Source: Micromonospora carbonacea (lineage in GTDB: Bacteria > Actinomycetota > Actinomycetes > Mycobacteriales > Micromonosporaceae). From it: DNA of 64,000 bases. Shown piece by piece: positions 1-64,000 of this stretch. The stretch spans positions 1,400,001 to 1,464,000 of the forward strand of contig NZ_JACHMZ010000001.1 in NCBI RefSeq assembly GCF_014205165.1. Direction: 5' to 3'. Made by a program: the position numbers and the translations under genes. The notes under the pieces are model-generated. The model ran no database searches, was not told the DNA's origin, and saw only the letters and a list, made by a program, of their open reading frames with translations. Numbering within the stretch: position 1 is the stretch's first letter; every line of letters starts with the position of its first letter.

Positions 1-114
1 GTGACCTGGATCGAACGGACCTACCATCGCCGACGACGCCAACGATCCCTGTCCCGGTTGACCCCTATCGAGTACGAGACCATCATGACCCCACCGGCCA
101 GTCAGGCCGCGTGA
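1..114 (+). CDS. IS3-family transposase (OrfB), C-terminal fragment
   Basis: The window opens inside a reading frame that ends at 112-114. The visible 37 residues include WIERTYHRRRRQRSLSRLTP and then IEYE, the typical C-terminal tail of IS3-family OrfB integrases (rve domain), just after the catalytic DDE region, which lies outside the window. The true start is therefore upstream of base 1. The family cuts and joins IS ends in the IS3 copy-out pathway. Directly downstream, AACTGTCACCTATCGG looks like the end of the element. Whether the whole copy is intact cannot be judged here. Confidence 0.82.
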   Translation: MTWIERTYHRRRRQRSLSRLTPIEYETIMTPPASQAA

Positions 115-155
115 CTGAAACTGTCACCTATCGGTGCAGCAGACCCAACGGGCAT
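115..155 (+). mobile_element. Probable right end of the IS3-like element
   Basis: Immediately after the transposase stop the sequence CTGTCACCTATCGGTGCAGC resembles right ends of actinobacterial IS3/IS407-group elements. The matching left end and target duplication are outside the window, so the exact terminus is uncertain. Confidence 0.5.
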
Positions 156-179
156 GCCAGCCCGTCGGTTCCGGTGGGC

Positions 180-401
180 CTACGCTACCGGGGGTTTGAC
201 GTAGACGCCTCGGCCAGGCTGCCCGTACACGAGGTCCCGCGCCTTGAGCTGGATCATCACGAACCGGATGACCGTCTCGCTCACCTCGTACTGATCGCAC
301 AACTGGCGGGTGCTGGGTAGACGGTCACCGGGCTTCAACACGCCAGCCTCGATCTGGCGCGTGATGTCGTCGGCGATCTGTTGGTATAGCGGCTCAGCCA
401 T
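180..401 (-). CDS. Minimal GntR-family transcriptional regulator
   Basis: A 73-residue protein (MAEPLYQQIADDITRQIEAG...) that is essentially only the GntR winged helix-turn-helix. LYQQIADDITRQI is helix 1, LPSTRQLCDQYEVSETVIR is the recognition region, and GRGVYVKPP is the wing end. It has no effector domain, so it resembles the shortest YtrA/WhiH-like or plasmid-type GntR proteins. The start at 401 is chosen because GGGAGG lies about 6 nt upstream; a longer frame to 479 has no support. It is divergent from the three-gene mini-operon at 506-1106 and separated from it by about 105 bp, which suggests that it controls that promoter and its own. Ligand unknown. Confidence 0.82.
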   Translation of the reverse strand: MAEPLYQQIADDITRQIEAGVLKPGDRLPSTRQLCDQYEVSETVIRFVMIQLKARDLVYGQPGRGVYVKPPVA

Positions 402-460
402 CGATGCCCTCCCCACGCAAGGGAACACGTAAGGCACCACAGCAGCCGACACGGGGTATC

Positions 461-489
461 TTCGGTACACCAGGTACACCCAGTAACGT
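461..489 (+). promoter_or_regulatory. Promoter with tandem GGTACACC repeats (putative GntR operator)
   Basis: Between the divergent GntR gene and the mini-operon lie a possible -35 TTCGGT (461-466), a 17-bp spacer and a -10-like TAACGT (484-489). The spacer holds two adjacent 9-bp repeats, GGTACACCA (464-472) and GGTACACCC (473-481). Their position between the promoter elements suggests an operator; the assignment to the GntR protein is inference. Confidence 0.45.
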
Positions 490-505
490 AGGTTGTGAGG
501 TGCCG

Positions 506-682
506 ATGGTTCGCCACGACGAATACCTGCTGGTCGCAGCTCTAACCCTTGCCCGGCGGCATCGGCCGGTGTGGTCCTGGGTCAGGTGGCGGCGGGTATG
601 TCGATGCGGCTCGGAGCTGCCGTGCCGGGCCAAACATCGCGTCCCGGCCAGCAGGGGGCGCCGGCCCGGTGATCGATCGTGA
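506..682 (+). CDS. Small Cys-containing protein, first gene of a three-gene mini-operon
   Basis: A 58-residue protein, MVRHDEYLLVAALTLARRHR..., with a CRCGSELPC motif that could bind metal and an Arg-rich tail. The start at 506 has GTGAGG 5 nt upstream. Its stop (680-682) overlaps the GTG of the next gene in a GTGA junction, so the two are probably translationally coupled. I recall similar small proteins near GntR genes in actinomycete integrative elements, but I cannot name a family and the function is unknown. Confidence 0.65.
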   Translation: MVRHDEYLLVAALTLARRHRPVWSWVRWRRVCRCGSELPCRAKHRVPASRGRRPGDRS

Positions 683-843
683 CCGCCCGGCGATTGCCCC
701 CGCTGATCCTGGATGCCTGGCGTGCCCTCGACTGGCACAAGCACCGGCGGTGTTCCGCTTGCCGCCCGAGCGGCGGGTGTCCCCTAATGGAGTTGGCCCG
801 GAACCGGATCAGGGCATGGCGACGTTACGGGCCTCGCCGATGA
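679..843 (+). CDS. Small CxxC protein, second gene of the mini-operon
   Basis: A 54-residue frame starting with GTG at 679 (VTARRLPPLILDAWRALDWH...). It holds CSACRPSGGC, a possible zinc or redox site, followed by a basic helix MELARNRIRAWRRYG. It overlaps the upstream stop by 4 bp (GTGA) and the downstream start by 4 bp (ATGA). These exact overlaps on both sides, together with the conserved-looking Cys cluster, are the main evidence that it is a gene. Function unknown. Confidence 0.62.
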   Translation: MTARRLPPLILDAWRALDWHKHRRCSACRPSGGCPLMELARNRIRAWRRYGPRR

Positions 844-1106
844 TCGAGCTGAAAACTGGCGACGTCCTTCAGATAACCGCCGCGTGCAGCGTCCAGTTCA
901 CGAAGCCGATGATGTTTCGTCTGATCAAGGTTCGGCACGACCTGGTGACCTACGAACAGTGGATCTGGCTCGACGGCTATCAGCTCGACGCCAACGGCGA
1001 GGCGGTGGCCCGACGGGAGATCTTCGTGCTGCGGGCGGGGCTGACGGTCCAACAACCAACCGTCCCGACGCAGTCGAGGAGGCCCAGACTGCAGATGCGG
1101 ACATAG
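840..1106 (+). CDS. Small beta-rich hypothetical protein, third gene of the mini-operon
   Basis: An 88-residue protein, MIELKTGDVLQITAACSVQF..., then RLIKVRHDLVTYEQWIWLDGYQ and a polar tail. The ATG at 840 overlaps the previous stop (ATGA). Alternating hydrophobic and charged residues suggest a compact beta fold. It ends 21 bp from the convergent gene that ends at 1128. With the two upstream genes it forms one transcription unit opposite the GntR gene. No function is recognised. Confidence 0.65.
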   Translation: MIELKTGDVLQITAACSVQFTKPMMFRLIKVRHDLVTYEQWIWLDGYQLDANGEAVARREIFVLRAGLTVQQPTVPTQSRRPRLQMRT

Positions 1107-1127
1107 GTCTGCCGGTTGGGCGGGCAC

Positions 1128-1358
1128 TCAGGGCGCAGTGTCGGAGTAGACCTCGACGTCGTAGAGCAACTGCACGTTGCGGCGGCCGTTCGTGATGCCG
1201 ACGAAGACCGGTTCACCCGCCGGGGTGCGGCCCTGCCGCCACACCGCGTCCCGCGCCGCCTCCCGCGACTCGTGGTGGGTCTTGCCCTCCTGGTGCAGTT
1301 GCAGGATGCGTCGGGCGGTGACCCGGTCGCTGTCGAGGTGGACCCGCAGCAGAGGCAT
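1128..1358 (-). CDS. Conserved hypothetical protein (76 aa)
   Basis: The protein MPLLRVHLDSDRVTARRILQ... is small, soluble and charged, with a helical middle (HQEGKTHHESREAARDAVWR) and a strand-rich end (VFVGITNGRRNVQLLYDVEV). The ATG at 1358 is chosen because upstream sequence in this frame belongs to the divergent TetR gene. The start-to-start gap to TetR is only about 70 bp and contains a palindrome, so this gene may be under TetR control. The function is not recognised. Confidence 0.68.
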   Translation of the reverse strand: MPLLRVHLDSDRVTARRILQLHQEGKTHHESREAARDAVWRQGRTPAGEPVFVGITNGRRNVQLLYDVEVYSDTAP

Positions 1359-1386
1359 GACGCCATCCCCTCCCCGATTCCGAGCC

Positions 1387-1427
1387 CAACTTACCAACGT
1401 TAAGTTGCCTGTCCACCGTACTAGAAT
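1387..1427 (+). promoter_or_regulatory. TetR-type palindromic operator overlapping a leaderless promoter
   Basis: CAACTTA (1387-1393), a 7-nt spacer and TAAGTTG (1401-1407) form a perfect inverted repeat between divergent genes. A -10-like TAGAAT at 1422-1427 is followed by 7 nt and ATG at 1435. The palindrome covers the expected -35 region, as expected for autorepression. Confidence 0.65.
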
Positions 1428-1434
1428 GAACTCC

Positions 1435-2148
1435 ATGACCACCACGCCGCCGCCCGTCTGGCTGCGCGCGGAGCCGGCGCGCGCCCGGCGGAAGCCGCCG
1501 CTGACCCTCGACCGCATCGTGGGCGCGGCGGTGACCCTGCTCGACGCCGACGGCATCGAGGGCCTGACGATGCGCCGCCTCGCCCAGCAGCTCGACGTGA
1601 CGGCCACCGCGTTGTACTGGCACGTGAAGACGAAGGACGACGTCCTGGACCTGGCCGTCGACGGGGTCTTCGGCGACGTGCCGATCCCCGAGGTGACCGA
1701 CGACTGGCGACAGGACGTCCGCGCCCTCGTCCGTGCCTGGCGCGCCGCGATGCTGCGCCATCCCTGGGCGCCGGGGCTGATCGGGCGGCCGATGCTCGGG
1801 CCCAACGTCCTGGCCCGCACCGAGTTCCTCCAGGCGGCGCTGGTGCGCGGCGGCTGTGGCGGGCTCCGGCTCGCGGTGGCCACGCGGATGCTGGCCAACT
1901 ACGTCATCGGCGCGTCGCTCACGGAGGCCACCTGGCGGCAGCACGCGGACCCCGGGGCGAGGGCCGCCGCCCGCGAGCACGTCGCCGCGAGCGCCGACAC
2001 CTATCCGACCCTCCACGCCTCCGGCCATCTCGACGGTACGAGGTGGGACGACGACCTGCTGTTCGAGGAGGGCCTCGACGGCGTCCTCCGGGCGGCGGCA
2101 CGCCCGGGGGCACCGGGTCGACCGGGCCGGGCGGGGGCATCGGACTGA
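1435..2148 (+). CDS. TetR/AcrR-family transcriptional regulator
   Basis: The N-terminal TetR helix-turn-helix is clear: LTLDRIVGAAVTLLDADGIE, then GLTMRRLAQQLDVTATALYW and HVKTKDDVLDLAVD. The rest resembles the TetR_C (tetracycline-repressor-like) ligand domain. The tail from about residue 220 (AARPGAPGRPGRAG) is low complexity. Start at 1435 follows a TAGAAT -10 by 7 nt, consistent with a leaderless message; ATG 1426 is an alternative. It likely binds the 1387-1407 palindrome and controls itself and the divergent gene at 1128-1358. The ligand is unknown. Confidence 0.88.
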   Translation: MTTTPPPVWLRAEPARARRKPPLTLDRIVGAAVTLLDADGIEGLTMRRLAQQLDVTATALYWHVKTKDDVLDLAVDGVFGDVPIPEVTDDWRQDVRALVRAWRAAMLRHPWAPGLIGRPMLGPNVLARTEFLQAALVRGGCGGLRLAVATRMLANYVIGASLTEATWRQHADPGARAAAREHVAASADTYPTLHASGHLDGTRWDDDLLFEEGLDGVLRAAARPGAPGRPGRAGASD

Positions 2149-2203
2149 CGGGGCCGGGCGGCGGCACGCGTGAGGGCACCGGGCTGACCGGGCCGGGCGG
2201 CCG

Positions 2204-2884
2204 TCAGGCGGGGGAGAGGGCGGCCACCAGCTCGGCCATGCTGTCGATGGTGGCGTCCGCCGGGGCGAGCCGGGCGCGCTTGCCGGGCTTGTTGGCGTAC
2301 CCGATGGCGGCGACCCCGGCGGCGTGGGCGGCCTCGACGTCGGTGGCCGAGTCGCCGACCAGGACGCAGTCCGCCGGTTCGGCGTCCAACTCCCGCAGGG
2401 CCGCGAGCACCGGGTACGGGTCCGGCTTCATCCGCCCGGGCGCGGCCTCGGGGCGGCCGACGACCGGGTGCACGTACGAAGTGAGTCCATGGGCGTCCAG
2501 GTAGGCGCGGACGCACGCGGCGGAGTTGTTCGACACCACGGCGACCCGGCGGCCGGTGCGGTGGGCGGCGAGGATGACCTGCCGGCCGAACGGGGTCGGC
2601 GCGGCGGTGCGGACCGCGGTGACCTCCGCGCGGGTCAGCGCCTCGTCGACCAGCCGGACGACGGCGGGGCGGCCGAGCGTGGCGGTGAAGCGCAGCACGG
2701 CGAGCGGATCGGGCTCGCGCCGGACGACGGTCGGCAGGGGCACGTCCCGGTCGGCGAGCAGCCGGCGCAGCTCGTCGGCGACGGCCGACGCGGGGTGCCG
2801 GGCGAAGACGGCGCACACGGGCCCGTCGAAGTCGAGCAGGACCACGCGGGCGCGGCCGACGAGGGGAGCGAGAACGGCGGTCAC
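2204..2884 (-). CDS. HAD-superfamily hydrolase
   Basis: A 226-residue haloacid-dehalogenase-type phosphatase. Motif I is LLDFDGPV (about residues 16-23), motif II is VVSNNS (116-121), the motif III lysine is in MKPDP (152-156), and motif IV is VLVGDSATDVEAA (174-186). The insert between motifs I and II fits a phosphoglycolate-phosphatase-like helical cap. The GTG start overlaps the stop of the upstream EamA gene by 4 bp (GTGA), so the two are co-translated. The substrate cannot be read from sequence. Confidence 0.85.
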   Translation of the reverse strand: MTAVLAPLVGRARVVLLDFDGPVCAVFARHPASAVADELRRLLADRDVPLPTVVRREPDPLAVLRFTATLGRPAVVRLVDEALTRAEVTAVRTAAPTPFGRQVILAAHRTGRRVAVVSNNSAACVRAYLDAHGLTSYVHPVVGRPEAAPGRMKPDPYPVLAALRELDAEPADCVLVGDSATDVEAAHAAGVAAIGYANKPGKRARLAPADATIDSMAELVAALSPA

Positions 2885-3873
2885 GGCCCGGCGGCCCCGT
2901 CGGGCTGCGCCGGGCCGGGTCTTGCCGCTGCGGGGGCGGTCCGGTCCTGGCCCGCAGGGTGCAGGGCGACGACTGCGGCCAGGATGAGCGCGCCGCCGAG
3001 CAGCGCCGGCGCGGTGAGCCGCTCGCCCAGGAGCAGGGCCGCCAGGAGGGCTGCGGAGAGCGGCTCGACCAGGGTGGCCACCGTGGCGGCCGACCCGGAC
3101 GTCGTCCGCAGCCCGGCGTAGAGCAGGCCGTACGCCAGGGCCATCGTCGCGACCCCGAGGTAGGCCAGCAGGGCGAGCGAGGCGGGGTCTGCCGTGAGTA
3201 CCGGCTCGCCCGCGACGAGGGCGATCCCGAGCCAGGGGAGCAGCACCAGCGTCCCGGCGGCGGTGGCGCACGTGGTCAGGGCCACGGAGTCGACCCGCTG
3301 GGCCAGGGTGTGCCCGAGCAGCGTCGTCGCCGCGTACGTGGCCCCGGACGCGACGGCGAGGACGATCCCGAGCCCCGGCCGGCCGCCGGGGGCGGGTGAG
3401 CCGTGTCCGGCGGTCGCGCTGATCAGCACCAGCCCGGTGAGCGCCGCCGCCAGCACGGCCACCTCGCGCAGCGACGGGCGTGACCGGGCGACGGCGTGCT
3501 CCCAGGCAGCGGTCAGGACCGGTGCCAGCCCGAGCGAGACGACGGTCGAGACGCTCACGCCGACCAGCAGGACGGAGCCGAAGTACAGGGCCTGGTAGAG
3601 GGCGGTGCCGACGCCGACCACGACGGCCAGCACCGGGTGGGCGCGCATCGTGGCGAGCACGACGCCCGACCGGCGGGTCGCCACGGCGAAGCCGGCCAGG
3701 GCGACGGCGGCCAGCGCCATCCGCCACGCGCTGACCGTCATCGCGCCGAGGCCGTCGCGGTCGTGCAGCACGGTGACCACCAGCCCGCCGGTGCCCCACA
3801 GGACGCCTGCCGCGCAGACCTGGAGCAGCCCGATGCGGGCGCGTCGGTGGGTGGCCTCCGCTGTCGTCGTCAC
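2881..3873 (-). CDS. EamA/DMT-superfamily transporter
   Basis: A 330-residue membrane protein with about ten hydrophobic helices in two repeated EamA halves. The first begins LLQVCAAGVLWGTGGLVVTV and the second near GLGIVLAVASGATYAATTLL. Family members export small metabolites such as amino acids. The C-terminal 25 residues (AGQDRTAPAAARPGPAQPDG) are a polar tail. It is the first gene of a two-gene unit with the HAD hydrolase. No substrate can be assigned. Confidence 0.87.
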   Translation of the reverse strand: MTTTAEATHRRARIGLLQVCAAGVLWGTGGLVVTVLHDRDGLGAMTVSAWRMALAAVALAGFAVATRRSGVVLATMRAHPVLAVVVGVGTALYQALYFGSVLLVGVSVSTVVSLGLAPVLTAAWEHAVARSRPSLREVAVLAAALTGLVLISATAGHGSPAPGGRPGLGIVLAVASGATYAATTLLGHTLAQRVDSVALTTCATAAGTLVLLPWLGIALVAGEPVLTADPASLALLAYLGVATMALAYGLLYAGLRTTSGSAATVATLVEPLSAALLAALLLGERLTAPALLGGALILAAVVALHPAGQDRTAPAAARPGPAQPDGAAGP

Positions 3874-3962
3874 GGGACCAACCTATGCGGCGCGCCGAAC
3901 TTGTTCGATCCGATTTACGCCACCCTGATGCCAGGAGTGGTGCCGGATCGCGCCAACCTGGC

Positions 3963-3999
3963 TTGTTCGTGTGCCATTCATGTGCCATAGTGGTGCCAT
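3963..3999 (+). promoter_or_regulatory. Leaderless promoter carrying three 11-bp-spaced GTGCCAT repeats
   Basis: A -35 TTGTTC (3963-3968), a 17-bp spacer and a -10 CATAGT (3986-3991) stand 6 nt before ATG 3998. TGTGCCAT occurs at 3970-3977 and 3981-3988, and GGTGCCAT at 3992-3999, exactly one helical turn apart, covering the spacer, the -10 and the start codon. This layout fits cooperative binding by the ribbon-helix-helix product of the downstream gene. Confidence 0.6.
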
Positions 4000-4531
4000 G
4001 GACCTGAACTCCTACGTGAGCAACCTCGGGCGCGAGTTCGCCACCCTCGCCGAGGCTGGCGGCGACGAGTCGCGGTTGCTAATCGAGCGCCTGACCGGGG
4101 CGCTGGAATCGGCGATCCGGATGACCCTGCTGGAGGCGCTGTCGGCCGCGGCCGACGAGATCACCCGGGACCTGGCCCCGGGCTCGGTGGAGCTGCGCCT
4201 GCGCGGGCGCGACCCGGACTTCGTCGTGACCCCGCCGCCCGCCGAGCCGCCCCGGCCCGTCGCGGACGGCGGCACGGCGACGGCCGCCGGCACGCCGGAC
4301 GCCGCCCTGCCGATTGCCGAGGACGGCCCCGCCGCGCGGATCAACGTGCGCCTGCCCGAGCAGCTCAAGGCCGCGATCGAGGAGGCGGCGGCGCGGGAGG
4401 GCCGCTCGGTCAACGCCTGGCTGGTCCGCGCCGCCACCGCGGCTCTGCAACGGCCCGACCCCGACCAGCGCCCCGAGCCCCGCGACAGCGGCAGGCGCGC
4501 CCGGCAGAGCTTCACCGGCTGGGTGCGCTGA
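3998..4531 (+). CDS. HicB-like / ribbon-helix-helix DNA-binding protein
   Basis: A 177-residue protein. Residues 1-70 are helical (MDLNSYVSNLGREFATLAEA...), the middle is a Pro/Ala-rich linker, and about residues 114-150 are a ribbon-helix-helix: ARINVRLPEQLKAAIEEAAA, then REGRSVNAWLVRAATAAL. This is the Arc/HicB fold that binds DNA as a dimer through a beta ribbon. No HicA toxin is adjacent. The neighbours are a DUF4097 protein and an ABC exporter, so it is more likely a local repressor than an antitoxin. Three direct repeats over its own promoter suggest autoregulation. Confidence 0.8.
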   Translation: MDLNSYVSNLGREFATLAEAGGDESRLLIERLTGALESAIRMTLLEALSAAADEITRDLAPGSVELRLRGRDPDFVVTPPPAEPPRPVADGGTATAAGTPDAALPIAEDGPAARINVRLPEQLKAAIEEAAAREGRSVNAWLVRAATAALQRPDPDQRPEPRDSGRRARQSFTGWVR

Positions 4532-4691
4532 CCGGAACCCGCCCCACCGCCACCGCCACCGCACCACCCGCCACAGCGCCACCCCCCACACCTCACCCGC
4601 GCCGCACCACCCCCCACGCCGGGCCGCACCCCCCGGCCGCACGTCCCCGACCTGCGGGGACGACCCACCCACCCACGATGCGGAGACGACC
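4532..4691 (+). other. C-rich, G-poor intra-operon spacer
   Basis: From about 4543 to 4650 the + strand is almost only C and A with scattered G (CCACCGCCACCGCCACCG and runs of C). Such unstructured C-over-G stretches can act as Rho-loading sites. No gene or Shine-Dalgarno sequence is seen apart from the region just before ATG 4692. Confidence 0.4.
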
Positions 4692-5531
4692 ATGCCTACT
4701 TTCGAGACCCCCGGACCGATCGCCGTCACGCTGGAGCTCGGCGTCGCCCACGTGCGGGTCGCCGCGAGCGACCGGACCGACACCGTCGTCGAGGTCCGGC
4801 CCAGCGACGAGACCGACGAGTCCGACGTGCAGGCCGCCGCGCAGGTCCGGGTCGAGTGCGCCAACGGCGCGCTCCAGGTCACCGGCCCGAAGCGGACGTT
4901 CGACTTCTCCAAGAAGAGCAGGTCGGTGGAGGTCTCCATCGAACTGCCCAGCGGCTCCCCGCTCTCCGCCCACCTGGTGATGGGCGACGTCCGTTGCGCC
5001 GGCCGGCTCGGCGAGTGCCGGATCAGGACCACCGGCGACGTCCGGGTCGAACGGACCGGCCCGCTGCGCCTGCACACGGGGGTCGGTCACGTCGCCGTCG
5101 ACGCCGTCGCGGGCGACGCCGAGGTCTCCACCGGCTCCGGCAGGGTCGAACTCGGCGCGGTCGAGGGGGCCGCGACGGTCAAGAACTCCAACGGCGACAC
5201 CAGCATCGACGCGGCCACCGGCGACGCCCGGGTGCGCGCGGCCAACGGCGACATCCACGTCGAGCGGGCCGGTGCCGGCGTCGACGCGAAGACGTCCAAC
5301 GGCAGCATCCGGCTCGGCGAGGTGGTCCGCGGCGCGATCGTGCTCGGCACCGCCGCCGGGAACCTGGACGTCGGCATCGCCGAGGGCACCGCCGCCTGGC
5401 TGGAGGTCAACACCGGGTACGGGCACGTGCGCAACCTGCTGGAGAACACCGGCCGGCCCGGCGGGACCGAACAGACCGTCGAGGTCCGCGCCGCCACCTC
5501 CTACGGCGACATCACCATCCACCGCTCCTGA
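4692..5531 (+). CDS. DUF4097-family beta-strand repeat protein
   Basis: A 279-residue protein with repeated short strands (GDVRVERTG, GDAEVSTGSGRVELG, NGDTSIDAATGDARVRAANG). This is the DUF4097/adhesin-like right-handed beta-helix seen in many actinobacteria. It has no signal peptide or membrane segment, so it is predicted cytoplasmic. It lies 30 bp upstream of a DrrA-type ATPase and downstream of the RHH regulator, a common association whose mechanism is not established to my knowledge. It may act as a scaffold or sensor for the exporter; this is inference. Confidence 0.85.
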   Translation: MPTFETPGPIAVTLELGVAHVRVAASDRTDTVVEVRPSDETDESDVQAAAQVRVECANGALQVTGPKRTFDFSKKSRSVEVSIELPSGSPLSAHLVMGDVRCAGRLGECRIRTTGDVRVERTGPLRLHTGVGHVAVDAVAGDAEVSTGSGRVELGAVEGAATVKNSNGDTSIDAATGDARVRAANGDIHVERAGAGVDAKTSNGSIRLGEVVRGAIVLGTAAGNLDVGIAEGTAAWLEVNTGYGHVRNLLENTGRPGGTEQTVEVRAATSYGDITIHRS

Positions 5532-5561
5532 CCCCCCTTCCGGCCTGAGGAGAGAACAACC

Positions 5562-6521
5562 ATGTCCAGTACGCAGTCCCGGCCGGCGATCGCCGTGACC
5601 GGCCTACGGAAGTCGTTCGGCGACCGGGCCGTCCTCGACGGTGTCGACCTGTCCGTGCCGGCCGGCACGGTCTTCGCGCTGCTCGGCGCGAACGGCGCGG
5701 GGAAGACCACCACCGTGCGGATCCTGTCCACCCTGCTCGGGGCCGACGCCGGTGACGTCCGGGTCGCCGGGCACGACCTCGCCCGTGAACCCGACGCGGT
5801 GCGCGCCGCGATCGGGGTCACCGGCCAGTTCTCCGCCGTGGACAACCTGCTCACCGGCGAGGAGAACCTGCTGCTGATGGCGGACCTGCACCACCTGCCC
5901 CGGGCCGAGGGCCGGCGGCTCGCCGCCCGGCTGCTCGCACGGTTCGACCTGACCGACGCGGCCCGCAGGCCGGCGTCGACCTACTCCGGTGGCATGCGGC
6001 GGCGGCTCGACCTGGCGATGACCCTGGTCGGCAGCCCGCGAGTGATCTTCCTCGACGAGCCGACGACCGGGCTGGACCCGCGCAGCCGCCGCACCATGTG
6101 GCAGCTCGTCCGGGAGCTGGTGGCCGGCGGCGTCACCATCTTCCTCACCACGCAGTACCTGGAGGAGGCCGACGAGTTGGCCGACCGCATCGCGGTCCTG
6201 CACCGTGGGCGGGTGGTCGCCGAGGGCACCGCGGAGGAGCTCAAGCGCCGCGTCCCCGGCGGGCACGTCCGCCTGCGGTTCACCGACGAGCAGGGCCTCG
6301 ACGCCGCCCGGCGCGTGCTCGGTCCGGTCCCGCGGGACGGCGACGCGCTGGCCCTGCGGGTGCCCGGCGACGGCAGCCTGCGCTCGCTCAGGACCCTGAT
6401 CGGCCGGCTCGACGACCGGGCCGTCCAGGTCGACGAGTTGTCCGTGCACACCCCCGACCTCGACGACGTCTTCCTCGCCCTCACCGGCGACCCCACCGAC
6501 GAGAAGGTGACCACCCGATGA
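5562..6521 (+). CDS. DrrA-type ABC transporter ATP-binding protein
   Basis: A 319-residue ATPase with Walker A GANGAGKTTT (about residues 43-52), signature YSGGMRRRLDLAM (140-152), Walker B RVIFLDEPTTGLDP (158-171) and a C-terminal extension typical of DrrA/NodI-like drug exporters. Ribosome binding site GGAGAG precedes ATG 5562. The stop overlaps the permease start (ATGA at 6518). Together they should form an ABC-2 exporter, 2+2. The substrate is unknown; daunorubicin-resistance naming reflects homology only. Confidence 0.93.
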   Translation: MSSTQSRPAIAVTGLRKSFGDRAVLDGVDLSVPAGTVFALLGANGAGKTTTVRILSTLLGADAGDVRVAGHDLAREPDAVRAAIGVTGQFSAVDNLLTGEENLLLMADLHHLPRAEGRRLAARLLARFDLTDAARRPASTYSGGMRRRLDLAMTLVGSPRVIFLDEPTTGLDPRSRRTMWQLVRELVAGGVTIFLTTQYLEEADELADRIAVLHRGRVVAEGTAEELKRRVPGGHVRLRFTDEQGLDAARRVLGPVPRDGDALALRVPGDGSLRSLRTLIGRLDDRAVQVDELSVHTPDLDDVFLALTGDPTDEKVTTR

Positions 6522-7342
6522 GCAGCCCCGCCCCGGCGGCCCTCCGGCTCCACCCGCTGCGCGACTCGGCGACGATGCTGCGCCGCAGCCTCCGGCGCAT
6601 GCTGCGCTACCCGTCGATGACCGTGACGCTCGTCGCGATGCCCATCGTCTTCCTGCTGCTGTTCGTCTACGTGTTCGGCGGCACGCTGGGCGCCGGGCTC
6701 GGCGGGGCGGTGCCCGGCGGCGCGGCCGGCGGGCGGGCCGCGTACGCCACCTACGTGGCCCCCGCGATCATCCTGATGACCGTGACGGCGGCGGTCCAGG
6801 GGACGGCGATCACCATCGCCATGGACCTGACCGAGGGGATCGTCGCCCGGTTCCGGACGATGCACATCGCCCGCGTCTCGGTGCTGACCGGACACGTCCT
6901 GGGCAGCCTGATCCAGGCGGCGTTCAGCGTGGCGGTGGTGACCGGGGTGGCCCTGCTGGTCGGCTTCCGGCCCACGGCCGGGCCGGGCGGGTGGCTGGCC
7001 GCGGCCGGCTTCCTGGCGGCGGTGGCCTTCGCGCTGGTCTGGTTGGCCGTCGCGCTCGGCCAGGTGAGCGGGAGCGTCGAGACCGCCAGCAACCTGCCCA
7101 TGCCGCTGGTCCTGCTGCCCTTCCTCGGCAGCGGGTTCGTCCCCACCGACTCCATGCCGGCCGGGCTGCGCTGGTTCGCCGAGCACCAGCCGTTCACGCC
7201 GATCATCGAGACGCTGCGCGGCCTGCTGATGGACGAGCCGGTCGGCGGCGACGCGTGGGTGGCGCTCGCCTGGTGCGCGGCCATCGCGCTGGGCGGCTAC
7301 CTCTGGTCGAGGCGGCTGTTCAACCGGGAGCCCGCGCGCTGA
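6518..7342 (+). CDS. ABC-2 type exporter permease (DrrB-like)
   Basis: A 274-residue protein with six predicted membrane helices, beginning after a basic N-terminus (LRRSLRRMLRYPSMTVTLVA, then MPIVFLLLFVYVFGG). A DrrB-type segment SGSVETASNLPMPLVLLPFL and then GSGFVPTDSMP lies near residues 185-210. It is translationally coupled to the ATPase through a 4-bp overlap. It provides the membrane channel of the exporter encoded by 5562-7342. Confidence 0.92.
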   Translation: MSSPAPAALRLHPLRDSATMLRRSLRRMLRYPSMTVTLVAMPIVFLLLFVYVFGGTLGAGLGGAVPGGAAGGRAAYATYVAPAIILMTVTAAVQGTAITIAMDLTEGIVARFRTMHIARVSVLTGHVLGSLIQAAFSVAVVTGVALLVGFRPTAGPGGWLAAAGFLAAVAFALVWLAVALGQVSGSVETASNLPMPLVLLPFLGSGFVPTDSMPAGLRWFAEHQPFTPIIETLRGLLMDEPVGGDAWVALAWCAAIALGGYLWSRRLFNREPAR

Positions 7343-7456
7343 CGGTGGAGTTCCCGGTGCGCCCATCGGACACCCCGATCAGCCCGCCCGGCGCGTAAAA
7401 TCCAACTACTTCGATATGTTGGGTTGGTCTGCTCGGCGGGCCTGATGGGAGTGACG

Positions 7457-9124
7457 GTGCGGAACCTGCTGGCCCAGTTGCTGGGCATCGCGACCGCGAT
7501 CTCGCTGGCCGCCGTCGGCGGCACCGCGCCGGTCCCCGAGCGGGCGGCCGACGTGCGGGGCGCGCCGACCACGGCGGCGGACTCGCCCGCCGACCTGACC
7601 GGTGACATCGACTTCTCCGTGCCGAGCGGCACGTTCCAGGGCGGGCTCTCCGTCTCGCTGGGCACGAGCGTGGCCGGCGCCGAGATCCGCTACACGACCG
7701 ACGGGACGCTCCCCGGGCCGGACTCCCGCCGGTACGACGACACGCCCCTGCTGCTCTCCGGCACCACCCAACTGCGGGCGCGGCCGTTCGTGGATGGAGC
7801 ACCGGCCGGCGATCCCGGCACGGCGCTCTACCTGGCCCGGGCCATGGACGTGCAGCTCGACCTGCCGATCCTGGTGATCGACGGGTACGGGCAGGGAAAG
7901 CCGGGCCGGGACTACGTCGACTCGGCGGCCCTGCTCTTCGAGCCGACCGGGGGATACGCGTCGCTCTCGGCGACGCCGACCCTCGCCACCCGGATCGGCT
8001 ACCACCTGCGCGGCACGTCGAGTTCGCTGTTCGACAAGGCCCCGTACCGGGTCGAGTTCCGGGACAACGAGGACGACGACGCCGACTATCCGGTGCTGGG
8101 GATGCCTGCGGAGTCCGACTGGGTGCTGCGGGGCCCGTACACCGACAAGGCGCTGATCCGGGAGGCGCTGACCTTCGACCTGGCCCGCCAGCTGGGATAC
8201 CAGGCGCCCCGGTACGCCTTCGTCGAGTTCTATCTCAACGTCGCGGACCGGCCGTTGGGCGCCGAGGACTACCAGGGCGTCTACATGATCGTGGAGACCA
8301 TCAAGAACGCGAAGAACCGGCTCGACCTGAAGGAGCTCGATCCCGACGACGTCACCCTGCCGGCGATCTCCGGCGGGTACATCTTCAAGTTCGAGTGGCT
8401 GACGGCCGAGGAGCCGACCCTGGAGTGCGTGGGGCGGCCCGCGACCTGCTGGCACTACCTGGAGGTCGTCGACCCGTCGCCGCTGCAACCGGAGCAGCAG
8501 GTCTGGCTCACCGGCCACCTCCAGCAGTTCAACGACCTGATGCAGTCCCGGAGCTTTGCCGACCCGACGACGGGCTATCCCGCCTGGATCGACGTCGGAT
8601 CGTTCGTCGACTCGCTGATCCTCAACGAGCTGACCCGCAACTTCGACGCCTACGCCCGCAGCTCCTACTTCTACAAGGACCGGGGCGGCAAGATCACCGC
8701 CGGGCCGCTGTGGGACCTCGACATCACCTACGGCGTCGGTGGCGGGGACAACCTGGAGACGGCCGGCTGGCAGTACGAGCAGCCGCGCTGGCCGAAGCCC
8801 AACAACTGGATCAACCGGCTGGTCACGGACCCCGCGTTCGTCGGGTTGGTCCGGGCCCGCTGGGCCGAGCTGCGCCGGGGTCCGCTCTCCGGTGCGCAGC
8901 TCGACGCGCGGTTCGCCGCCATCACGGCCCCGCTGGTCAACGCCGCCGAGCGGAACTTCCAGCGGTGGCCGAACCTGACCACCGAGAAGATCGGGCCCAT
9001 CGTCACCCCGACCGCCGACACCTGGCAGGGGCAGGTCCGGTACATGCGGGACTGGATGACCGAGCGGATGGCGTGGCTGGATTCGTCCGCCGGCTGGGGC
9101 GGGGCCGCCGCAGCCGGCGGGTGA
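7457..9124 (+). CDS. Secreted CotH-kinase-family protein
   Basis: About 555 residues. The N-terminal hydrophobic stretch (LLAQLLGIATAISLAAVGG) looks like a signal peptide. About residues 45-120 resemble a chitobiase/CHB_HEX-type domain (AEIRYTTDGTLPGPDSRRYD), followed by the CotH domain: YHLRGTSSSLFDKAPYRVEF, DWVLRGPYTDKALIREAL, GVYMIVETIKNAKNRL, and the metal-site-like PLWDLDITYG. CotH proteins include atypical protein kinases that phosphorylate spore-coat proteins; here the target is unknown. The GTG at 7457 has GGGAG 5 nt upstream; ATG 7445 is an alternative start. The gene is convergent with SulP and separated from it by a hairpin. Confidence 0.88.
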   Translation: MRNLLAQLLGIATAISLAAVGGTAPVPERAADVRGAPTTAADSPADLTGDIDFSVPSGTFQGGLSVSLGTSVAGAEIRYTTDGTLPGPDSRRYDDTPLLLSGTTQLRARPFVDGAPAGDPGTALYLARAMDVQLDLPILVIDGYGQGKPGRDYVDSAALLFEPTGGYASLSATPTLATRIGYHLRGTSSSLFDKAPYRVEFRDNEDDDADYPVLGMPAESDWVLRGPYTDKALIREALTFDLARQLGYQAPRYAFVEFYLNVADRPLGAEDYQGVYMIVETIKNAKNRLDLKELDPDDVTLPAISGGYIFKFEWLTAEEPTLECVGRPATCWHYLEVVDPSPLQPEQQVWLTGHLQQFNDLMQSRSFADPTTGYPAWIDVGSFVDSLILNELTRNFDAYARSSYFYKDRGGKITAGPLWDLDITYGVGGGDNLETAGWQYEQPRWPKPNNWINRLVTDPAFVGLVRARWAELRRGPLSGAQLDARFAAITAPLVNAAERNFQRWPNLTTEKIGPIVTPTADTWQGQVRYMRDWMTERMAWLDSSAGWGGAAAAGG

Positions 9125-9142
9125 GCACCACCCAGCCGTGAT

Positions 9143-9199
9143 CATGTCGGCGAGACGGGGGCAGCCGGCCGGTCGGGACACCCCCATCTCGCCGACATG
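9143..9199. terminator. Bidirectional hairpin with GTCGGCGA ends
   Basis: The 19-nt arms (9143-9161 and 9181-9199) pair with one mismatch around a 19-nt loop. The outer part is CATGTCGGCGAGA. It lies between convergent genes ending at 9124 and 9265 and shares its end motif with hairpins at 18606 and 25508. Confidence 0.65.
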
Positions 9200-9264
9200 G
9201 CGAACCGGACCCGGCCCGCCGGGCCAGGCCGGACCGGGGTCAGTCCGGGCCAGGCCGGACCGGG

Positions 9265-10806
9265 TCAGTCCGTCGCGTCGACCGTGCGGGGCCGGTCGTC
9301 CTCCGCCGGACGCGGCGCGACGACGTGCACCGACACCCCCGCGTTGCGGTTGTGCGTCTCGATCCAGGTGTCCAGCGCGGTGCGGCAGGCGTGGTCGACG
9401 TGCCGCAGCCCGCGCAGGTCCAGCCGGACGGTCCGGTCGGCCGGCAGATCGTTGAGCGTGGTGAGGATGGTGGGCAGCCGCAGGAAGGTGGCGTTCCCGG
9501 TGATCGCGACCTCGACCGGCCCCGGGCCGGCGTCGCCCACGGCGGCGTCGCGCGCCACCGGAACCTCGCGCACGGTGACCCGGACGTGCGAGATCTCCCA
9601 CGCGGTCTTCACCACGGCCAGGCCGAGGCCGACGAGCACGCCGGTGAACATGTCGGTGGTGAGGATGGCCAGGGCCGTCACCGCCAGCACCACCGCCTCG
9701 CCCCGGTGCTGCCGCCACAGCTCCGGCAGCGCGCGCAGCGGCAGCAGCTTGACCCCGGCGTGCACGAGCACGGCGGCGAGCGCGGGCAGCGGCATCAGCC
9801 CGATCAGGCCGGGCGCGGCGGCGGCGAACAGCAGCAGCCACAGCCCGTGCAGCACCCGGGACGCCTTCGTCCGCGCGCCGGCCCGCACGTTGGCGGAGCT
9901 GCGGACGATGACGGCGGTCATCGGCAGGGCGCCGAGCAGGCCGCAGATCGTGTTGCCGGTGCCCTGCGCCACGAGTTCCCGGTCGAAGTCGGTGCGGGGG
10001 CCCCGGTGCAGCCGGTCGACGGCCGCCGCGCTGAACAGGCTCTCCGCCGAGGCGACCAGGGTGAACGTGGCGATCGTCGCCAGCACCCCGACGTCCGCGA
10101 GGGTGCCCCAGTGCCCCAGCGACGGCTGCATCGCCGCGAGCAGCCCCTCGACCTCGATGGTGTCGACGGGCAACCCGAGCGCGGCGGTCACCCCGGCCGC
10201 CGCCACGACGGCGACGAGCGCGCCGGGGACCGTCCGCAGCCGGCCGGGCAGGCCGTCCCAGCCCACCATCACGGCGATGGTGGCCACGCCCACGGCGAGC
10301 GAGACCCGCGCCGGCGCGGACGTGACGACCTCGCCCACCAGCCCCGGCAGGCCGGTGAACTTGCCCGGCCCGGTGTGTGGCGCGGCGACGCCGGCCAGGA
10401 CGTAGAGCTGCCCGACGATGAGCAGCAGGCCGATGCCGGCGAGCATGCCCTGCACCACCGACACGGTGATGGCGCGGAACCAGCGGCCGAGCCGCAGCAG
10501 CCCCAGGCCGACCTGGAGCAGCCCGGCGACCAGGACGATCGTGCCGAGGCCGGCGAGGCCGTAACGGTCCACGGCCTCGGCGACCAGCACGGTCAGGCCG
10601 GCGGCGGGGCCGCTGACCTGCATGCTGCTGCCGGGCATGAACCCCACGACGAGGCCGCCGACGATGCCGGTGACCAGGCCGAGTTCGGCCGGCACACCGG
10701 AGGCGACGGCGATGCCCACGCAGAGCGGGAGGGCGACGAGGAAGACGACGACGGAGGCGGACAGGTCGGCGCGCAGGGTGCGCCAGGGCAGGGCGGGAGG
10801 CGACAT
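9265..10806 (-). CDS. SulP/SLC26-family anion transporter with C-terminal STAS-like domain
   Basis: A 513-residue protein with 10-12 membrane helices. The N-terminus LRADLSASVVVFLVALPLCV and GFMPGSSMQVSGPAAGLTVL are SulP hallmarks. The end (about residues 425-513; VEVAITGNATFLRLPTILTT, DLRGLRHVDHACRTALDTWI) is a STAS-like domain. Family members move sulfate, bicarbonate or other anions; substrate not assignable. The SulP core matches the form often found with carbonic anhydrase, but none is adjacent. Confidence 0.9.
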   Translation of the reverse strand: MSPPALPWRTLRADLSASVVVFLVALPLCVGIAVASGVPAELGLVTGIVGGLVVGFMPGSSMQVSGPAAGLTVLVAEAVDRYGLAGLGTIVLVAGLLQVGLGLLRLGRWFRAITVSVVQGMLAGIGLLLIVGQLYVLAGVAAPHTGPGKFTGLPGLVGEVVTSAPARVSLAVGVATIAVMVGWDGLPGRLRTVPGALVAVVAAAGVTAALGLPVDTIEVEGLLAAMQPSLGHWGTLADVGVLATIATFTLVASAESLFSAAAVDRLHRGPRTDFDRELVAQGTGNTICGLLGALPMTAVIVRSSANVRAGARTKASRVLHGLWLLLFAAAAPGLIGLMPLPALAAVLVHAGVKLLPLRALPELWRQHRGEAVVLAVTALAILTTDMFTGVLVGLGLAVVKTAWEISHVRVTVREVPVARDAAVGDAGPGPVEVAITGNATFLRLPTILTTLNDLPADRTVRLDLRGLRHVDHACRTALDTWIETHNRNAGVSVHVVAPRPAEDDRPRTVDATD

Positions 10807-11047
10807 CGTTCACATCCGGGGAAGGCGGGGCGAGCGGGCGTCGGGTCGGCCGCCGACGCCGGCCGCCGGCTGGCCGCACCGCCGGCGGGGCCGGGGGTAC
10901 GGGTGTCGGCGGCGCGGTGGCCGGCGGGTGACCGCGTGGTGGTCGGGGTACGCGAAGGTGCCCGACGGGCCGGGGGGACGTCCGCGCCGCCCGCCGGCCG
11001 TACGCCGCCCGCGACGGCGGGCGGTCCGGTTTTCCGGCTGGCGTCGC

Positions 11048-11590
11048 TCAGCAGCGCAGGACGCGCAGCCGGATCGGGTCGGGTCCGGCGTCGGCGGTGG
11101 CGGGGCGACCGTCGGCGGTGCTGCCCCGGCGCACGGCGGCCTCGGGCAGGGCCGCCCCGGCCTGCGGCCCGGGGTCGCGTCGGTCGGTGCCCTGGTTGCC
11201 CCGGCCGGACCGGCTGACCGAGCCGCACGCCTTCCCGTCGAAGCGGGGCACGACGGTGGGGTCCGGCGGCTGGTCGGTGTGCGCGGCGAGCGTGGTCACG
11301 AGGCGGTACGCCTCCAGGGCGACCCGCCCGGCCCGCCCGGTGCGCGGCGGTACGCCGGCCCGGGGGGCCGCCGCGGACCGGGCGGTCGCGCGGACCGGGA
11401 TGCCCGGGTCGGCGGGCGACGCGGCGGCGACGGCGGCCGGGGCGACGGCGTGTGGGGCGACGGCGGGATGCGGCGCGACGGTGACGGCGACGGCGTCGAG
11501 CGGGGCGCGGCAGGCGAGGCCGACGTGCAACAGGAGCGCGCAGACGAGCAGCGGGGCGAGGCGAACGGCGGTGCCGGGTCTGCGCTGCAC
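11048..11590 (-). CDS. Putative secreted hypothetical protein
   Basis: A 180-residue frame with a basic-hydrophobic N-terminus (MQRRPGTAVRLAPLLVCALL, LHVGLACRA), which could be a signal peptide or lipoprotein signal, followed by Ala/Pro/Arg-rich low-complexity sequence ending RLRVLRC. No domain is recognised. Codon bias is actinobacterial, but the composition is weak evidence, so a non-coding region cannot be excluded. About 240 bp between this gene and the SulP start contain nothing recognisable. Confidence 0.45.
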   Translation of the reverse strand: MQRRPGTAVRLAPLLVCALLLHVGLACRAPLDAVAVTVAPHPAVAPHAVAPAAVAAASPADPGIPVRATARSAAAPRAGVPPRTGRAGRVALEAYRLVTTLAAHTDQPPDPTVVPRFDGKACGSVSRSGRGNQGTDRRDPGPQAGAALPEAAVRRGSTADGRPATADAGPDPIRLRVLRC

Positions 11591-11729
11591 CGCTCACCCC
11601 CAGGCCGGTACGCGTACACGCACGCCGCGTGCCACCACACCGTAGAACCTCCGACCCGTGTTGCCGGTTACGCCCCTTTTAACGGAATGATGCGTACGGT
11701 GGGCGGCTGGCCGGGCCCGGACGCGGTGC

Positions 11730-11758
11730 GGCCCCGGAGCGACGGGCGCTCCGGGGCC
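11730..11758 (-). terminator. Terminator hairpin of the subtilisin gene
   Basis: A perfect 12-bp stem GGCCCCGGAGCG (11730-11741) / CGCTCCGGGGCC (11747-11758) with a 5-nt loop, located 19 bp past the stop of the protease gene. Confidence 0.75.
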
Positions 11759-11776
11759 GACCTGGGGCGAGGGGGA

Positions 11777-13000
<1,224 letters not shown>

Positions 13001-13089
13001 CTATCGGTCTCCTCTGTCGTCGACCGCGTCGACCTGCGGGTACGCGGTCTGAGATCGTGAGGACAGGCTATCGAGAGATCCACAGTGAG

Positions 13090-13881
13090 CTATATATCGA
13101 ATGGGTCATAGCATCGTGTTATCTCGTCGCGCACGGCCCGCTGGAACGCCCGCGCCGCCGCGCCGCCGGGTGGTCGGCCGCCGCGCCGGGCCGCGATCGC
13201 CCGCTCGATCAGGCCCGCCGCCGGGTGCCCCTGCCCGACCAGCCGCCGCCCCGCCGCCACCTTCGGCAGCCAGCCGCCGTCGCGGCAGCGCACCAGCGCG
13301 CGGCACGCGCCGAGCACCGCGTCCTCGGTGCCGGCCGCCGGCTCGTCGCCGGGCGGGGTCGGCAGCGCCAACCACCAGGTCAGCGCGTCCACCAGCAGCC
13401 GGCGCAGGTCGGCCGGCGTCAGGTCGGCGAACGCCTCCCCGGCCGGCGGCCCGAGCAGGGCCAGGCCGCCGGCGTGCAGGATGCTGCGGTCCAGGCCGTA
13501 CCAGAACCGGCCGTCGGCGGCCGCCCGCTCGTCGCCGGACCAGGTCACCCGGGGCGGCATCCGGGCGCCCGTGTTCAGCTCCACCTCGAAGCCCGGCTCC
13601 GGGGTGCCCGACCGGGCCACGTCCCGGCGGTAGACGACCAGCTCCAACCCGCGCGCCGGGCAGGGCAGCGCCTCGTGCCGCAGCCGGGCGACCAGCTCCC
13701 GCTTGCGCCCGGCGGGCAGGGGCCGCGCGCACAGCAGCGCCACGTCCACGTCGCTGCGCCCCGGCTGGTACGCGCCCAGCGCCACCGACCCGGCCGCGTA
13801 CGCGCCGACGAGGTCGTCGCCGAGCGCCTCGCCGGCCGCGGCGACCAGCTCCGTCAGGTAGCGCGCCACCTCGATGTCCAC
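13090..13881 (-). CDS. Nucleotidyltransferase / aminoglycoside adenylyltransferase-like (DUF4111) protein
   Basis: A 263-residue protein. The nucleotidyltransferase motif is visible as AAGSVALGAYQPGRSDVDVA (about residues 29-48), with the GS and the two metal-binding Asp of DVD. The C-terminal helical half (LTPADLRRLLVDALTWWLAL, and LGACRALV) matches the AadA/DUF4111 layout. AadA-type enzymes adenylylate streptomycin and spectinomycin, but chromosomal relatives often have other or unknown substrates, so resistance is only a possibility. The TGA stop is followed within 90 bp by the divergent protease gene promoter region. Confidence 0.8.
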   Translation of the reverse strand: MDIEVARYLTELVAAAGEALGDDLVGAYAAGSVALGAYQPGRSDVDVALLCARPLPAGRKRELVARLRHEALPCPARGLELVVYRRDVARSGTPEPGFEVELNTGARMPPRVTWSGDERAAADGRFWYGLDRSILHAGGLALLGPPAGEAFADLTPADLRRLLVDALTWWLALPTPPGDEPAAGTEDAVLGACRALVRCRDGGWLPKVAAGRRLVGQGHPAAGLIERAIAARRGGRPPGGAAARAFQRAVRDEITRCYDPFDI

Positions 13882-13906
13882 CGTCGCATTGTGGCGTCCC
13901 GGCCGA

Positions 13907-14395
13907 TCAGGGGCGGTCCCGCTCCAGCAGGGCGGCGAGCCGCGCGGCGGTCGACGGCGCGTGCAGGTGCAGCCGGGCCACGTTGATGCTGTCCTGCCCC
14001 ACGACGGCGAGCAGCGCCTGCCGGCTGACGGCGTAGACGCTCAGGTAGCCGTGGTCGTTGCGGACGGTGGACTGCTGGAACTCGCCCTGGCTCAGCCGCA
14101 GCCCCACCTGCCGGCCCAGGCCGTACGTGGTCGCGGCGAGCGCGGCCAGGTCGTTCGGGTCGACGTCGGTCTGCATGTTGTGGGTGATGAGCAGGCCGTC
14201 CACCCCGCCGAGGACGCAGCCGTGCACGCCGGGGATCTGCACCCGCAGGTCGGCCAGCTCCTGCCCGATCGCCGCGTACGGCAGTGTGGGGTTGCCCGCC
14301 AGCGAGGGCGGGAACGCCCGGGGCGTCGGTGGTTCCCCCGGCTGCCGCGCGGTGCGCCGGGGGAGGACGGTTCCGGTGCTGTCGACCACGCTCAC
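13907..14395 (-). CDS. Roadblock/LC7-domain protein
   Basis: A 162-residue protein with a disordered Pro/Arg-rich first 40 residues and then a roadblock fold: LADLRVQIPGVHGCVLGGVD, GLLITHN, LAALAATTYGLGRQVGLRLS. Such proteins in actinomycetes usually regulate Ras-like GTPases in conservons. Here there is no sensor kinase, DUF742 or GTPase gene nearby. It overlaps the upstream roadblock-like gene by 4 bp, so the two products probably form a heterodimer. Confidence 0.78.
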   Translation of the reverse strand: MSVVDSTGTVLPRRTARQPGEPPTPRAFPPSLAGNPTLPYAAIGQELADLRVQIPGVHGCVLGGVDGLLITHNMQTDVDPNDLAALAATTYGLGRQVGLRLSQGEFQQSTVRNDHGYLSVYAVSRQALLAVVGQDSINVARLHLHAPSTAARLAALLERDRP

Positions 14396-14763
14396 AGCTC
14401 CAGGCTCTCCTCGATGACGCGGAGCTGGTGCCGGGCCATCGCCAGGTTGGCCCGGCTCTTGCTCACCATCAGATAGAGGAACAGGCCCTTGCCCGTCCGG
14501 CTGGTGACCGGCCGGATCAGGTGGTACTGCGAACCGAGGGTGATGAGGATGTCCTCGATCTCGTCGTTCAGGTTCAGCATCTCGATCGTGCGCAGCTTGG
14601 CGCGGACCACGTCCGTGTTGCCGGCGGCGGCGATCGTCAGGTCGATCTCCCCGGTGCCGCCGGCCACGCCGAGCGTCATCCCGCTGTTGTAGTCGACCAG
14701 TGCGGCGCCGATCGCGCCATCGATGTTCATCGCGCTCTTGAGCGCGACGTCAAGATTCGCCAC
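14392..14763 (-). CDS. Roadblock-like small protein (123 aa)
   Basis: MANLDVALKSAMNIDGAIGA... is a single-domain protein of the roadblock/longin type: a helix, then ALVDYNSGMTLGV, then RAKLRTIEMLNLNDEIEDIL and ITLGSQYHLIRPV, and a C-terminal helix ending RVIEESLEL. It is the first gene of a two-gene unit with 13907-14395 (ATGA overlap). This tandem of two different roadblock proteins without a GTPase is unusual. Function unknown; the partner may be encoded elsewhere. Confidence 0.75.
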   Translation of the reverse strand: MANLDVALKSAMNIDGAIGAALVDYNSGMTLGVAGGTGEIDLTIAAAGNTDVVRAKLRTIEMLNLNDEIEDILITLGSQYHLIRPVTSRTGKGLFLYLMVSKSRANLAMARHQLRVIEESLEL

Positions 14764-15201
14764 GGTGTCGTCCCCCAGGTCGGGCGGCGGGCGTCGCCTC
14801 GACGTTGCCGAGGGTCACCCGTCGGTGACGGGGGCGCCGCGCCGCGCAGAAGGTTTCGCAGAGGCTTGCACACGGCGCGGCGGGGCGCACCCGCGAGCGG
14901 ACGTATCGACCTGAGCGGAGGGGTGCGCCGTCCGCCGGTCCCGTAAATGGGACCCGGCGACGGATGGCACGTTATCGTCCAGGCTGATATGAAGCCCCCC
15001 AGGCTGGGTGGTAGGGGACGGGACCGTTCTTACCGACCGGCGCGCGGGTTGCGCCGCGCCGCTGTGCCCGCGCCGGTCCGCCCGGCGACGGGTTCCGCCG
15101 TTTCGGCCCGGCGGCCGGTCAGCACGTCTACTGTGGAAGACGTCGGCGACCATTTGCCTGAACCGGTGGCGGCCGGGCGGTGCGCGGTGCACAGTGATCC
15201 C
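14764..15201. other. Intergenic region, 438 bp
   Basis: No supported gene. It holds a short palindrome GGTCCC-GTAAAT-GGGACC (14937-14954), possibly a regulatory site or terminator, and the promoter regions of the divergent roadblock operon and of the small gene at 15202. Longer open frames here have no ribosome binding site and no family resemblance. Confidence 0.5.
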
Positions 15202-15405
15202 ATGAGCGACAGCGGAAGTGGTGGGCACTACTACTGGTGCACCCGACACCACCGGGTCGAGACCGAGGCCGACGTCTGCGCGGCGCGGCACGTGCTCGGG
15301 CCGTACGCCTCGGCGGCCGACGCGGAGAACGCCCTGCAACAGGTGCGGGAGCGCAACGACGCGTGGGACGCCGAGGACGCCCGTTGGGCCGGGGAGGACA
15401 GATAA
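15202..15405 (+). CDS. Conserved small hypothetical protein (67 aa)
   Basis: MSDSGSGGHYYWCTRHHRVE... continues with C..LGPYASAADAENALQQVRER and ends in an acidic Trp-containing tail (WDAEDARWAGEDR). The CTRHHRVE...C pattern and the SPOR-like AADAENAL segment recur, as I recall, in small actinomycete proteins of unknown function. ATG 15202 is the first plausible start, since upstream in-frame sequence is low-quality. It is about 80 bp upstream of the histone-like gene and on the same strand. Confidence 0.7.
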   Translation: MSDSGSGGHYYWCTRHHRVETEADVCAARHVLGPYASAADAENALQQVRERNDAWDAEDARWAGEDR

Positions 15406-15487
15406 GCGGCGCGGGACGGCCCGCGTCGAGGAACTCCGTGCCCCGAGAGAAGGCACGCGAGAGCATGTCCCCAAGGAGGGAACCACG

Positions 15488-16306
15488 ATGGCCGAAGCAC
15501 AAAAGGCCACCACCCGCCCGGCCGCCCAACGTACGACCGCGAAGAAGACCGCCGCGGCCGGACGGGCCACGGGCACGACCCGGGCCGCCGGCACGGCGAC
15601 CCGGCGGCCGACCGTGACCAAGGCGTCCCCGAACGCCTCCGGCGCCGGGGCCGGCCGGGTCCCGGCGAAGAAGGCGGTCGCGAAGAAGGCCGCCGCGACG
15701 AAGGTGGCGGCCAGCAGGACCCCGGTCGGCAGTAGGACCACGGCGAAGAAGGCGCCCGCCACGCGGACGGCGGCGAAGAAGGCCCCGGCCGCCAAGAGCA
15801 CGACGGCGGCGAAGAAGGCGTCCGCGACGGCGGCGAAGCGCACGGCCACCGCCGCGAAGCGGACCGGCGCGACGGCGGCGAAGAAGGCCCCCGCGAAGAA
15901 GACCACCGCCGCCCGCAAGGTCACCTCCACCGCGCGGAAGACCACCGCCACGGTCCGTGGCACGGGCGCGGCGGCGAAGAAGACCGGCACGGCGGCGGCG
16001 AAGCGGACGACGACGGCGGCGAAGAAGGCGCCCGCGACGGCGGCGAAGCGCACGGCCACCGCCGCGAAGAAGACCACGGCCGCCAAGAAGGCCCCGGCGA
16101 CGAAGCGGACCACGGCGGCGAAGAAGGCCCCCGCGACGAAGCGGACCACGGCGGCCAAGCGGACCACGGCCGCGAAGAAGGCCCCGGCGGCGAAGAAGAC
16201 CACGGCCCGGAAGACCACGGCGGCGGCCCGGTCCACCGGCGCCACCCGCACGGCCACCGCCAGGAAGGCGCCGGCGAAGAAGCCGACGTCCACCCGCACC
16301 CTCTGA
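15488..16306 (+). CDS. Histone H1-like Lys/Ala-rich DNA-binding protein
   Basis: A 272-residue, extremely basic protein built of repeated AKK-containing units (TTAAKKAPA, ATKRTTAAKKAPA, ATAAKRTATAAKK). It has no folded domain. Similar tails occur in eukaryotic-type H1/HC1 and in the C-terminus of actinobacterial HupB; here the HU domain is absent. Such tails bind DNA or RNA non-specifically and condense it. AAGGAGG lies 9 nt before ATG 15488. The repetitive DNA makes length change by recombination likely. Confidence 0.85.
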   Translation: MAEAQKATTRPAAQRTTAKKTAAAGRATGTTRAAGTATRRPTVTKASPNASGAGAGRVPAKKAVAKKAAATKVAASRTPVGSRTTAKKAPATRTAAKKAPAAKSTTAAKKASATAAKRTATAAKRTGATAAKKAPAKKTTAARKVTSTARKTTATVRGTGAAAKKTGTAAAKRTTTAAKKAPATAAKRTATAAKKTTAAKKAPATKRTTAAKKAPATKRTTAAKRTTAAKKAPAAKKTTARKTTAAARSTGATRTATARKAPAKKPTSTRTL

Positions 16307-16339
16307 CCCGCGGGCGGGTGGGGGTGCCAGGATTGGGCC

Positions 16340-17758
16340 GTGCTGATCCGACGCGTCCTCGCGCCCCGCATCGACTTCGGCGCGCTGCGCCGCGAGCTGG
16401 AACTGCCCGACCGGTTCCCGCCCGCGGCGCAGCGTGAGGCCGAGGCGGCGGCCGCCGCGCCGCCCCGGCCCGCCGTCGACCGCACCGACGTCCCGTTCGT
16501 CACCGTCGACCCGGCCACCTCGCGGGACCTCGACCAGGCGATGCACCTCGCCCGCCGTCCCGGCGGCGGCTTCCGGGTCCGGTACGCCATCGCCGACGTC
16601 GCCGCCCACGTGCGCCCCGGCGGCGCGCTGGAGGAGGAGACCTGGCGGCGCGGGCAGACCGTCTACCTGCCCGACGGCAACGTCCCCCTGCACCCCGAGA
16701 CGCTCAGCGAGGGGGCGGCCAGCCTGCTGCCCGACCAGGACCGGGCGGCCGTGCTGTGGACGATCGACCTCGACCCCGACGGCGGCACGGTCGCCGTCGC
16801 GCTGGAACGCGCCCTGGTGCGCAGCCGCGCCAAGCTGGACTACGTCGGCGTCCAGGCCGCCGCCGACGCCGGCCGGCTGCCCGAGCCGATCGCCCTGCTC
16901 CCCGAGCTCGGCGCGCTGCTCACGGCGCGCGGCCTGCGCCGGGGCGCGGTCAACCTGCCGCTGCCCGAGCAGGACGTCGAATCCGACGGCGACGGGTGGC
17001 GGCTGGTGCTGCGCGGCCCGGCGCCGATGGAGGAGCACAACGCGCAGATCTCCCTGCTCACCGGGATGGCCGCCGCCGACATCATGCTGGCCGGCGGAGT
17101 CGGCCTGCTGCGCACGATGCCGCCGCCGAGGCCGGAGGCGGTGGCCCGGCTGCGCACCGCCGCCGCCCCGCTGGGCGTGCGCTGGCCGGACGGCGTCGGC
17201 GTCGGCGAGCTGCTCGCCGGGCTGGACGCCGCGGAGCCCCGGGCCGCCGCGTTCGTCGACCAGGCGGCCGAGCTGATGCGCGGCGCCGCGTACACCGCGT
17301 TCGACGGCGCGCTGCCCGAGCAGCCGGCGCACGGCGGGGTCGCCGCCGCGTACGCCCACGTCACGGCCCCGCTGCGGCGGCTGGCCGACCGGTACGCCAC
17401 CGAGGTCTGCCTGGCCCTGCACGCCGACCGGCCGGTGCCCGACTGGGCCCGCGCGGCGCTGCCCAGGCTGCCGCAGGTGATGGCCGCGACCGACCGGACG
17501 GCCGGGGCGGCCACCCGGGGCGCGGTCGAGCTGGCCGAGGCGGTGCTGCTGGCGCACCGGGTCGGCGAGAGCTTCGACGCGGCGGTGCTGGACGTCGACG
17601 AGCCGCGGCCGGGCCGGCAGCCCGGCGGCACGGTGGCGCTGGACGCCCCGCCGGTGCGGGCCCGCTGCACGGGCGTGCTGCCGCTGGGCGAGCGGGTCCG
17701 GGTCCGGCTGGTCACCGCCGACCCGGCCACCCGGAAGGTCCTCTTCGCGCTGGCCTGA
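16340..17758 (+). CDS. RNB-domain ribonuclease
   Basis: A 472-residue protein of the RNase II/R family. The catalytic core is RNB: FVTVDPATSRDLDQAMHLAR (about residues 53-72; metal-binding Asp in the SRDLDQA motif), VRYAIADVAAHV, YLPDGNVPLHPETLSEGAAS, MEEHNAQISLLTGMAAADIM and AAYAHVTAPLRRLADRYATE. It lacks the N-terminal cold-shock and C-terminal S1 domains of RNase R, as is usual for the short actinobacterial form. It degrades RNA 3' to 5'. The GTG start is preceded by CAGGAT (16328-16333) and 6 nt, consistent with a leaderless transcript. Confidence 0.92.
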   Translation: MLIRRVLAPRIDFGALRRELELPDRFPPAAQREAEAAAAAPPRPAVDRTDVPFVTVDPATSRDLDQAMHLARRPGGGFRVRYAIADVAAHVRPGGALEEETWRRGQTVYLPDGNVPLHPETLSEGAASLLPDQDRAAVLWTIDLDPDGGTVAVALERALVRSRAKLDYVGVQAAADAGRLPEPIALLPELGALLTARGLRRGAVNLPLPEQDVESDGDGWRLVLRGPAPMEEHNAQISLLTGMAAADIMLAGGVGLLRTMPPPRPEAVARLRTAAAPLGVRWPDGVGVGELLAGLDAAEPRAAAFVDQAAELMRGAAYTAFDGALPEQPAHGGVAAAYAHVTAPLRRLADRYATEVCLALHADRPVPDWARAALPRLPQVMAATDRTAGAATRGAVELAEAVLLAHRVGESFDAAVLDVDEPRPGRQPGGTVALDAPPVRARCTGVLPLGERVRVRLVTADPATRKVLFALA

Positions 17759-17889
17759 CAGCCGTCGCGCGCCGGTGGGCCGCGCGGGGCCGGCGGGTCG
17801 GGCCGCGCGCAGCGCCCGGAGCGGCCCGGCGGGCCTTCGCACCGTGCCCGACGCCGCTGCCGGCCTGCCTCGTTTGCGAGGATGGGGCC

Positions 17890-18588
17890 ATGGCATACGA
17901 CGCGAGCACGCTGCCCGACGTGTCCGGGCTGACCGTCGGCATCATCGGCGGCACCGGCGACCAGGGCCGGGGCCTGGCCTACCGGTTCGCCCGCGCCGGG
18001 CAGTCCGTGCTGATCGGCTCCCGGTCGGCCGAGCGGGCCGCCGAGGCCGCCGCCGAGATCGCCGCCCTGCGGGGCGTGCCCGCCGAGGCTGAGGTGGCGG
18101 GCGCGGGCAACGACGAGGTCGCCCGGCGCAGCGACGTGGTCGTGATCGCGGTGCCGTGGGACGGGCACGCCGCCACCGTCGCCGCCCTGGCCGGGCCGCT
18201 CGCCGGCAAGATCGTGGTCGACTGCGTCAACCCGCTCGGCTTCGACCGGCAGGGCCCCTATGCGCTGACCGTCGCCGAGGGCAGCGCCGTCCAGCAGGCC
18301 GCCGCCCTGCTGCCCGACTCGCGGGTCTGCGCGGCGTTCAACCACGTCAGCGCCCCGCTGCTGGCCGACCCGGAGGTCGACCGGATCGACCTCGACGTGC
18401 TGATCTGCACCGAGGACCGCGAGCTGGTGGACGTCGTCGGCGCGCTCGCCGCCCGGATCCCCGGGATGCGGGGCATCTACGCCGGCCGGCTGCGCAACGC
18501 CCACCAGATCGAGGCGTTCACGGCCAACCTGATCGCCATCAACAAGCGTTACCGGGCCCACGCCGGGCTCCGCGTCACCGACCTCTGA
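17890..18588 (+). CDS. npdG: NADPH-dependent F420 reductase
   Basis: A 232-residue Rossmann protein. The dinucleotide motif is VGIIGGTGDQGRGLAYRFAR (about 19-38), and SRSAERA contacts NADPH phosphate. VVIAVPWDGH and VVDCVNPLGFD follow the npdG/Fno pattern. The enzyme exchanges hydride between NADPH and coenzyme F420, supplying F420H2 to LLM-type enzymes such as the one at 52735-53652. GAGGAT at 17878-17883 followed by 6 nt and ATG suggests a leaderless message. Confidence 0.92.
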   Translation: MAYDASTLPDVSGLTVGIIGGTGDQGRGLAYRFARAGQSVLIGSRSAERAAEAAAEIAALRGVPAEAEVAGAGNDEVARRSDVVVIAVPWDGHAATVAALAGPLAGKIVVDCVNPLGFDRQGPYALTVAEGSAVQQAAALLPDSRVCAAFNHVSAPLLADPEVDRIDLDVLICTEDRELVDVVGALAARIPGMRGIYAGRLRNAHQIEAFTANLIAINKRYRAHAGLRVTDL

Positions 18589-18605
18589 GCGACGCCCCGC
18601 GCGAT

Positions 18606-18656
18606 GTCGGCGACCTGGCGGTATCCGGGCGGTCGGGATACCGCCAGGTCGCCGAC
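18606..18656. terminator. Perfect 21-bp hairpin between convergent genes
   Basis: Arms 18606-18626 and 18636-18656 are perfectly complementary, with GTCGGCGACC at the outer end and a 9-nt loop. It sits between genes ending at 18588 (+) and 18736 (-). It shares end and loop motifs with the hairpin at 9143. Confidence 0.75.
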
Positions 18657-18735
18657 GTGGAGTCGATCACCATTCGTGGGACGGGCGGCACAGCGGCGGT
18701 GGAAGGCCGCCGGCGCACCCAGTCCGGCGCTCGGG

Positions 18736-19245
18736 TCAGAGGTTCGGGTCGACGCCGACCTTCTTGCAGGCGGCGTTGGCCTTCGCGCCGGCCTTCTCCA
18801 GGGCGGCGCTGTCCTCGGCCGCGGCCTCGACGTCCGCGGCGTTCGCGATCCTGCGGGCCTCCGCGCCGACCGCGGCCAGCGCGACGGCGACCTCGCTGCC
18901 GGAGCCGTCCGTCGCGGGCGCCACCTCCGACATCTCGGTGAACGCCTTCTTCATCGCCGCCGCCGGGTCCCCGCCGCCCACGACGGCCTTCATCAGCGCC
19001 TTCTTCGAGTCGTCCGCGACCTTCTTCGCGGTCTCGCAGAGCTTCTTGTCGGCGGCCGGGTCGGCGGAGGCGGGGGCGGCGGCCGTCGGGGCGGCCGCGC
19101 CGGTGGTCGGGGCGGCGGCAGCAGTAGTAGTGGCGATGGCCGAGGCGGGCGCGGCCGTCGGGGCCGGCTCCTCCCCGCCGCACGCCGCGAGCGCCAGCAC
19201 GGAGACGCAGGTCAGGACAACCGTTGAGATACGAACATGATCCAC
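18736..19245 (-). CDS. Lipoprotein of unknown function
   Basis: A 169-residue protein. The signal (STVVLTCVSVLALAACGGEE) carries a lipobox LAAC, so it should be lipidated and anchored outside. An Ala/Thr-rich linker follows, then a helical domain from about residue 65 (KKLCETAKKVADDSKKALMK ... KANAACKKVGV). The GTG at 19245 is chosen because it gives the shortest normal signal peptide. No function is known. Confidence 0.78.
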   Translation of the reverse strand: MDHVRISTVVLTCVSVLALAACGGEEPAPTAAPASAIATTTAAAAPTTGAAAPTAAAPASADPAADKKLCETAKKVADDSKKALMKAVVGGGDPAAAMKKAFTEMSEVAPATDGSGSEVAVALAAVGAEARRIANAADVEAAAEDSAALEKAGAKANAACKKVGVDPNL

Positions 19246-19384
19246 GAGCGGGTACCTTAGCCGCTGCGTCCGCTGGCCGGACGCCCGCGTCACCACCCGC
19301 CGGCTGTCGCCGCCGTCGGCGCGGGCCGCCGGACGCTGCGGTGGACGACACGGGGCACGCCGCCCACCGCAGCGCCGCCACGCG

Positions 19385-20230
19385 TCAGAAGGTGTGCTCG
19401 GCGGCCGGGAACCCGCCGCCCCGGACCTCGTCGGCGAACCGCCGGGTCGCCTCGGTCAACGCCCCGGCCAGGTCGGCGTAGCGCTTCACGAACCGGGGGG
19501 CCCGCCCCGTGCGCAGGCCGGCCATGTCCTGCCAGACCAGCACCTGCGCGTCGGTGTCCGGCCCGGCCCCGATGCCGACCGTCGGGATCGTCAGCTCACC
19601 GGTGATGCGCTTGGCCACCTCGCCCGGCACCATCTCCAGCACCACCGCGAACGCGCCCGCCTCGGCCACCGCGAGGGCGTCGGCGAACACCTCGTCGGCC
19701 GCGTCGCCGCGCCCCTGCACCCGGTACCCGCCGAGGGTGTGCTCGCTCTGCGGGGTGAAGCCGACGTGCGCCATCACCGGGATGCCGGCCCCGACGATCG
19801 CGGCGACCTGGTCGGCGCAGCGCCGGCCGCCCTCCAGCTTGACCGCGTGGCAGCCGCCCTCCTTCATGAACCGCACGGCGGTGCGCAGCGCCTGCGTCGG
19901 CCCCTCCTCGTACGAGCCGAACGGCAGGTCGCCGACGACCAGCGCCTGCCTCGTCGCCCGCACCACGGCGCGGACCAGCGGCAGCAGCTCCTCGGTGGTC
20001 ACCGGCAGCGTCGTCTCGTAGCCGAAGACGTTGTTCGCCGCCGAGTCGCCGACCAGCAGCGCCGGGATCCCGGCGGCGTCGAAGATCGACGCGGTGTACT
20101 GGTCGTACGAGGTGAGCATCGACCACTTCTCGCCGCGCTCCTTGGCGGCGAGCAGGTCGCGGGTGCGCACCCGCCGGGTGGCCGGGCCGCCGTAGAGGGC
20201 GGTCACCTCGGTCGGGGTGGACTCCACCAT
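19385..20230 (-). CDS. panB: 3-methyl-2-oxobutanoate hydroxymethyltransferase
   Basis: A 281-residue enzyme for the first step of pantothenate synthesis: it transfers a hydroxymethyl group from methylene-tetrahydrofolate to 2-oxoisovalerate. Family signatures are [70 protein letters not shown] and TVGIGAG. GGAGACAG lies just before ATG 20230; a longer frame to 20329 is low quality. panC/panD are not adjacent. It has its own promoter, convergent with none. Confidence 0.95.
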
Positions 20231-20351
20231 GACTGTCTCCTTCCTCGAGGCCGCGCGCGCGGTCCCCGGGTCCGTCGCAAGCGTCGCACCGCGCGCCGGC
20301 CGACGGCAGGAGGCAGTGGAGGATTTCACTCCCCGGTGGGCCCGGCCCGGC

Positions 20352-22142
20352 TCAGCCGTCCTCGCGCCAGCGGTTGGTGATCGGCAGCCGCCGGTCCCGC
20401 CCGAACGCCTTCATCGAGATCTTCGTGCCGGGCGCGGACTGCCGCCGCTTGTACTCCGCGGTGTCCACCATCCGCAGCACCCGGTCGACGACCGCCGGGT
20501 CGTGCCCGGACTCGACGAGCCCCGTGCGGCCCAGGTCGCCGTCGACGTATCCGATCAGGATCGGGTCGAGCACGTCGTAGTCCGGCAGCGTGTCGCTGTC
20601 GAGCTGGCCGGGGCTCAGCTCGGCGCTCGGCGGCTTGCCGATCGAGTTCTCCGGGATCGGCGGGGTCTCGCCCCGGCGGGCGGCGTCGGCGTTGCGCCAC
20701 CTCGCCAGCCGCCAGACCAGCGTCTTCCACACGTCCTTGACCGGGTTGAAGCCGCCGACCGAGTCGCCGTAGAGAGTGGAGTAGCCCACCGCCAGCTCGC
20801 TCTTGTTGCCGGTCGTGAGGACCAGGTGGCCCTCCTGGTTCGACAGCGCCATCAGGATCACCCCGCGCACCCGGGCCTGGAGGTTCTCCACCGTCACCCC
20901 GGACAGCGACAGGTTCGCCAGGAACGTGTCCACCATCGGCTGGATCGGCTCGACCCGGTAGTCCAGGCCGGTGCGCTTGGCCAGGTCCTCCGCGTCGGCC
21001 CGGGAGTGCTCCGACGAGTGCCGGCTGGGCAGCGAGACGCCGACCACCCGGTCCGGGCCGAGCGCGTCGACCGCGAGGGCCGCCACCACCGCCGAGTCGA
21101 TGCCGCCGGAGAGCCCCAGCACCACCGACGGGAAGCGGTTCTTGTCGACGTAGTCGCGCAGGCCCAGCACCAGCGCCTGCCACACCTCCGCCTCGTCGGC
21201 CACCGGCTCGATGATCCCGCCCACCGCCGCCGCGCCGCCGGGTGCCGGCGGGACGTCGCCGACGGCGGCCCGCACGATCCGCATGCCCGCGGCCAGCTCG
21301 CCGCCGGCCGGCGCGGCCCCGCCGGCCAGGGCCGTGTCGCCGCCGGACCCCTCGGCCGCCGGCAGCTCGACGTCGTGCACGAGCAGGTGCTCGACGAACT
21401 GGGGGGCGCGGGCCAGCAGCGTCCCGTCCGCGCCGACGATCAGCGAGTCGCCCTCGAAGACCAGCTCGTCCTGGCCGCCGACCATGTTGACGTACGCCAC
21501 GGCGGCCCCCGCCTCGGCGGCCCGGCGGCGCACCAGCGGCAGCCGGATGTCGTCCTTGTTCAGCTCGTACGGCGAGCCGTTGATCGTGACGACCAGGCCG
21601 ACGCCGGCCTGCCGGGCCGCCGCGAACGGGCCCCCGGCCTGCCACATGTCCTCGCAGATGGTCAGGGCGACGTCCACCCCGCCGACGCGGACCACCGTCA
21701 GCGCGTCGCCCGGGACGAAGTAGCGGTCCTCGTCGAACACCCCGTAGTTGGGCAGGTGGTGCTTGAAGTAGGTGGCCACCACCTCGCCGCCGTGCAGCAC
21801 CGCGGCGGCGTTGCGGGCCCCCCGGCCCGGCTCGGCGTCGGAGCTGACCTGCGGCGGCCCGTCGGCGTCGAGGTAGCCGACCACCACCGGCACCCCGCCG
21901 AGGCCGTCGGCGGCCAGGTCGGCGGCGAGGCGGCGCAGCGCCGCCTGCGACGCGGCGACGAAGGACCGGCGGAACACCAGGTCCTCGACCGGGTACCCGG
22001 TGAGCACCATCTCCGGGAACAGGACGAGCTGGGCGCCGGCGTCGGCGGCGGTGCGGGTCCACCGGCGGACCAGGCCGGCGTTGCCGGCGAGGTCGCCGAC
22101 GCTCGGGTTGACCTGGGACAGGGCGAGACGCAGGGTGGGCAT
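20352..22142 (-). CDS. nadE: Glutamine-dependent NAD+ synthase
   Basis: About 596 residues in two domains. The N-terminal nitrilase-type glutaminase is about 1-270: Glu in [17 protein letters not shown], Lys in [12 protein letters not shown] and Cys in TICEDMW. The C-terminal NAD synthetase has the PP-loop [20 protein letters not shown]. It converts deamido-NAD+ to NAD+ with glutamine and ATP, which links it to the nearby glutamine synthetases. ATG 22142 is preceded by CAAGAT (22149-22154) and 6 nt, a leaderless arrangement; the in-frame GTG 22148 is less likely. An Ala/Gly-rich insert lies around residues 275-320. Confidence 0.95.
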
Positions 22143-22356
22143 GTCCACATCTTGCCCCAGCCGGGCGGCGGCGGCACCGGGGCTGCGCGGAGACGGCGGC
22201 CACTCGTGCGGCGACGCCGGTCGGGCCGGTCCGCCAGGGGGCGGGACACGACAGGACGTGGTCCAGGTCGGTCGCGTAACGTCTGCGTAAAGGAGCCGGT
22301 GGAGACTGGGCGGCCAGGCCCCACCGGTGGTGGAGACAGTGGCACGAGGGGTGGAA

Positions 22357-23706
22357 GTGGACCGTCAGCAGGAGTTCGTCCTCCGTACGCTGGAAGAGCG
22401 GGACATCCGGTTCGTCCGGCTGTGGTTCACCGACGTGCTGGGCACGCTCAAGAGCGTGTCGGTGGCGCCCGCCGAGCTGGAGGCCGCGTTCGAGGAGGGC
22501 ATCGGGTTCGACGGCTCGGCGATCGAGGGCTTCGCCCGGGTCTTCGAGTCCGACATGGTGGCCATGCCCGACCCGACCACCTTCCAGGTGTTCCCCTTCG
22601 AGGGTGGCGTCAGCGGCGAGAGCGCCCGGATGTTCTGCGACATCCTGCTGCCCGACGGCGGCCCGTCCTGGGCCGACCCCCGGCACGTGCTGCGCCGGAT
22701 GCTGTCCAAGGCCGCCGAGAAGGGCTTCACCTTCTACACCCACCCCGAGATCGAGTTCTTCCTGCTGGAGAACGGCCCGCAGGACGGCTCGGTGCCGACC
22801 CCCGTCGACACGGGCGGCTACTTCGAGCACACCACGCACGCGGTGGCGCGGGACTTCCGCCGCCAGGCCGTGCTGGCCCTGGAGCGGATCGGCATCTCGG
22901 TGGAGTTCAGCCACCACGAGGTCGCCCCCGGCCAGCAGGAGATCGACCTGCGGTACGCCGACGCGCTGACCACCGCCGACAACATCATGACCTTCCGGCA
23001 CGTGGTCAAGGAGGTGGCGCTCTCCACCGGAGTGCAGGCCAGCTTCATGCCGAAGCCGTTCACCGACCAGCCGGGCAGCGGGATGCACACCCACCTGTCG
23101 CTGTTCGAGGGCGAGCGCAACGCGTTCCACGACGGCGGCGACCCGATGAAGCTGTCGAAGGTGGCGAAGTCGTTCATCGCCGGGCTGCTCACGCACGCCC
23201 GGGAATACACGGCGGTCACCAACCAGTGGGTCAACTCCTACAAGCGGCTGTTCCCGCAGGCGCTGCCCGACCGGATCACCGAGAGCCCCGCGTACGTCTG
23301 CTGGGGTCACCTCAACCGGTCGGCGCTGGTCCGCGTCCCGGCCTACGGCAAGCCGAACTCGGCCCGGGTGGAGGTGCGCTCGCTGGACTCGGCGACGAAC
23401 CCCTACCTGGCGTTCGCGGTGCTGCTCGGCGCCGGCCTCAAGGGCATCGAGGAGGGCTACGAGCTGCCCCCGGGCGCCGAGGACGACGTCTGGTCGCTGA
23501 GCAGCGCCGAGCGCAAGGCGATGGGCTACGAGGCGCTGCCGGAGAACCTGGCCGAGGCGATCGACGTGATGGCCGGCTCCGAGCTGGTCGCCGAGGTGCT
23601 CGGCGAGCACGTCTTCGACTTCTTCCTGCGCAACAAGCGGTCCGAGTGGGAGCAGTACCGCCGCGAGGTCACCCCCTACGAGCGGCAGCGCTACCTGTCG
23701 CTCTAG
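22357..23706 (+). CDS. glnA2: Type I glutamine synthetase, GlnA2-like
   Basis: A 449-residue GSI-fold protein. The N-terminus VDRQQEFVLRTLEERDIRFV matches the M. tuberculosis GlnA2 type, which fixes the GTG start at 22357 with GAGGGG upstream. Active-site segments are visible: GFDGSAIEGFA, EIEFFLL, EFSHHEVAPGQQEIDLRYAD, PGSGMHTHLSLFEG and NRSALVRVP. Near residue 370 the region EEGYELPPGAEDDVW resembles but does not match the adenylylation loop of GlnA1, so control by GlnE is doubtful. It ligates glutamate and ammonia, or a related substrate, using ATP. glnA2 lies near glnE as in mycobacteria. Confidence 0.92.
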   Translation: MDRQQEFVLRTLEERDIRFVRLWFTDVLGTLKSVSVAPAELEAAFEEGIGFDGSAIEGFARVFESDMVAMPDPTTFQVFPFEGGVSGESARMFCDILLPDGGPSWADPRHVLRRMLSKAAEKGFTFYTHPEIEFFLLENGPQDGSVPTPVDTGGYFEHTTHAVARDFRRQAVLALERIGISVEFSHHEVAPGQQEIDLRYADALTTADNIMTFRHVVKEVALSTGVQASFMPKPFTDQPGSGMHTHLSLFEGERNAFHDGGDPMKLSKVAKSFIAGLLTHAREYTAVTNQWVNSYKRLFPQALPDRITESPAYVCWGHLNRSALVRVPAYGKPNSARVEVRSLDSATNPYLAFAVLLGAGLKGIEEGYELPPGAEDDVWSLSSAERKAMGYEALPENLAEAIDVMAGSELVAEVLGEHVFDFFLRNKRSEWEQYRREVTPYERQRYLSL

Positions 23707-23812
23707 CGGCGCCGGCCGGCGCGGCCTGTCGGGGAGTTGCGGCGGGCCGCTATCGTCTCGATCACCGCGCCGGCACCCCCGCCGGGCGGCCGGTGGTGGT
23801 GGGAGGCAGTCG

Positions 23813-24238
23813 GTGCTGGAGGACCTGCTCAGCGGAGCATGGCAGAGCGTCGTGTTCGGGGTCGTCGGGGTGGGGCTGATGGCGGCCGGCTTCGGCCTGG
23901 TCGACCTGCTCACCCCCGGCAGGTTGCGGGAGCTGATCTGGGTGCGGCGCAACGGCAACGCGGCGCTGCTGCTCGCCGCGAACCAGCTCGGCATCGCCGG
24001 CATCGTGTTCACCGCGATCCTGACCAGCTACAGCGACTTCGCCAAGGGCCTGGCGTCCACGGTCGTCTTCGGGCTGATCGGCCTGCTGATCATGGCGCTG
24101 GCGTTCTTCGTGCTCGACATGCTGACCCCCGGCCGGCTCGGCGAGATCATCTGCTCCGACGAGCCGCACCCGGCGGCCCGGGTCAGCGCCGCCACCCACT
24201 TCGGGGCCGCGCTGATCGTCTGCGCCTGCATCGCCTGA
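23813..24238 (+). CDS. DUF350-family membrane protein
   Basis: A 141-residue protein with four hydrophobic helices arranged as two similar halves: VVFGVVGVGLMAAGFGLVDL / LTPGRLRELI and VVFGLIGLLIMALAFFVLDM / LTPGRLGEII, each ending in the LTPG motif of DUF350 (YjfL-like). The GTG start at 23813 is about 105 bp after glnA2. The role of the family is unknown. Confidence 0.88.
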   Translation: MLEDLLSGAWQSVVFGVVGVGLMAAGFGLVDLLTPGRLRELIWVRRNGNAALLLAANQLGIAGIVFTAILTSYSDFAKGLASTVVFGLIGLLIMALAFFVLDMLTPGRLGEIICSDEPHPAARVSAATHFGAALIVCACIA

Positions 24239-24261
24239 GCCCGCCTGTCACACCCGGCGGC

Positions 24262-24267
24262 TAGGTT
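24262..24267 (+). promoter_or_regulatory. -10 element TAGGTT of the WYL regulator
   Basis: TAGGTT is followed by 6 nt and GTG 24274, the spacing of a leaderless transcript; it also lies in GC-rich flanks where TANNNT is rare. Confidence 0.5.
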
Positions 24268-24273
24268 CGCCGG

Positions 24274-24966
24274 GTGAACCGCACGGACCGCCTCTACGCC
24301 CTGGTGGAGGAGCTGCGGGCGGTGTCGCCCCGGCCGCGCAGCGCCCGCTGGCTCGCCGGCCGCTTCGAGGTCAGCTCCCGCACCATCGAGCGCGACATCG
24401 CCGCGTTGCAGCAGACCGGGGTGCCGATCTGGGCCGAGCCGGGCCGCACCGGCGGTTACGTGGTCGACCGCGCGCACACCCTGCCGCCGGTGAACCTCAC
24501 CGCCGTCGAGGCGGTGGCGATGGCCGTCGCGCTGCACCGCCTCGACGGCGGCCCGTTCGCCGCGGCGGGGGCGACGGCCCTGCGCAAGCTGCTCGCCGTC
24601 CTGCCGCCGGCCGACGCCGCCGAGGCCCGCCGGCTCGCCGGGCGGGTGCACCTGGTCGGCGGCGGGCCCGCCACGCCCGTCCCGGCCGCCGTCGCCGGGG
24701 CGGTCACCGCCGCCCGGGTCCTGCGCATCGGCTACGCCGACCGGGCCGGCGTCGCCACCGAGCGGGTCGTCGAGCCGCTGGGCTTCCTCGGCAACCCCTG
24801 GCACTGGTATCTGCTGGCCTGGTGCCGGCTGCGCGACGGTCCGCGGGCGTTCCGCCTCGACCGGATCTCCGCGGTGACCGTGCTGACCGAGCCGGTGACC
24901 CGAGAGCTGCGCCCCGACGTGCTGGACATCCCGCGCCAGGTCGTCCGCCAGCTCACCCTCGCCTGA
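24274..24966 (+). CDS. HTH-WYL (YafY-type) transcriptional regulator
   Basis: A 230-residue protein. The N-terminal HTH_11 domain (RLYALVEELRAVSPRPRSAR, LAGRFEVSSRTIERDIAALQ, AEPGRTGGYVVD) is followed by a WYL domain from about residue 140 (VLRIGYADRAGV, then GFLGNPWHWYLLAWCRLRDG and RAFRLDRISAV). WYL domains bind ligands, including nucleotides in some cases. It may control the adjacent VOC gene 125 bp downstream, by position only. Confidence 0.88.
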   Translation: MNRTDRLYALVEELRAVSPRPRSARWLAGRFEVSSRTIERDIAALQQTGVPIWAEPGRTGGYVVDRAHTLPPVNLTAVEAVAMAVALHRLDGGPFAAAGATALRKLLAVLPPADAAEARRLAGRVHLVGGGPATPVPAAVAGAVTAARVLRIGYADRAGVATERVVEPLGFLGNPWHWYLLAWCRLRDGPRAFRLDRISAVTVLTEPVTRELRPDVLDIPRQVVRQLTLA

Positions 24967-25090
24967 GCCACGCCGCCGGCTCCCGCCCGATCCCGTCGGA
25001 AACACCGACAGGACGCTGTCGCGGCGCGGGGCGAGGCTGGGTCCCGGCGACGCCGGTCGACCGGCCGGCGCGACGAACGGGAGGCACTCC

Positions 25091-25468
25091 ATGACCACGA
25101 CCAACCCGATCACCTGGTTCGAGATCGGCACCGACCGGCCGGACGAGGCCGAGCGCTTCTACGGCGAGCTGTTCGGCTGGGAGTTCGCCGAGCAGGGCGC
25201 GCCGGGCCGGTCGTACCGGGTGACCGGCGGCGGGGCCGACGGCGCGGGGATCGGCGGGGCGATCCGCGCCTCCGACGGCAGCACGCCGAACTACGCGATC
25301 TTCTACGCCGAGGTGCCGGACGTGGCCGCCGCCGTGCGGCGGGCGGAGACGGCCGGCGGCCGGGTGCTGGTGCCCCCGTTCACCGCGCCGAGCGGGCTCA
25401 CCTTCGCCCACCTGCTCGACCCGTCGGGCAACCACTTCGGGGTCTTCACGCCGCCCCCGGGGCGGTGA
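25091..25468 (+). CDS. VOC-family (glyoxalase/bleomycin-resistance-like) protein
   Basis: A 125-residue protein of the vicinal oxygen chelate fold in two beta-alpha-beta-beta-beta halves: ITWFEIGTDRPDEAERFYGE, LFGWEF and NYAIFYAEVPDVAAAVRRAE, GGRVLVPPF, LLDPSGNHFGVF. A His is missing at the first typical metal position, so activity is uncertain. GGGAGGC lies before ATG 25091. Substrate unknown. Confidence 0.88.
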   Translation: MTTTNPITWFEIGTDRPDEAERFYGELFGWEFAEQGAPGRSYRVTGGGADGAGIGGAIRASDGSTPNYAIFYAEVPDVAAAVRRAETAGGRVLVPPFTAPSGLTFAHLLDPSGNHFGVFTPPPGR

Positions 25469-25507
25469 ACGCCGCCTTGCGCGGGTGGTGAACGCCGCGC
25501 GCCATGA

Positions 25508-25554
25508 CGCCGACATGGCGGGGTCGGAGTGCTCCGGACCCCGCCATGTCGGCG
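25508..25554. terminator. 18-bp hairpin between convergent genes
   Basis: Arms 25508-25525 and 25537-25554 (CGCCGACATGGCGGGGTC and its complement) with an 11-nt loop, between genes ending at 25468 (+) and 25581 (-). The outer motif is GTCGGCG, as at 9143 and 18606. Confidence 0.72.
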
Positions 25555-25580
25555 ACCCGGTGTCGCTCAGGCGCGCGGCG

Positions 25581-26078
25581 TCACTTGCCGGCCGGGCCGC
25601 CGTGGCCCCGGCCCCAGCCGCCGGGGGAGCCGCCCCCGCCGGGGAAGACGCCGGCCTCGACGGCCTTCGTGATCGCGTCGGCCTGCTCCTGGGTCAGCTT
25701 GCCGTCCTTGACGGCCTGGGCCAGCCGCTCCTTCAGCGCGGCCTGCCGCTCGGCGGCGTCGGGGCGCTCGCCCCGCTCGCCGCGCTCGCCGCGCTTGCCC
25801 AGCCCCGGACGGTCGGCCTTGTGCTGCTCCCGGACCTTCTCCAGGGCAGCGGTCACCTTGTCGGTGGAGACGCCCAGCTCCTTGGCGAGCGCCTCGGCGA
25901 ACTCCGACTGCCGCTCGGCCCGCTTCTCCTGCCGATCGGTGTGCTCGCTGCTGCTGGCGCCCGGCGACGGAGTGCCCTCCTCGGCGAACGCGATGGTCGG
26001 CGCCGCGATCCCCACGCCGAGCACGCCGGCCGCCGCGAGGCCGGCCAGCACGTGCTTCTTCGACATCTTGCGGGACAT
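25581..26078 (-). CDS. Secreted helical protein of unknown function
   Basis: A 165-residue protein. Signal peptide MSRKMSKKHVLAGLAAAGVL...PTIAFAEE with an AFA-E cleavage site. The mature part is charged and helical (SEFAEALAKELGVSTDKVTA ALEKVREQHK; RQAALKERLAQAVKDGKLTQ), a double repeat of a short helical unit also seen in secreted actinobacterial proteins, and ends in a Gly-rich tail. GGAGGACACAGG precedes ATG 26078. No enzyme motif is seen. Confidence 0.8.
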   Translation of the reverse strand: MSRKMSKKHVLAGLAAAGVLGVGIAAPTIAFAEEGTPSPGASSSEHTDRQEKRAERQSEFAEALAKELGVSTDKVTAALEKVREQHKADRPGLGKRGERGERGERPDAAERQAALKERLAQAVKDGKLTQEQADAITKAVEAGVFPGGGGSPGGWGRGHGGPAGK

Positions 26079-26266
26079 CCTGTGTCCTCCAGACTCGTTG
26101 CTCGGATGCGATGACGTCACCGAGAGTGACTGACCTGGCTGGGGCGGAGCCGTGGCGACCCTGTCAGCGAGCTGAAAATCGGGCATTTGAGGGCGGACAA
26201 ATCGGTTGCCGGGGGACACCGGGCGCGGCAGGGTGGTCCGGAATCCCACAGAGAGGCGGGACGCCC

Positions 26267-27151
26267 GTGCCGCAGCCGACCATCCGCGAGACCGCCCTGC
26301 CCGACCCGGACTGCGGGCCGTACGGGATCGCCGCCGGCCCCGACGGCGCGCTCTGGGCGACGCTGGTCCGCTCCGGCGGGATCGCCCGGGTGAGCGCCGA
26401 CGGCGCGGTGCGGGTCCACCCCGGCGACCCGGCGAGCCGGCCCCTCGTCGTCACCGCCGGCCCCGACGGCGCGCTCTGGTTCACCCGCTCCGGCGACGAC
26501 CGGCTCGGCCGGATCACCACCGCCGGGGCGGCGACCTCCGTCGCGCTGCCGGCCGGCACCGGCCCGGGCGGCATCGCCGCCGGCCCCGACGGAGCCCTCT
26601 GGTACGCGGGGATGAGCAACGACACCGTCGGCCGGGTCGACGTCGACGGCGCCCACACGGCGTACCCGCTGCCGACCTCCGGCGGGTTCCCGTCGATGAT
26701 CACGGCGGGGCCCGACGAGGCCCTGTGGTTCACCCTCAACCAGGCCAACGCCGTCGGCCGGATCGCCTGCGACGGCGAGGTGGCCCTGCACCCGCTGCCC
26801 ACCGCCGCCGCCGGCCCGGTCGGCATCACCCTCGGCGTCGACGGGGCGCTGTGGTTCGTCGAGATCGCCGCCGGTCAGCTCGGCCGGATCACCACCGACG
26901 GACGGATCGAGGAGTTCCCGCTGCCCGACCGCGCCGCCCGCCCGCACGCGATCGTGGCCGACCCGGCCGGCGGCTGCTGGTTCACCGAGTGGGCGGCCAA
27001 CCGCATCGGCCACGTCACGGCCGCCGGCCGCGTCGACGCGTACGACCTGCCCACCCCCGGCTCGGAGCCGCACGGCCTGGCGGTCCTGCCCGACGGCACG
27101 GTCCACGTCGCCCTGGAGTCGGGCGCGATCGCCCACCTCACCCCGGCCTGA
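26267..27151 (+). CDS. Virginiamycin B lyase-like (Vgb) seven-bladed propeller protein
   Basis: About 294 residues made of repeated blades ending in AAGPDGALWFT, AAGPDGALWYAG or similar (six clear copies) plus GGCWFTEWAANRIGHV. Vgb opens the depsipeptide ring of type B streptogramins; catalytic His and Glu cannot be matched with certainty here, and many homologues are not lyases. GTG 26267 gives the normal length of the family; the gene is divergent from the secreted protein at 25581. Drug resistance is possible, not shown. Confidence 0.8.
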   Translation: MPQPTIRETALPDPDCGPYGIAAGPDGALWATLVRSGGIARVSADGAVRVHPGDPASRPLVVTAGPDGALWFTRSGDDRLGRITTAGAATSVALPAGTGPGGIAAGPDGALWYAGMSNDTVGRVDVDGAHTAYPLPTSGGFPSMITAGPDEALWFTLNQANAVGRIACDGEVALHPLPTAAAGPVGITLGVDGALWFVEIAAGQLGRITTDGRIEEFPLPDRAARPHAIVADPAGGCWFTEWAANRIGHVTAAGRVDAYDLPTPGSEPHGLAVLPDGTVHVALESGAIAHLTPA

Positions 27152-27165
27152 CGGCCCCGGCTCAC

Positions 27166-27238
27166 CGCGATCTTGCACTTCGGGCCCCCAGGGCGGGTGG
27201 TTCGTACCCTTTGCCCGGGCCGAAAGTGCAAGATCGCG
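27166..27238. terminator. Long hairpin with CGCGATCTTGCACTT arms
   Basis: The 15-nt arms 27166-27180 and 27224-27238 are perfectly complementary and continue with an imperfect GGGCCC stem. It lies between genes ending at 27151 (+) and 27243 (-), so it probably terminates both. Confidence 0.7.
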
Positions 27239-27242
27239 TGGG

Positions 27243-28193
27243 TCAGCGGACGGCGGGGGCGGCGGTCAGCGTGCCGGCGGTGGCGTCGAGGGTGGCCTCG
27301 GTGCCGACAGGGATCGTGAGCTGGGCGTGGCCGTGGCCGATCGGCAGGCCGCCGAGGACCGGCACCCCGAGGTCGCCGAGGCGGTCGGTCAGCACGTCGA
27401 CGACCGTGGTGTCCCAGCCGTCCGCGCAGTCGGTGAACTGACCGACGGCCACCCCGGCCAGGCCGTCCAGCGCCCCGGAACGGCGTAGCTGGGTGAGCAT
27501 CCGGTCGACCTTGTACGGGGGCTCCTGCACGTCCTCGACCAGCAGCACCGCGCCGGTCAGGTCCGGCATGTCGGCGGTGCCGAGGGTGGCGGTGAGCAGG
27601 CACAGGTTGCCGCCGAGTAGGGTGCCCGTGGCGCGACCGGGCACCCGTACCCCGAAGGTCTCCTCGCCGGGGACGGCGGCGACGGTGACCGGCGCGGTGG
27701 TCATCAACGCCGCGTGCAGCGACTCGGCGGAGCGCAGTGGGGTGCGCTCGTCCCGCCAGGCCGCGCCGGGGCCGTGCACGCCGGCCAGCCGCGCGCCCCG
27801 CCACAGGGCGAGCTGCACCGCGGTGATGTCGGAGAAGCCGGCCACCACCTTCGGGTCCCGGCGCACCGCCGCCATGTCGATGGCGTCCACGATCCGCTGC
27901 GCGCCGTAGCCGCCCCGGGTGCAGATCACCCCGCGCACCTGCGGGTCGGCGAACGCGGCGTTCAGGTCGGCGGCGCGCAGCTCGTCCGCGCCGGCCAGGT
28001 AACCCCGCCGGGCGTACGCGTGCGCGGCGGGCACCGGCCGCAGCCCCCAGCCGGTGAGCAGCTCCACGCCCCGGGCCACCCGCTCGGGGCGGGTCGGCCC
28101 GGACGGCGACACCAGCAGCACCGTGTCGCCGGGGCGCAGGGCCGGTGGGCGCAGCACGGCGGCCGGGCGCGGCGCGGCGTCGTCGGCGGTCAC
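27243..28193 (-). CDS. ldcA: LD-carboxypeptidase (S66, muramoyltetrapeptide carboxypeptidase)
   Basis: About 316 residues. The nucleophile Ser lies in the conserved CTRGGYGAQRI..DAID and GFSDITA region, and VHGPGAAW and GGNLCLLTATLGT are S66 hallmarks; the Glu and His of the triad are plausible in LLVEDVQEPPYKVDRML and GLPIGHGHAQLTIPVG. It removes the terminal D-Ala from tetrapeptides during murein recycling. GTG 28193 is preceded by TAGGCT (28202-28207) 8 nt upstream, a leaderless pattern. The gene is divergent from the amidotransferase at 28318. Confidence 0.9.
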   Translation of the reverse strand: MTADDAAPRPAAVLRPPALRPGDTVLLVSPSGPTRPERVARGVELLTGWGLRPVPAAHAYARRGYLAGADELRAADLNAAFADPQVRGVICTRGGYGAQRIVDAIDMAAVRRDPKVVAGFSDITAVQLALWRGARLAGVHGPGAAWRDERTPLRSAESLHAALMTTAPVTVAAVPGEETFGVRVPGRATGTLLGGNLCLLTATLGTADMPDLTGAVLLVEDVQEPPYKVDRMLTQLRRSGALDGLAGVAVGQFTDCADGWDTTVVDVLTDRLGDLGVPVLGGLPIGHGHAQLTIPVGTEATLDATAGTLTAAPAVR

Positions 28194-28304
28194 AGCCGCA
28201 GAGCCTAGCCGCCGGCCGGCTCCCCGCAGCGGGCACTCCTGCACGGGACCGGACGCGCCCGGCGCGCGGGCCGAGGCGTTCCGGGCGGCGGTCGACGCAC
28301 CCGA

Positions 28305-28310
28305 TAGCCT
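28305..28310 (+). promoter_or_regulatory. -10 element TAGCCT of the amidotransferase
   Basis: TAGCCT followed by 7 nt and GTG 28318 suggests a leaderless transcript. Confidence 0.55.
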
Positions 28311-28317
28311 CGACGGC

Positions 28318-29085
28318 GTGGGAACCGCGCTGGTGATCGAGAACGACCCGACCGACGACCCCCGCCGCCTGGGGGAGTGGCTGGTGGAGGGGGGCCTGGA
28401 GCTGCGCGTGCTGCGCCCGCACGCCGGCGACGACCTCCCCGACGACCTGGACGGGCACGTCGCGCTGGTGGTGCTCGGCGGCGACCAGCACGCCTACCCG
28501 GGCCCCGACGGCGCCCCCGGCGCACCCTGGTTCCCGAAACTGGAGGGGCTGCTGCGCAAGGCCGTCCGGCACCGGGTGCCCACCCTCGGCGTCTGCCTCG
28601 GCGCGCAGCTGCTCGCCACCGCCCACGCCGGCCTGGTCGAGCGCAGCCCGTCCGGGCCCGAGGTCGGCCCCGCCGTCGTCGGCCGCCGCGACGCCGCCGA
28701 GACCGACCCGCTGTTCCGGTACGTGCCGCTGATCCCCGACGTGCTCCAGTGGCACACCGACGAGATCACCGAGCTGCCGCACGGGGCGACCCTGCTGGCC
28801 GCGTCCACCCGCTACCCGCACCAGGCGTTCCGGCTCGGCGACCGGGCCTGGGGCCTCCAGTTCCACGTCGAGTGCGACACCGCGATGATCGCCGACTGGG
28901 CGACCGGCTCCGCCCTGCTCGACGAGCTGGGCTACGACCCCGAGCTGGTGGTCGCCGCCTGCGACCGGGTGATGGCCGACGTCGAGGAGGTGTGGCAGCC
29001 GTTCGCGATCCGGTTCGCCGCCCTCGCCCTCGGCGAGCTGGGCGACGACAGCGTCCGGCGCCCCCTGCCGCTGCTGGGGCACTGA
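28318..29085 (+). CDS. Class I glutamine amidotransferase (GMP-synthase-like)
   Basis: A 255-residue single-domain glutamine amidotransferase. The nucleophilic Cys is in PTLGVCLGAQLLATAH (about residue 97), and the His and Glu pair is in QFHVECD (about 181-184). It lacks the PP-loop of full GMP synthase, so it supplies ammonia to another enzyme or hydrolyses a gamma-glutamyl bond. It lies 4 bp upstream of glnE, which suggests co-transcription and a tie to glutamine metabolism. The physiological substrate is unknown. Confidence 0.88.
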   Translation: MGTALVIENDPTDDPRRLGEWLVEGGLELRVLRPHAGDDLPDDLDGHVALVVLGGDQHAYPGPDGAPGAPWFPKLEGLLRKAVRHRVPTLGVCLGAQLLATAHAGLVERSPSGPEVGPAVVGRRDAAETDPLFRYVPLIPDVLQWHTDEITELPHGATLLAASTRYPHQAFRLGDRAWGLQFHVECDTAMIADWATGSALLDELGYDPELVVAACDRVMADVEEVWQPFAIRFAALALGELGDDSVRRPLPLLGH

Positions 29086-29092
29086 GGCGATG

Positions 29093-32000
29093 ATGAGCAG
29101 ACCCGCGCGGGGCCGGCTCGCCCGCTACGGCTTCGGCACCGACGACGGCTCCCGCGCCGCCGACCTGCTCGGCCCGGCCGGGCTCGACCTGTGGCACCCG
29201 CAGGAGCAGGAGCCGGTCGACGACCGGGCCGCCGAGCTGCTGGCCGCGCTGTCCCGGGCCGCCGACCCCGACCTGGCCCTGCGCCAGCTGCACCGCCTCG
29301 TCGAGACCGAGCGCCGCACCACCGGGGGCACCGCCACGCCCGCCACCAACGGCAGCGGTGCGGGCGGTGCCGGCGACCGGCCCGCCGGCTCGGCCGTGCT
29401 GGACGCCCTGCACGCCGACCCGGGGCTGCGCCGGCGGCTCGTCGCCGTGCTCGGCGCGTCCTCGGCCCTCGGCGACCACCTGGTGGCCAACCCCCGGCAG
29501 TGGCCGGTGCTCGCCACGGCCCCCGACGGGCTCGCCCCCGCCGCCGAGGGCCGGCTCGACCTGGCCGCCGCCGCCCGCGTCACCCCGTCCACCCAGCCGG
29601 TGGCGGTGCTGCGGCAGGCGTACCGGCTGGCCCTGCTGCGCATCGCGGCGGCCGACCTGACCGGCGGCCGGGCCCTGGAGCAGACCATGGCCGCGCTGTC
29701 CGCGCTGGCCGACGCCACCCTCGCGGCGGCGTACGACATCGCGGTGGGCGAGCTGCCCGAGGGGACCGCCGTGCCCCGCCTCGGCGTGGTGGCGATGGGC
29801 AAGTGCGGCGGCGGCGAGCTCAACTACGTCTCCGACGTCGACGTGATCTTCGTCTGCGCCGAGGACGACGAGCTGCCGGCGGCCACCACGATCGCCACCC
29901 GGCTGATCCACGTCTGCGGGCTGGTCGCCTGGCCGGTCGACGCGGCGCTGCGCCCGGAGGGCAACCGGGGGCCGCTGGTGCGCACCCTCGCCAGCCACCT
30001 GGCCTACTACCGGCGCTGGGCGCGCACCTGGGAGTTCCAGGCGCTGCTGAAGGCCCGCCCGGCGGCCGGCGACCTGGCGCTGTGCCAGGAGTGGATCGAC
30101 CAGCTCGCCCCGCTGGTGTGGACCGCCGCCGAGCGCCCCGAGGCCGTCGACGACGTCCGGTCGATGCGCCGGAAGATCATCGACAACATCCCGCCGAAGG
30201 AGCTGGACCGCGAGATCAAGCGCGGCCCCGGCGGGCTGCGCGACATCGAGTTCGCCGTCCAGCTCCTGCAACTGGTGCACGGCCGCGGCGACGAGACGCT
30301 GCGCGTGCCCGGGACGATCCCCGCCCTGCGCGCCCTGGTGGCCGGCGGCTACGTGGGCCGCGCCGACGGGGAGGCGCTGCTGCGCGGCTACCGCTTCCTG
30401 CGCGGCGTCGAGCACCGGCTCCAGCTCCAGGGCCTGCGCCGCACCCACACCGTGCCGACCGAACCGGCCGCGCTGCGCTGGCTCGCCGCCGCCCTCGGCT
30501 ACGCGGCCACGCCGGGCCGCAGCGCCGTCGAGGAGTTCCGCGCCGAGTGGGTCACCCACGCCACCGAAGTACGCCGGCTGCACGCCAAGCTGCTCTACCG
30601 GCCCCTGCTGGAGTCGGTGGCCCGCGTCCCCGCCGACGGGCTGCGGCTCACCCCCGAGGCGGCCCGGCACCGGCTGGAGATCCTCGGCTTCGCCGACCCC
30701 GCCGGGGCGCTGCGGCACCTCCAGGCCCTCACCGGCGGGGTGAGCCGCACCGCCGCCATCCAGCGCACCCTGCTGCCGGTGCTGCTCAGCGAGTTCGCCG
30801 ACGCCCCCGAGCCGGACCGGGGGCTGCTCAACTACCGGCAGGTCTCCGACTCCCTCGGCAGCACCCCCTGGTACCTGCGGCTGCTGCGCGACTCCGGCCC
30901 GGTGGCCCGCCGGCTGGCCCGCGTCCTGTCCTCCTCCCGGTACGCGGCCGACCTGCTGGCCCGCGAGCCGGAGGCGCTGCGGCTGCTCGCCGAGGAGAAC
31001 GAGCTGACCCCCCGTCCGCGCGCCGTCCTCTGCGAGGGCTTCGCCGCCGCGGCGGCCCGGCACGCCGCCGACCCCGTCGAGGCGACCCGCGCCGTACGCG
31101 CGCTGCGCCGCCGGGAACTGGTCCGCATCGCCTGCGCCGACATGCTGAGCCGGGCCGGGTCGCTGGCCCCCACCCCCGGCCGGGACGCGGACCGGGTGGC
31201 CGCTGGCCGGGACGCCGACCGGCCGGCGTCCGGCCGGAACCCCGACGCCGCCGGGCGGGCCGCGCTCGGCCTCGCCGACGTCACCGCCGTCGGCACCGCC
31301 CTGTCCGACGTCACCGACGCCACCCTCGCCGCCGCGCTGCGCGCCGCCCGGGCCGCCCAGCCGGCCCTGCCCGGCCTGCGGTTCGCGGTGATCGGCATGG
31401 GCCGGCTCGGCGGGTACGAGTCGAACTACCTCTCCGACGCCGACGTGCTCTTCGTCTACGACCCGCCCGCCGGGGCCGACGAGGGCGCGGCCAGCGCCGC
31501 CGCCCACGCGATCGCCGAGGAGCTGCGCCGGCTGCTGTCCGCCCCCGCCCCCGACCCGGCGCTGGGCGTCGACGCCGACCTGCGCCCCGAGGGCCGGCAG
31601 GGTCCCCTCGTGCGCAGCCTCGCCGCGTACGCCCAGTACTACGCCCGCTGGTCGAAGGTGTGGGAGGCGCAGGCGCTGCTGCGCGCCCGGTTCGTCTGCG
31701 GCGACGCCGACCTGGGGACCGAGTTCGAGACGATGGTCGACCCCGTGCGCTATCCCGCCGACGGGCTGACCCGGGAGCAGATCGTCGAGATCCGCCGGAT
31801 CAAGGCCCGGGTGGAGACCGAGCGGCTGCCCCGGGGCGCCGACCCGGCGACCCACACCAAGCTGGGCCGGGGCGGGCTCGCCGACGTCGAGTGGGCGGTG
31901 CAGCTGGTCCAGCTCCGGCACGCCGGCCGACTGCCGGAGCTGCGCGGCACGCGTACCCTCGACGCGCTCGCGGCAGCGGCCGGCGCGGGCCTGATCGACC

Positions 32001-32227
32001 CGGCGGACGCCACGGCGATGGCCGCCGGCTGGACCCTCGCCGCGCAGGTCCGCAACGCGCTGATGCTGGTGCGGGGCCGCGCCGGCGACCAACTGCCCCG
32101 GCACGGCGTGGAGCTGGCCGGGGTGGTGCGGCTGCTCGGCCGCGACGACCCGGGCGAGTTCCTCGACGAATACCTGCGCACCGCTCGCCGCTCCCGCGCG
32201 GCGATGGAACGCGTCCTCGATGCCTGA
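29093..32227 (+). CDS. glnE: Bifunctional glutamine-synthetase adenylyltransferase/deadenylase
   Basis: About 1044 residues. Two nucleotidyltransferase domains are visible: the N-terminal adenylyl-removing domain with AMGKCGGGELNYVSDVDVIF (about 232-253) and the C-terminal adenylyltransferase with GMGRLGGYESNYLSDADVLF (about 766-787), each followed by a helical domain (KRGPGGLRDIEFAVQLLQLV and GRGGLADVEWAVQLVQLRH). It adds or removes AMP on a tyrosine of GlnA1 in response to nitrogen status. ATG 29093 is chosen over 29090 because GAGG then lies 5 nt upstream. An Arg/Asp/Ala-rich repeat (GRDADRVAAGRDADRPASGR) sits in the linker between domains. Confidence 0.96.
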   Translation: MSRPARGRLARYGFGTDDGSRAADLLGPAGLDLWHPQEQEPVDDRAAELLAALSRAADPDLALRQLHRLVETERRTTGGTATPATNGSGAGGAGDRPAGSAVLDALHADPGLRRRLVAVLGASSALGDHLVANPRQWPVLATAPDGLAPAAEGRLDLAAAARVTPSTQPVAVLRQAYRLALLRIAAADLTGGRALEQTMAALSALADATLAAAYDIAVGELPEGTAVPRLGVVAMGKCGGGELNYVSDVDVIFVCAEDDELPAATTIATRLIHVCGLVAWPVDAALRPEGNRGPLVRTLASHLAYYRRWARTWEFQALLKARPAAGDLALCQEWIDQLAPLVWTAAERPEAVDDVRSMRRKIIDNIPPKELDREIKRGPGGLRDIEFAVQLLQLVHGRGDETLRVPGTIPALRALVAGGYVGRADGEALLRGYRFLRGVEHRLQLQGLRRTHTVPTEPAALRWLAAALGYAATPGRSAVEEFRAEWVTHATEVRRLHAKLLYRPLLESVARVPADGLRLTPEAARHRLEILGFADPAGALRHLQALTGGVSRTAAIQRTLLPVLLSEFADAPEPDRGLLNYRQVSDSLGSTPWYLRLLRDSGPVARRLARVLSSSRYAADLLAREPEALRLLAEENELTPRPRAVLCEGFAAAAARHAADPVEATRAVRALRRRELVRIACADMLSRAGSLAPTPGRDADRVAAGRDADRPASGRNPDAAGRAALGLADVTAVGTALSDVTDATLAAALRAARAAQPALPGLRFAVIGMGRLGGYESNYLSDADVLFVYDPPAGADEGAASAAAHAIAEELRRLLSAPAPDPALGVDADLRPEGRQGPLVRSLAAYAQYYARWSKVWEAQALLRARFVCGDADLGTEFETMVDPVRYPADGLTREQIVEIRRIKARVETERLPRGADPATHTKLGRGGLADVEWAVQLVQLRHAGRLPELRGTRTLDALAAAAGAGLIDPADATAMAAGWTLAAQVRNALMLVRGRAGDQLPRHGVELAGVVRLLGRDDPGEFLDEYLRTARRSRAAMERVLDA

Positions 32228-32230
32228 GGC

Positions 32231-32286
32231 GCAAGGAAGGGCCCCTTCTTATCACTTTCCGCATAGCAGGGGGCCCCTGCTAACAC
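32231..32286. repeat. Dispersed palindromic repeat, copy A
   Basis: Contains AAGGAAGGGCCCCTTCTT (32233-32250) and GCATAGCAGGGGGCCCCTGC (32261-32280) followed by TAACACC. Two other copies occur at 42805 and 48505. Each unit can fold into two hairpins. Here it lies between glnE and the next gene on the same strand and may act as a terminator. Confidence 0.85.
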
Positions 32287-32291
32287 CTGCC

Positions 32292-33896
32292 GTGGTGGCG
32301 GCCGGCGTGGCGGTGCTGCTCGCGGGGGCGTACCTGATCGCCCCGCCGATGGGCACCGACCTCGCCGCGCAGGTCGCCCGCGCCGGGTTCGCCGACCGGC
32401 ACGGCGCAACCCCGGTCGACCTCGGCTGGTACGGCGGGGTCGACCAGTTCGGCTACAGCCTCTTCACCGCCCGGCTGGCCGCGTGGGTCGGGCCCCGCCC
32501 GCTCGGCGCCGCCGCCGCGGTGCTCGCCGCCGCCGCGCTGGGCCACCTGTTCGCCCGGCACCGGGCCCGGCGGCCGCAGCTCGCCGGGGTCCTCGGGGCG
32601 GTCGTGCTGGTCGGCAACCTGGCCAGCGGTCGGGTCACCTTCGCCGTCGGGCTGACGCTGGGGCTGCTCGCGCTCTGCGCGGTCGGCGTCGACCTGCCCG
32701 GGCCTGCGGGGGCGGGCCGACGCGACCGGGCCCGTCCGGCGCGGCTGGCCGTGGCCGGCCTGCTCGCCGCGCTGGCCACCTGGGCCAGCCCCGTCGCCGG
32801 CCTGTTCACCGGCCTGGCCGGCGCGGCGCTGCTGCTGGCGAGCCTGCGCCGGGGTGCCGGACCGGGGCGGGCGCTGCCCGGCGGGTGGCGGGCCGACCGG
32901 CCGCTCGCCGAGTGTCTGACGCTGTGCCTCGCCCCGGCGGTCGCGCTCGCCCCGATGGCGCTGCTGTTCGGCAACGGCGGGACGCAGCCGTTCACCGCCG
33001 AGTCGATGCGGATCAACGTCGCCCTCGCCGTGGTCGTCTTCTTCGCGGTGCCGCGTCGCCGCCGCGCGCTGCGCGCCGGTGCGGGGCTGACCGTGCTGCT
33101 GCTGGTCGCCGCGCAGCTCGTGCCCAGCCCGATCGGCTCCAACGCCCTGCGGCTGCCGCTGCTGTTCACGCTGCCCCTGCTCGCCGGGTACGCGCCGCTG
33201 CCCGGCCCGTGGCTGGCCGGGCTGCTCGCCGCCTGCGTCTGGTGGCAGAACCCGGTGCTGACCAACGACCTCGCCCGCGCCGGTTCGCCCGAGAGCGCGG
33301 CGGCGTACTACCGGCCGCTGGCCGACGAGTTGGCCCGCCGGCAGCCGGTGGGCCGGGTCGAGGTGGTGCCGCTGCGCGACCACTGGGAGTCGGCGTACCT
33401 GCCGGACACCGTGCCGCTGGCCCGGGGCTGGGAGCGGCAGGTCGACACCGCCCGCAACCCCCTGTTCTACGGCGACGACCTCACCGCCGACGCGTACGCC
33501 GGCTGGCTGCGCCGGGAGGCCGTCGCGTACGTCGCGCTCGCCCCCGACAGCGTGCCCGACCGGTACGCCCGCCAGGAAGCCGCCCTCGTCGCCGCCGGTC
33601 AGCCGTACCTGCGCGAGGTGTGGCGGGACGCCACCTGGCGGCTGTACGCCGTCACCGACCCCGTGCCCCTGGTCGGGGCGCCGGGGCGACTGGACGGGTC
33701 GGGCCGGGCGGCCGTCCGGTTCACCGTCGACGCGCCCGGCGACGTGCCGGTGCGGGTGCGTTGGTCGCGCTGGCTGACCCTGACCGGGCCGGGTGGTTGC
33801 CTCGCGCCCGCCCCGGACGGCTTCCTCACGGTGCGCGGGGCCACGCCGGGGTCGTACCGGGTCACCAGTTCCCTGCGGCCGTCCGGACAATGCTGA
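32292..33896 (+). CDS. Multi-pass membrane protein, possibly glycosyltransferase-related
   Basis: About 534 residues with 8-10 hydrophobic helices in the first 330 residues (AAGVAVLLAGAYLIAPPMGT, VLGAVVLVGNLASGRVTF, LGLLALCAV, LPLLFTLPLLAGYAPLP) and a soluble C-terminal domain with ARGWERQVDTARNPLFYGDD. The pattern resembles GT-C-type or related membrane glycosylation proteins, but no motif is sure. GTG 32292 is chosen as start because in-frame ATG 32220 would place the palindromic repeat inside the protein. It overlaps the next gene by a few bases, so the three membrane proteins are one operon. Confidence 0.68.
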   Translation: MVAAGVAVLLAGAYLIAPPMGTDLAAQVARAGFADRHGATPVDLGWYGGVDQFGYSLFTARLAAWVGPRPLGAAAAVLAAAALGHLFARHRARRPQLAGVLGAVVLVGNLASGRVTFAVGLTLGLLALCAVGVDLPGPAGAGRRDRARPARLAVAGLLAALATWASPVAGLFTGLAGAALLLASLRRGAGPGRALPGGWRADRPLAECLTLCLAPAVALAPMALLFGNGGTQPFTAESMRINVALAVVVFFAVPRRRRALRAGAGLTVLLLVAAQLVPSPIGSNALRLPLLFTLPLLAGYAPLPGPWLAGLLAACVWWQNPVLTNDLARAGSPESAAAYYRPLADELARRQPVGRVEVVPLRDHWESAYLPDTVPLARGWERQVDTARNPLFYGDDLTADAYAGWLRREAVAYVALAPDSVPDRYARQEAALVAAGQPYLREVWRDATWRLYAVTDPVPLVGAPGRLDGSGRAAVRFTVDAPGDVPVRVRWSRWLTLTGPGGCLAPAPDGFLTVRGATPGSYRVTSSLRPSGQC

Positions 33897-35341
33897 CCGT
33901 GGACCGTCACCGTCTGATCCGTTACGCGGGGCTCGCCGGCTCCGCCCTGCTGTCGCTGTCGGGGTTCCTCGGCGGGGCGTTCCCCGGCGGCGACCTGCGT
34001 CCCACCCCGGTCAGCATCTGGCAGGGCCCGCACGGGCCGCTGATCATCGCGTCCTGGCTGGTCGGCACCGCGCTCATGGCGTGGGCCTGGTGGTCGCTGC
34101 GCGACGGCCCGCCGTCCGCGCGCTGGGCCATGGTCACCGCCGGGCTCTGGCTGCTGCCGTTGCTGGTCGCGCCACCGATGGCCAGCCGCGACGTGTACGC
34201 GTACGCGTGCCAGGGGGCCAGCTTCGCCAACGGCGTCAGCCCGTACGAGCAGGGCGTGTCGGCGTTGCCCTGCCCGTGGCTGGACACCATCTCGTACATC
34301 TGGCGGGACACCCCGGCCCCGTACGGACCGCTGTTCGTGGTGCTGGCCGGCGCGGTGGTGAAGGCGACCGGGTCGCTGACCGCGAGCATCGTGCTGTTCC
34401 GGCTGTTCGCCGTGGCCGGGCTGGCGCTGACCGCTGCCTGCCTGCCGGTGCTGGCCCGCCGCTGCGGGGTGCCGGTCGGCAAGGCGCTGTGGCTGGCGCT
34501 GGCCAGCCCGCTGATCGGCGTGCACCTGGTGGCCGGGGCGCACAACGACGCGATCATGGTCGGCCTGCTGGTCGCCGGGCTGGCCGTGGTGGCCGCCCGG
34601 CCGGGCCGTCCCGGGCCGCTGCTGGCCGGGGGAGTGCTGCTCGGGCTGGCCGTGTCCATCAAGATCACCGGTGTGGTGGTGATCCCGTTCGCCGCGCTGG
34701 CCGCCATGTCCGGGCCGTACCGGATCCGCACGCTGCTGCGCGACGGCGGGTGGGTCGTCGCCGGCGCGGTCGCCACCGTGGTCGGGGTGACCTTCGCCGG
34801 CGGGCTGGACTTCGGCTGGGTCGGCGGGCTGTCCAAGGGCGGCGACGCGATCGCCTGGACCTCGCCGCCCACCGCCGTGGGGCAGGCCGCCGGGTACGTC
34901 GCGCTGATCTTCGGCGCGCACGTCGACGCGCTGCCGGTGACCCGGGCGCTCGGCGTGGTGGTGCTCGCCGGGTTGCTGCTCTGGCTCTGGTGGCGGGCCC
35001 GCACCCGGGAGCCGCTGTGGCACGCCGGCCTCGCGCTGGCCGCCATGGTGGCGATGTCCCCGGTCGTGCACCCCTGGTACTGGATCTGGCCGCTGACCGT
35101 GCTCGCCGCGACGACCGTCCGCCCCGCCCGCTGGTACCTCGTCGTGGCGCTCGTCTCGGCGTTCCTGATCCTGCCGGACGGCACCGGGCTGGCCCGGTAC
35201 ACGAAGCTGCCCGGGGCCCCGCTGATGACGCTTCTGCTGATCTGGGCGGCCGTGCGGTTGGTACGGTCGGCGAGGGCGGATCGCGCGGCGGACCGCGCGC
35301 CGGACCGCGCGCCGGACCCCGCCATCCGGGGAGCCGACTGA
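33890..35341 (+). CDS. Polyprenol-phosphate-mannose-dependent alpha-(1->6)-mannosyltransferase-like (MptB/DUF2029-type) membrane protein
   Basis: A 483-residue protein with about 12 membrane helices. PMASRDVYAYACQGASFANG, YEQGV, WRDTPAPYGPLFVVLAGAVV, GVHLVAGAHNDAIMVGLLVA and VVHPWYWIWPLTVLAA match actinobacterial GT-C mannosyltransferases of the MptA/MptB group; the Asp of SRDVY is the expected catalytic-type acid. It would extend lipomannan or a related glycan on the outer face using decaprenyl-phosphate mannose. ATG 33890 overlaps the previous stop. A repeated RAADRAPDRAPDPA tail lies at the C-terminus. It is paralogous to the next gene. Confidence 0.82.
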   Translation: MLTVDRHRLIRYAGLAGSALLSLSGFLGGAFPGGDLRPTPVSIWQGPHGPLIIASWLVGTALMAWAWWSLRDGPPSARWAMVTAGLWLLPLLVAPPMASRDVYAYACQGASFANGVSPYEQGVSALPCPWLDTISYIWRDTPAPYGPLFVVLAGAVVKATGSLTASIVLFRLFAVAGLALTAACLPVLARRCGVPVGKALWLALASPLIGVHLVAGAHNDAIMVGLLVAGLAVVAARPGRPGPLLAGGVLLGLAVSIKITGVVVIPFAALAAMSGPYRIRTLLRDGGWVVAGAVATVVGVTFAGGLDFGWVGGLSKGGDAIAWTSPPTAVGQAAGYVALIFGAHVDALPVTRALGVVVLAGLLLWLWWRARTREPLWHAGLALAAMVAMSPVVHPWYWIWPLTVLAATTVRPARWYLVVALVSAFLILPDGTGLARYTKLPGAPLMTLLLIWAAVRLVRSARADRAADRAPDRAPDPAIRGAD

Positions 35342-35350
35342 GCGAAGGGT

Positions 35351-36982
35351 GTGCCGGTGGCCGTCGTCGCCCGCTGGGCGGGACTGCTCGGTGCCGCCCT
35401 GCTCGCCGTCGCCGGCTGGCTGGGCGGGGCGCTGCCCGACCTGACCGGCGGCACGCCCGCCCAGGTGTGGCGGGGCCCGCACGGTCCGGCGGTGCTGGGC
35501 TGCTGGCTGGCCGGCACCGCGCTGATGGTCGGGGCGTGGTGGGCGCTGCGCGACGGCGCACCGTCGGGCCGGTGGGCGTACGCGACCGCCGGGCTCTGGC
35601 TGCTGCCGCTGCTGGCGACGCCGCCGCTGGGCAGCCGCGACGTCTATTCGTACGCCTGCCAGGGCTGGTCGTACGCGCACGGGCGCGATCCGTACCGGTT
35701 GGGGGTGGCGGCGGCCGGCTGCCCGTGGCTGGACTCGGTCGCCCCGATCTGGCGGGACACCCCCGCGCCGTACGGGCCGCTGTTCGTACTGCTCGCCGCG
35801 TTCGCGGTGACCGTCGGCGGCAGCCTGGTCGGTGCCATCGCCGTCCTGCGGCTGTACGCCGTCGCGGGCGTGCTGCTGGCCGCGTACTGCCTGCCGGGGC
35901 TGGCCCGCGCGGCGGGCGTGCCGCTCCGGCGGGCCGCCTGGCTGGCGCTGGCCGCGCCCCTGGTCGGGGTGCACCTGGTGGCCGGGGCGCACAACGACGC
36001 GGTGGCCCTCGGCCTGCTGCTGGCCGGCCTGCGGGTCCTGCTCCGCCGGCCGGCGAGGTCACCCGCGCCGGCCGGGGCACCGGTGCCGGCCTGGGTCCTG
36101 ATGCCGGCCGGGGGCCTGGCGCCGGCCGGGGGCCTGGCGTCGGGCGGGGTCCTGGTGTCGGCCGGGGTGCTGCTCGGGCTGGCCGTGGCCGTGAAAGCGA
36201 CCGCCGTGGTGGCGCTGCCGTTCGCGGCGCTGGCCGCCGTCGCCGGCCGACCCACCTGGCGGGCGCTGCTGCGCGGCGGGGGCTGGCTGGCCGGCGGCGC
36301 GCTGGCGGCGCTGCTGGCGACCTCCGTGGCGTCCGGGCTGGGCCTGGGCTGGGTCCAGGGGCTGGCCCGCAGCGGCGACTCCGCGCAGTGGACGTCGCCG
36401 CCGACGGCAGTCGGCTTCGTCGTCGACTACGCGGGGGAGTGGGCCGGGCGGCGGCCCGACGCCGTGCCGGTGACCCGGGCCGCCGGCCTGCTGCTGCTCG
36501 CGGCGATGCTGGTAGCCCTGTGGTGCTGGGCGTGGCGGTCGCTGCGCGCGCGCGACGGCGTACCCCACGGGGCGGCTGCCCCGGCGGGGGCCCGGTGCCG
36601 GGTGGCCCTGCTCGGCGCGGGGCTGGCGCTCGCCGCCACTGTCGTCCTCTCGCCGGTCTTCCACCCCTGGTACGCCACCTGGCCGCTGACGCTGCTCGCC
36701 GTCTCGGTGATCCGACCGGCCCGGAACACGTGGTTCGTGCTGCCCAGCGCGGTGGCCGCCGTCCTCACCCTGCCCGACGGCACGAACCTGGCCCGCTCCA
36801 CGAAGGCCCCGGGCGCGATCGTGATGACGGCGCTGCTGGCGGCAGTGGCGGTGCTGGCGGCGGTCCGCGCCACCGGCGGTCGGCGCGGTGGCGGTGGAGG
36901 TGGCGGTGGCGGAGACAGCGGCGTGGGCAACGACGGCGAGATCGGCGGGGACAGGGATGGCAAGGCTCTGCGCGGCCCCTAG
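35351..36982 (+). CDS. Mannosyltransferase-like membrane protein, paralogue of the upstream gene
   Basis: A 543-residue protein that follows the same plan: PLGSRDVYSYACQGWSYAHG, WRDTPAPYGPLFVLLAAF, LVGVHLVAGAHNDAVALGLL, KATAVVALPFAALAAV, VFHPWYATWPLTLLAV and LPDGTNLARSTKAPGAIVMT. A Pro/Ala/Gly insert around residues 240-275 contains near-tandem PAGGLAPAGGLASGG units, and the C-terminus is a poly-Gly linker (GGGGGGGGGDSG). The upstream gene ends 9 bp before, so the pair looks like a tandem duplication with divergence. MptA/MptB-like roles in lipomannan synthesis are an inference. Confidence 0.82.
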   Translation: MPVAVVARWAGLLGAALLAVAGWLGGALPDLTGGTPAQVWRGPHGPAVLGCWLAGTALMVGAWWALRDGAPSGRWAYATAGLWLLPLLATPPLGSRDVYSYACQGWSYAHGRDPYRLGVAAAGCPWLDSVAPIWRDTPAPYGPLFVLLAAFAVTVGGSLVGAIAVLRLYAVAGVLLAAYCLPGLARAAGVPLRRAAWLALAAPLVGVHLVAGAHNDAVALGLLLAGLRVLLRRPARSPAPAGAPVPAWVLMPAGGLAPAGGLASGGVLVSAGVLLGLAVAVKATAVVALPFAALAAVAGRPTWRALLRGGGWLAGGALAALLATSVASGLGLGWVQGLARSGDSAQWTSPPTAVGFVVDYAGEWAGRRPDAVPVTRAAGLLLLAAMLVALWCWAWRSLRARDGVPHGAAAPAGARCRVALLGAGLALAATVVLSPVFHPWYATWPLTLLAVSVIRPARNTWFVLPSAVAAVLTLPDGTNLARSTKAPGAIVMTALLAAVAVLAAVRATGGRRGGGGGGGGGDSGVGNDGEIGGDRDGKALRGP

Positions 36983-37086
36983 GGAGCTGAGTCATCGGCG
37001 ACATCACGGTTTCGGACGGGCTCGGACGTCACGACGTCGGGTGGCCCCGGGGCCGGCTGATGTCGTAAACGACTCAGCTCCCTAGG
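36978..37086. repeat. 109-bp interrupted inverted repeat with CCTAGG ends
   Basis: The terminal 16-nt arms CCTAGGGAGCTGAGTC (36978-36993) and GACTCAGCTCCCTAGG (37071-37086) are perfect. After a symmetrical 5-nt internal loop the stem continues with CGACATCA (36999-37006) / TGATGTCG (37058-37065). The left arm covers the stop codon of the upstream gene. It may be a terminator or a small non-autonomous element; see findings. Confidence 0.7.
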
Positions 37087-37206
37087 CGGTCTCAGCCCCT
37101 GTGCCACCTGGAGTTCCCCCGGCGATCGGTTGCCGTGCCCCTGCCCACCTGCTCTGCCCGCCTACGCGCCTGTCCACCCCCGCCCGTCCCGCAAGCAGAC
37201 GCGAAG

Positions 37207-37247
37207 CGGCCGGGCCGGCTCCGCGTGCGGCGGAACCGGCCCGGCCG
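37207..37247 (-). terminator. Terminator hairpin of glnA
   Basis: Arms 37207-37223 and 37231-37247 (CGGCCGGGCCGGCTCCG and a near-perfect complement, one mismatch) with a 7-nt loop, 46 bp past the glnA1 stop. Confidence 0.75.
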
Positions 37248-37292
37248 GTGTTGCAGGAGGTGCCGGCCCGGAGGCTCAGCAGTCCGCAGTGC

Positions 37293-38717
37293 TCAGCAGT
37301 CGAAGTACATCGCGAACTCGTGCGGGGTCGGGCGCAGGCGCACCGGGTCGACCTCGTTGGCCCGCTTCCACTCCACCCAGGTGGAGATCAGGTCCGGCGT
37401 GAAGACGCCGCCGTCGAGCAGGTAGTCGTGGTCGGCCTCGAGGGCGTCGAGCACCTCGGGCAGCGAGCCCGGAACCTGCTTGACCGAGCCCCACTCCTCC
37501 GGCGGCAGGTCGTACAGGTCCTTGTCGATCGGCGCCGGCGGCTCGATCTTGCTCTTGATGCCGTCGAGGCCGGCCATCATCATCGCCGAGAAGGCGAGGT
37601 ACGGGTTGCTCGACGGGTCCGGCACGCGGAACTCGACGCGCTTGGCCTTCGCGTTGCTGCCCGTCACCGGGATGCGGGTGCAGGCGGAGCGGTTGCGCTG
37701 CGAGTAGACCAGGTTCACCGGGGCCTCGTAGCCGGGCACCAGGCGACGGTACGAGTTGACCGTCGGGTTGGTGAACGCCAGCAGCGACGGGGCGTGGTGC
37801 AGCAGGCCACCGATGTACCAGCGGGCGGTGTCCGACAGGCCGGCGTAGCCGGTCTCGTCGTAGAACAGCGGCTCGCCGTTCAGCCACAGGCTCTGGTGGG
37901 TGTGCATGCCCGAGCCGTTGTCGCCGAAGAGCGGCTTCGGCATGAACGTGGCGGTCTTGCCGTTGGCCCAGGCCTCGTTCTTGATCAGGTACTTGAAGAG
38001 CTGGAGCTGATCGGCCGAGTGCAGCAGGGTGGAGAACTTGTAGTTGATCTCCGACTGACCGGCGGTGCCGACCTCGTGGTGCGAGCGCTCCACGGTGAAG
38101 CCGGCGTCGACCAGGCGGCGGACCATGCCGTCGCGCAGGTCGGCGTAGTGGTCGACCGGCGGCACCGGGAAGTACCCGCCCTTGTACGCGGTCTTGTAGC
38201 CGCGGTTGCCGCCCGGCTCCTCGCGGCCCGTGTTCCAGGCGCCCTCGATCGAGTCGATGTAGTAGAACGACTGGTGGGCCGAGGTCTCGTGGCGGATCGA
38301 GTCGAAGATGTAGAACTCCGCCTCGGCGCCGAAGTACGCGGTGTCGGCGATGCCGCTCGCGGCGAGGTACGCCTCGGCCTTCTTCGCCACGTTCCGCGGG
38401 TCCCGGGAGTAGGCCTCACGGGTGAACGGGTCGTGGATGAAGAAGTTGAGCGCGAGGGTCTTCTGCGCGCGGAAGGGGTCGATGAAGGCGCTCGCGACGT
38501 CCGGGAGCAGGAGCATGTCCGACTCGTGGATCGCCTGGAAGCCGCGGATCGACGATCCGTCGAAGGCGAGACCGTCGTTGAAGACGCTGTCGTCGAAGGA
38601 CTCCACCGGCAGGTTGAAGTGCTGCATCACGCCGGGCAGGTCACAGAAACGTACGTCGACGAACTTCACGTCCTCGTTCTTGAGGTATCGCAGCAGTTCC
38701 TCGGGATTGGCGAACAC
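37293..38717 (-). CDS. glnA: Type I glutamine synthetase GlnA1
   Basis: A 474-residue dodecameric-type enzyme that makes glutamine from glutamate, ammonia and ATP. Signatures: [76 protein letters not shown] and [20 protein letters not shown]. Near residue 402, [11 protein letters not shown] holds the tyrosine adenylylated by GlnE. The GTG at 38717 has AGGAGG 4 nt upstream and gives the usual length of 474. A GlnR-like box lies about 80 bp upstream. It is convergent with the membrane-protein operon. Confidence 0.97.
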
Positions 38718-38795
38718 ACGTCCTCCTGGCACGTCCACGGGTGGCTGGCTGGTGGCGACGCTATGGCCGTGCGGTTGCCCGGCCGTATCTGCTGT

Positions 38796-38811
38796 GTTTC
38801 TGTCGTGTTAC
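38796..38811 (-). promoter_or_regulatory. Putative GlnR box upstream of glnA
   Basis: On the minus strand GTAAC-ACGACA-GAAAC matches the GlnR a-site/b-site pattern gTnAC-n6-GaAAC exactly. It lies about 80-95 bp upstream of the glnA start. A second box at the usual spacing was not clear. Confidence 0.6.
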
Positions 38812-38969
38812 GTCGCTCGCGCTGCGTCATAAGCGCCGGTCAGTCGCCGTCGGGTGACCGTTCGGACGATACCCGGCGCGGCAGTTTGCCGCAGATCAAC
38901 GCCTTTTGTCTGGTTGGGCGGCGGGTGTGCTTCCGGCCACGTTCGGGCCCTTGACTACCCTTGGCGGTC

Positions 38970-39368
38970 GTGACCATGCCGCAGCCCCCCGCGCCGCCCG
39001 CCGCCGACCCCGCGTTCGCGCCGCCCACGCTGGGCCGCCGGTTCGGCGCACTGGTGATCGACTGGGTGCTCTGCCTGCTGGTGTCCAACTTCTTCGCCGA
39101 CCCGGTCCGCGACGGCTGGGCCCCCGTCGCGGTGCTGATCGTCGAGTACGGCTTCTTCCTCGGCCTGTTCGCGCAGACCCCCGGCATGTACGTCACCCGG
39201 ATCCGCTGCCTCTCCTGGGCCGACGGCGGCCGGATCGGCCTGGCCAGGGCGCTGCTGCGCGGCCTCCTGCTCGCCCTGGTCGTCCCGGCCCTGATCATGG
39301 ACGAGCACCGCCGCGGCCTGCACGACCGCCTCACCGGTTCGGTGATCGTCGCCGCGCCGCGCGGGTAG
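38970..39368 (+). CDS. RDD-family membrane protein
   Basis: A 132-residue protein. After a Pro-rich N-terminus, TLGRRFGALVIDWVLCLLVS is the RDD motif region (R, then D), followed by two further hydrophobic segments and LHDRLTGSVIV at the end. GTG 38970 follows TACCCT (38956-38961) by 8 nt, so the message is probably leaderless. The role of the family is unknown; neighbours (DUF4191, lipA, lipB) match the common actinobacterial order. It ends 4 bp from the convergent DUF4191 gene. Confidence 0.88.
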   Translation: MTMPQPPAPPAADPAFAPPTLGRRFGALVIDWVLCLLVSNFFADPVRDGWAPVAVLIVEYGFFLGLFAQTPGMYVTRIRCLSWADGGRIGLARALLRGLLLALVVPALIMDEHRRGLHDRLTGSVIVAAPRG

Positions 39369-39372
39369 GGCG

Positions 39373-40062
39373 TCAGCGGCCCCGGGTCTGCCGGAACGCG
39401 CCACGCGGCGGGCGCATGTTCTTCGGGATCGCGCCCTTGGGCATCTGCGGCCGGGCGGTGAGCGCCTTGAGCCGCCTGTCGAGGGCGTTGACGTCCTTGC
39501 CGCTGAGGGCGCGCGGCAGCCGCATCAGCGTCATCCGCAGCTTGCGGATCGGCAGCTCACCCTCCTCCTGGCCGATCACGTAGTCGTGCAGCGGCGCGGA
39601 GCCGATCACCTTGGCCAGCCGCCGCTTCTCCTGCCCCAGCAGGCCGCGGACGCGCTGCGGGTTCCCCTCGGCCAGCAGGATCACGCCGGGACGGCCGATC
39701 ACCAGGTGCACCATGTCCATCTGCGTGGTCGCGCTGACCGCCGGGGACACCCGCCAGTCGCCGCGCATGCTCTCCATGATCTGCGCCGCCGCGCCGGGCT
39801 GCCCCTCGGCGGCGTTCATCATCGCCGCGTTCGACCGCAGGTTGAGCACGATCAGCAGCGCGAGCAGGGCGAGCAGGATGCCCAGCGGCAGCCACAGCCA
39901 ACCCCAGAGGAGCACCGCGACCACGGTCAGCGCGAGCGGGATCAGCACCGCGCCGGCGGCCAGCGGAGCGAACCACCTGTCCTGCTTGGCGGTGAACGTG
40001 AACACCATCCCGATCTGCTTCAGCCGCTGGCCGAACGAGACCTTCTCCTGGGGCTTAGCCAT
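39373..40062 (-). CDS. DUF4191-family membrane protein
   Basis: A 229-residue protein with two adjacent membrane helices (PLAAGAVLIPLALTVVAVLL and LWLPLGILLALLALLIVLNL) and a long cytoplasmic C-terminal domain rich in basic residues. It matches the DUF4191 proteins located next to lipA/RDD genes across actinobacteria. TAGACT (40070-40075) precedes ATG by 7 nt, a leaderless layout. Function unknown. Confidence 0.88.
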   Translation of the reverse strand: MAKPQEKVSFGQRLKQIGMVFTFTAKQDRWFAPLAAGAVLIPLALTVVAVLLWGWLWLPLGILLALLALLIVLNLRSNAAMMNAAEGQPGAAAQIMESMRGDWRVSPAVSATTQMDMVHLVIGRPGVILLAEGNPQRVRGLLGQEKRRLAKVIGSAPLHDYVIGQEEGELPIRKLRMTLMRLPRALSGKDVNALDRRLKALTARPQMPKGAIPKNMRPPRGAFRQTRGR

Positions 40063-40069
40063 GTCGCAG

Positions 40070-40075
40070 AGTCTA
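40070..40075 (-). promoter_or_regulatory. -10 element TAGACT of the DUF4191 gene
   Basis: TAGACT on the minus strand followed by 7 nt and ATG 40062, consistent with leaderless transcription. Confidence 0.55.
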
Positions 40076-40113
40076 GGTGGTCGCCGCCCACCCCGTTGAT
40101 CCGCGCCCGCCAG

Positions 40114-41604
40114 TCACGGGCGGCGGGGCAGCACCGGGGCGGCCCGGCCCGTGCCGTGCCGTCCGTCGGCCGAGGCGGAGGACGACGACGCGTCCGCCTG
40201 CTCGTGGTATTCCTCCTCGACGTTGACCTCCCACACGTCGTGGCCGGCGTCGTCGAGGATGTTCTCCACGGTCAGCATCGCCGTGAGCATCGAGTGGTCC
40301 TGGTTGTTGTAGCGGTGCATGCCGTTGCGGCCCACCGGGTGCACGTTCGGCAGCGCCTCGGCGAGCCAGTCGCGCATGATCTCGACGGCCTGCTCGTAGC
40401 CGGAGTCGTACACCGGGTACGCCTTCGGCATCCGCACCACGTAACCGGCCGAGACCGCCCCGGGACGGACCAGCCCGAGCGCCTCCAGCTCGGCCGTGCC
40501 CCGGGCGATCAGGTCGTCGTCGGCCGACTCCCACAGGTCGTCGCCTTCGTCGACGAAGTATTCCAGCCCGAGGCAGGTGAACCCGTCCCGCACCAGGAAC
40601 GGCGACCAGGAGCCGAAGTTCTGGATCCGGCCCACCCGTACCCCCGGGGTGTGCACGTAGATCCAGTTGTCGGGGAAGCCGGCGTCGGCCGGCACGACCA
40701 GCGCCACGGTGAGGAAGTCGCGGTGCCGCAGCGCGTCGGCGGCGGCCAGCACCGGCGGCGGCGCGGGCGGGTCCACGGCCCGCACCAGCTCCGGCAGCGG
40801 CATGCTGGAGATCACGTGGTCGGCCTCGATGCGGCGCTCGCCGTCCGGCCCCGCCACGGTCACCGCGACCGCCCGGCCGTCGGCCCGGTGCACCCGCGCC
40901 ACCGACGTGCCCATCGTCACCGTGCCGCCGGCCTTCGTGACCAGCTCGGCGCAGCGCTCCCACATCATCCCCGGGCCGAGCTTCGGATACTGGAACTCCT
41001 CGATCAGGCTGGTGATGTCGGCGCGGGCCCGGCGGGGCAGCAGCGCGTTGCGCACCGCGCCGGCCAGCGAGAGGTTGCGGATCCGCTGGGCCGCCCAGTC
41101 CGCCTGCAGCTCCGTGGCCGGGAAACCCCAGACCTTCTCGGTGTACGTCTTGAAGAACATCCGGTACAGCCGCGTGCCGAAGCGGGCCGACACCCAGCCC
41201 TCGAAGTGGCTCTGGTCCGCCGGTGGCCGCAGCCGCGCCCACACGTACGACCCGACGCAGCGCACCGCCTCGACGATGCCCAGGTTGCCCAGCGCGTTGC
41301 CGGCCCGCAGCGGGTAGTCGAACAGCTTGCCCCGGTAGTGGATCCGGCTCATCCGGGGGCGCAGCAGGAAGTCGCCGTCGGGCAGCACCTCGTGCCAGAA
41401 CTCCTCGACCCGGGCGACCTTGGTGAAGAACCGGTGCCCGCCGATGTCGAACCGCCACCCGTCCCGCTCGACGGTGCGGCTGATCCCGCCCACGACGTCG
41501 TCAGCCTCCACCACCTCCGCGGGGGCGTTGCGTCGAGTCAGCTCGTACGCGGCGGTGAGGCCGGCGGGACCGGCGCCGATGATGACGGTGTGCGGCAGGG
41601 GCAT
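40114..41604 (-). CDS. FAD-dependent protoporphyrinogen-oxidase/UDP-galactopyranose-mutase-like protein
   Basis: A 496-residue flavoprotein. The FAD motif is TVIIGAGPAGLTAAYELTRR (about 5-24), then EADDVVGGISRTVERDGWRF and DIGGHRFFTKVARVEEFWHE, the pattern of amine-oxidase/UGM-type NAD(P)/FAD enzymes; ISSMPLPELV and NWIYVHTPGVRVGRIQNFGS follow. It may reshape a nucleotide sugar or act on a lipid or carotenoid. The tail (ADASSSSASADGRHG) is low complexity. ATG 41604 fits the conserved N-terminus; ATG 41622 is an alternative. Its function here is open. Confidence 0.85.
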   Translation of the reverse strand: MPLPHTVIIGAGPAGLTAAYELTRRNAPAEVVEADDVVGGISRTVERDGWRFDIGGHRFFTKVARVEEFWHEVLPDGDFLLRPRMSRIHYRGKLFDYPLRAGNALGNLGIVEAVRCVGSYVWARLRPPADQSHFEGWVSARFGTRLYRMFFKTYTEKVWGFPATELQADWAAQRIRNLSLAGAVRNALLPRRARADITSLIEEFQYPKLGPGMMWERCAELVTKAGGTVTMGTSVARVHRADGRAVAVTVAGPDGERRIEADHVISSMPLPELVRAVDPPAPPPVLAAADALRHRDFLTVALVVPADAGFPDNWIYVHTPGVRVGRIQNFGSWSPFLVRDGFTCLGLEYFVDEGDDLWESADDDLIARGTAELEALGLVRPGAVSAGYVVRMPKAYPVYDSGYEQAVEIMRDWLAEALPNVHPVGRNGMHRYNNQDHSMLTAMLTVENILDDAGHDVWEVNVEEEYHEQADASSSSASADGRHGTGRAAPVLPRRP

Positions 41605-41701
41605 GACTAAATTCACCACCATCGACGTATCGATGGCAATAGCCGCCCCGTTTGTTGGGACATCATCCGAACAGGTGGATCTAGGGCGCCCGGGGCGTCG
41701 C

Positions 41702-42712
41702 TCAGGCGCGGACGGCCTCGCGGGCGTCGAGGGCCTGCCGGTAGAGCCGGCCCGCCCGGTACGACGAGCGCACCAGCGGCCCGCTCATCACCCCGGCGAA
41801 GCCGATCTCCTCGGCCTCCTCGCGCAGCTCCACGAACTCCTCCGGCTTCACCCACCGGGTCACCGGGTGGTGCCGGGGCGACGGGCGCAGGTACTGCGTG
41901 ATGGTGATCAGCTCGCAGCCGGCGTCGTGCAGGTCCCGCAGCGCCTGCGACACCTCGGCCCGCTCCTCGCCCATGCCGAGGATCAGGTTGCTCTTGGTCA
42001 CCAGCCCGTCGGCGCGGGCCTGCCGGATCACGTCGAGCGACCGCTCGTAGCGGAACGCCGGCCGGATCCGCTTGAAGATCCTCGGCACCGTCTCGACGTT
42101 GTGCGCCAGCACCTCCGGCCGGGAGCCGAACACCTCGGCGAGCTGCTCCGGGACGGCGTTGAAGTCGGGGATCAGCAGCTCGACCCCGCAGCCCGGCTGG
42201 AGGGCGTGGATCTGGCGGACCGTCTCCGCGTACAGCCAGGCCCCGCCGTCGGGCAGGTCGTCGCGGGCGACGCCGGTGATCGTGGCGTACCGCAGGCCCA
42301 TCGACACGACCGACTCGGCGACCCGGCGCGGCTCGTCGGCGTCGAACTCGGCCGGCTTGCCCGTGTCGATCTGGCAGAAGTCACAGCGCCGGGTGCACTG
42401 GTCGCCGCCGATGAGGAACGTGGCCTCCCGGTCCTCCCAGCACTCGTAGATGTTGGGGCAGCCGGCCTCCTGGCAGACCGTGTGCAGCCCCTCGCGCGAG
42501 ACGAGCCCGCGCAGCTGGGTGTACTCCGGCCCCATCTTGGCCTTCACCTTGATCCACGGCGGTTTGCGCTCGATCGGCGTCTCGGCGTTGCGCGCCTCGA
42601 TGCGCAGCAGGCGTCGCCCCTCGGGGGCGACCGTCGCGGTACGCGAGGCGGGGCTGGTCGTCGGCTGCTCGGTCGTCGTCGGCGTCGTCGACGCGGCGTG
42701 CTCGATCGTCAC
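41702..42712 (-). CDS. lipA: Lipoyl synthase
   Basis: A 336-residue radical-SAM enzyme that inserts two sulfurs into octanoyl-E2 or H protein. Both iron-sulfur clusters are visible: the auxiliary cluster [12 protein letters not shown] and the radical-[11 protein letters not shown] (Cx3Cx2C). RSSYRAG near the C-terminus is the conserved serine motif. GTG 42712 follows TACGCT (42720-42725) by 7 nt, so it is likely leaderless; the frame extending to 42808 is not supported. lipB lies about 2 kb away rather than in the same operon. Confidence 0.96.
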
Positions 42713-42719
42713 AAAACCG

Positions 42720-42725
42720 AGCGTA
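42720..42725 (-). promoter_or_regulatory. -10 element TACGCT of lipA
   Basis: TACGCT on the minus strand, 7 nt before GTG 42712. Confidence 0.55.
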
Positions 42726-42804
42726 CGCCCGACGGCAGCCGTCGATGAACGGGACGCGACGCCCGTCACCTCCCGTTCCCTGTGACCCCGCCCACCGTGA
42801 CCGT

Positions 42805-42860
42805 GCAAGGAAGGGCCCCTTGTTAACGCTTCCTGTAGAGGAAGGGCCCCCTCCTAACCA
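42805..42860. repeat. Dispersed palindromic repeat, copy B
   Basis: GCAAGGAAGGGCCCCTTGTT (42805-42824), then AACGCTTCCTGTAG and AGGAAGGGCCCCCTCCTAAC. The 5' half matches copies A and C almost exactly; the 3' half has diverged to AGGAAGGGCCCCCTCCT. It stands between divergent lipA and the aspS leader. Confidence 0.85.
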
Positions 42861-42920
42861 CCACCCGGCGGCGGCGAAAACCGCTTCCCCCCGCGCCGCC
42901 GGGCCGGTAGCTTGCGGCGC

Positions 42921-43197
42921 AGAGCTGCGACGGAGCCGAGTAGCGCGCCGCCCCGCCAGTCCAGAGAGCCGCCGAACGCTGCGAGGCGGTCTGGCGACGG
43001 CGCGCGAAGACCCTCCCGAGCTGCGGGAAGAACGGCGCGCTGTCCTCCGACACCGCGCCCAGTAGAACCCGCCCGGCTGGCCCCGGTCACCAGGCGACGA
43101 ACGAGGCCCCGCACGCGGGGGCGAAGGTGTGGTGGCACCGCGAGGACCCGCTCGCCCACACCTCCCGGGGATCGCGTTGCGATTCGATCGAGGAGGT
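42921..43197 (+). promoter_or_regulatory. T-box leader (translational type, putative Asp specifier)
   Basis: Stem I: AGTA (42939-42942), GCGCGCC (42943-42949), CGCCAG (42954-42959), the AG-bulge-like AGAGAG (42963-42968), apical GCTGCGA (42978-42984), then CTGGCG (42991-42996), GGCGCGC (42999-43005), GAA and GAC (43009-43011), the putative specifier. The T-box TGGCACCGCG is at 43133-43142 inside the helix GGTGTGG (43126-43132) / CCACACC (43156-43162). ACCTCC (43160-43165) can instead pair with the Shine-Dalgarno GGAGGT (43192-43197). Pairing of uncharged tRNA would free the ribosome binding site. Confidence 0.78.
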
Positions 43198-43204
43198 AAC
43201 CGCC

Positions 43205-44491
43205 GTGCAACGCATCCTGTCCACCCAGCTCCCCGCCCACGTCGGCGCGACCGTCCGGGTCGCCGGCTGGGTCCACCGCCGCCGGCTGCTCAAGTCGGTG
43301 GCGTTCCTGATCGTGCGGGACGCCGCCGGGCTGACCCAGGTGGTCGCCGCCGACCCGGTCGCCCGCGCCGCCGTCGAGCGGCTCACCGAGGAGACCGTCG
43401 TCGAGGTCACCGGAACAGTGGTCGCGAACCCGGCGGCCCCCGCCGGGGTCGAGCTGACCCACCCGACGGTACGACCGCTCGGCCCGCCCGCCGCCGCGCC
43501 CCCGTTCGACCTGTACCGGCCGGCGCTGGCGGCGACCCTGCCCACCCAGCTCGACCATGCACCCGTCGCCCTACGCCATCCGCGCAGGTCGGCGGCGCTG
43601 CGCGTTGCGGCGGCGGCGGTCGCCGGGTTCCGGGCCGCCCTCGACGCCCGCGACTTCGTGGAGATCCACACCCCGAAGGTGGTCGCCTCGTCCACCGAGA
43701 GCGGGGCGAATGTCTTCGCGTTGGACTGGTTCGGCCGGCCCGCGTACCTCGCCCAGTCGCCGCAGTTCTACAAGCAGCTCATGGTCGGCGTCTTCGAGCG
43801 CGTGTACGAGGTCGGACCGGTGTTCCGGGCCGAGCCGCACGACACCGCCCGGCACCTGGCCCAGTACACCTCCCTCGACGCGGAGCTGGGCTTCGTCGGC
43901 GACCACACCGACGTGATGGCCGTGCTGCGGGACACCCTCGCCGGGATGCTGGCGACCGTGGCGGACCGGGCGGGTGCCGCGCTGGGCACGCTGGGCGTGA
44001 CGGTGCCGCAGGTGCCGGCGAGTATCCCCGCCGTGCACTTCACCGAGGCCCTGGCGATCGCCGGAGCGCCGGCCGACGAGCCGGACCTGGCCCCCGCCCA
44101 CGAGCGGGCGCTGGGGGAGTGGGCCCGCCGCGAACACGGCAGCGAGTTCGTCTTCGTCACCGGGTACCCGATGGCGAAGCGGCCCTTCTACACCCACCCG
44201 GACCCGGCGCGGCCGGCGTACTCGAACGGGTTCGACCTGCTGTTCCGCGGCCTTGAGCTGGTCACGGGCGGGCAGCGCCTGCACCGGCACGACGACTACC
44301 TGGCGGCGCTCGCGGCGCGCGGCGAGCCGGTCGAGCCGTACGCCGGGTACGTCGACGCGTTCCGGCACGGCATGCCGCCGCACGGCGGCTTCGCGATCGG
44401 CCTGGAACGCTTCGTGGCCCGCCTGGTCGGCGCGGCCAACGTCCGCGAGGTCACGGCCTTTCCCCGCGACCTGCACCGCCTCATCCCCTGA
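43205..44491 (+). CDS. aspS: Archaeal-type aspartyl-tRNA synthetase (probably non-discriminating)
   Basis: A 428-residue class IIb synthetase. The N-terminal OB fold (VRVAGWVHRRRLLKSVAFLI) reads the anticodon; the catalytic domain has FVEIHTPKVVASSTESGANV, motif 2 VFRAEPHDTARHLAQYTSLD and motif 3 GGFAIGLERFVARLV with FPRD near the end. The length and motifs fit the archaeal/Deinococcus AspRS2 type rather than the 580-residue bacterial AspRS, which suggests lateral origin. It charges tRNA-Asp, and possibly tRNA-Asn. GTG 43205 has GAGGAGGT 8 nt upstream, sequestered by the T-box leader. A general AspRS probably exists elsewhere in the genome. Confidence 0.9.
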   Translation: MQRILSTQLPAHVGATVRVAGWVHRRRLLKSVAFLIVRDAAGLTQVVAADPVARAAVERLTEETVVEVTGTVVANPAAPAGVELTHPTVRPLGPPAAAPPFDLYRPALAATLPTQLDHAPVALRHPRRSAALRVAAAAVAGFRAALDARDFVEIHTPKVVASSTESGANVFALDWFGRPAYLAQSPQFYKQLMVGVFERVYEVGPVFRAEPHDTARHLAQYTSLDAELGFVGDHTDVMAVLRDTLAGMLATVADRAGAALGTLGVTVPQVPASIPAVHFTEALAIAGAPADEPDLAPAHERALGEWARREHGSEFVFVTGYPMAKRPFYTHPDPARPAYSNGFDLLFRGLELVTGGQRLHRHDDYLAALAARGEPVEPYAGYVDAFRHGMPPHGGFAIGLERFVARLVGAANVREVTAFPRDLHRLIP

Positions 44492-44534
44492 CGCGCCCGT
44501 CCCGGCGGCCGAGTGTCCAGCGCTGAGCCGAAGG

Positions 44535-44554
44535 CCACGCCACGCCACGCCACG
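44535..44554. repeat. Four tandem copies of CCACG
   Basis: A 5-bp unit repeated four times directly against the lipB stop codon, within the 64-bp gap between convergent aspS and lipB. A slippage-prone simple repeat. Confidence 0.7.
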
Positions 44555-44555
44555 C

Positions 44556-45197
44556 CTAGAGCGTGACCAGGGTGGGCAGGCGGCGCTCCACCACCGGCAG
44601 CACGTCGGCCACGGTGACCGGGCGGCCCAGCTCCGCGGTGAGTGAGGTGACCCCGGCGTCGCGGATGCCGCAGGGCACGATCCGGTCGAAGTAGGCCAGG
44701 TCGCAGTCGCAGTTGATTGAGAAGCCGTGCTGGGTGACCCCGCGGGCGACCCGGATGCCGATGGCGGCGACCTTGCGGGCGGGGCCCCGGTCGTCCTCGG
44801 GCACCCAGACGCCGCTGCGCCCCGCGACCCGGTCGGCGGCGAGGCCGAACTCGGCGCAGACGTCGATCAGCAGCTGCTCGGTGCGGCGCACGTACGCGAC
44901 GACGTCCACCGGGTCGGGCAGCTTCACGATCGGGTAGCCGACCAGCTGCCCCGGGCCGTGCCAGGTGATCTTGCCGCCGCGGTCCACGTCGACGACGGGG
45001 GTGCCGTCCAGCGGCCGGTCCCACGGCTCGGTGCGCTTGCCGGCCGTGTAGACGCTCGGGTGCTCCAGCAGCAGCACCGTGTCGCCGCGCTCGCCGGCCA
45101 CCACCGCCTCGTGCAGCCGGCGCTGCTCGTCCCACGCGGCCTGGTAGTCGAGCACCCCTGCACGGACGGCGGTCAGCCCCGGAATCGTCGCGGTCAC
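44556..45197 (-). CDS. lipB: Octanoyl-[acyl carrier protein]:protein N-octanoyltransferase
   Basis: A 213-residue enzyme that moves octanoate from ACP to lipoyl domains. Family signature [20 protein letters not shown] with Arg/His near residue 80, the catalytic Lys in RKVAAIGIR and Cys in FDRIVPCGI are present; Cys-Lys dyad as in the family. GTG 45197 follows TAGGCT (45205-45210) by 7 nt. It works together with lipA (41702-42712) and supplies sucB at 55262-57079. No other gene is fused. Confidence 0.96.
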
Positions 45198-45204
45198 GCC
45201 CACC

Positions 45205-45210
45205 AGCCTA
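45205..45210 (-). promoter_or_regulatory. -10 element TAGGCT of lipB
   Basis: TAGGCT on the minus strand, 7 nt before GTG 45197. Confidence 0.55.
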
Positions 45211-45226
45211 GTCCCGCACCCGCCGG

Positions 45227-47056
45227 TCAGGCCGGTGGCACCCGCCACAGCCACACGTCGTCGACGCGCTGCGGCGGGCCGAGCAGGGCGGTGGCGGTGC
45301 GGCGCAGCGCGTCCTCGTCGAGGTCGTACTTCGCGCCCTCCACCCGGTCGGCGAGGACCACCACCTCGACCCCCCAGTACCGCAGGTCGGCCAGGGACAG
45401 CCGGATGCTGCCCTCGGTGACGATCGGGACGAGCCCCGTGCGGCCGGCCTGGTCCATCAGCGTGTCGAAGGTGCGCGGCGGCGGCCCGATCCGGCCCCGG
45501 CCGTCCGGGCCGCCGGGGCCGAGGAAGAACCCCGCCGGGAGGCGGAACTCGCCCTGCCGGTGGGCGAGCGCGTACGCCTGCCAGCGCTGCCCGTCCGGGG
45601 TCACGTCGAGGGTCAGCGGCAGCGGGGTGAGCGTCCCGCCCGGGGAGACGTACTCCTTCCAGGTGCCGGCGGTGATGAACGCCGGCACCGGCTCGCGGAC
45701 CCTGGTCAGCAGCGGCGTGGGCAGCAGCGGCAGCAGCGCCGCCACGAGGCCGAGCCCCCAGGCGGCCCGCGCGGCCCGGCGGCGCGGCGGGTCGGCCCGC
45801 AGCCGGTCGACGGTGTACGCCAGCAGCACCCCGATCACCGGGGCCACGATCAGGGCCAGCCGGGCCGGCAGGGCGGCGTTGACCACCGGCAGGTCGTCCA
45901 GCAGGAGGAACGGCAGCGGGGTGTCGGTGTGCCGGCCGGCCCACTTGGCCCGGGGCCCCCAGGACAGCACGGTGAACACGACGGCGGTGCCGCCGAGGGC
46001 GGCGAGGGTGGCCCGCAGGGCCCGGTCCCGCCGCCACAGCCAGCCGAGGCAGACCGCGGCGAGCAGCAGCAGCGGCACCCCGAAGAAGGAGTTCTCCTCG
46101 GTCGGGTTGGGCGCGAGCGAGGTGCCCAGCCCCGCCTCGCCGGCGAGGGACCGGCGCGGGTACGCCGCGTACGCGGCGATGTCCTCGGCGTGGATGACCG
46201 GGTCGAAGCCGGTGCCGTGGAAGCGCTGCGGCCCGGCGAAGTGCAGCCACAGCGGGTACGCCAGCAGCACCCCGGCGGTCAGCGCCGTCACGCCCAGCCC
46301 GCGCGCGAAGGCGGGCAGCGCCGCGCGGGCCCGCGCCCGCCGCTCGGGGTGCAGCGCCCAGACCGGCAGGAACACGCCGAGCGCGAGGGCGGTGAAGAAC
46401 AGCCCCTCGGCGGCGATGGAGAAGGCGACCGCCACGGCGACGCCGAGCACGACCCCGTTGCGCAGCCAGCGCGCCGGCTCGCGCAGCGCGAACACCCGCC
46501 ACAGCAGCAGCGGCACCAGCCACCCGGCGGTCCAGTTCAGGTGGGCGTTGGCGTGCGACACCATCCCCGGGGAGAACGCCACGAACAGCGCGCCGACGCC
46601 CGCCGCGAGCCGGCTGCGCACGAGCTGCCGGGACAGCAGCAGGTACCAGGCCAGCGCGGTGGCGGCGAGGTTGAGGGTCAGGATCACCAGGAACGTCGCG
46701 GGCGGCCCGATCAGGTACGTCAGCGGCGCGAACACGGCGGCGTACACGGTGATCGAGGTGTTGACCGCGAGGTTCACCCCGTCGGGGACGTTGAGCAGGG
46801 TCGTGAAGAGCGGGTTCTCGCCGTGCGTCAGCGCGTGCGCGCCGAAGGCGAGCAGCCACTCGAACAGCGCCTGGTCGCTGGAGTTGACGGTGATCACCCG
46901 CTGGTCGGGGCCCAGCCACAGCCCGCTGGTGACCCAACCGGCGAGGGCCAGCGCGGCCACCGCGAACAGGGCGTCGGCGCGCCGGTCGCGGCGGCGGCCG
47001 GGGGCGACGGCGGGGGCGGGGGGAGATCCGGCGGCCGGGGGCGGGGAGGACGGCAC
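45227..47056 (-). CDS. GT-C-like multi-pass membrane protein
   Basis: About 609 residues with about 11 membrane helices ([77 protein letters not shown]) and a C-terminal soluble part ([20 protein letters not shown]). A loop with [20 protein letters not shown] and [20 protein letters not shown] resembles the first extracytoplasmic loop of GT-C sugar transferases and YfhO-like proteins. GTG 47056 is preceded by TAACGT (47064-47069) and 7 nt. Substrate unknown. Confidence 0.8.
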
Positions 47057-47063
47057 GCAGCGG

Positions 47064-47069
47064 ACGTTA
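47064..47069 (-). promoter_or_regulatory. -10 element TAACGT of the GT-C-like gene
   Basis: TAACGT on the minus strand, 7 nt before GTG 47056. Confidence 0.55.
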
Positions 47070-47254
47070 CCAACCGGACCCGGGCACGCCGGGGCGACAC
47101 GGGCGCGTCGGGCCCGCCGCCGGGCCGCCGGGTGGCGCACACGTCGACGGCGGCGAATGTGTGACCGGCGACCATGTCGGCGCGAGGAAACGCGGACGTA
47201 ACCTCGCGGCAACTCGGAAGTGACTCAGTTCACAATCCGCGACAGGAGGTCGCC

Positions 47255-48496
47255 GTGCGCCGCTCCACCATCTCGCTCACCCGGCTCGCCGGGGCGGTCG
47301 CCGGGGCCGCGCTCGCCGCGGCGGCCCTGGTCGCCGTCGTCGCCGCGCCCGCCCGGGCCGCCACCCTCACCCAGGTCACCGGCTTCGGCACCAACCCCGG
47401 AAACCTCGCCATGTACGCCTACCGGCCCGACGGCCTCCCGGCGAACGCGCCCGCCGTCGTCCTGCTGCACGGCTGCACCCAGAACGCCGCCGGCTACGTC
47501 GCCAACTCCGGCTGGCAGAAGTACGCCGACCAGTGGAAGTTCGCCCTGATCGTGCCCCAGCAGTCCACCGCCAACCAGGCGCTGACCTGCTTCAACTGGT
47601 TCACCGAGGGCGACATCGCCCGCGGCCGGGGCGAGGCGGCGTCGATCGCGCAGATGGTCGGGTACGCGAAGACCACGTACGGCCTCGACGGCAGCCGCAT
47701 CGCCATCAGCGGGCTGTCGGCGGGCGGGGCGATGGTCTCGGTCATGCTCGCCACCTACCCCGAGCTGTTCGCCGCCGGATCGGTCGTCGCCGGCGTGCCC
47801 TACCGCTGCTCCCCGCCCGCGTCCACCAGCATCTGCCAGTACAGCGGGGTCGACAAGGCCCCCGCCGCGTGGGGCGACCTGGTCCGGGCCGCGTACCCCG
47901 GCTACGCCGGCCGCCGGCCCCGGGTGGCCATCTGGCACGGCACCGCCGACAGCACCGTCGTGCCGGCCAACGCCGTCGAGTCGCGCGACCAGTGGACCGA
48001 CGTGCTCGGCGTCGGGCAGACCCCCACCGGCACGGCGTCGCTGCCCGCCGGCACCAGCCTCGAGGTGTACGGCGACGACGCCGTCCGCCTCTACCGGGTC
48101 GCCGGGATGGGCCACGGCACCCCCGTCGACCCCGGCGCCGGCGCCGACCAGTGCGGCACCGCGGCGGCGTACTTCCTCGACACGATCTGCTCGACGTACC
48201 GCGACGCGCTCTTCTTCGGCCTCGACGGCGGCGGCGCGTCGCCCAGCCCGACCCCGACGGCCACCGCGTCGCCCACCCCCACCCCGACGGCCTCGCCGAC
48301 CGCCTCGCCCACCCCGACCGCGTCGCCCACGTGCGTCACGGCCAGCAACTACGCCCACGTCGCCGCCGGGCGCGCCTACCAGTCCGGGGGCTACGCGTAC
48401 GCCCTCGGCAGCAATCAGCGGATGGGCCTCTACAACGTCTTCTACACGTCCACGCTGAAGCAGACCGCCCCCGGCTACTGGGTGCTCGGCTGCTGA
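47255..48496 (+). CDS. Secreted PHB-depolymerase-family esterase with C-terminal module
   Basis: A 413-residue protein. Signal peptide 1-36 (LAGAVAGAALAAAALVAVVA APARA), then an alpha/beta hydrolase of the PHB-depolymerase/LpqC type: AVVLLHGCTQNAAGYVANSG, the nucleophile in AISGLSAGGAMVSVM and His in VAGMGHGTPVDP. A Ser/Pro/Thr linker (SPTPTATASPTPTPTASPT) follows, then a C-terminal module CVTASNYAHVAAGRAYQSGG...YWVLGC often found on secreted hydrolases. It probably cleaves an ester polymer or acylated polysaccharide. AGGAGGTCGCC precedes GTG 47255. It is followed by repeat copy C and the convergent epimerase. Confidence 0.88.
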   Translation: MRRSTISLTRLAGAVAGAALAAAALVAVVAAPARAATLTQVTGFGTNPGNLAMYAYRPDGLPANAPAVVLLHGCTQNAAGYVANSGWQKYADQWKFALIVPQQSTANQALTCFNWFTEGDIARGRGEAASIAQMVGYAKTTYGLDGSRIAISGLSAGGAMVSVMLATYPELFAAGSVVAGVPYRCSPPASTSICQYSGVDKAPAAWGDLVRAAYPGYAGRRPRVAIWHGTADSTVVPANAVESRDQWTDVLGVGQTPTGTASLPAGTSLEVYGDDAVRLYRVAGMGHGTPVDPGAGADQCGTAAAYFLDTICSTYRDALFFGLDGGGASPSPTPTATASPTPTPTASPTASPTPTASPTCVTASNYAHVAAGRAYQSGGYAYALGSNQRMGLYNVFYTSTLKQTAPGYWVLGC

Positions 48497-48504
48497 CCCG
48501 CTTG

Positions 48505-48556
48505 ATTGCAGGGGCCCCCTGCTATGCAGAAAGCGTTAACAGGGGGCCCTTCCTTC
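48505..48556. repeat. Dispersed palindromic repeat, copy C (inverted)
   Basis: Read on the minus strand it is AAGGAAGGGCCCCCTGTTAA, CGCTTTCTGCATAGCAGG and GGGCCCCTGCAATC. It is the least altered copy and faces opposite to A and B. It fills the 60-bp gap between the convergent esterase and epimerase genes. Confidence 0.87.
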
Positions 48557-49456
48557 TCAGTCGTTGAGGGCGGCGTGCAGGGCGCTCGGCAGGTCCGGGT
48601 GGTGGTACGCGAAGCCGGCCCGGGTCAGCACGGCGGGCAGCACCCGGGCGCTGGTGAGCGCCTCCTGGGCGAAGCCGCCCAGGGCCACCTTCAGGGCCAG
48701 CGCCGGGATCGGCACGACCGCCGGGCGGTGCACCTGGCGGGCCAGCTCCCGGGTGAACTCGGCGTTCGTGACCGGGGCGGGGCCGACGACGTTGACCGCC
48801 CCGGCCACGTCGTCGCGGTCCAGCAGGAACCGCGCCGCGCGCAGCCAGTCGGCCATCGAGATCCACGGCAGCCACTGCCGGCCGCTGCCCAGCCTCCCGG
48901 CGATGCCCAGCCTGAACGGCAGCAGCTGCGGCTTGAGCAGCCCACCGTCGCGGTGCAGCGGCAGCCCGGTGCGCAGCCGGACGACCCGCACCCCGGCGTC
49001 CTCGGCGGGACGGGTGGCCGCCTCCCAGACGCGGCACACGTCGGCGAGGAAGCCCTCGCCCGCCGGGGCGTCCTCCTCGACCACCCGGTCGCCCGTGTTG
49101 CCGTACCAGCCGACGGCCGAGGCGTTCAGCAGCACCGGCGGCCGGTCGGCGGCGGGCAGGCCCGCGATCGTGATGGCCAGCGTGGTGGTCGAGTCGACCC
49201 GGCTGGACCTGATCAGCCTCTTGTACGCGTCGTTCCACCGCTTGTCGCCGACGCCCGCGCCGGCCAGGTTGACCACGGCGTCGGCGTCGGCGACCACCGC
49301 CGGGTCGAGCTGCGCGGCGGTCGGGTTCCACTGCCGCTCGTCGCCGGTGCGCGCCGGCCGCCGGACCAGGCGGGTCACCCGGTGGCCGTCCGCGGTGAGG
49401 TGGTCGGCCAGCCGGGTGCCCAGGAAGCCGGACGCGCCGGCCAGGAGGATCCGCAT
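48557..49456 (-). CDS. TIGR01777-family NAD(P)-binding epimerase-like protein
   Basis: A 299-residue Rossmann protein. RILLAGASGFLGTRLADHLT is the nucleotide motif, then VNLAGAGVGDKRWNDAYKRL, LLNASAVGWYGNTGDRVVEE, and a C-terminal DUF1731 segment (PALALKVALGGFAQEALTSA, then LPSALHAAL). The family is annotated as a sugar-nucleotide epimerase-like protein; its activity is not known. ATG 49456 follows GAAGAT (49463-49468) by 6 nt, so leaderless is likely. Confidence 0.9.
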   Translation of the reverse strand: MRILLAGASGFLGTRLADHLTADGHRVTRLVRRPARTGDERQWNPTAAQLDPAVVADADAVVNLAGAGVGDKRWNDAYKRLIRSSRVDSTTTLAITIAGLPAADRPPVLLNASAVGWYGNTGDRVVEEDAPAGEGFLADVCRVWEAATRPAEDAGVRVVRLRTGLPLHRDGGLLKPQLLPFRLGIAGRLGSGRQWLPWISMADWLRAARFLLDRDDVAGAVNVVGPAPVTNAEFTRELARQVHRPAVVPIPALALKVALGGFAQEALTSARVLPAVLTRAGFAYHHPDLPSALHAALND

Positions 49457-49530
49457 GCCCCCATCTTCGGTCACGGGCGGGCGGTTGGATGCGGTGAGCG
49501 GGATGAAGGAGCCCGCTCAGCTCCTGACAC

Positions 49531-50544
49531 TCAGCCCCCGACGCCGGCCGGGCGCAGGTCGGCCAGGAGACGCTCCACCTCCGCGAACGCGTCGGCCGGC
49601 AGCGGGCCGAGGGCGAGCGTGGCGAAGTTCTCCTCCGCCTGGGCCACCGTGCGGCAGCCGGGGATCGGCAGCGTCCGGTCGCTGCGGGCCAGCAGCCACC
49701 CCAGCGCGCCCTGCGCGAGCGTACGGCCGTCGGCCGTCAGCGCCTGGCGCACCTCGGCGACCCGGGCCGCCCACTGCGGCGTCGGCCGGCCGTCGGTGAA
49801 CCACGCCAGCCACTCCGGGGCCTTCCCGCGCACGTCGTCGCCGCCCAGCGCCGCCTGACTGCCCTGGTAGCGGCCGGTGAGCAGGCCCATCGCGAGCGGC
49901 CCCCGGTTGAGGCTCGCCTGGTCCAGCTCGGCGCAGACGGCGAACATCGCCGCGTTGTCCTTCAGCACCGACTGGTCGTGCTGGATTGCCGCGCAGTGCG
50001 CGCCCGCCTCGGCGAACGCCCGCGCCGAGGCCGGGTTGTCGGTGCTCCACCCGTACGCCCGGATCTTGCCCTGGGCGACGAGGCCCTCCAGGGTGTCGAC
50101 GAGGTCGAGCGCGGCGGGCACCGGCAGGTCGTTGAGGTGCAGCTGGTAGAGGTCGACGTGGTCGGTGCCGAGCCGGCGCAGCGACCCCTCCAGGCTCTCC
50201 ACCGCGTAGCCGGGGGAGGCGTCCGCGCCGGTGGCCAGCCGGGTCGCCTCCTCGGAGCGGTTGCCGAACTTGGTGGCGATCACCACCTCGTCCCGGCGAC
50301 CCGCGAGGGCCCGGCCGAGGACCCGCTCGCTGTGCCCGGCGCCGTAGTTGCTTGCCGTGTCGAACAGCGTCACCCCCAGGTCGAGGGCCCGGTGCACGGT
50401 GCGGATCGACTCGTCGTCGTCGACCTCGCCCCACCCGTACGGCTGCCCGTCGTCGCCCCAGAGCGGCCCGCCGATCGCCCAGCACCCCATGCCGATGGCG
50501 CTGACCTCGATCCCGCTGCGGCCCAGTGTCCGTGTCGTCGTCAT
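49531..50544 (-). CDS. Aldo/keto reductase
   Basis: A 337-residue (beta/alpha)8-barrel oxidoreductase. Catalytic Asp/Tyr in LFDTASNYGAGHSERVLGRA, Lys in VVIATKFGN and His in DHVDLYQLHLND are all visible; the C-terminal cofactor site PIPGCRTVAQAEENFATL indicates NADPH. It reduces aldehydes or ketones. It is divergent from a MerR regulator, with a 20-bp palindrome between them at promoter position, so it is probably the target of that regulator. Confidence 0.93.
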   Translation of the reverse strand: MTTTRTLGRSGIEVSAIGMGCWAIGGPLWGDDGQPYGWGEVDDDESIRTVHRALDLGVTLFDTASNYGAGHSERVLGRALAGRRDEVVIATKFGNRSEEATRLATGADASPGYAVESLEGSLRRLGTDHVDLYQLHLNDLPVPAALDLVDTLEGLVAQGKIRAYGWSTDNPASARAFAEAGAHCAAIQHDQSVLKDNAAMFAVCAELDQASLNRGPLAMGLLTGRYQGSQAALGGDDVRGKAPEWLAWFTDGRPTPQWAARVAEVRQALTADGRTLAQGALGWLLARSDRTLPIPGCRTVAQAEENFATLALGPLPADAFAEVERLLADLRPAGVGG

Positions 50545-50553
50545 GCGCCCAGT

Positions 50554-50591
50554 TTTCTACCTGGAGCGCGCTCCAGGTCAAGCGCTACTGT
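50554..50591. promoter_or_regulatory. MerR-type palindromic operator between divergent promoters
   Basis: ACCTGGAGCGCGCTCCAGGT (50559-50578) is a perfect 20-bp palindrome. On the minus strand TTGACC (50576-50581) and TAGAAA (50554-50559) flank it with a 16-bp spacer, as -35 and -10 of the reductase gene. On the plus strand TACTGT (50586-50591) is 6 nt before GTG 50598. Confidence 0.72.
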
Positions 50592-50597
50592 GCGTCG

Positions 50598-50957
50598 GTG
50601 ACCGGATACGCCCCCTCGGAAGCCGCCCGCCGCAGCGGGTTCAGCCTCGACACCCTGCGTTACTACGAGAAGATCGGCCTGCTCAGCGGCGTCGGCCGCA
50701 CCTCGGCCGGGCGTCGGGTGTTCACCGACGAGGACCTGGGCTGGCTGACGCTGTTCCGCTGCCTGCGCGACACGGGCATGCCGATCGCCGAGATGTGCCG
50801 GTACGCCGAGCTGGCCCGCGCCGGCGACCACACGACCGGGCAGCGCCGGGCGCTGTTGGTGCGGCACGCGGACCGGGTCGAGGAGCAGATGCGTCTGCTC
50901 CAGCGCCAGTACGACCACCTGCGCGAGAAGATCGACTACTACGACACCCTGGGCTGA
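50598..50957 (+). CDS. MerR-family transcriptional regulator
   Basis: A 119-residue protein. The MerR HTH is GYAPSEAARRSGFSLDTLRY YEKIGLL, followed by FTDEDLGWLTLFRCLRDTGM and a dimerisation coiled coil (VRHADRVEEQMRLLQRQYDH LREKIDYY). There is no Cys cluster, so it is not a metal or redox sensor of the usual kind. It is shorter than multidrug MerR proteins. GTG 50598 follows TACTGT by 6 nt. It probably binds the palindrome at 50559-50578 and controls the divergent aldo/keto reductase. Confidence 0.9.
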   Translation: MTGYAPSEAARRSGFSLDTLRYYEKIGLLSGVGRTSAGRRVFTDEDLGWLTLFRCLRDTGMPIAEMCRYAELARAGDHTTGQRRALLVRHADRVEEQMRLLQRQYDHLREKIDYYDTLG

Positions 50958-51022
50958 GTGGGCGCCGGCCGCGCCGCGTTATCCGGTCGACCGCCCCGGT
51001 GACTGGTGGCAGGATGCCCCGG

Positions 51023-51544
51023 ATGTCGGCATCCCGTGGTGACCTGGTCCGGTGGCAGTTCGACCTGACCTGGGCCCTCTTCGAATACCACCTCGAACGG
51101 CTGGAGCCGGCCGACTTCCTCTGGGAGCCGGCCGCGCACTGCTGGACCGTGCGGCCCGGCCCGGCCGGCAGGTGGGTCCCGGACTGGGCGCAGACGGAGC
51201 CCGAGCCGACGCCGGTGCCCACGATCGCCTGGCTCACCTGGCACATCGGGTGGTGGTGGTCGGCGGCGGGGGAGCACCTCCAGGGGCGGCCCGTGCCCCC
51301 GCACACCGAGGTCGCCTGGCCGGGTGCCGGCGCGGCGACGGTCGAGTGGCTGCGCGACCTGCGGCGGCAGTGGCTCGGGCACCTCGACCGGCTCGCCGAC
51401 GCCGACCTCGACCGGGTGGCCGCGTACCCGTGGCCGGCCGACGCCGGGCACACCGTCGCCCACCTGCTCGGCTGGGTCAACGCCGAGCTGATGAAGAACG
51501 TCGCCGAGATCGGGCAGCTCCGGCTGCTGCGAGCAGGCGCATGA
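51023..51544 (+). CDS. DinB-family protein
   Basis: A 173-residue four-helix protein: GDLVRWQFDLTWALFEYHLE, TIAWLTWHIGWWWSAAGEHL with the His of a metal site, and TVAHLLGWVNAELMKNVAEI. It belongs to the DinB/YfiT-like superfamily, some members of which are thiol-dependent transferases; activity unknown. CAGGAT (51010-51015) then 7 nt precede ATG 51023; ATG 51014 is an alternative start. A 116-bp gap leads to the VapB-like gene. Confidence 0.85.
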   Translation: MSASRGDLVRWQFDLTWALFEYHLERLEPADFLWEPAAHCWTVRPGPAGRWVPDWAQTEPEPTPVPTIAWLTWHIGWWWSAAGEHLQGRPVPPHTEVAWPGAGAATVEWLRDLRRQWLGHLDRLADADLDRVAAYPWPADAGHTVAHLLGWVNAELMKNVAEIGQLRLLRAGA

Positions 51545-51648
51545 ACTGGGGCGTCGGCATGTCCAGGGTCTCGCCGCGCTTGCCGCGCTGGCCGCCGCGA
51601 CGATCGCGCCGGGTTTCCTGATGTCGTTGCGGATTTTTCGATTAGCGA

Positions 51649-51654
51649 TACGCT
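51649..51654 (+). promoter_or_regulatory. -10 element TACGCT of the VapB-like/PIN pair
   Basis: TACGCT then 6 nt and ATG 51661. It overlaps AGCG-ATA-CGCT (51644-51654), a small inverted repeat that could be an autorepression site. Confidence 0.5.
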
Positions 51655-51660
51655 CGCAGT

Positions 51661-52131
51661 ATGAGCAGCGCCCTCCGCGAGCGTACGGTCCTACCCCCCG
51701 AAGACCCCGCCAACCTGGCTCGATTTGTGCAGGAGCTGCGGAGCGCGGGCAATCGCGCACGGGCCCGGCTGGTGGGTCCCGACGGCTCCGAGATCGAAAT
51801 TCCGGAGGAGTTGTACGGCGTGCTCCGGGACGTCGTGACGGCCCTGTCCGAAGGGCTGGCCATCTCCATCGCGCCGCACAACACCATGCTGACGACGCAG
51901 GAGGCGGCGGATCTGCTCAACATCTCCCGGCCGACCCTGGTTCGGCTGCTCTCCGACGGCGAGATTCCCCACACGATGCGAGGACGTCACCGTCGAGTCA
52001 TGTTGCGGGACATCCTCGACTATCAGGAGCGCACCCGTCAGGAACGGCGGCAGACGCTCGACCGGATGACGGTTGAGGCCGAGGAAGACGGGCTGTACGA
52101 CCTCACGTCCACTCCGCGAAACACGAGATGA
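51661..52131 (+). CDS. Excisionase-type helix-turn-helix antitoxin
   Basis: A 156-residue protein. The N-terminal half (LARFVQELRSAGNRARARLV, PEELYGVLRDVVTALSEGLA) is followed by an excisionase/MerR-like HTH at about residues 77-125: LTTQEAADLLNISRPTLVRL, LLSDGEIPHTMRGRHRRVML. The acidic C-terminus (VEAEEDGLYDLTSTPRNTR) would cover the toxin. Paired with the PIN-domain frame 11 bp downstream, it is the antitoxin of a type II system. GC content and use of A/T are slightly higher than in flanking genes, which suggests transfer. Confidence 0.87.
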   Translation: MSSALRERTVLPPEDPANLARFVQELRSAGNRARARLVGPDGSEIEIPEELYGVLRDVVTALSEGLAISIAPHNTMLTTQEAADLLNISRPTLVRLLSDGEIPHTMRGRHRRVMLRDILDYQERTRQERRQTLDRMTVEAEEDGLYDLTSTPRNTR

Positions 52132-52142
52132 GGGCGGCCTGA

Positions 52143-52692
52143 GTGGCGTTCTCAGCACTTCTCGACACCTGCGTGCTCTACCCGGCGCATTTGTGTGACA
52201 CCCTGCTGCGGCTCGCCGAGGTGGCCGCCTACCGGCCGCTCTGGTCGGAGGGAATCCTGACGGAGCTTCGGCGCAACCTCGTCGAACGGGGGATCCCGGA
52301 GGAACGGGTCGATCGCCGGGGTGACCCAGATGCGGGAGGCGTTCCCTGACGCCATGGTCGGCGGTTACGAGTCGCTCATCGACGGAATGACCAACGATCC
52401 CAAGGACCGGCATGTGCTGGCAGCGGCTGTCCGAGCGAACGCCGAGGTCCTCGTGACGTTCAACATCGCCGACTTTCCGGAACCGGCGCTCAAGCCGTAC
52501 GACGTCCTGGCGGTGCATCCGGACGATTTCCTGCTTGATCAGCTGGATCTCTATCCTGCCCAGACCCTGGACGTCCTCCATCGGCAGGCCCACGTATACC
52601 GGAGAGAGCCGACCACCGTGCCGGGCCTGCTCGTGTTGCTCGGTCGCACGGGGGTGCCGCAGTTCGCGGCCGAGGTCCGCAGGCACCTCTGA
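52143..52692 (+). pseudogene. PIN-domain toxin, frameshifted
   Basis: The first frame, 52143-52349, gives [50 protein letters not shown], the start of a PIN nuclease with its first Asp (LLDTCVL). The second frame, 52321-52692 (+1 relative), continues with [40 protein letters not shown] and LVTFNIADFP, which hold the later acidic residues. They join if one G is removed from the GGGG run at 52318-52321. The cell may carry a dead toxin, or this is a sequencing or slippage error. PIN toxins cleave RNA. Confidence 0.8.
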
Positions 52693-52734
52693 GGTCGACG
52701 GGCAGGCGTGATCACGGCGTTGGCGTGCACAGCG

Positions 52735-53652
52735 TCAGGGGGCGAGGCGGCGCAGGACCGGGGTGAGCGGGTCGAGGGCGTCGGCGCGTACCACGAAGCG
52801 GGTGACGCCCCAGCGGCGCGCGTGCCCGGCGACCGCCGCGACGATCTCGTCCTCGGTGCCGATCAGCACGAACGGCGTGGCCAGCAGCTCCGGGCCGGTC
52901 AGGCCGACGGTGGCCGCGCGCTGCGCCGCGACGGCCTCCGCGTCGTCGGTCACCGCGACCGTCTGCACCAGCGCCTCCAGCGCCGGTGGCCGCGCCCGGC
53001 CCGTCGCGCCCTCGGCGACGCGGGCGAGCTGCGCCTCGATCTGGTCGGCCCGCCACCGGGCCTCGTGCCGGTGGCCGTCGTCGAGGGTACGGCCGAAGCC
53101 GGCCAGCCCCACGACGTCGGCGTGCGCGCCGGCCCAGCGCAGCAGCGTCGAGTTGGACGTGCCGACGGTCAGCGGCACGCGCCCCTGGACCGGCCGGGGC
53201 GACTCCAGCCGGGCGGCGCGCACGGCCAGCTCGGGGGAGTCCACGGTCACCTCCTCCCCGTCGAGCAGGGCGCGCACCGCCCCGGCGGCGGCGACGCAGC
53301 GGCGCACCCGGCCGGCGACGTCGGGGCGGTCCCGGCCGACCGCGTGCCACTCGGCCGGGGTGTGGCCGGCCCCGACGCCGAGGCGGGCCCGCCCGCCGGA
53401 GACGACGTCCAGGGTGGCCACGGCGGTGGCGAGCAGCATCGGCTCGCGGACGCCGAGGTTCGACACGTACGAGCCGAGGCCGATGGTCTCGGTGACCGAG
53501 GCGGCGGCGGCCAGCGCGACGAACGGGTCGCCGCACGAGCCGGGGTGGTCGGCGGCGAGCAGCGCGTCGAAGCCGGCGGCCTCGGCCCGGCGGGCGAGGT
53601 CGAGCCAGCCCGCCGCGTCGGTCGGGGTGGACTGGAGCGAGAAGGTGGCCAT
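52735..53652 (-). CDS. LLM-class F420-dependent oxidoreductase
   Basis: A 305-residue luciferase-like flavin/F420 barrel: DLARRAEAAGFDALLAADHP, TETIGLGSYVSNLGVREPML, LATAVATLDVVSGGRARLGV, GAGHTPAEW. It fits the TIGR03621 subgroup of actinomycete F420 enzymes with hydride transfer from F420H2, supplied by NpdG. Substrate unknown. GACGCT (53659-53664) is 6 nt before ATG 53652, a leaderless pattern. It is convergent with the toxin gene. Confidence 0.9.
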   Translation of the reverse strand: MATFSLQSTPTDAAGWLDLARRAEAAGFDALLAADHPGSCGDPFVALAAAASVTETIGLGSYVSNLGVREPMLLATAVATLDVVSGGRARLGVGAGHTPAEWHAVGRDRPDVAGRVRRCVAAAGAVRALLDGEEVTVDSPELAVRAARLESPRPVQGRVPLTVGTSNSTLLRWAGAHADVVGLAGFGRTLDDGHRHEARWRADQIEAQLARVAEGATGRARPPALEALVQTVAVTDDAEAVAAQRAATVGLTGPELLATPFVLIGTEDEIVAAVAGHARRWGVTRFVVRADALDPLTPVLRRLAP

Positions 53653-53798
53653 CGCCCCAGCGTCCGGCACCGGCGACCGGCGGGCAACGCGCCGGGGGCC
53701 GATTCTGCCGACCGGCGAATCCGCCGAGCGCTGAACCCGCACCGGCCGGCCCACACTCCCCCCGGGGCCGGCGCGCGGCCCGTCACTCCGCGGTCCCG

Positions 53799-55124
53799 TC
53801 ACTCCTCGTCCGGGCCGCCGTCGTGCCAGCGTTGCCGCCACTGCGCCTCCCGCGCCTCGTGGGCGGTCCGCTCGGCGAAGACCGCCTCGCGCAGCGCGTA
53901 CCGGGAGTCGGCCATCGTCACCACCTCCACCGCCACCAGGCCGACGCAGACGCCGGTGAGCAGGATGATCGCGGCCAGCGCCGGCATCCGGCCGGCGACC
54001 GGCACCAGGGCCACGATCAGCAGGACCGTGCCGACGCGGGCCCAGGTGAGGGTGCGCAGCGTACGGAGCTGGAAGAGGATGTCGCCGGACAGGTAGCAGG
54101 CCACCCCGCCGTAGAGCAGCGGGATCCCCGGGCGGTGCAGCGACTCATCCAGGGGCAGGTGCGGCTGGCCGAGCAGGTTCAGGATCTCCTCCGCCCCGAG
54201 GGAGAACAGGATCAGCCCCGTGATCATCGGCAGGAAGAGGTAGGCGTACGCGTCGCGGGCCAGCCCCACCCGGGTCCGGCCCCGAGCGGCGTGCAGGGCG
54301 ATGCGGGCCGCCGGGCCGACCACGTCGAAGTGCAGCCACCACAGCGTCGCGGCCAGGACGATGCCGATGCCGGCGGCGGTGATCGCCTGCCAGTTGATCG
54401 GCCGACCGGCCAGGTTGGTGCCGACGCCCACGGAGATCACCGACTCGCCGAGCGCGATCATCAGGATCAGGTCGTACCGTTCGGTCCAGTGCTCGGCCGA
54501 GGTCACCCCGCCGCCCCCGGTGCCGGCCAGCAGCCCGGTGGCGTACTGGGAGACGACCACGACGGCCCAGAGCCCGTCGCGGACCAGCGCGGCGTCGCCG
54601 GGGTCGGCCAGGTGGGCGGGGACGAGGGCGGCGGCGAGCAGCAGCATGGTGCTGAGCACCAGCTCCGGCGCGAGCTTCATCAGGTGCCGGCTCTCCACCG
54701 GCTGGGTCCGCATGACGTGCCAGTAGACCCACAGGTGGACGACCCGGATGACCAGGTAGCTCACCGCGACCGTGAGCGGGCCGGCCAGCCCCTGCCCGTG
54801 TGCGGCGATCGTCTGCGGCACGGCCAGGGCGAACGCGAACACCGCGGCCATCCCGACCACCATGACCACCGGCACGAAGCCCTCGCCGAGGCGGACCCGG
54901 GTGGCGACGATGCTGTGGATGACCCAGACCCACCAGAGGACCGCCAGCACGAGGAAACCGTGCAGCAGGGTGTGGCCGGTGATGGCGGTGGCCGTGGCCC
55001 GCACGATGGCGAAGAACGAGAAGACGAAGACCAGGTCGAAGAAGACCTCGAACCGGTCCACCCGGGCGCCGGGCGCGATCGCCACGGCGGGCCCGAGGCT
55101 GCCCCGCCGCCGCTCACCGCGCAC
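53799..55124 (-). CDS. ltrA: Low temperature requirement protein A (LtrA) family membrane protein
   Basis: A 441-residue protein with about 12 helices. The N-terminus VDRFEVFFDLVFVFSFFAIV and the HWTERYDLILMIALGESVIS VGVG motif are diagnostic of LtrA. Its function is unsettled; in Listeria it is needed for growth in the cold. The C-terminus is charged (AHEAREAQWRQRWHDGG). No close operon partner is seen. The start at 55124 is a GTG and not well supported by a ribosome binding site. Confidence 0.9.
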   Translation of the reverse strand: MRGERRRGSLGPAVAIAPGARVDRFEVFFDLVFVFSFFAIVRATATAITGHTLLHGFLVLAVLWWVWVIHSIVATRVRLGEGFVPVVMVVGMAAVFAFALAVPQTIAAHGQGLAGPLTVAVSYLVIRVVHLWVYWHVMRTQPVESRHLMKLAPELVLSTMLLLAAALVPAHLADPGDAALVRDGLWAVVVVSQYATGLLAGTGGGGVTSAEHWTERYDLILMIALGESVISVGVGTNLAGRPINWQAITAAGIGIVLAATLWWLHFDVVGPAARIALHAARGRTRVGLARDAYAYLFLPMITGLILFSLGAEEILNLLGQPHLPLDESLHRPGIPLLYGGVACYLSGDILFQLRTLRTLTWARVGTVLLIVALVPVAGRMPALAAIILLTGVCVGLVAVEVVTMADSRYALREAVFAERTAHEAREAQWRQRWHDGGPDEE

Positions 55125-55261
55125 CCGTCCACTCTCGCAGCGTCCGCCGGGTGGGCGGGCGGATTCGGCGCAGCCGCTCCCGGGCCGGCGGGATCCACCG
55201 GTACGCCGACGGGCGCCCCGGTCGAGGTGACCGGAGCGCCCGTCGGAGGGGACAGCGGTGG

Positions 55262-57079
55262 TTACAGGCCCAGCTCGGCCTCGAAGTTGCCGCCCTCCAG
55301 CCGCTCCTTGACCGCGACGAGGAAGCGGGCCGCGTCGGCGCCGTCGATGAGTCGGTGGTCGTACGACATGGCCAGGTAGACCATCGAGCGGACCGCGACG
55401 ACCTCGCCCAGCTCCGGGTCGTTGACCACGACGGGGCGCTTCACCACGGCGCCCGTGCCGAGCATCGCCGACTGCGGCGACGGCACGATCGGGGTGTCGA
55501 ACAGCGCCCCCCGGCTGCCGGTGTTGGTCAGCGTGAACGTGGCCCCGGCGATCTCGTCCGGGCTGATCTTGTTGGTGCGGGTGCGCTCGGCCAGGTCGGC
55601 GATCCGCTTCGCCAGGCCGCCCAGGTTGAGGTCGCCCGCCCCGTGGATCACCGGCACCATGAGGCCGCGCTCGGTGTCCACCGCGATGCCGAGGTTCTCG
55701 GCGTCCGGGTAGGTGATCGTCCCGGCGTCGAGGTCCATGCTGGCGTTGACGATCGGGAACGTCTGGAGCGCCTCGACCGCCGCGAGGGCGAAGAACGGCA
55801 GGAACGACAGCTTCACGCCGTGCCGGGCCAGGAACGAGTCCTTGGCGCGGGCCCGCAGCTTGGCGACCTTGGTGACGTCCACCTCGACGACCGTGGTGAG
55901 CTGCGCCATCTCGTGCAGCGACTGCTGCATCCGCTTGGCGATCGTCGCCCGGATCCGGGGCAGCTTCTCGGTGGTGCCGCGCTTCGCGCTCGGCTGCGGC
56001 TTCGCGGCCGGCTTCGCCGGTGCCGCCGCGGCGGCGGGCTGCGCCGCCGGTGCCGGCGCCGCCTTCGCCGCCTTGGCCTTCTCGGCGGCCTCCAGGACGT
56101 CCTGCTTGCGGATGCGGCCACCCACGCCGGTGCCCTTGACCGAGGCGAGCTCGACGCCGTGCTCGGCGGCGAGCTTGCGGACCAGCGGGGTCACGTAACC
56201 GGCGGCCTCCTCGCCGCCGCCCTGGGCGGGCGCGCTCGGGCGGGCCGGGGTGGCGGTCGGCGCGGGCGGCTGCGCCTGCTGCTCGGCCTGGGCCGGCTTG
56301 GCGGCGGTCTCGGCCTCGGCCGCCGGCTCGTTGTAGGACGAACCCGGGGTCGGCTCCTCGGCCTTGGCGGCCGGGGCGGCCTCGGCCTTCGGCTCCGGCG
56401 CGGGCTCGGCCTTGGGCTCCGGCTTCGGCTCGGCCTTCGGCTGGGCCGGGGCGGCGCCGGCCGCGCCGACGACCGCCAGGTCGGCCCCGACGGCGGCGGT
56501 CTCGTCCTCGGCGACCTTGATCTCCAGCAGCGTGCCGGCGACCGGGGACGGGATCTCCGTGTCGACCTTGTCGGTGGAGACCTCCAGCAGGGGCTCGTCG
56601 ACCTCGACGGTGTCGCCGACCTGCTTGAGCCAGCGGGTGACGGTGCCCTCGGTGACGCTCTCGCCCAGGGCGGGCATCTTCACCGGGGTGCCCTCGCCCG
56701 CCGGGGCCGGGGCGGCCTCGGCGGCCGGCGGCTCCTCGGCGGCCGGCTGCTCCGCCTCGGCCTGCGGCTCGGCGGCGGCCTCGGCAGCCTCCTCGGCCGG
56801 CTCCTCCTGCGGCGCGGCTCCGCCACCACCGGCGGACTCGCCCTCGCCGGCGATGACGGCCAGCTCGCTGCCCACCTCGGCGGTCTCGTCCTCGCCCACC
56901 ACGATCCGGCTCAGCACGCCCGCCGCCGGGGACGGGATCTCCGTGTCGACCTTGTCCGTCGAGACCTCGAGCAGCGGCTCGTCGACCTCGACGGTGTCAC
57001 CCTCCTGCTTGAGCCAGCGGGTGACGGTGCCCTCGGTGACGCTCTCGCCGAGCCGAGGCATGGTGACCGATACCGGCAT
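55262..57079 (-). CDS. sucB: 2-oxoglutarate dehydrogenase E2 (dihydrolipoamide succinyltransferase), two lipoyl domains
   Basis: A 605-residue protein. Lipoyl domains at about 1-76 and 129-205 each carry the lipoylated Lys in STDKVDTEI. The linkers are Ala/Pro/Glu-rich. The E3-binding domain [20 protein letters not shown] is at about 290, and the C-terminal acyltransferase contains [15 protein letters not shown] with the catalytic His/Asp. It moves the succinyl group to CoA (other actinobacterial homologues act as the shared E2 of pyruvate and 2-oxoglutarate dehydrogenases). lpd follows upstream. The SucB name is preferred, dlaT/AceF is the alternative. Confidence 0.93.
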
Positions 57080-57151
57080 CTTCTAAGACTCCTTCTTCCC
57101 CTGGTGCGATCTCGCCCGTCTGCCGCCGGACGCCGCGGAATGAGTTCTCGA

Positions 57152-58543
57152 TCAGGCGTGCGCGTGCAGCGGCTTGCCGGCGAGGGCGAGGTGCGCCTCG
57201 CCCAGGGCCTCGTTCTGGGTCGGGTGGGCGTGCACGAGCTGCGCCACCTCGGCCGGGTACGCCTCCCAGTTGTAGATGAGCTGCGCCTCGCCGACCAGCT
57301 CGCCGACCCGCGCGCCGACCATGTGCACGCCGACGACGGGGCCGTCCTCGACCCGGACCAGCTTGATGAAGCCGGCGGTCTTGAGGATCTGGCTCTTGCC
57401 GTTGCCGCCCAGGTTGTAGTTGTACGTCTTGATCTTGTCGGCGCCGTACTGCTCCTTGGCCTTCGCCTCGGTGAGGCCGACCGACGCCAGCTCGGGGTCG
57501 CAGTAGGTGACCCGGGGGATGCCGGCCTCGTCGATCACGGCCGGGTTCTGGCCGGCGATCTCCTCGGCGACGAAGATGCCCTGCTGGAAGCCCCGGTGGG
57601 CGAGCTGGAGGCCGGGCACGATGTCGCCGACCGCGTAGACGTTCGGCACGCCGGTGCGCAGCCGCTCGTCGGTCAGCACGTACCCGCGGTCCATCCGGAC
57701 GCCCTGCTCCTCGTAGCCGAGGTCGGCGGTGTTCGGGCCGCGGCCCACGGCGACCAGCAGCAGCTCGGCCTCGACGGTCTCGCCGCCGGCGATGGTGACC
57801 TTGACGCCGTTGTCGGTCTTCTCGACCTTCTCGAACGGCTTGCCCACCTTGAAGTTGATCTTCCGCTTGCGGAACGCCCGCTCCAGCGCCTTCGACGACT
57901 CCTCGTCCTCGGCGGCGACCAGCCGGGGCAGCGCCTCGACGATCGTCACGTCCACGCCGAAGGACTTCCACACGCTGGCGAACTCGACGCCGATCACGCC
58001 GCCGCCCAGCACGATCGCCGAGGACGGGACCCGGTCCAGGACGAGCGCGTGGTCGCTGGTGATGATCCGCTCGCCGTCGACCTCCAGGCCGGGCAGGCTC
58101 TTCGCGTACGAGCCGGAGGCCAGCACGACGTTGCGGCCGGTGTACCGCTTGCCGTCGACCTCGACGGCGTTCGGGGCGACCAGCCGGCCGTGGCCCTCGA
58201 CGATGGTGATCGCCTTGTTGCCCTTGAGCATCCCCTGGAGGCCCTTGTAGAGGCGGGAGATCACGCCGTCCTTGTAGGCGTTGACGCCGGCCATGTCGAT
58301 GCCGACCAGCTCGGCCTTCACGCCGAACTGCTCCGACTCCCGGGTGGAGTCGGCGATCTCGGCGGCGTGCAGCAGGGCCTTCGTCGGGATGCACCCGTTG
58401 TGCAGGCAGGTCCCGCCGAGCTTGCCCTTCTCGACCAGCGCCACGGTCAGGCCCAGCTGGACGGCGCGCAGGGCGGTCGCGTAGCCGCCGCTGCCACCTC
58501 CGAGGATGACGATGTCGAAGGTCGCTTCGTTCGGCTCGCTCAC
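57152..58543 (-). CDS. lpd: Dihydrolipoyl dehydrogenase (E3)
   Basis: A 463-residue flavoprotein. FAD motif VILGGGSGGYATALRAVQLG, redox disulfide GGTCLHNGCIPTKALLHAAE, NAD motif IVLGGGVIGVEFASVWKSFG and the His-Glu of HAHPTQNEALGEAH at the C-terminus. It reoxidises dihydrolipoamide on E2 and H protein with NAD+. GTG 58543 has GGGAG 6 nt upstream. It lies 72 bp upstream of sucB on the same strand, so the two are co-transcribed. TTG 58549 is an alternative start. Confidence 0.96.
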   Translation of the reverse strand: MSEPNEATFDIVILGGGSGGYATALRAVQLGLTVALVEKGKLGGTCLHNGCIPTKALLHAAEIADSTRESEQFGVKAELVGIDMAGVNAYKDGVISRLYKGLQGMLKGNKAITIVEGHGRLVAPNAVEVDGKRYTGRNVVLASGSYAKSLPGLEVDGERIITSDHALVLDRVPSSAIVLGGGVIGVEFASVWKSFGVDVTIVEALPRLVAAEDEESSKALERAFRKRKINFKVGKPFEKVEKTDNGVKVTIAGGETVEAELLLVAVGRGPNTADLGYEEQGVRMDRGYVLTDERLRTGVPNVYAVGDIVPGLQLAHRGFQQGIFVAEEIAGQNPAVIDEAGIPRVTYCDPELASVGLTEAKAKEQYGADKIKTYNYNLGGNGKSQILKTAGFIKLVRVEDGPVVGVHMVGARVGELVGEAQLIYNWEAYPAEVAQLVHAHPTQNEALGEAHLALAGKPLHAHA

Positions 58544-58721
58544 GTCCAACTCCCAGTTCGCGTCACTGCATCGGGGGTCACGGCAGGGGTGGCACGGACA
58601 GACCCCACCTCGGTCATCTTGTCACCACCGCGTACCGGGCGCGTAGTGAGGTGCCCAACGACACGTCCCCGACACGTACGCTTGGCACCGGTTTCGATCG
58701 CGGATGTGGGGGAGACGGGCG

Positions 58722-59051
58722 GTGGCGCTGTTCCGACGACGCAAGAAGGCGCGCCCGGCGGGGTCCGACCGCGCGCCCGACCGCGCCGATCTCGACCACC
58801 TTGCGAACTTCGTCCGCACCCGGCGGGGGGTCGAGGCGTTCATCGAGCCCCGCACCACCGTCACCGAGACCACGGTGATCCTCATCGCCGACGACGGGGA
58901 GTGGACCCGCCGGCGCGTCGACGGCCCCGAGGGGGCCCGCCGGTTCGCCCACAAGCTGGCCATCCCGATCTACGACGTGCGGCTCATGGGCTACCCGCAG
59001 CGGATGCGGGACTACAACGAGCGCCGCAAGCGCCGCCCCGAGCTGTACTGA
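58722..59051 (+). CDS. Conserved hypothetical protein next to lpd (109 aa)
   Basis: VALFRRRKKARPAGSDRAPD... has a basic N-terminus and then a small alpha/beta domain (LANFVRTRRGVEAFIEPRTT, VTETTVILIADDGEWTRRRV, RFAHKLAIPIYDVRLMGYPQ). Such a gene is common beside the lpd/sucB cluster in actinobacteria; sequence of unknown function. GTG 58722 has GGGGGAG upstream; ATG 58704 is an alternative. It is divergent from lpd and convergent with pepA. Confidence 0.8.
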   Translation: MALFRRRKKARPAGSDRAPDRADLDHLANFVRTRRGVEAFIEPRTTVTETTVILIADDGEWTRRRVDGPEGARRFAHKLAIPIYDVRLMGYPQRMRDYNERRKRRPELY

Positions 59052-59093
59052 GCCGCCGCCCCGAGCTGCGCTGAGCCGCCGCTCCGGCCCTGT

Positions 59094-59141
59094 GCCGCGC
59101 GGCGGAGGGCCCCCACCGGGCGGGGGGACCCTTCCGCGCGA
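59094..59141. terminator. Imperfect hairpin between convergent genes
   Basis: CGCGCGGCGGAGGG ... GACCCTTCCGCGCG with inner CCCCC/GGGGG pairs, between genes ending at 59051 (+) and 59147 (-). Confidence 0.55.
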
Positions 59142-59146
59142 CCGCG

Positions 59147-60718
59147 TCAGCCGTTGGCGGCGACGTCCTCCACCAGGTGCACGAGGGTACGCACCGGAAC
59201 CCCCGTGCCGCCCTTGGTCCAGTAGCCGGTCGCCTCACCCGAGTGGTAGCTGGGGCCGGCGATGTCGAGGTGCGCCCAGGCCACGTCGTCGGTGACGAAC
59301 TCGCGCAGGAACACCCCGCCCTGCAACATGTGCCCCGCCCGGTCCATCCCGGCGTTGACCTGGGAGATGTCGGCGACGTCGGACTCCATGCCCTTGCGCA
59401 CCTCGTCGGGCAGCGGCATCGGCCAGGCCGGCTCGCCGACCGCGTCGCCGGCCGCCCGGACCCGCTCGCACAGCTCCGGGGTGCCCATCACGCCCGAGAT
59501 CCGCTTGCCCAGCGAGACCACCTGCCCGCCGGTGAGGGTGGAGACCTCGAACAGGTAGTCGGCGCCGTCCTCGCAGGCCCGCGCCATGGCGTCGCCCAGG
59601 ACCATCCGGCCCTCGGCGTCGGTGTTGAGCACCTCCACCTTCTTGCCGTTGTACATGGTGATCACGTCGCCCGGCCGGTAGCTCGTGCCCGACGGCATGT
59701 TCTCGGCCATCGGCAGGTAGCCCGTCACCGTCACCGCCGGCTTCAGCGCGGCGATCGCCAGCATGGCCGCGCCGACCGCCGCCGCGCCGCCCATGTCGGA
59801 CTTCATCTCCCACATGCCCTGCGCCGGCTTGATCGAGATGCCGCCGGTGTCGAAGGTGATGCCCTTGCCGACCAGCGCCACCCGCTTGCCGCTGCTCCCG
59901 CCCTCGGGCGTGTAGGTGAGCTTGACCAGGCGCGGCGGGGCCTCCGAGCCCTGCCCGACGGCCAGGATGCCGCCGTAGCCGCCGGCCGCCAGGGCCGCCT
60001 CGTCGAGCACCTCGACGGCGAGCCCGGCCGCGCGGGCCGCCTCGGCCACCGCGTCGGCGAACCCCGGCGGGCGCAGCAGGTTCGGGGCCATGTTGACCCA
60101 GTCGCGGGTCAGCCGGACCGCGCCCGCCACCGCGTGCGCCCGCTCGATCTCGGCGCGGGCGCCCGCGTCGCCGGCCTCCGGCACCGCGACCAGCACCTCG
60201 GCGACCGGCTCCCGCCGGGCCGGCTGCGGGCGGGTCTTGTACCCGGCGAACCGGTAGCCGCCGAGCAGCGCCCCCTCGGCCACCGCGCGCAGCGCGTCGG
60301 CGGCGTCGGCGTCGTCGGGCAGCGGCAGGCTCAGCGCCACCCGGCGCGCCCCCGCCAGGGCCCGGACGGCCGAGCCGGCGGCCCGGCGCAGCGTCTCCGG
60401 CGCGGGGGCGGCCCCCGTCGGCTCGGGGCCGAGGCCGACCGCCGCGACCACCGGGGCGGTGACGGTGCCCAGCGTGGCCAGCTTGATCACCTCGCCCGGC
60501 GCCCCGGTCGCGCCGAGCAGCGCCAGCGTCTCGGTGAGCTTGCCGTCGAAGGCGGCGGCGATGCTCTCGGCGCCGCTGGCGAGCAGCAGCGCCCCGGCGG
60601 GGCCGCCGGCGGCGTCCTGCTCACCGGTCTGGCTGTGCAGGCCGATCACGATCGCGTCGACGGCGAGCTCGGCGGGGTCTGTGTCGACCAGGCTGAGGGT
60701 GGTGCTGGGCGATGTCAC
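59147..60718 (-). CDS. pepA: Leucyl aminopeptidase (M17)
   Basis: A 523-residue protein. The M17 signature NTDAEGRMVLGDAMARA, GKGITFDTGGISIKPAQGMW with the catalytic Lys, and MKSDMGGAAAVGAAMLAI (metal-binding Asp/Lys) are clear, and the N-terminal domain is about 1-190. It is a two-zinc hexameric aminopeptidase that removes N-terminal leucine and other residues. GTG 60718 follows GGAG by 8 nt. It is divergent from gcvT, with no overlap. Confidence 0.95.
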   Translation of the reverse strand: MTSPSTTLSLVDTDPAELAVDAIVIGLHSQTGEQDAAGGPAGALLLASGAESIAAAFDGKLTETLALLGATGAPGEVIKLATLGTVTAPVVAAVGLGPEPTGAAPAPETLRRAAGSAVRALAGARRVALSLPLPDDADAADALRAVAEGALLGGYRFAGYKTRPQPARREPVAEVLVAVPEAGDAGARAEIERAHAVAGAVRLTRDWVNMAPNLLRPPGFADAVAEAARAAGLAVEVLDEAALAAGGYGGILAVGQGSEAPPRLVKLTYTPEGGSSGKRVALVGKGITFDTGGISIKPAQGMWEMKSDMGGAAAVGAAMLAIAALKPAVTVTGYLPMAENMPSGTSYRPGDVITMYNGKKVEVLNTDAEGRMVLGDAMARACEDGADYLFEVSTLTGGQVVSLGKRISGVMGTPELCERVRAAGDAVGEPAWPMPLPDEVRKGMESDVADISQVNAGMDRAGHMLQGGVFLREFVTDDVAWAHLDIAGPSYHSGEATGYWTKGGTGVPVRTLVHLVEDVAANG

Positions 60719-60869
60719 TGAAGCTACTCCGGGCGGGCCGGGCCGGCCGCGTCGTCGCGTACCGGCGGTGAAGGTCTCCGGCGGCAACCTACCCGCCGGA
60801 CGGTGGGCTGTCCCGCCGAACACCGCCGACGGGGGTCCCGCCGATGCTAACCAGCCGTTCAGCCCCCGG

Positions 60870-60875
60870 TAAGTT
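60870..60875 (+). promoter_or_regulatory. -10 element TAAGTT of gcvT
   Basis: TAAGTT is followed by 7 nt and ATG 60883, consistent with a leaderless transcript. Confidence 0.55.
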
Positions 60876-60882
60876 GCCACCC

Positions 60883-62013
60883 ATGACCGACGCGACCTCC
60901 GCCGCCGCCGCGACCCGGCTGCGCCGTTCCCCGCTGCACGAGCGGCACACCGCCCTCGGCGCCAAGTTCGCCCCCTTCGGTGGCTGGGAGATGCCCCTGG
61001 AGTACGCCGGCGGCGGGGTGCTCCGGGAGCACGCGGCGGTCCGCACCGGGGTCGGCGTGTTCGACGTGTCGCACCTGGGCAAGGCGCGGGTCACCGGCCC
61101 CGGCGCGGCCGGCTTCGTCAACGCCTGCCTCAGCAACGACCTCGGCCGGATCGGCCCCGGCCAGGCGCAGTACACCCTGTGCTGCGACGACGCCACCGGC
61201 GGCGTGGTGGACGACATCATCGCCTACCTGCACGCCGACGACCACGTCTTCCTCGTCCCGAACGCCGCGAACACCGCCGAGGTGGTGCGCCGGCTGCGCG
61301 CCGCCGCGCCCGAGCACGTCGTCGTCGACGACGAGCACGCCGGACACGCCGTCCTGGCGGTGCAGGGCCCGCGCTCGGCCGAGCTGCTCGCCGCGCTGGG
61401 CCTGCCCACCGACCACGACTACATGAGCTTCCGCACCGCCACCCTCGCCGACGCCGAGCTGACCGTCTGCCGCACCGGCTACACCGGCGAGCTGGGCTAC
61501 GAGCTGGTGGTGCCGGCCGGGCACGCCGTCGCCGTCTGGGACGCGCTGACCGCCGCCGGCGCGGCGTACGAGCTGCGGGCCTGCGGGCTGGCCGCGCGGG
61601 ACACCCTGCGCACCGAGATGGGCTACCCGCTGCACGGGCAGGACCTGTCGCCGGAGATCACCCCCGTGCAGGCCCGCTCCGGCTGGGCCGTCGGCTGGGA
61701 CAAGCCGGCGTTCTGGGGCCGCGACGCGCTGCGCGCCGAGAGGGCCGCCGGTCCCGCGCGTGCGCTGCGCGGCCTGGTCGCCGTCGACCGGGCGATCCCG
61801 CGCCCCGGCATGAAGCTCTACGTCGGCGACGCCTGCGTCGGCACGGTCACCAGCGGCACCTTCAGCCCGACGCGCAAGCAGGGCATCGCCCTGGCCCTGC
61901 TCGACACGGCCGCCGGCCTCGCCGACGGCGACCGGGTGGACGTCGACATCCGGGGCCGCCGCGCCGCCCTGACCCTCACCCGCCCCCCGTTCGTGACCCC
62001 CTCGGTGCGCTGA
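60883..62013 (+). CDS. gcvT: Glycine cleavage system T protein (aminomethyltransferase)
   Basis: A 376-residue enzyme that transfers the aminomethyl group of H protein to tetrahydrofolate. [52 protein letters not shown] [16 protein letters not shown] and [17 protein letters not shown] are family motifs. TAAGTT (60870-60875) lies 7 nt before ATG 60883, so leaderless; the frame from 60844 is not supported. gcvP and gcvH are not in the window. Confidence 0.95.
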
Positions 62014-62049
62014 GCGCCGGGCGGGGCCCGGCCGGCGGCGGGGTGACCG

Positions 62050-63336
62050 TCAGGCCGGGGCCTCGCCCGCGTCGAGGACGGCCTGGGTCCAGCCGCCCTC
62101 GACGACGCCCGTCGCGCCCAGCACGGCCCAGTCGACGACGTCCGCCGCCTCGACCACCACGGGCGCGCCGATGCGCACCGCCGGGTCGGTGCCGGCGTCG
62201 CTGGCGCTCGCCCCGACGATCCGCTCCGGGGCGTCCCACGACGTCACGCCCGCCCAGACGTACTCGGGGCCCTCGTCGCCCGGCAGGCCGTACTTGACCA
62301 CGAGCTGCGACTCCGCCGGCAGCCGGCCCGCCAGGAACCGGGCCCGCACGTCGTCCAGGCCGGCCCGGGCGGTGGCGATCGCCTGGCTCATGGCGTCGCC
62401 GGGTCGGGCGTAGCGCACGTCCGGCGCGATGCCGTCGAACAGCGTGGCGCAGGCCGCCGCGAAGTAGCGCCCGTCCGGGCCCGGGTGCCCCGGCGGCGGG
62501 CGCAGGCTCAGGAACGAGTCGGCGTCCGGGTCGGTGGCCGGGTCCAGCTCCAGCCGCAGCAGCACCGGCGCGGTCGCCCCGTGCTGCTCCGGGTTGCCGT
62601 AGGCGACCGCGATGTCGTGCCCGGTGACCGTGGCCAGCACCGGGAGCTGCACGAACGCCGGCACCTCGTCGCCGGCCAGCCCGTCGGTCCAGGCCCGCAG
62701 CAGCCGGCGGGCGGCCCCGGTGAGCACCGCGCCCCAGGCCCGGGTGAGGTGGTCGGGCACCCCCTGGGTCTGCAACTCCAGCAGCCCGAAGCGGCGCAGC
62801 CCCTTCGTGGTGAACCACAGCCCCTCGGCGTCGGAGGAGTAGGGCACCAGCACCCAGTCGACCAGCCGGATCCGCCCCTGCTCGTCCGGCAGCGACCGCA
62901 GCGCCGTGGCCGGGTCGAGGAACTGAAGGCCGAAGACGTCCACCACGTCCCCGCCCGCGCTCTCGGCGACGGCGGCGGCGACCGCCCGCGCCGCCCACTC
63001 GTGCGCGGGCGGCCAGCCCGGCCGGTACTCCGCCTGCACCACCACCAGGTGGGTGGCCGCGGCGAGCCGGTCGAGCTGCGCCTGGCCCGCCCCGAACGCG
63101 GTCAGCAGGTCCGGCGGCAGCGCCGGGAACTCGGCGACCGGCCGGGTGTCCACGCTCATCAGCGGGCTGTCCAGCATCTGCGTCGCCAGCCCGTGCACCG
63201 GCTCGGCGAGCCGACCGGCCAGCGCCCGCACGGCCGTCTTCACACCGACCTTCGGCAGGCCCACCATCGGCACCAGGTAGGTGGCGGTGAGCGACTCGGG
63301 GACCGGGACGGGCAGGAAGTCGTCGGTGATGAGCAT
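62050..63336 (-). CDS. DUF2314-domain protein of unknown function
   Basis: A 428-residue soluble protein. The C-terminal part (about 360-415) resembles DUF2314: GPEYVWAGVTSWDAPERIVG, VRIGAPVVVEAADVVDWAV. The N-terminal 300 residues have no recognised domain but contain DEGLWFTTKGL-like DAEGLWFTTKGLRRFGLLEL and a Trp/Pro-rich YRPGWPPAHEWAARAV. It is a single gene between gcvT and cobS. No catalytic residue is obvious. Confidence 0.72.
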   Translation of the reverse strand: MLITDDFLPVPVPESLTATYLVPMVGLPKVGVKTAVRALAGRLAEPVHGLATQMLDSPLMSVDTRPVAEFPALPPDLLTAFGAGQAQLDRLAAATHLVVVQAEYRPGWPPAHEWAARAVAAAVAESAGGDVVDVFGLQFLDPATALRSLPDEQGRIRLVDWVLVPYSSDAEGLWFTTKGLRRFGLLELQTQGVPDHLTRAWGAVLTGAARRLLRAWTDGLAGDEVPAFVQLPVLATVTGHDIAVAYGNPEQHGATAPVLLRLELDPATDPDADSFLSLRPPPGHPGPDGRYFAAACATLFDGIAPDVRYARPGDAMSQAIATARAGLDDVRARFLAGRLPAESQLVVKYGLPGDEGPEYVWAGVTSWDAPERIVGASASDAGTDPAVRIGAPVVVEAADVVDWAVLGATGVVEGGWTQAVLDAGEAPA

Positions 63337-63401
63337 GTGGTCCCCTGTCTGCCCCGGGCCGGCCTGTCGCCCGAAACGCTACCCGCCCCGGCGCGTCCGG
63401 A

Positions 63402-64000
63402 TCAGCGGGTCGCCGCCAGCCCCAGGTAGACCAGCGTGGTCACCACCTCCACGGTCGCGCCGAGCACGTCGCCGGTGATGCCGCCGAGGCGGCGTACCAG
63501 GTGGCGCAGCAGCAGCACCGCGACGGCGAGCGCGGCGAGCACGGCGACCGGCCCCTGCCACGGGCGGCCCGGCACGGCGGCGACCGCGACGGCCGCGACG
63601 GCGGCCACGCCGACCCCTGCCGCAACCGGGCCGACGGTGCCCGCGACCAGCGCGCCCAGCCCGTCGGGCCGGGCCGCCGGCACGCCGCGCCGGCAGGCCA
63701 GGGTGACCCCGAGCCGCCCGGCCGCCGTCGCCGCCACCACGCCCGCGAGCGCCGCCGGCCACGACCGGGCCGCCAGCTCCGCGAGGACCGCGGCCTGCGT
63801 CAGGAGTACGACCACCAGCGCGGCCACCCCGAACGGCCCCACGTCCGGCTTCTTCATGATCTCCAGCGCGGCGGTGCCCCGCCGGTACGACCCCAGCGCG
63901 TCGACGGTGTCGGCGAGCCCGTCCAGGTGCAGCCCCCGGGTGAGCAGCGCGCCCGCCCCGAGGGTCACCGCCGCGGCGACCAGCGGCGCAGCGACGGCCC
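63402..64000 (-). CDS. cobS: Adenosylcobinamide-GDP ribazoletransferase, C-terminal part
   Basis: The frame runs off the window edge; about 199 residues are visible. LLTRGLHLDGLADTVDALGS YRRGTAALEIMKKPDVGPFG is the signature of CobS, with Asp-rich motif HLDGLADT. Membrane helices follow. The enzyme joins adenosylcobinamide-GDP and alpha-ribazole to make cobalamin phosphate or B12 in the last assembly step. The N-terminus lies upstream of base 64000. Confidence 0.92.
   Translation of the reverse strand, partial: AVAAPLVAAAVTLGAGALLTRGLHLDGLADTVDALGSYRRGTAALEIMKKPDVGPFGVAALVVVLLTQAAVLAELAARSWPAALAGVVAATAAGRLGVTLACRRGVPAARPDGLGALVAGTVGPVAAGVGVAAVAAVAVAAVPGRPWQGPVAVLAALAVAVLLLRHLVRRLGGITGDVLGATVEVVTTLVYLGLAATR

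Follow-up and report, generated by a model that had tools for sequence, protein, structure and literature searches.

The window, a stretch of 64,000 nucleotides of Micromonospora carbonacea DNA, carries a gene for an aspartyl-tRNA synthetase (AspRS), aspS2, placed between lipA-like and lipB-like genes that both lie on the minus strand. The gene itself is on the plus strand and is preceded by a leader with the anatomy of a T-box riboswitch: a long Stem I, Stems II and III, and an antisequestrator that shares bases with a strand complementary to the Shine-Dalgarno sequence. On re-reading the sequence we found every T-box element named in a preliminary description of this DNA in its place. The features are as follows.

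42908–42913, plus strand: −10 promoter element TAGCTT, from a TANNNT scan of leaders
42923–43204, plus strand: T-box riboswitch leader, about 285 nt before aspS2
42923–43022, plus strand: Stem I in its long form, with a K-turn-like basal part, specifier loop, AG bulge and distal loop (RF00230, 34.6 bits; pairs counted in 68 leaders)
42939–42942, plus strand: AGTA of the specifier loop, read in the sequence
42963–42968, plus strand: AG bulge AGAGAG, aligned to the RF00230 consensus AGAGA and conserved in the Stem I alignment (alignment A1)
42978–42984, plus strand: distal loop of Stem I, GCTGCGA, read directly; GCTG..GA in most rows of alignment A1
43006–43012, plus strand: 3′ side of the specifier loop, GAAGACC, with the specifier GAC (Asp) at 43009–43011
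43023–43073, plus strand: Stem II with S-turn-like strands AAGAAC and AGTAGAA, read directly and assigned by likeness to strands of the ileS leader of the same genome
43105–43122, plus strand: Stem III hairpin, 5′ of the discriminator (RF00230 alignment 43100–43159, 18.9 bits)
43126–43162, plus strand: antisequestrator (discriminator domain), helices A1 and A2 (pairs counted in 49 leaders)
43133–43142, plus strand: T-box sequence TGGCACCGCG, read directly
43133–43139, plus strand: T-box bulge UGGCACC (counted in 163 leaders), its C able to pair with G73 of tRNA-Asp (N73 = G)
43160–43165, plus strand: common strand ACCUCC, its first three bases in helix A1 and all six paired with the Shine-Dalgarno sequence in the OFF fold
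43171–43183, plus strand: hairpin AUCGC-GUU-GCGAU in the sequestrator loop, 77.9% of cells paired
43174–43180, plus strand: GCGUUGC inside that hairpin, complement of GCAACGC at 43207–43213 (first codons), 95.3% of cells paired
43192–43197, plus strand: Shine-Dalgarno sequence GGAGGU, read directly; predicted to be more often unpaired when the antisequestrator is enforced
43205–44491, plus strand: aspS2, archaeal-type AspRS of the predicted non-discriminating kind, 428 aa, GTG start (NF003483, 532.9 bits; best solved relative 1n9w/3kfu)

The string of the distal loop, GCTGCGA, is present a second time at 42924–42930. Just upstream of the T-box promoter, at 42808–42858 of the window, a 20-nt repeat, AGGAAGGGCCCC..TAAC, occurs twice, 31 nt apart; its 11-nt core is also found at 32235 and 48543, and the count of the core alone does not exceed chance expectation.

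A second AspRS and its T-box leader

The AspS2 protein scores 532.9 bits with the NCBIfam model NF003483 (aspartate--tRNA(Asn) ligase; cut-off 353) and 338.5 bits with TIGR00458 (aspS_nondisc), under the cut-off of 368.4 for the latter. Its best solved relative is AspRS2 of Thermus thermophilus (1n9w, 3kfu), which is matched with 378.6 bits over the whole enzyme and has the same H and P residues; archaeal AspRS rank behind it. The nearest named relatives, at up to 95% identity, belong to Micromonospora. The gene product had been described as an archaeal/Deinococcus-like AspRS. A histidine and a proline in the anticodon-binding domain mark non-discriminating AspRS. Of 54 T-box-linked enzymes, 51 have H24 and 53 have P79, and the four divergent enzymes compared all have E and K.

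The same genome encodes a canonical bacterial AspRS (TIGR00459, 718.5 bits), at whose locus (L005) our leader model, R1, finds no match. Searching the proteins of this genome with AspS2 at E ≤ 10 returned the two AspRS and a LysRS-like gene, with no AsnRS among the matches; GatB is present. TIGR00459 matches occur in all 101 sampled genomes of the family, 99 of them over cut-off, the other two genomes being 80% and 77% complete. AspS2 is thus an addition to the canonical enzyme. Most likely, AspS2 is a spare enzyme that can be induced to back up the housekeeping AspRS; its residues would allow it to load both tRNA-Asp and tRNA-Asn.

The Rfam T-box model RF00230 matches the leader in two pieces: 42924–43021 with 34.6 bits (E = 5.7e-6 for the 701 bases searched, E = 1.4e-5 for the whole genome), and the discriminator piece 43100–43159 with 18.9 bits (E = 0.066), a match that is weak by itself. 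In the whole genome, it yields three matches at E ≤ 10, namely these two and one at C1:1103015, which lies before an ileS gene (TIGR00392, 487.1 bits on the fragment examined). All 20 hand-chosen long-Stem-I leaders of related genes are found at E ≤ 3.2e-5, 18 of them with the full model. In a mixed set of eight loci, three match at E ≤ 0.5 (L223, L229, L095); at this threshold there is no match for the short-Stem-I loci L050, L217, L230 and L231, nor for the ileS leader of the same genome (L002). The gathering score of RF00230, 93, is reached by none of the 20 chosen relatives, and an Rfam scan gives no family at its gathering score anywhere in the window; annotation based on this cut-off therefore misses the group. 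For the T-box described earlier, the covariance model gives a significant match, here and in 20 of 20 relatives, at scores that stay below the curated threshold. Leaders of this sort are hidden by that threshold.

Specifier, covariation and cognate tRNA

We assembled 190 leaders. The genus contributed 30, with the window genome among them, and its sister genera in the family another 60; a genome scan with 221 relatives gave the 80 named loci that were retained, and 20 leaders came from sampling across the class. Duplicates, 22 in number, were dropped by a script, and five more leaders were without a T-box by pattern: L052 at a contig edge, the degenerate L146, and L224–L226, whose AspRS is only 37–38% identical. 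In the 163 distinct leaders that remain, the T-box bulge reads UGGCACC 144 times, UGGUACC 18 times and UGGCAUC once, in the mutated L204; UGG[C/U]ACC is therefore intact in 162.

The specifier is GAC in every one of the 134 script-scored leaders with a long Stem I and never AAC, and all six letters of GAAGAC are invariant across 68 aligned leaders. The other 29 comprise one long variant with GAC (L208), three leaders without Stem I (L150, L190, L204) and 25 with a short one. GAC followed by A or G sits in the hairpin loop of 24 of these 25 (read partly by eye; L084 is ambiguous), a reading weaker than the long-form count, as several short leaders have more than one GAC. A purine usually follows the specifier in T-boxes; in the window GAC is followed by C, a point against the reading.

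The tRNA letters fit the same assignment. The genome has 50 tRNA matches, and in the 18 that were checked G73 is confined to those for Asp, Asn and Ser; it fits UGGC, and the UGGN bulge of the antisequestrator matches the discriminator of tRNA-Asp. In the T-box before ileS of this genome the bulge reads UGGU, which suits A73 of tRNA-Ile. The two neighbouring frames of the specifier were rejected: AGA (Arg), the four tRNA-Arg checked having A73, and ACC (Thr), the three tRNA-Thr checked having U73, each a mismatch to UGGC. A serS T-box from another actinobacterial family (L229 in G422, 2273–2519, minus strand; RF00230, 62.8 bits; its gene TIGR00414, 362.6 bits) has the same build as the aspS2 leaders and UCC where they have GAC, which supports the register. 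The discriminator match and this serS leader strengthen the GAC call, which had been putative. Asp T-boxes in TBDB use GAC in 94% of cases (PMC7778990).

The T-box might answer to tRNA-Asn besides, or in place of, tRNA-Asp, which would link AspS2 to GatCAB-dependent asparagine synthesis. tRNA-Asn likewise has G73, residues H24 and P79 of AspS2 are of the non-discriminating kind, GatB is encoded, the AspS2 query retrieved no AsnRS from its own genome at E ≤ 10, and the lysK T-box of Bacillus cereus responds to two tRNAs (PMC2916919). We consider it improbable nonetheless: AAC never replaces GAC in the 134 scored long leaders, and the anticodon GUU would require a G-U pair at codon position 1.

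Pairing was counted for Stem I in 68 long sequences out of 90 leaders, L069 with its changed AGTA being dropped. Over 26 pairs, 95.5% of cells are paired and 190 cells show double changes, against a mean of 62.1 after shuffling; 14 pairs have double changes, a number attained in 48 of 500 shuffles, where such counts, here and below, are not probabilities because related sequences are non-independent. For the antisequestrator, the sequestrator, the start complement and the hairpin we used 49 of the 61 short-spacer leaders (of 90), leaders with a longer spacer being excluded. The 12 antisequestrator pairs are formed in 99.1% of cells, against 34–64% in slid versions, with 17 double-change cells, as high a number being reached by none of 500 shuffles. 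ACCUCC pairs with GGAGGU in 95.6% of cells, against 46–60% when slid. This helix has no double change in the 49 aligned leaders, because its Shine-Dalgarno side hardly varies. The preliminary description had ACCTCC common to antisequestrator and Shine-Dalgarno sequestrator, as these pairings bear out, and it had made its reading depend on conservation in related genomes: GAC is kept in 134 of 134 leaders, the T-box sequence in 162 of 163 and the anti-Shine-Dalgarno pairing in the 95.6% of cells just given for 49 leaders.

Four of the 80 named leaders, all from Micromonospora (L146, L150, L190, L204), lack Stem I, and L146 lacks the T-box too, so the switch seems dispensable for some strains. 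Such losses would be expected if the leader were a decaying relic with no regulatory effect, an idea hardly credible in view of the compensatory changes over many genera and the invariant GAC. In the same four leaders, a GGAAGGGCCCC...TTAAC repeat occupies the place of the missing Stem I.

Promoter, folding and mode of control

In all 129 distinct long leaders with 60 nt of upstream sequence, a TANNNT hexamer starts 20–26 nt (mostly 23–25) 5′ of the GGA motif of Stem I; the same scan counts none at 31–52 nt and four at 55–56 nt. This −10 element would set the transcription start at about 42919–42921, at the 5′ foot of Stem I. A start downstream of 43142 had been named beforehand as evidence against the riboswitch; the likely start lies before the T-box instead. 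From 43166 to 43204, before the start codon, the sequence contains no T run and no intrinsic terminator.

Folding of positions 43119–43232 covered both conformers proposed in the preliminary description: the OFF state, which forms freely and contains the sequestrator, has −46.2 kcal/mol, and the ON state with the antisequestrator −44.0 kcal/mol. The helices could be located in 78 of 90 leaders. When the antisequestrator is enforced in these, the mean probability that the Shine-Dalgarno sequence is unpaired goes up from 0.28 to 0.49, and in spacer-shuffled controls only from 0.29 to 0.30. The free minimum-energy structure is already the ON fold in 25 of the 78, and the rise exceeds 0.2 in only 37. 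In silico, sequestrator and antisequestrator would thus exclude one another as in a translational (class II) T-box, and it is from comparison and folding that we infer translational control.

We put at about 86% the probability that the T-box responds to uncharged tRNA-Asp and thereby governs how translation of AspS2, the archaeal-type second AspRS, is initiated, with the tRNA binding, the switching and its trigger as predicted here. When charged Asp-tRNA is plentiful, ACCUCC (43160–43165) would pair with the Shine-Dalgarno sequence GGAGGU (43192–43197). Uncharged tRNA-Asp would pair through its anticodon GUC with GAC of Stem I, and through its 3′ GCCA end with UGGC of the bulge. This pairing would stabilise the antisequestrator, whose A1 helix would capture the ACC that it has in common with the sequestrator; the Shine-Dalgarno sequence would then be free and AspS2 be made.

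Control of transcription, by intrinsic or Rho-dependent termination, is a very unlikely alternative to this initiation switch, given that the hairpins before the start codon have no trailing T run, that the common strand is complementary to the Shine-Dalgarno sequence in 95.6% of cells, and that shuffling the spacer abolishes the shift in folding. It draws on the long Stem I, since a long Stem I with the elbow-binding motif is general among transcriptional T-boxes and mostly lacking in translational ones (PMC7583486), and a hidden Rho site is conceivable.

A further long-range helix, between GCGUUGC (43174–43180) and the first codons GCAACGC (43207–43213), would hide the start codon and might be the real gate or a second one. 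Its cells are paired in 95.3% of cases, against 13–48% in slid versions; of 108 distinct leaders, 64 can form at least eight pairs, which shuffled sequences do in about 1.4% of cases. CAA stands at codon 2 in 73 of the 80 named loci and accounts for 41 of 775 Gln codons in the rest of the gene, and the divergent starts of L044 and L048 retain seven pairs. On the other side, at most five pairs are left in 34 of the 108 distinct leaders, one CAA-keeping lineage included; there are only two double-change cells, and 42 of 500 shuffles attain the covariation score. In the fold model the helix accompanies the ON state, which makes its sense ambiguous. We regard either role as a gate as rather unlikely. 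The conserved CAA was rejected as proof of the helix, because a Micromonospora lineage with a longer spacer keeps this rare codon with the helix gone. This lineage (L018, L025, L036 and others) has about 33 nt extra between antisequestrator and Shine-Dalgarno sequence, and most of its leaders are without the start complement.

Known T-boxes and spread of the aspS2 leader

Actinobacteria are known to have translational T-boxes upstream of ileS (PMC1262725, PMC7583486), and the available text of the 2005 actinobacterial survey reports them before ileS only (Seliverstov 2005, PMC1262725). The aspS2 leader resembles them in its Shine-Dalgarno sequestrator, which takes the place of a terminator, in its UGGN bulge, in the S-turn strands of Stem II and in its actinobacterial host; an ileS T-box is found in the very same genome. 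In contrast to the ileS T-box, it has GAC and not AUC, UGGC and not UGGU, and a second synthetase as its target, and most aspS2 leaders have a long Stem I with AG bulge and distal loop. The T-box of Bacillus cereus lysK (class I LysRS) likewise precedes an archaeal-type synthetase that exists beside a housekeeping enzyme, but it belongs to a Firmicute, acts by antitermination and concerns Lys (PMC2916919). The his operon T-box of Corynebacterium glutamicum is described as transcriptional attenuation (PMC9413887). Actinobacteria have been scanned with a class II model for TBDB (PMC7778990). Our literature search found no paper on an actinobacterial aspS T-box; the TBDB table may list one.

The aspS2 T-box of Clostridium acetobutylicum, in work by Saad from 2012 and 2013, reportedly has two specifier codons, acts on transcription and heads an operon with gatCAB. 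In comparison, aspS2 here is a single gene whose leader has GAC only and is probably translational. Both T-boxes precede one of several AspRS genes and seem tied to tRNA-dependent amidation; in C. acetobutylicum, one of three aspS genes is T-box-regulated (PMC2494555; an aspS T-box also in PMC4206432).

At E ≤ 1e-60, a sample of 200 genomes from the family yields AspS2 in 154, covering 34 of 44 genera, and AspS2-like enzymes occur in 36 of 394 sampled genomes of the class. R1 was built from family members and is biased towards them. In all 22 class genomes, from several families, whose AspS2 is at least 60% identical (41% in G380), it matches at the predicted start or no more than about 70 nt away, and in none of the 14 class genomes with a 35–39% identical enzyme does it match at the gene start. 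R1 matches at E ≥ 0.001 in eight genomes of the class sample were taken as chance; inspection of two (G574, G474) recognised no synthetase in the reading frames. A T-box of this kind before a laterally acquired AspRS had been called unusual; with 154 of 200 family genomes and other families besides, it is no lone oddity.

A short-Stem-I T-box with GAC also precedes the canonical bacterial aspS in two genomes of another family, G502 (L230, about 290–570, plus strand) and G326 (L231, minus strand), both without AspS2 at E ≤ 1e-60. Together, these leaders would extend the translational T-boxes of Actinobacteria from ileS to aspS of both types, and perhaps to serS.

A quick tree of 58 proteins, in which 20 of 55 inner branches are unresolved, implies at least six changes of Stem I class and nine of family. 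Six rows from three other families (SH-aLRT of the group 98) group with two members of the window's family that have a short Stem I (at 87), and with four more at 94. Gene and riboswitch thus appear to have travelled as a pair. With long and ultrashort Stem I before one orthologous gene and under the same specifier, these leaders make a natural series on the purpose of a long Stem I in a translational T-box.

A wider picture, which we offer tentatively and at less than even odds, is that AspS2 and its T-box make up a portable unit: a spare AspRS, inducible when required, that moved between actinobacterial families with its own sensor of tRNA-Asp. Stem I would have been rebuilt several times between long and ultrashort forms (the six or more changes of the quick tree) with GAC fixed, the enzyme would come to the rescue if starvation or inhibitors caused the housekeeping AspRS to fail, and the helix between leader and first codons would be a second gate. 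The aspS2 leader also suggests a way in which an acquired second synthetase could stay silent until needed.

In G206, one of the 22 genomes with R1 at the gene start, the AspS2 gene seems to be split by an insertion (L233, 1–5000): the T-box and the N-terminal part lie near 200–500 and the C-terminal part at about 3700–4742, with other reading frames between them.
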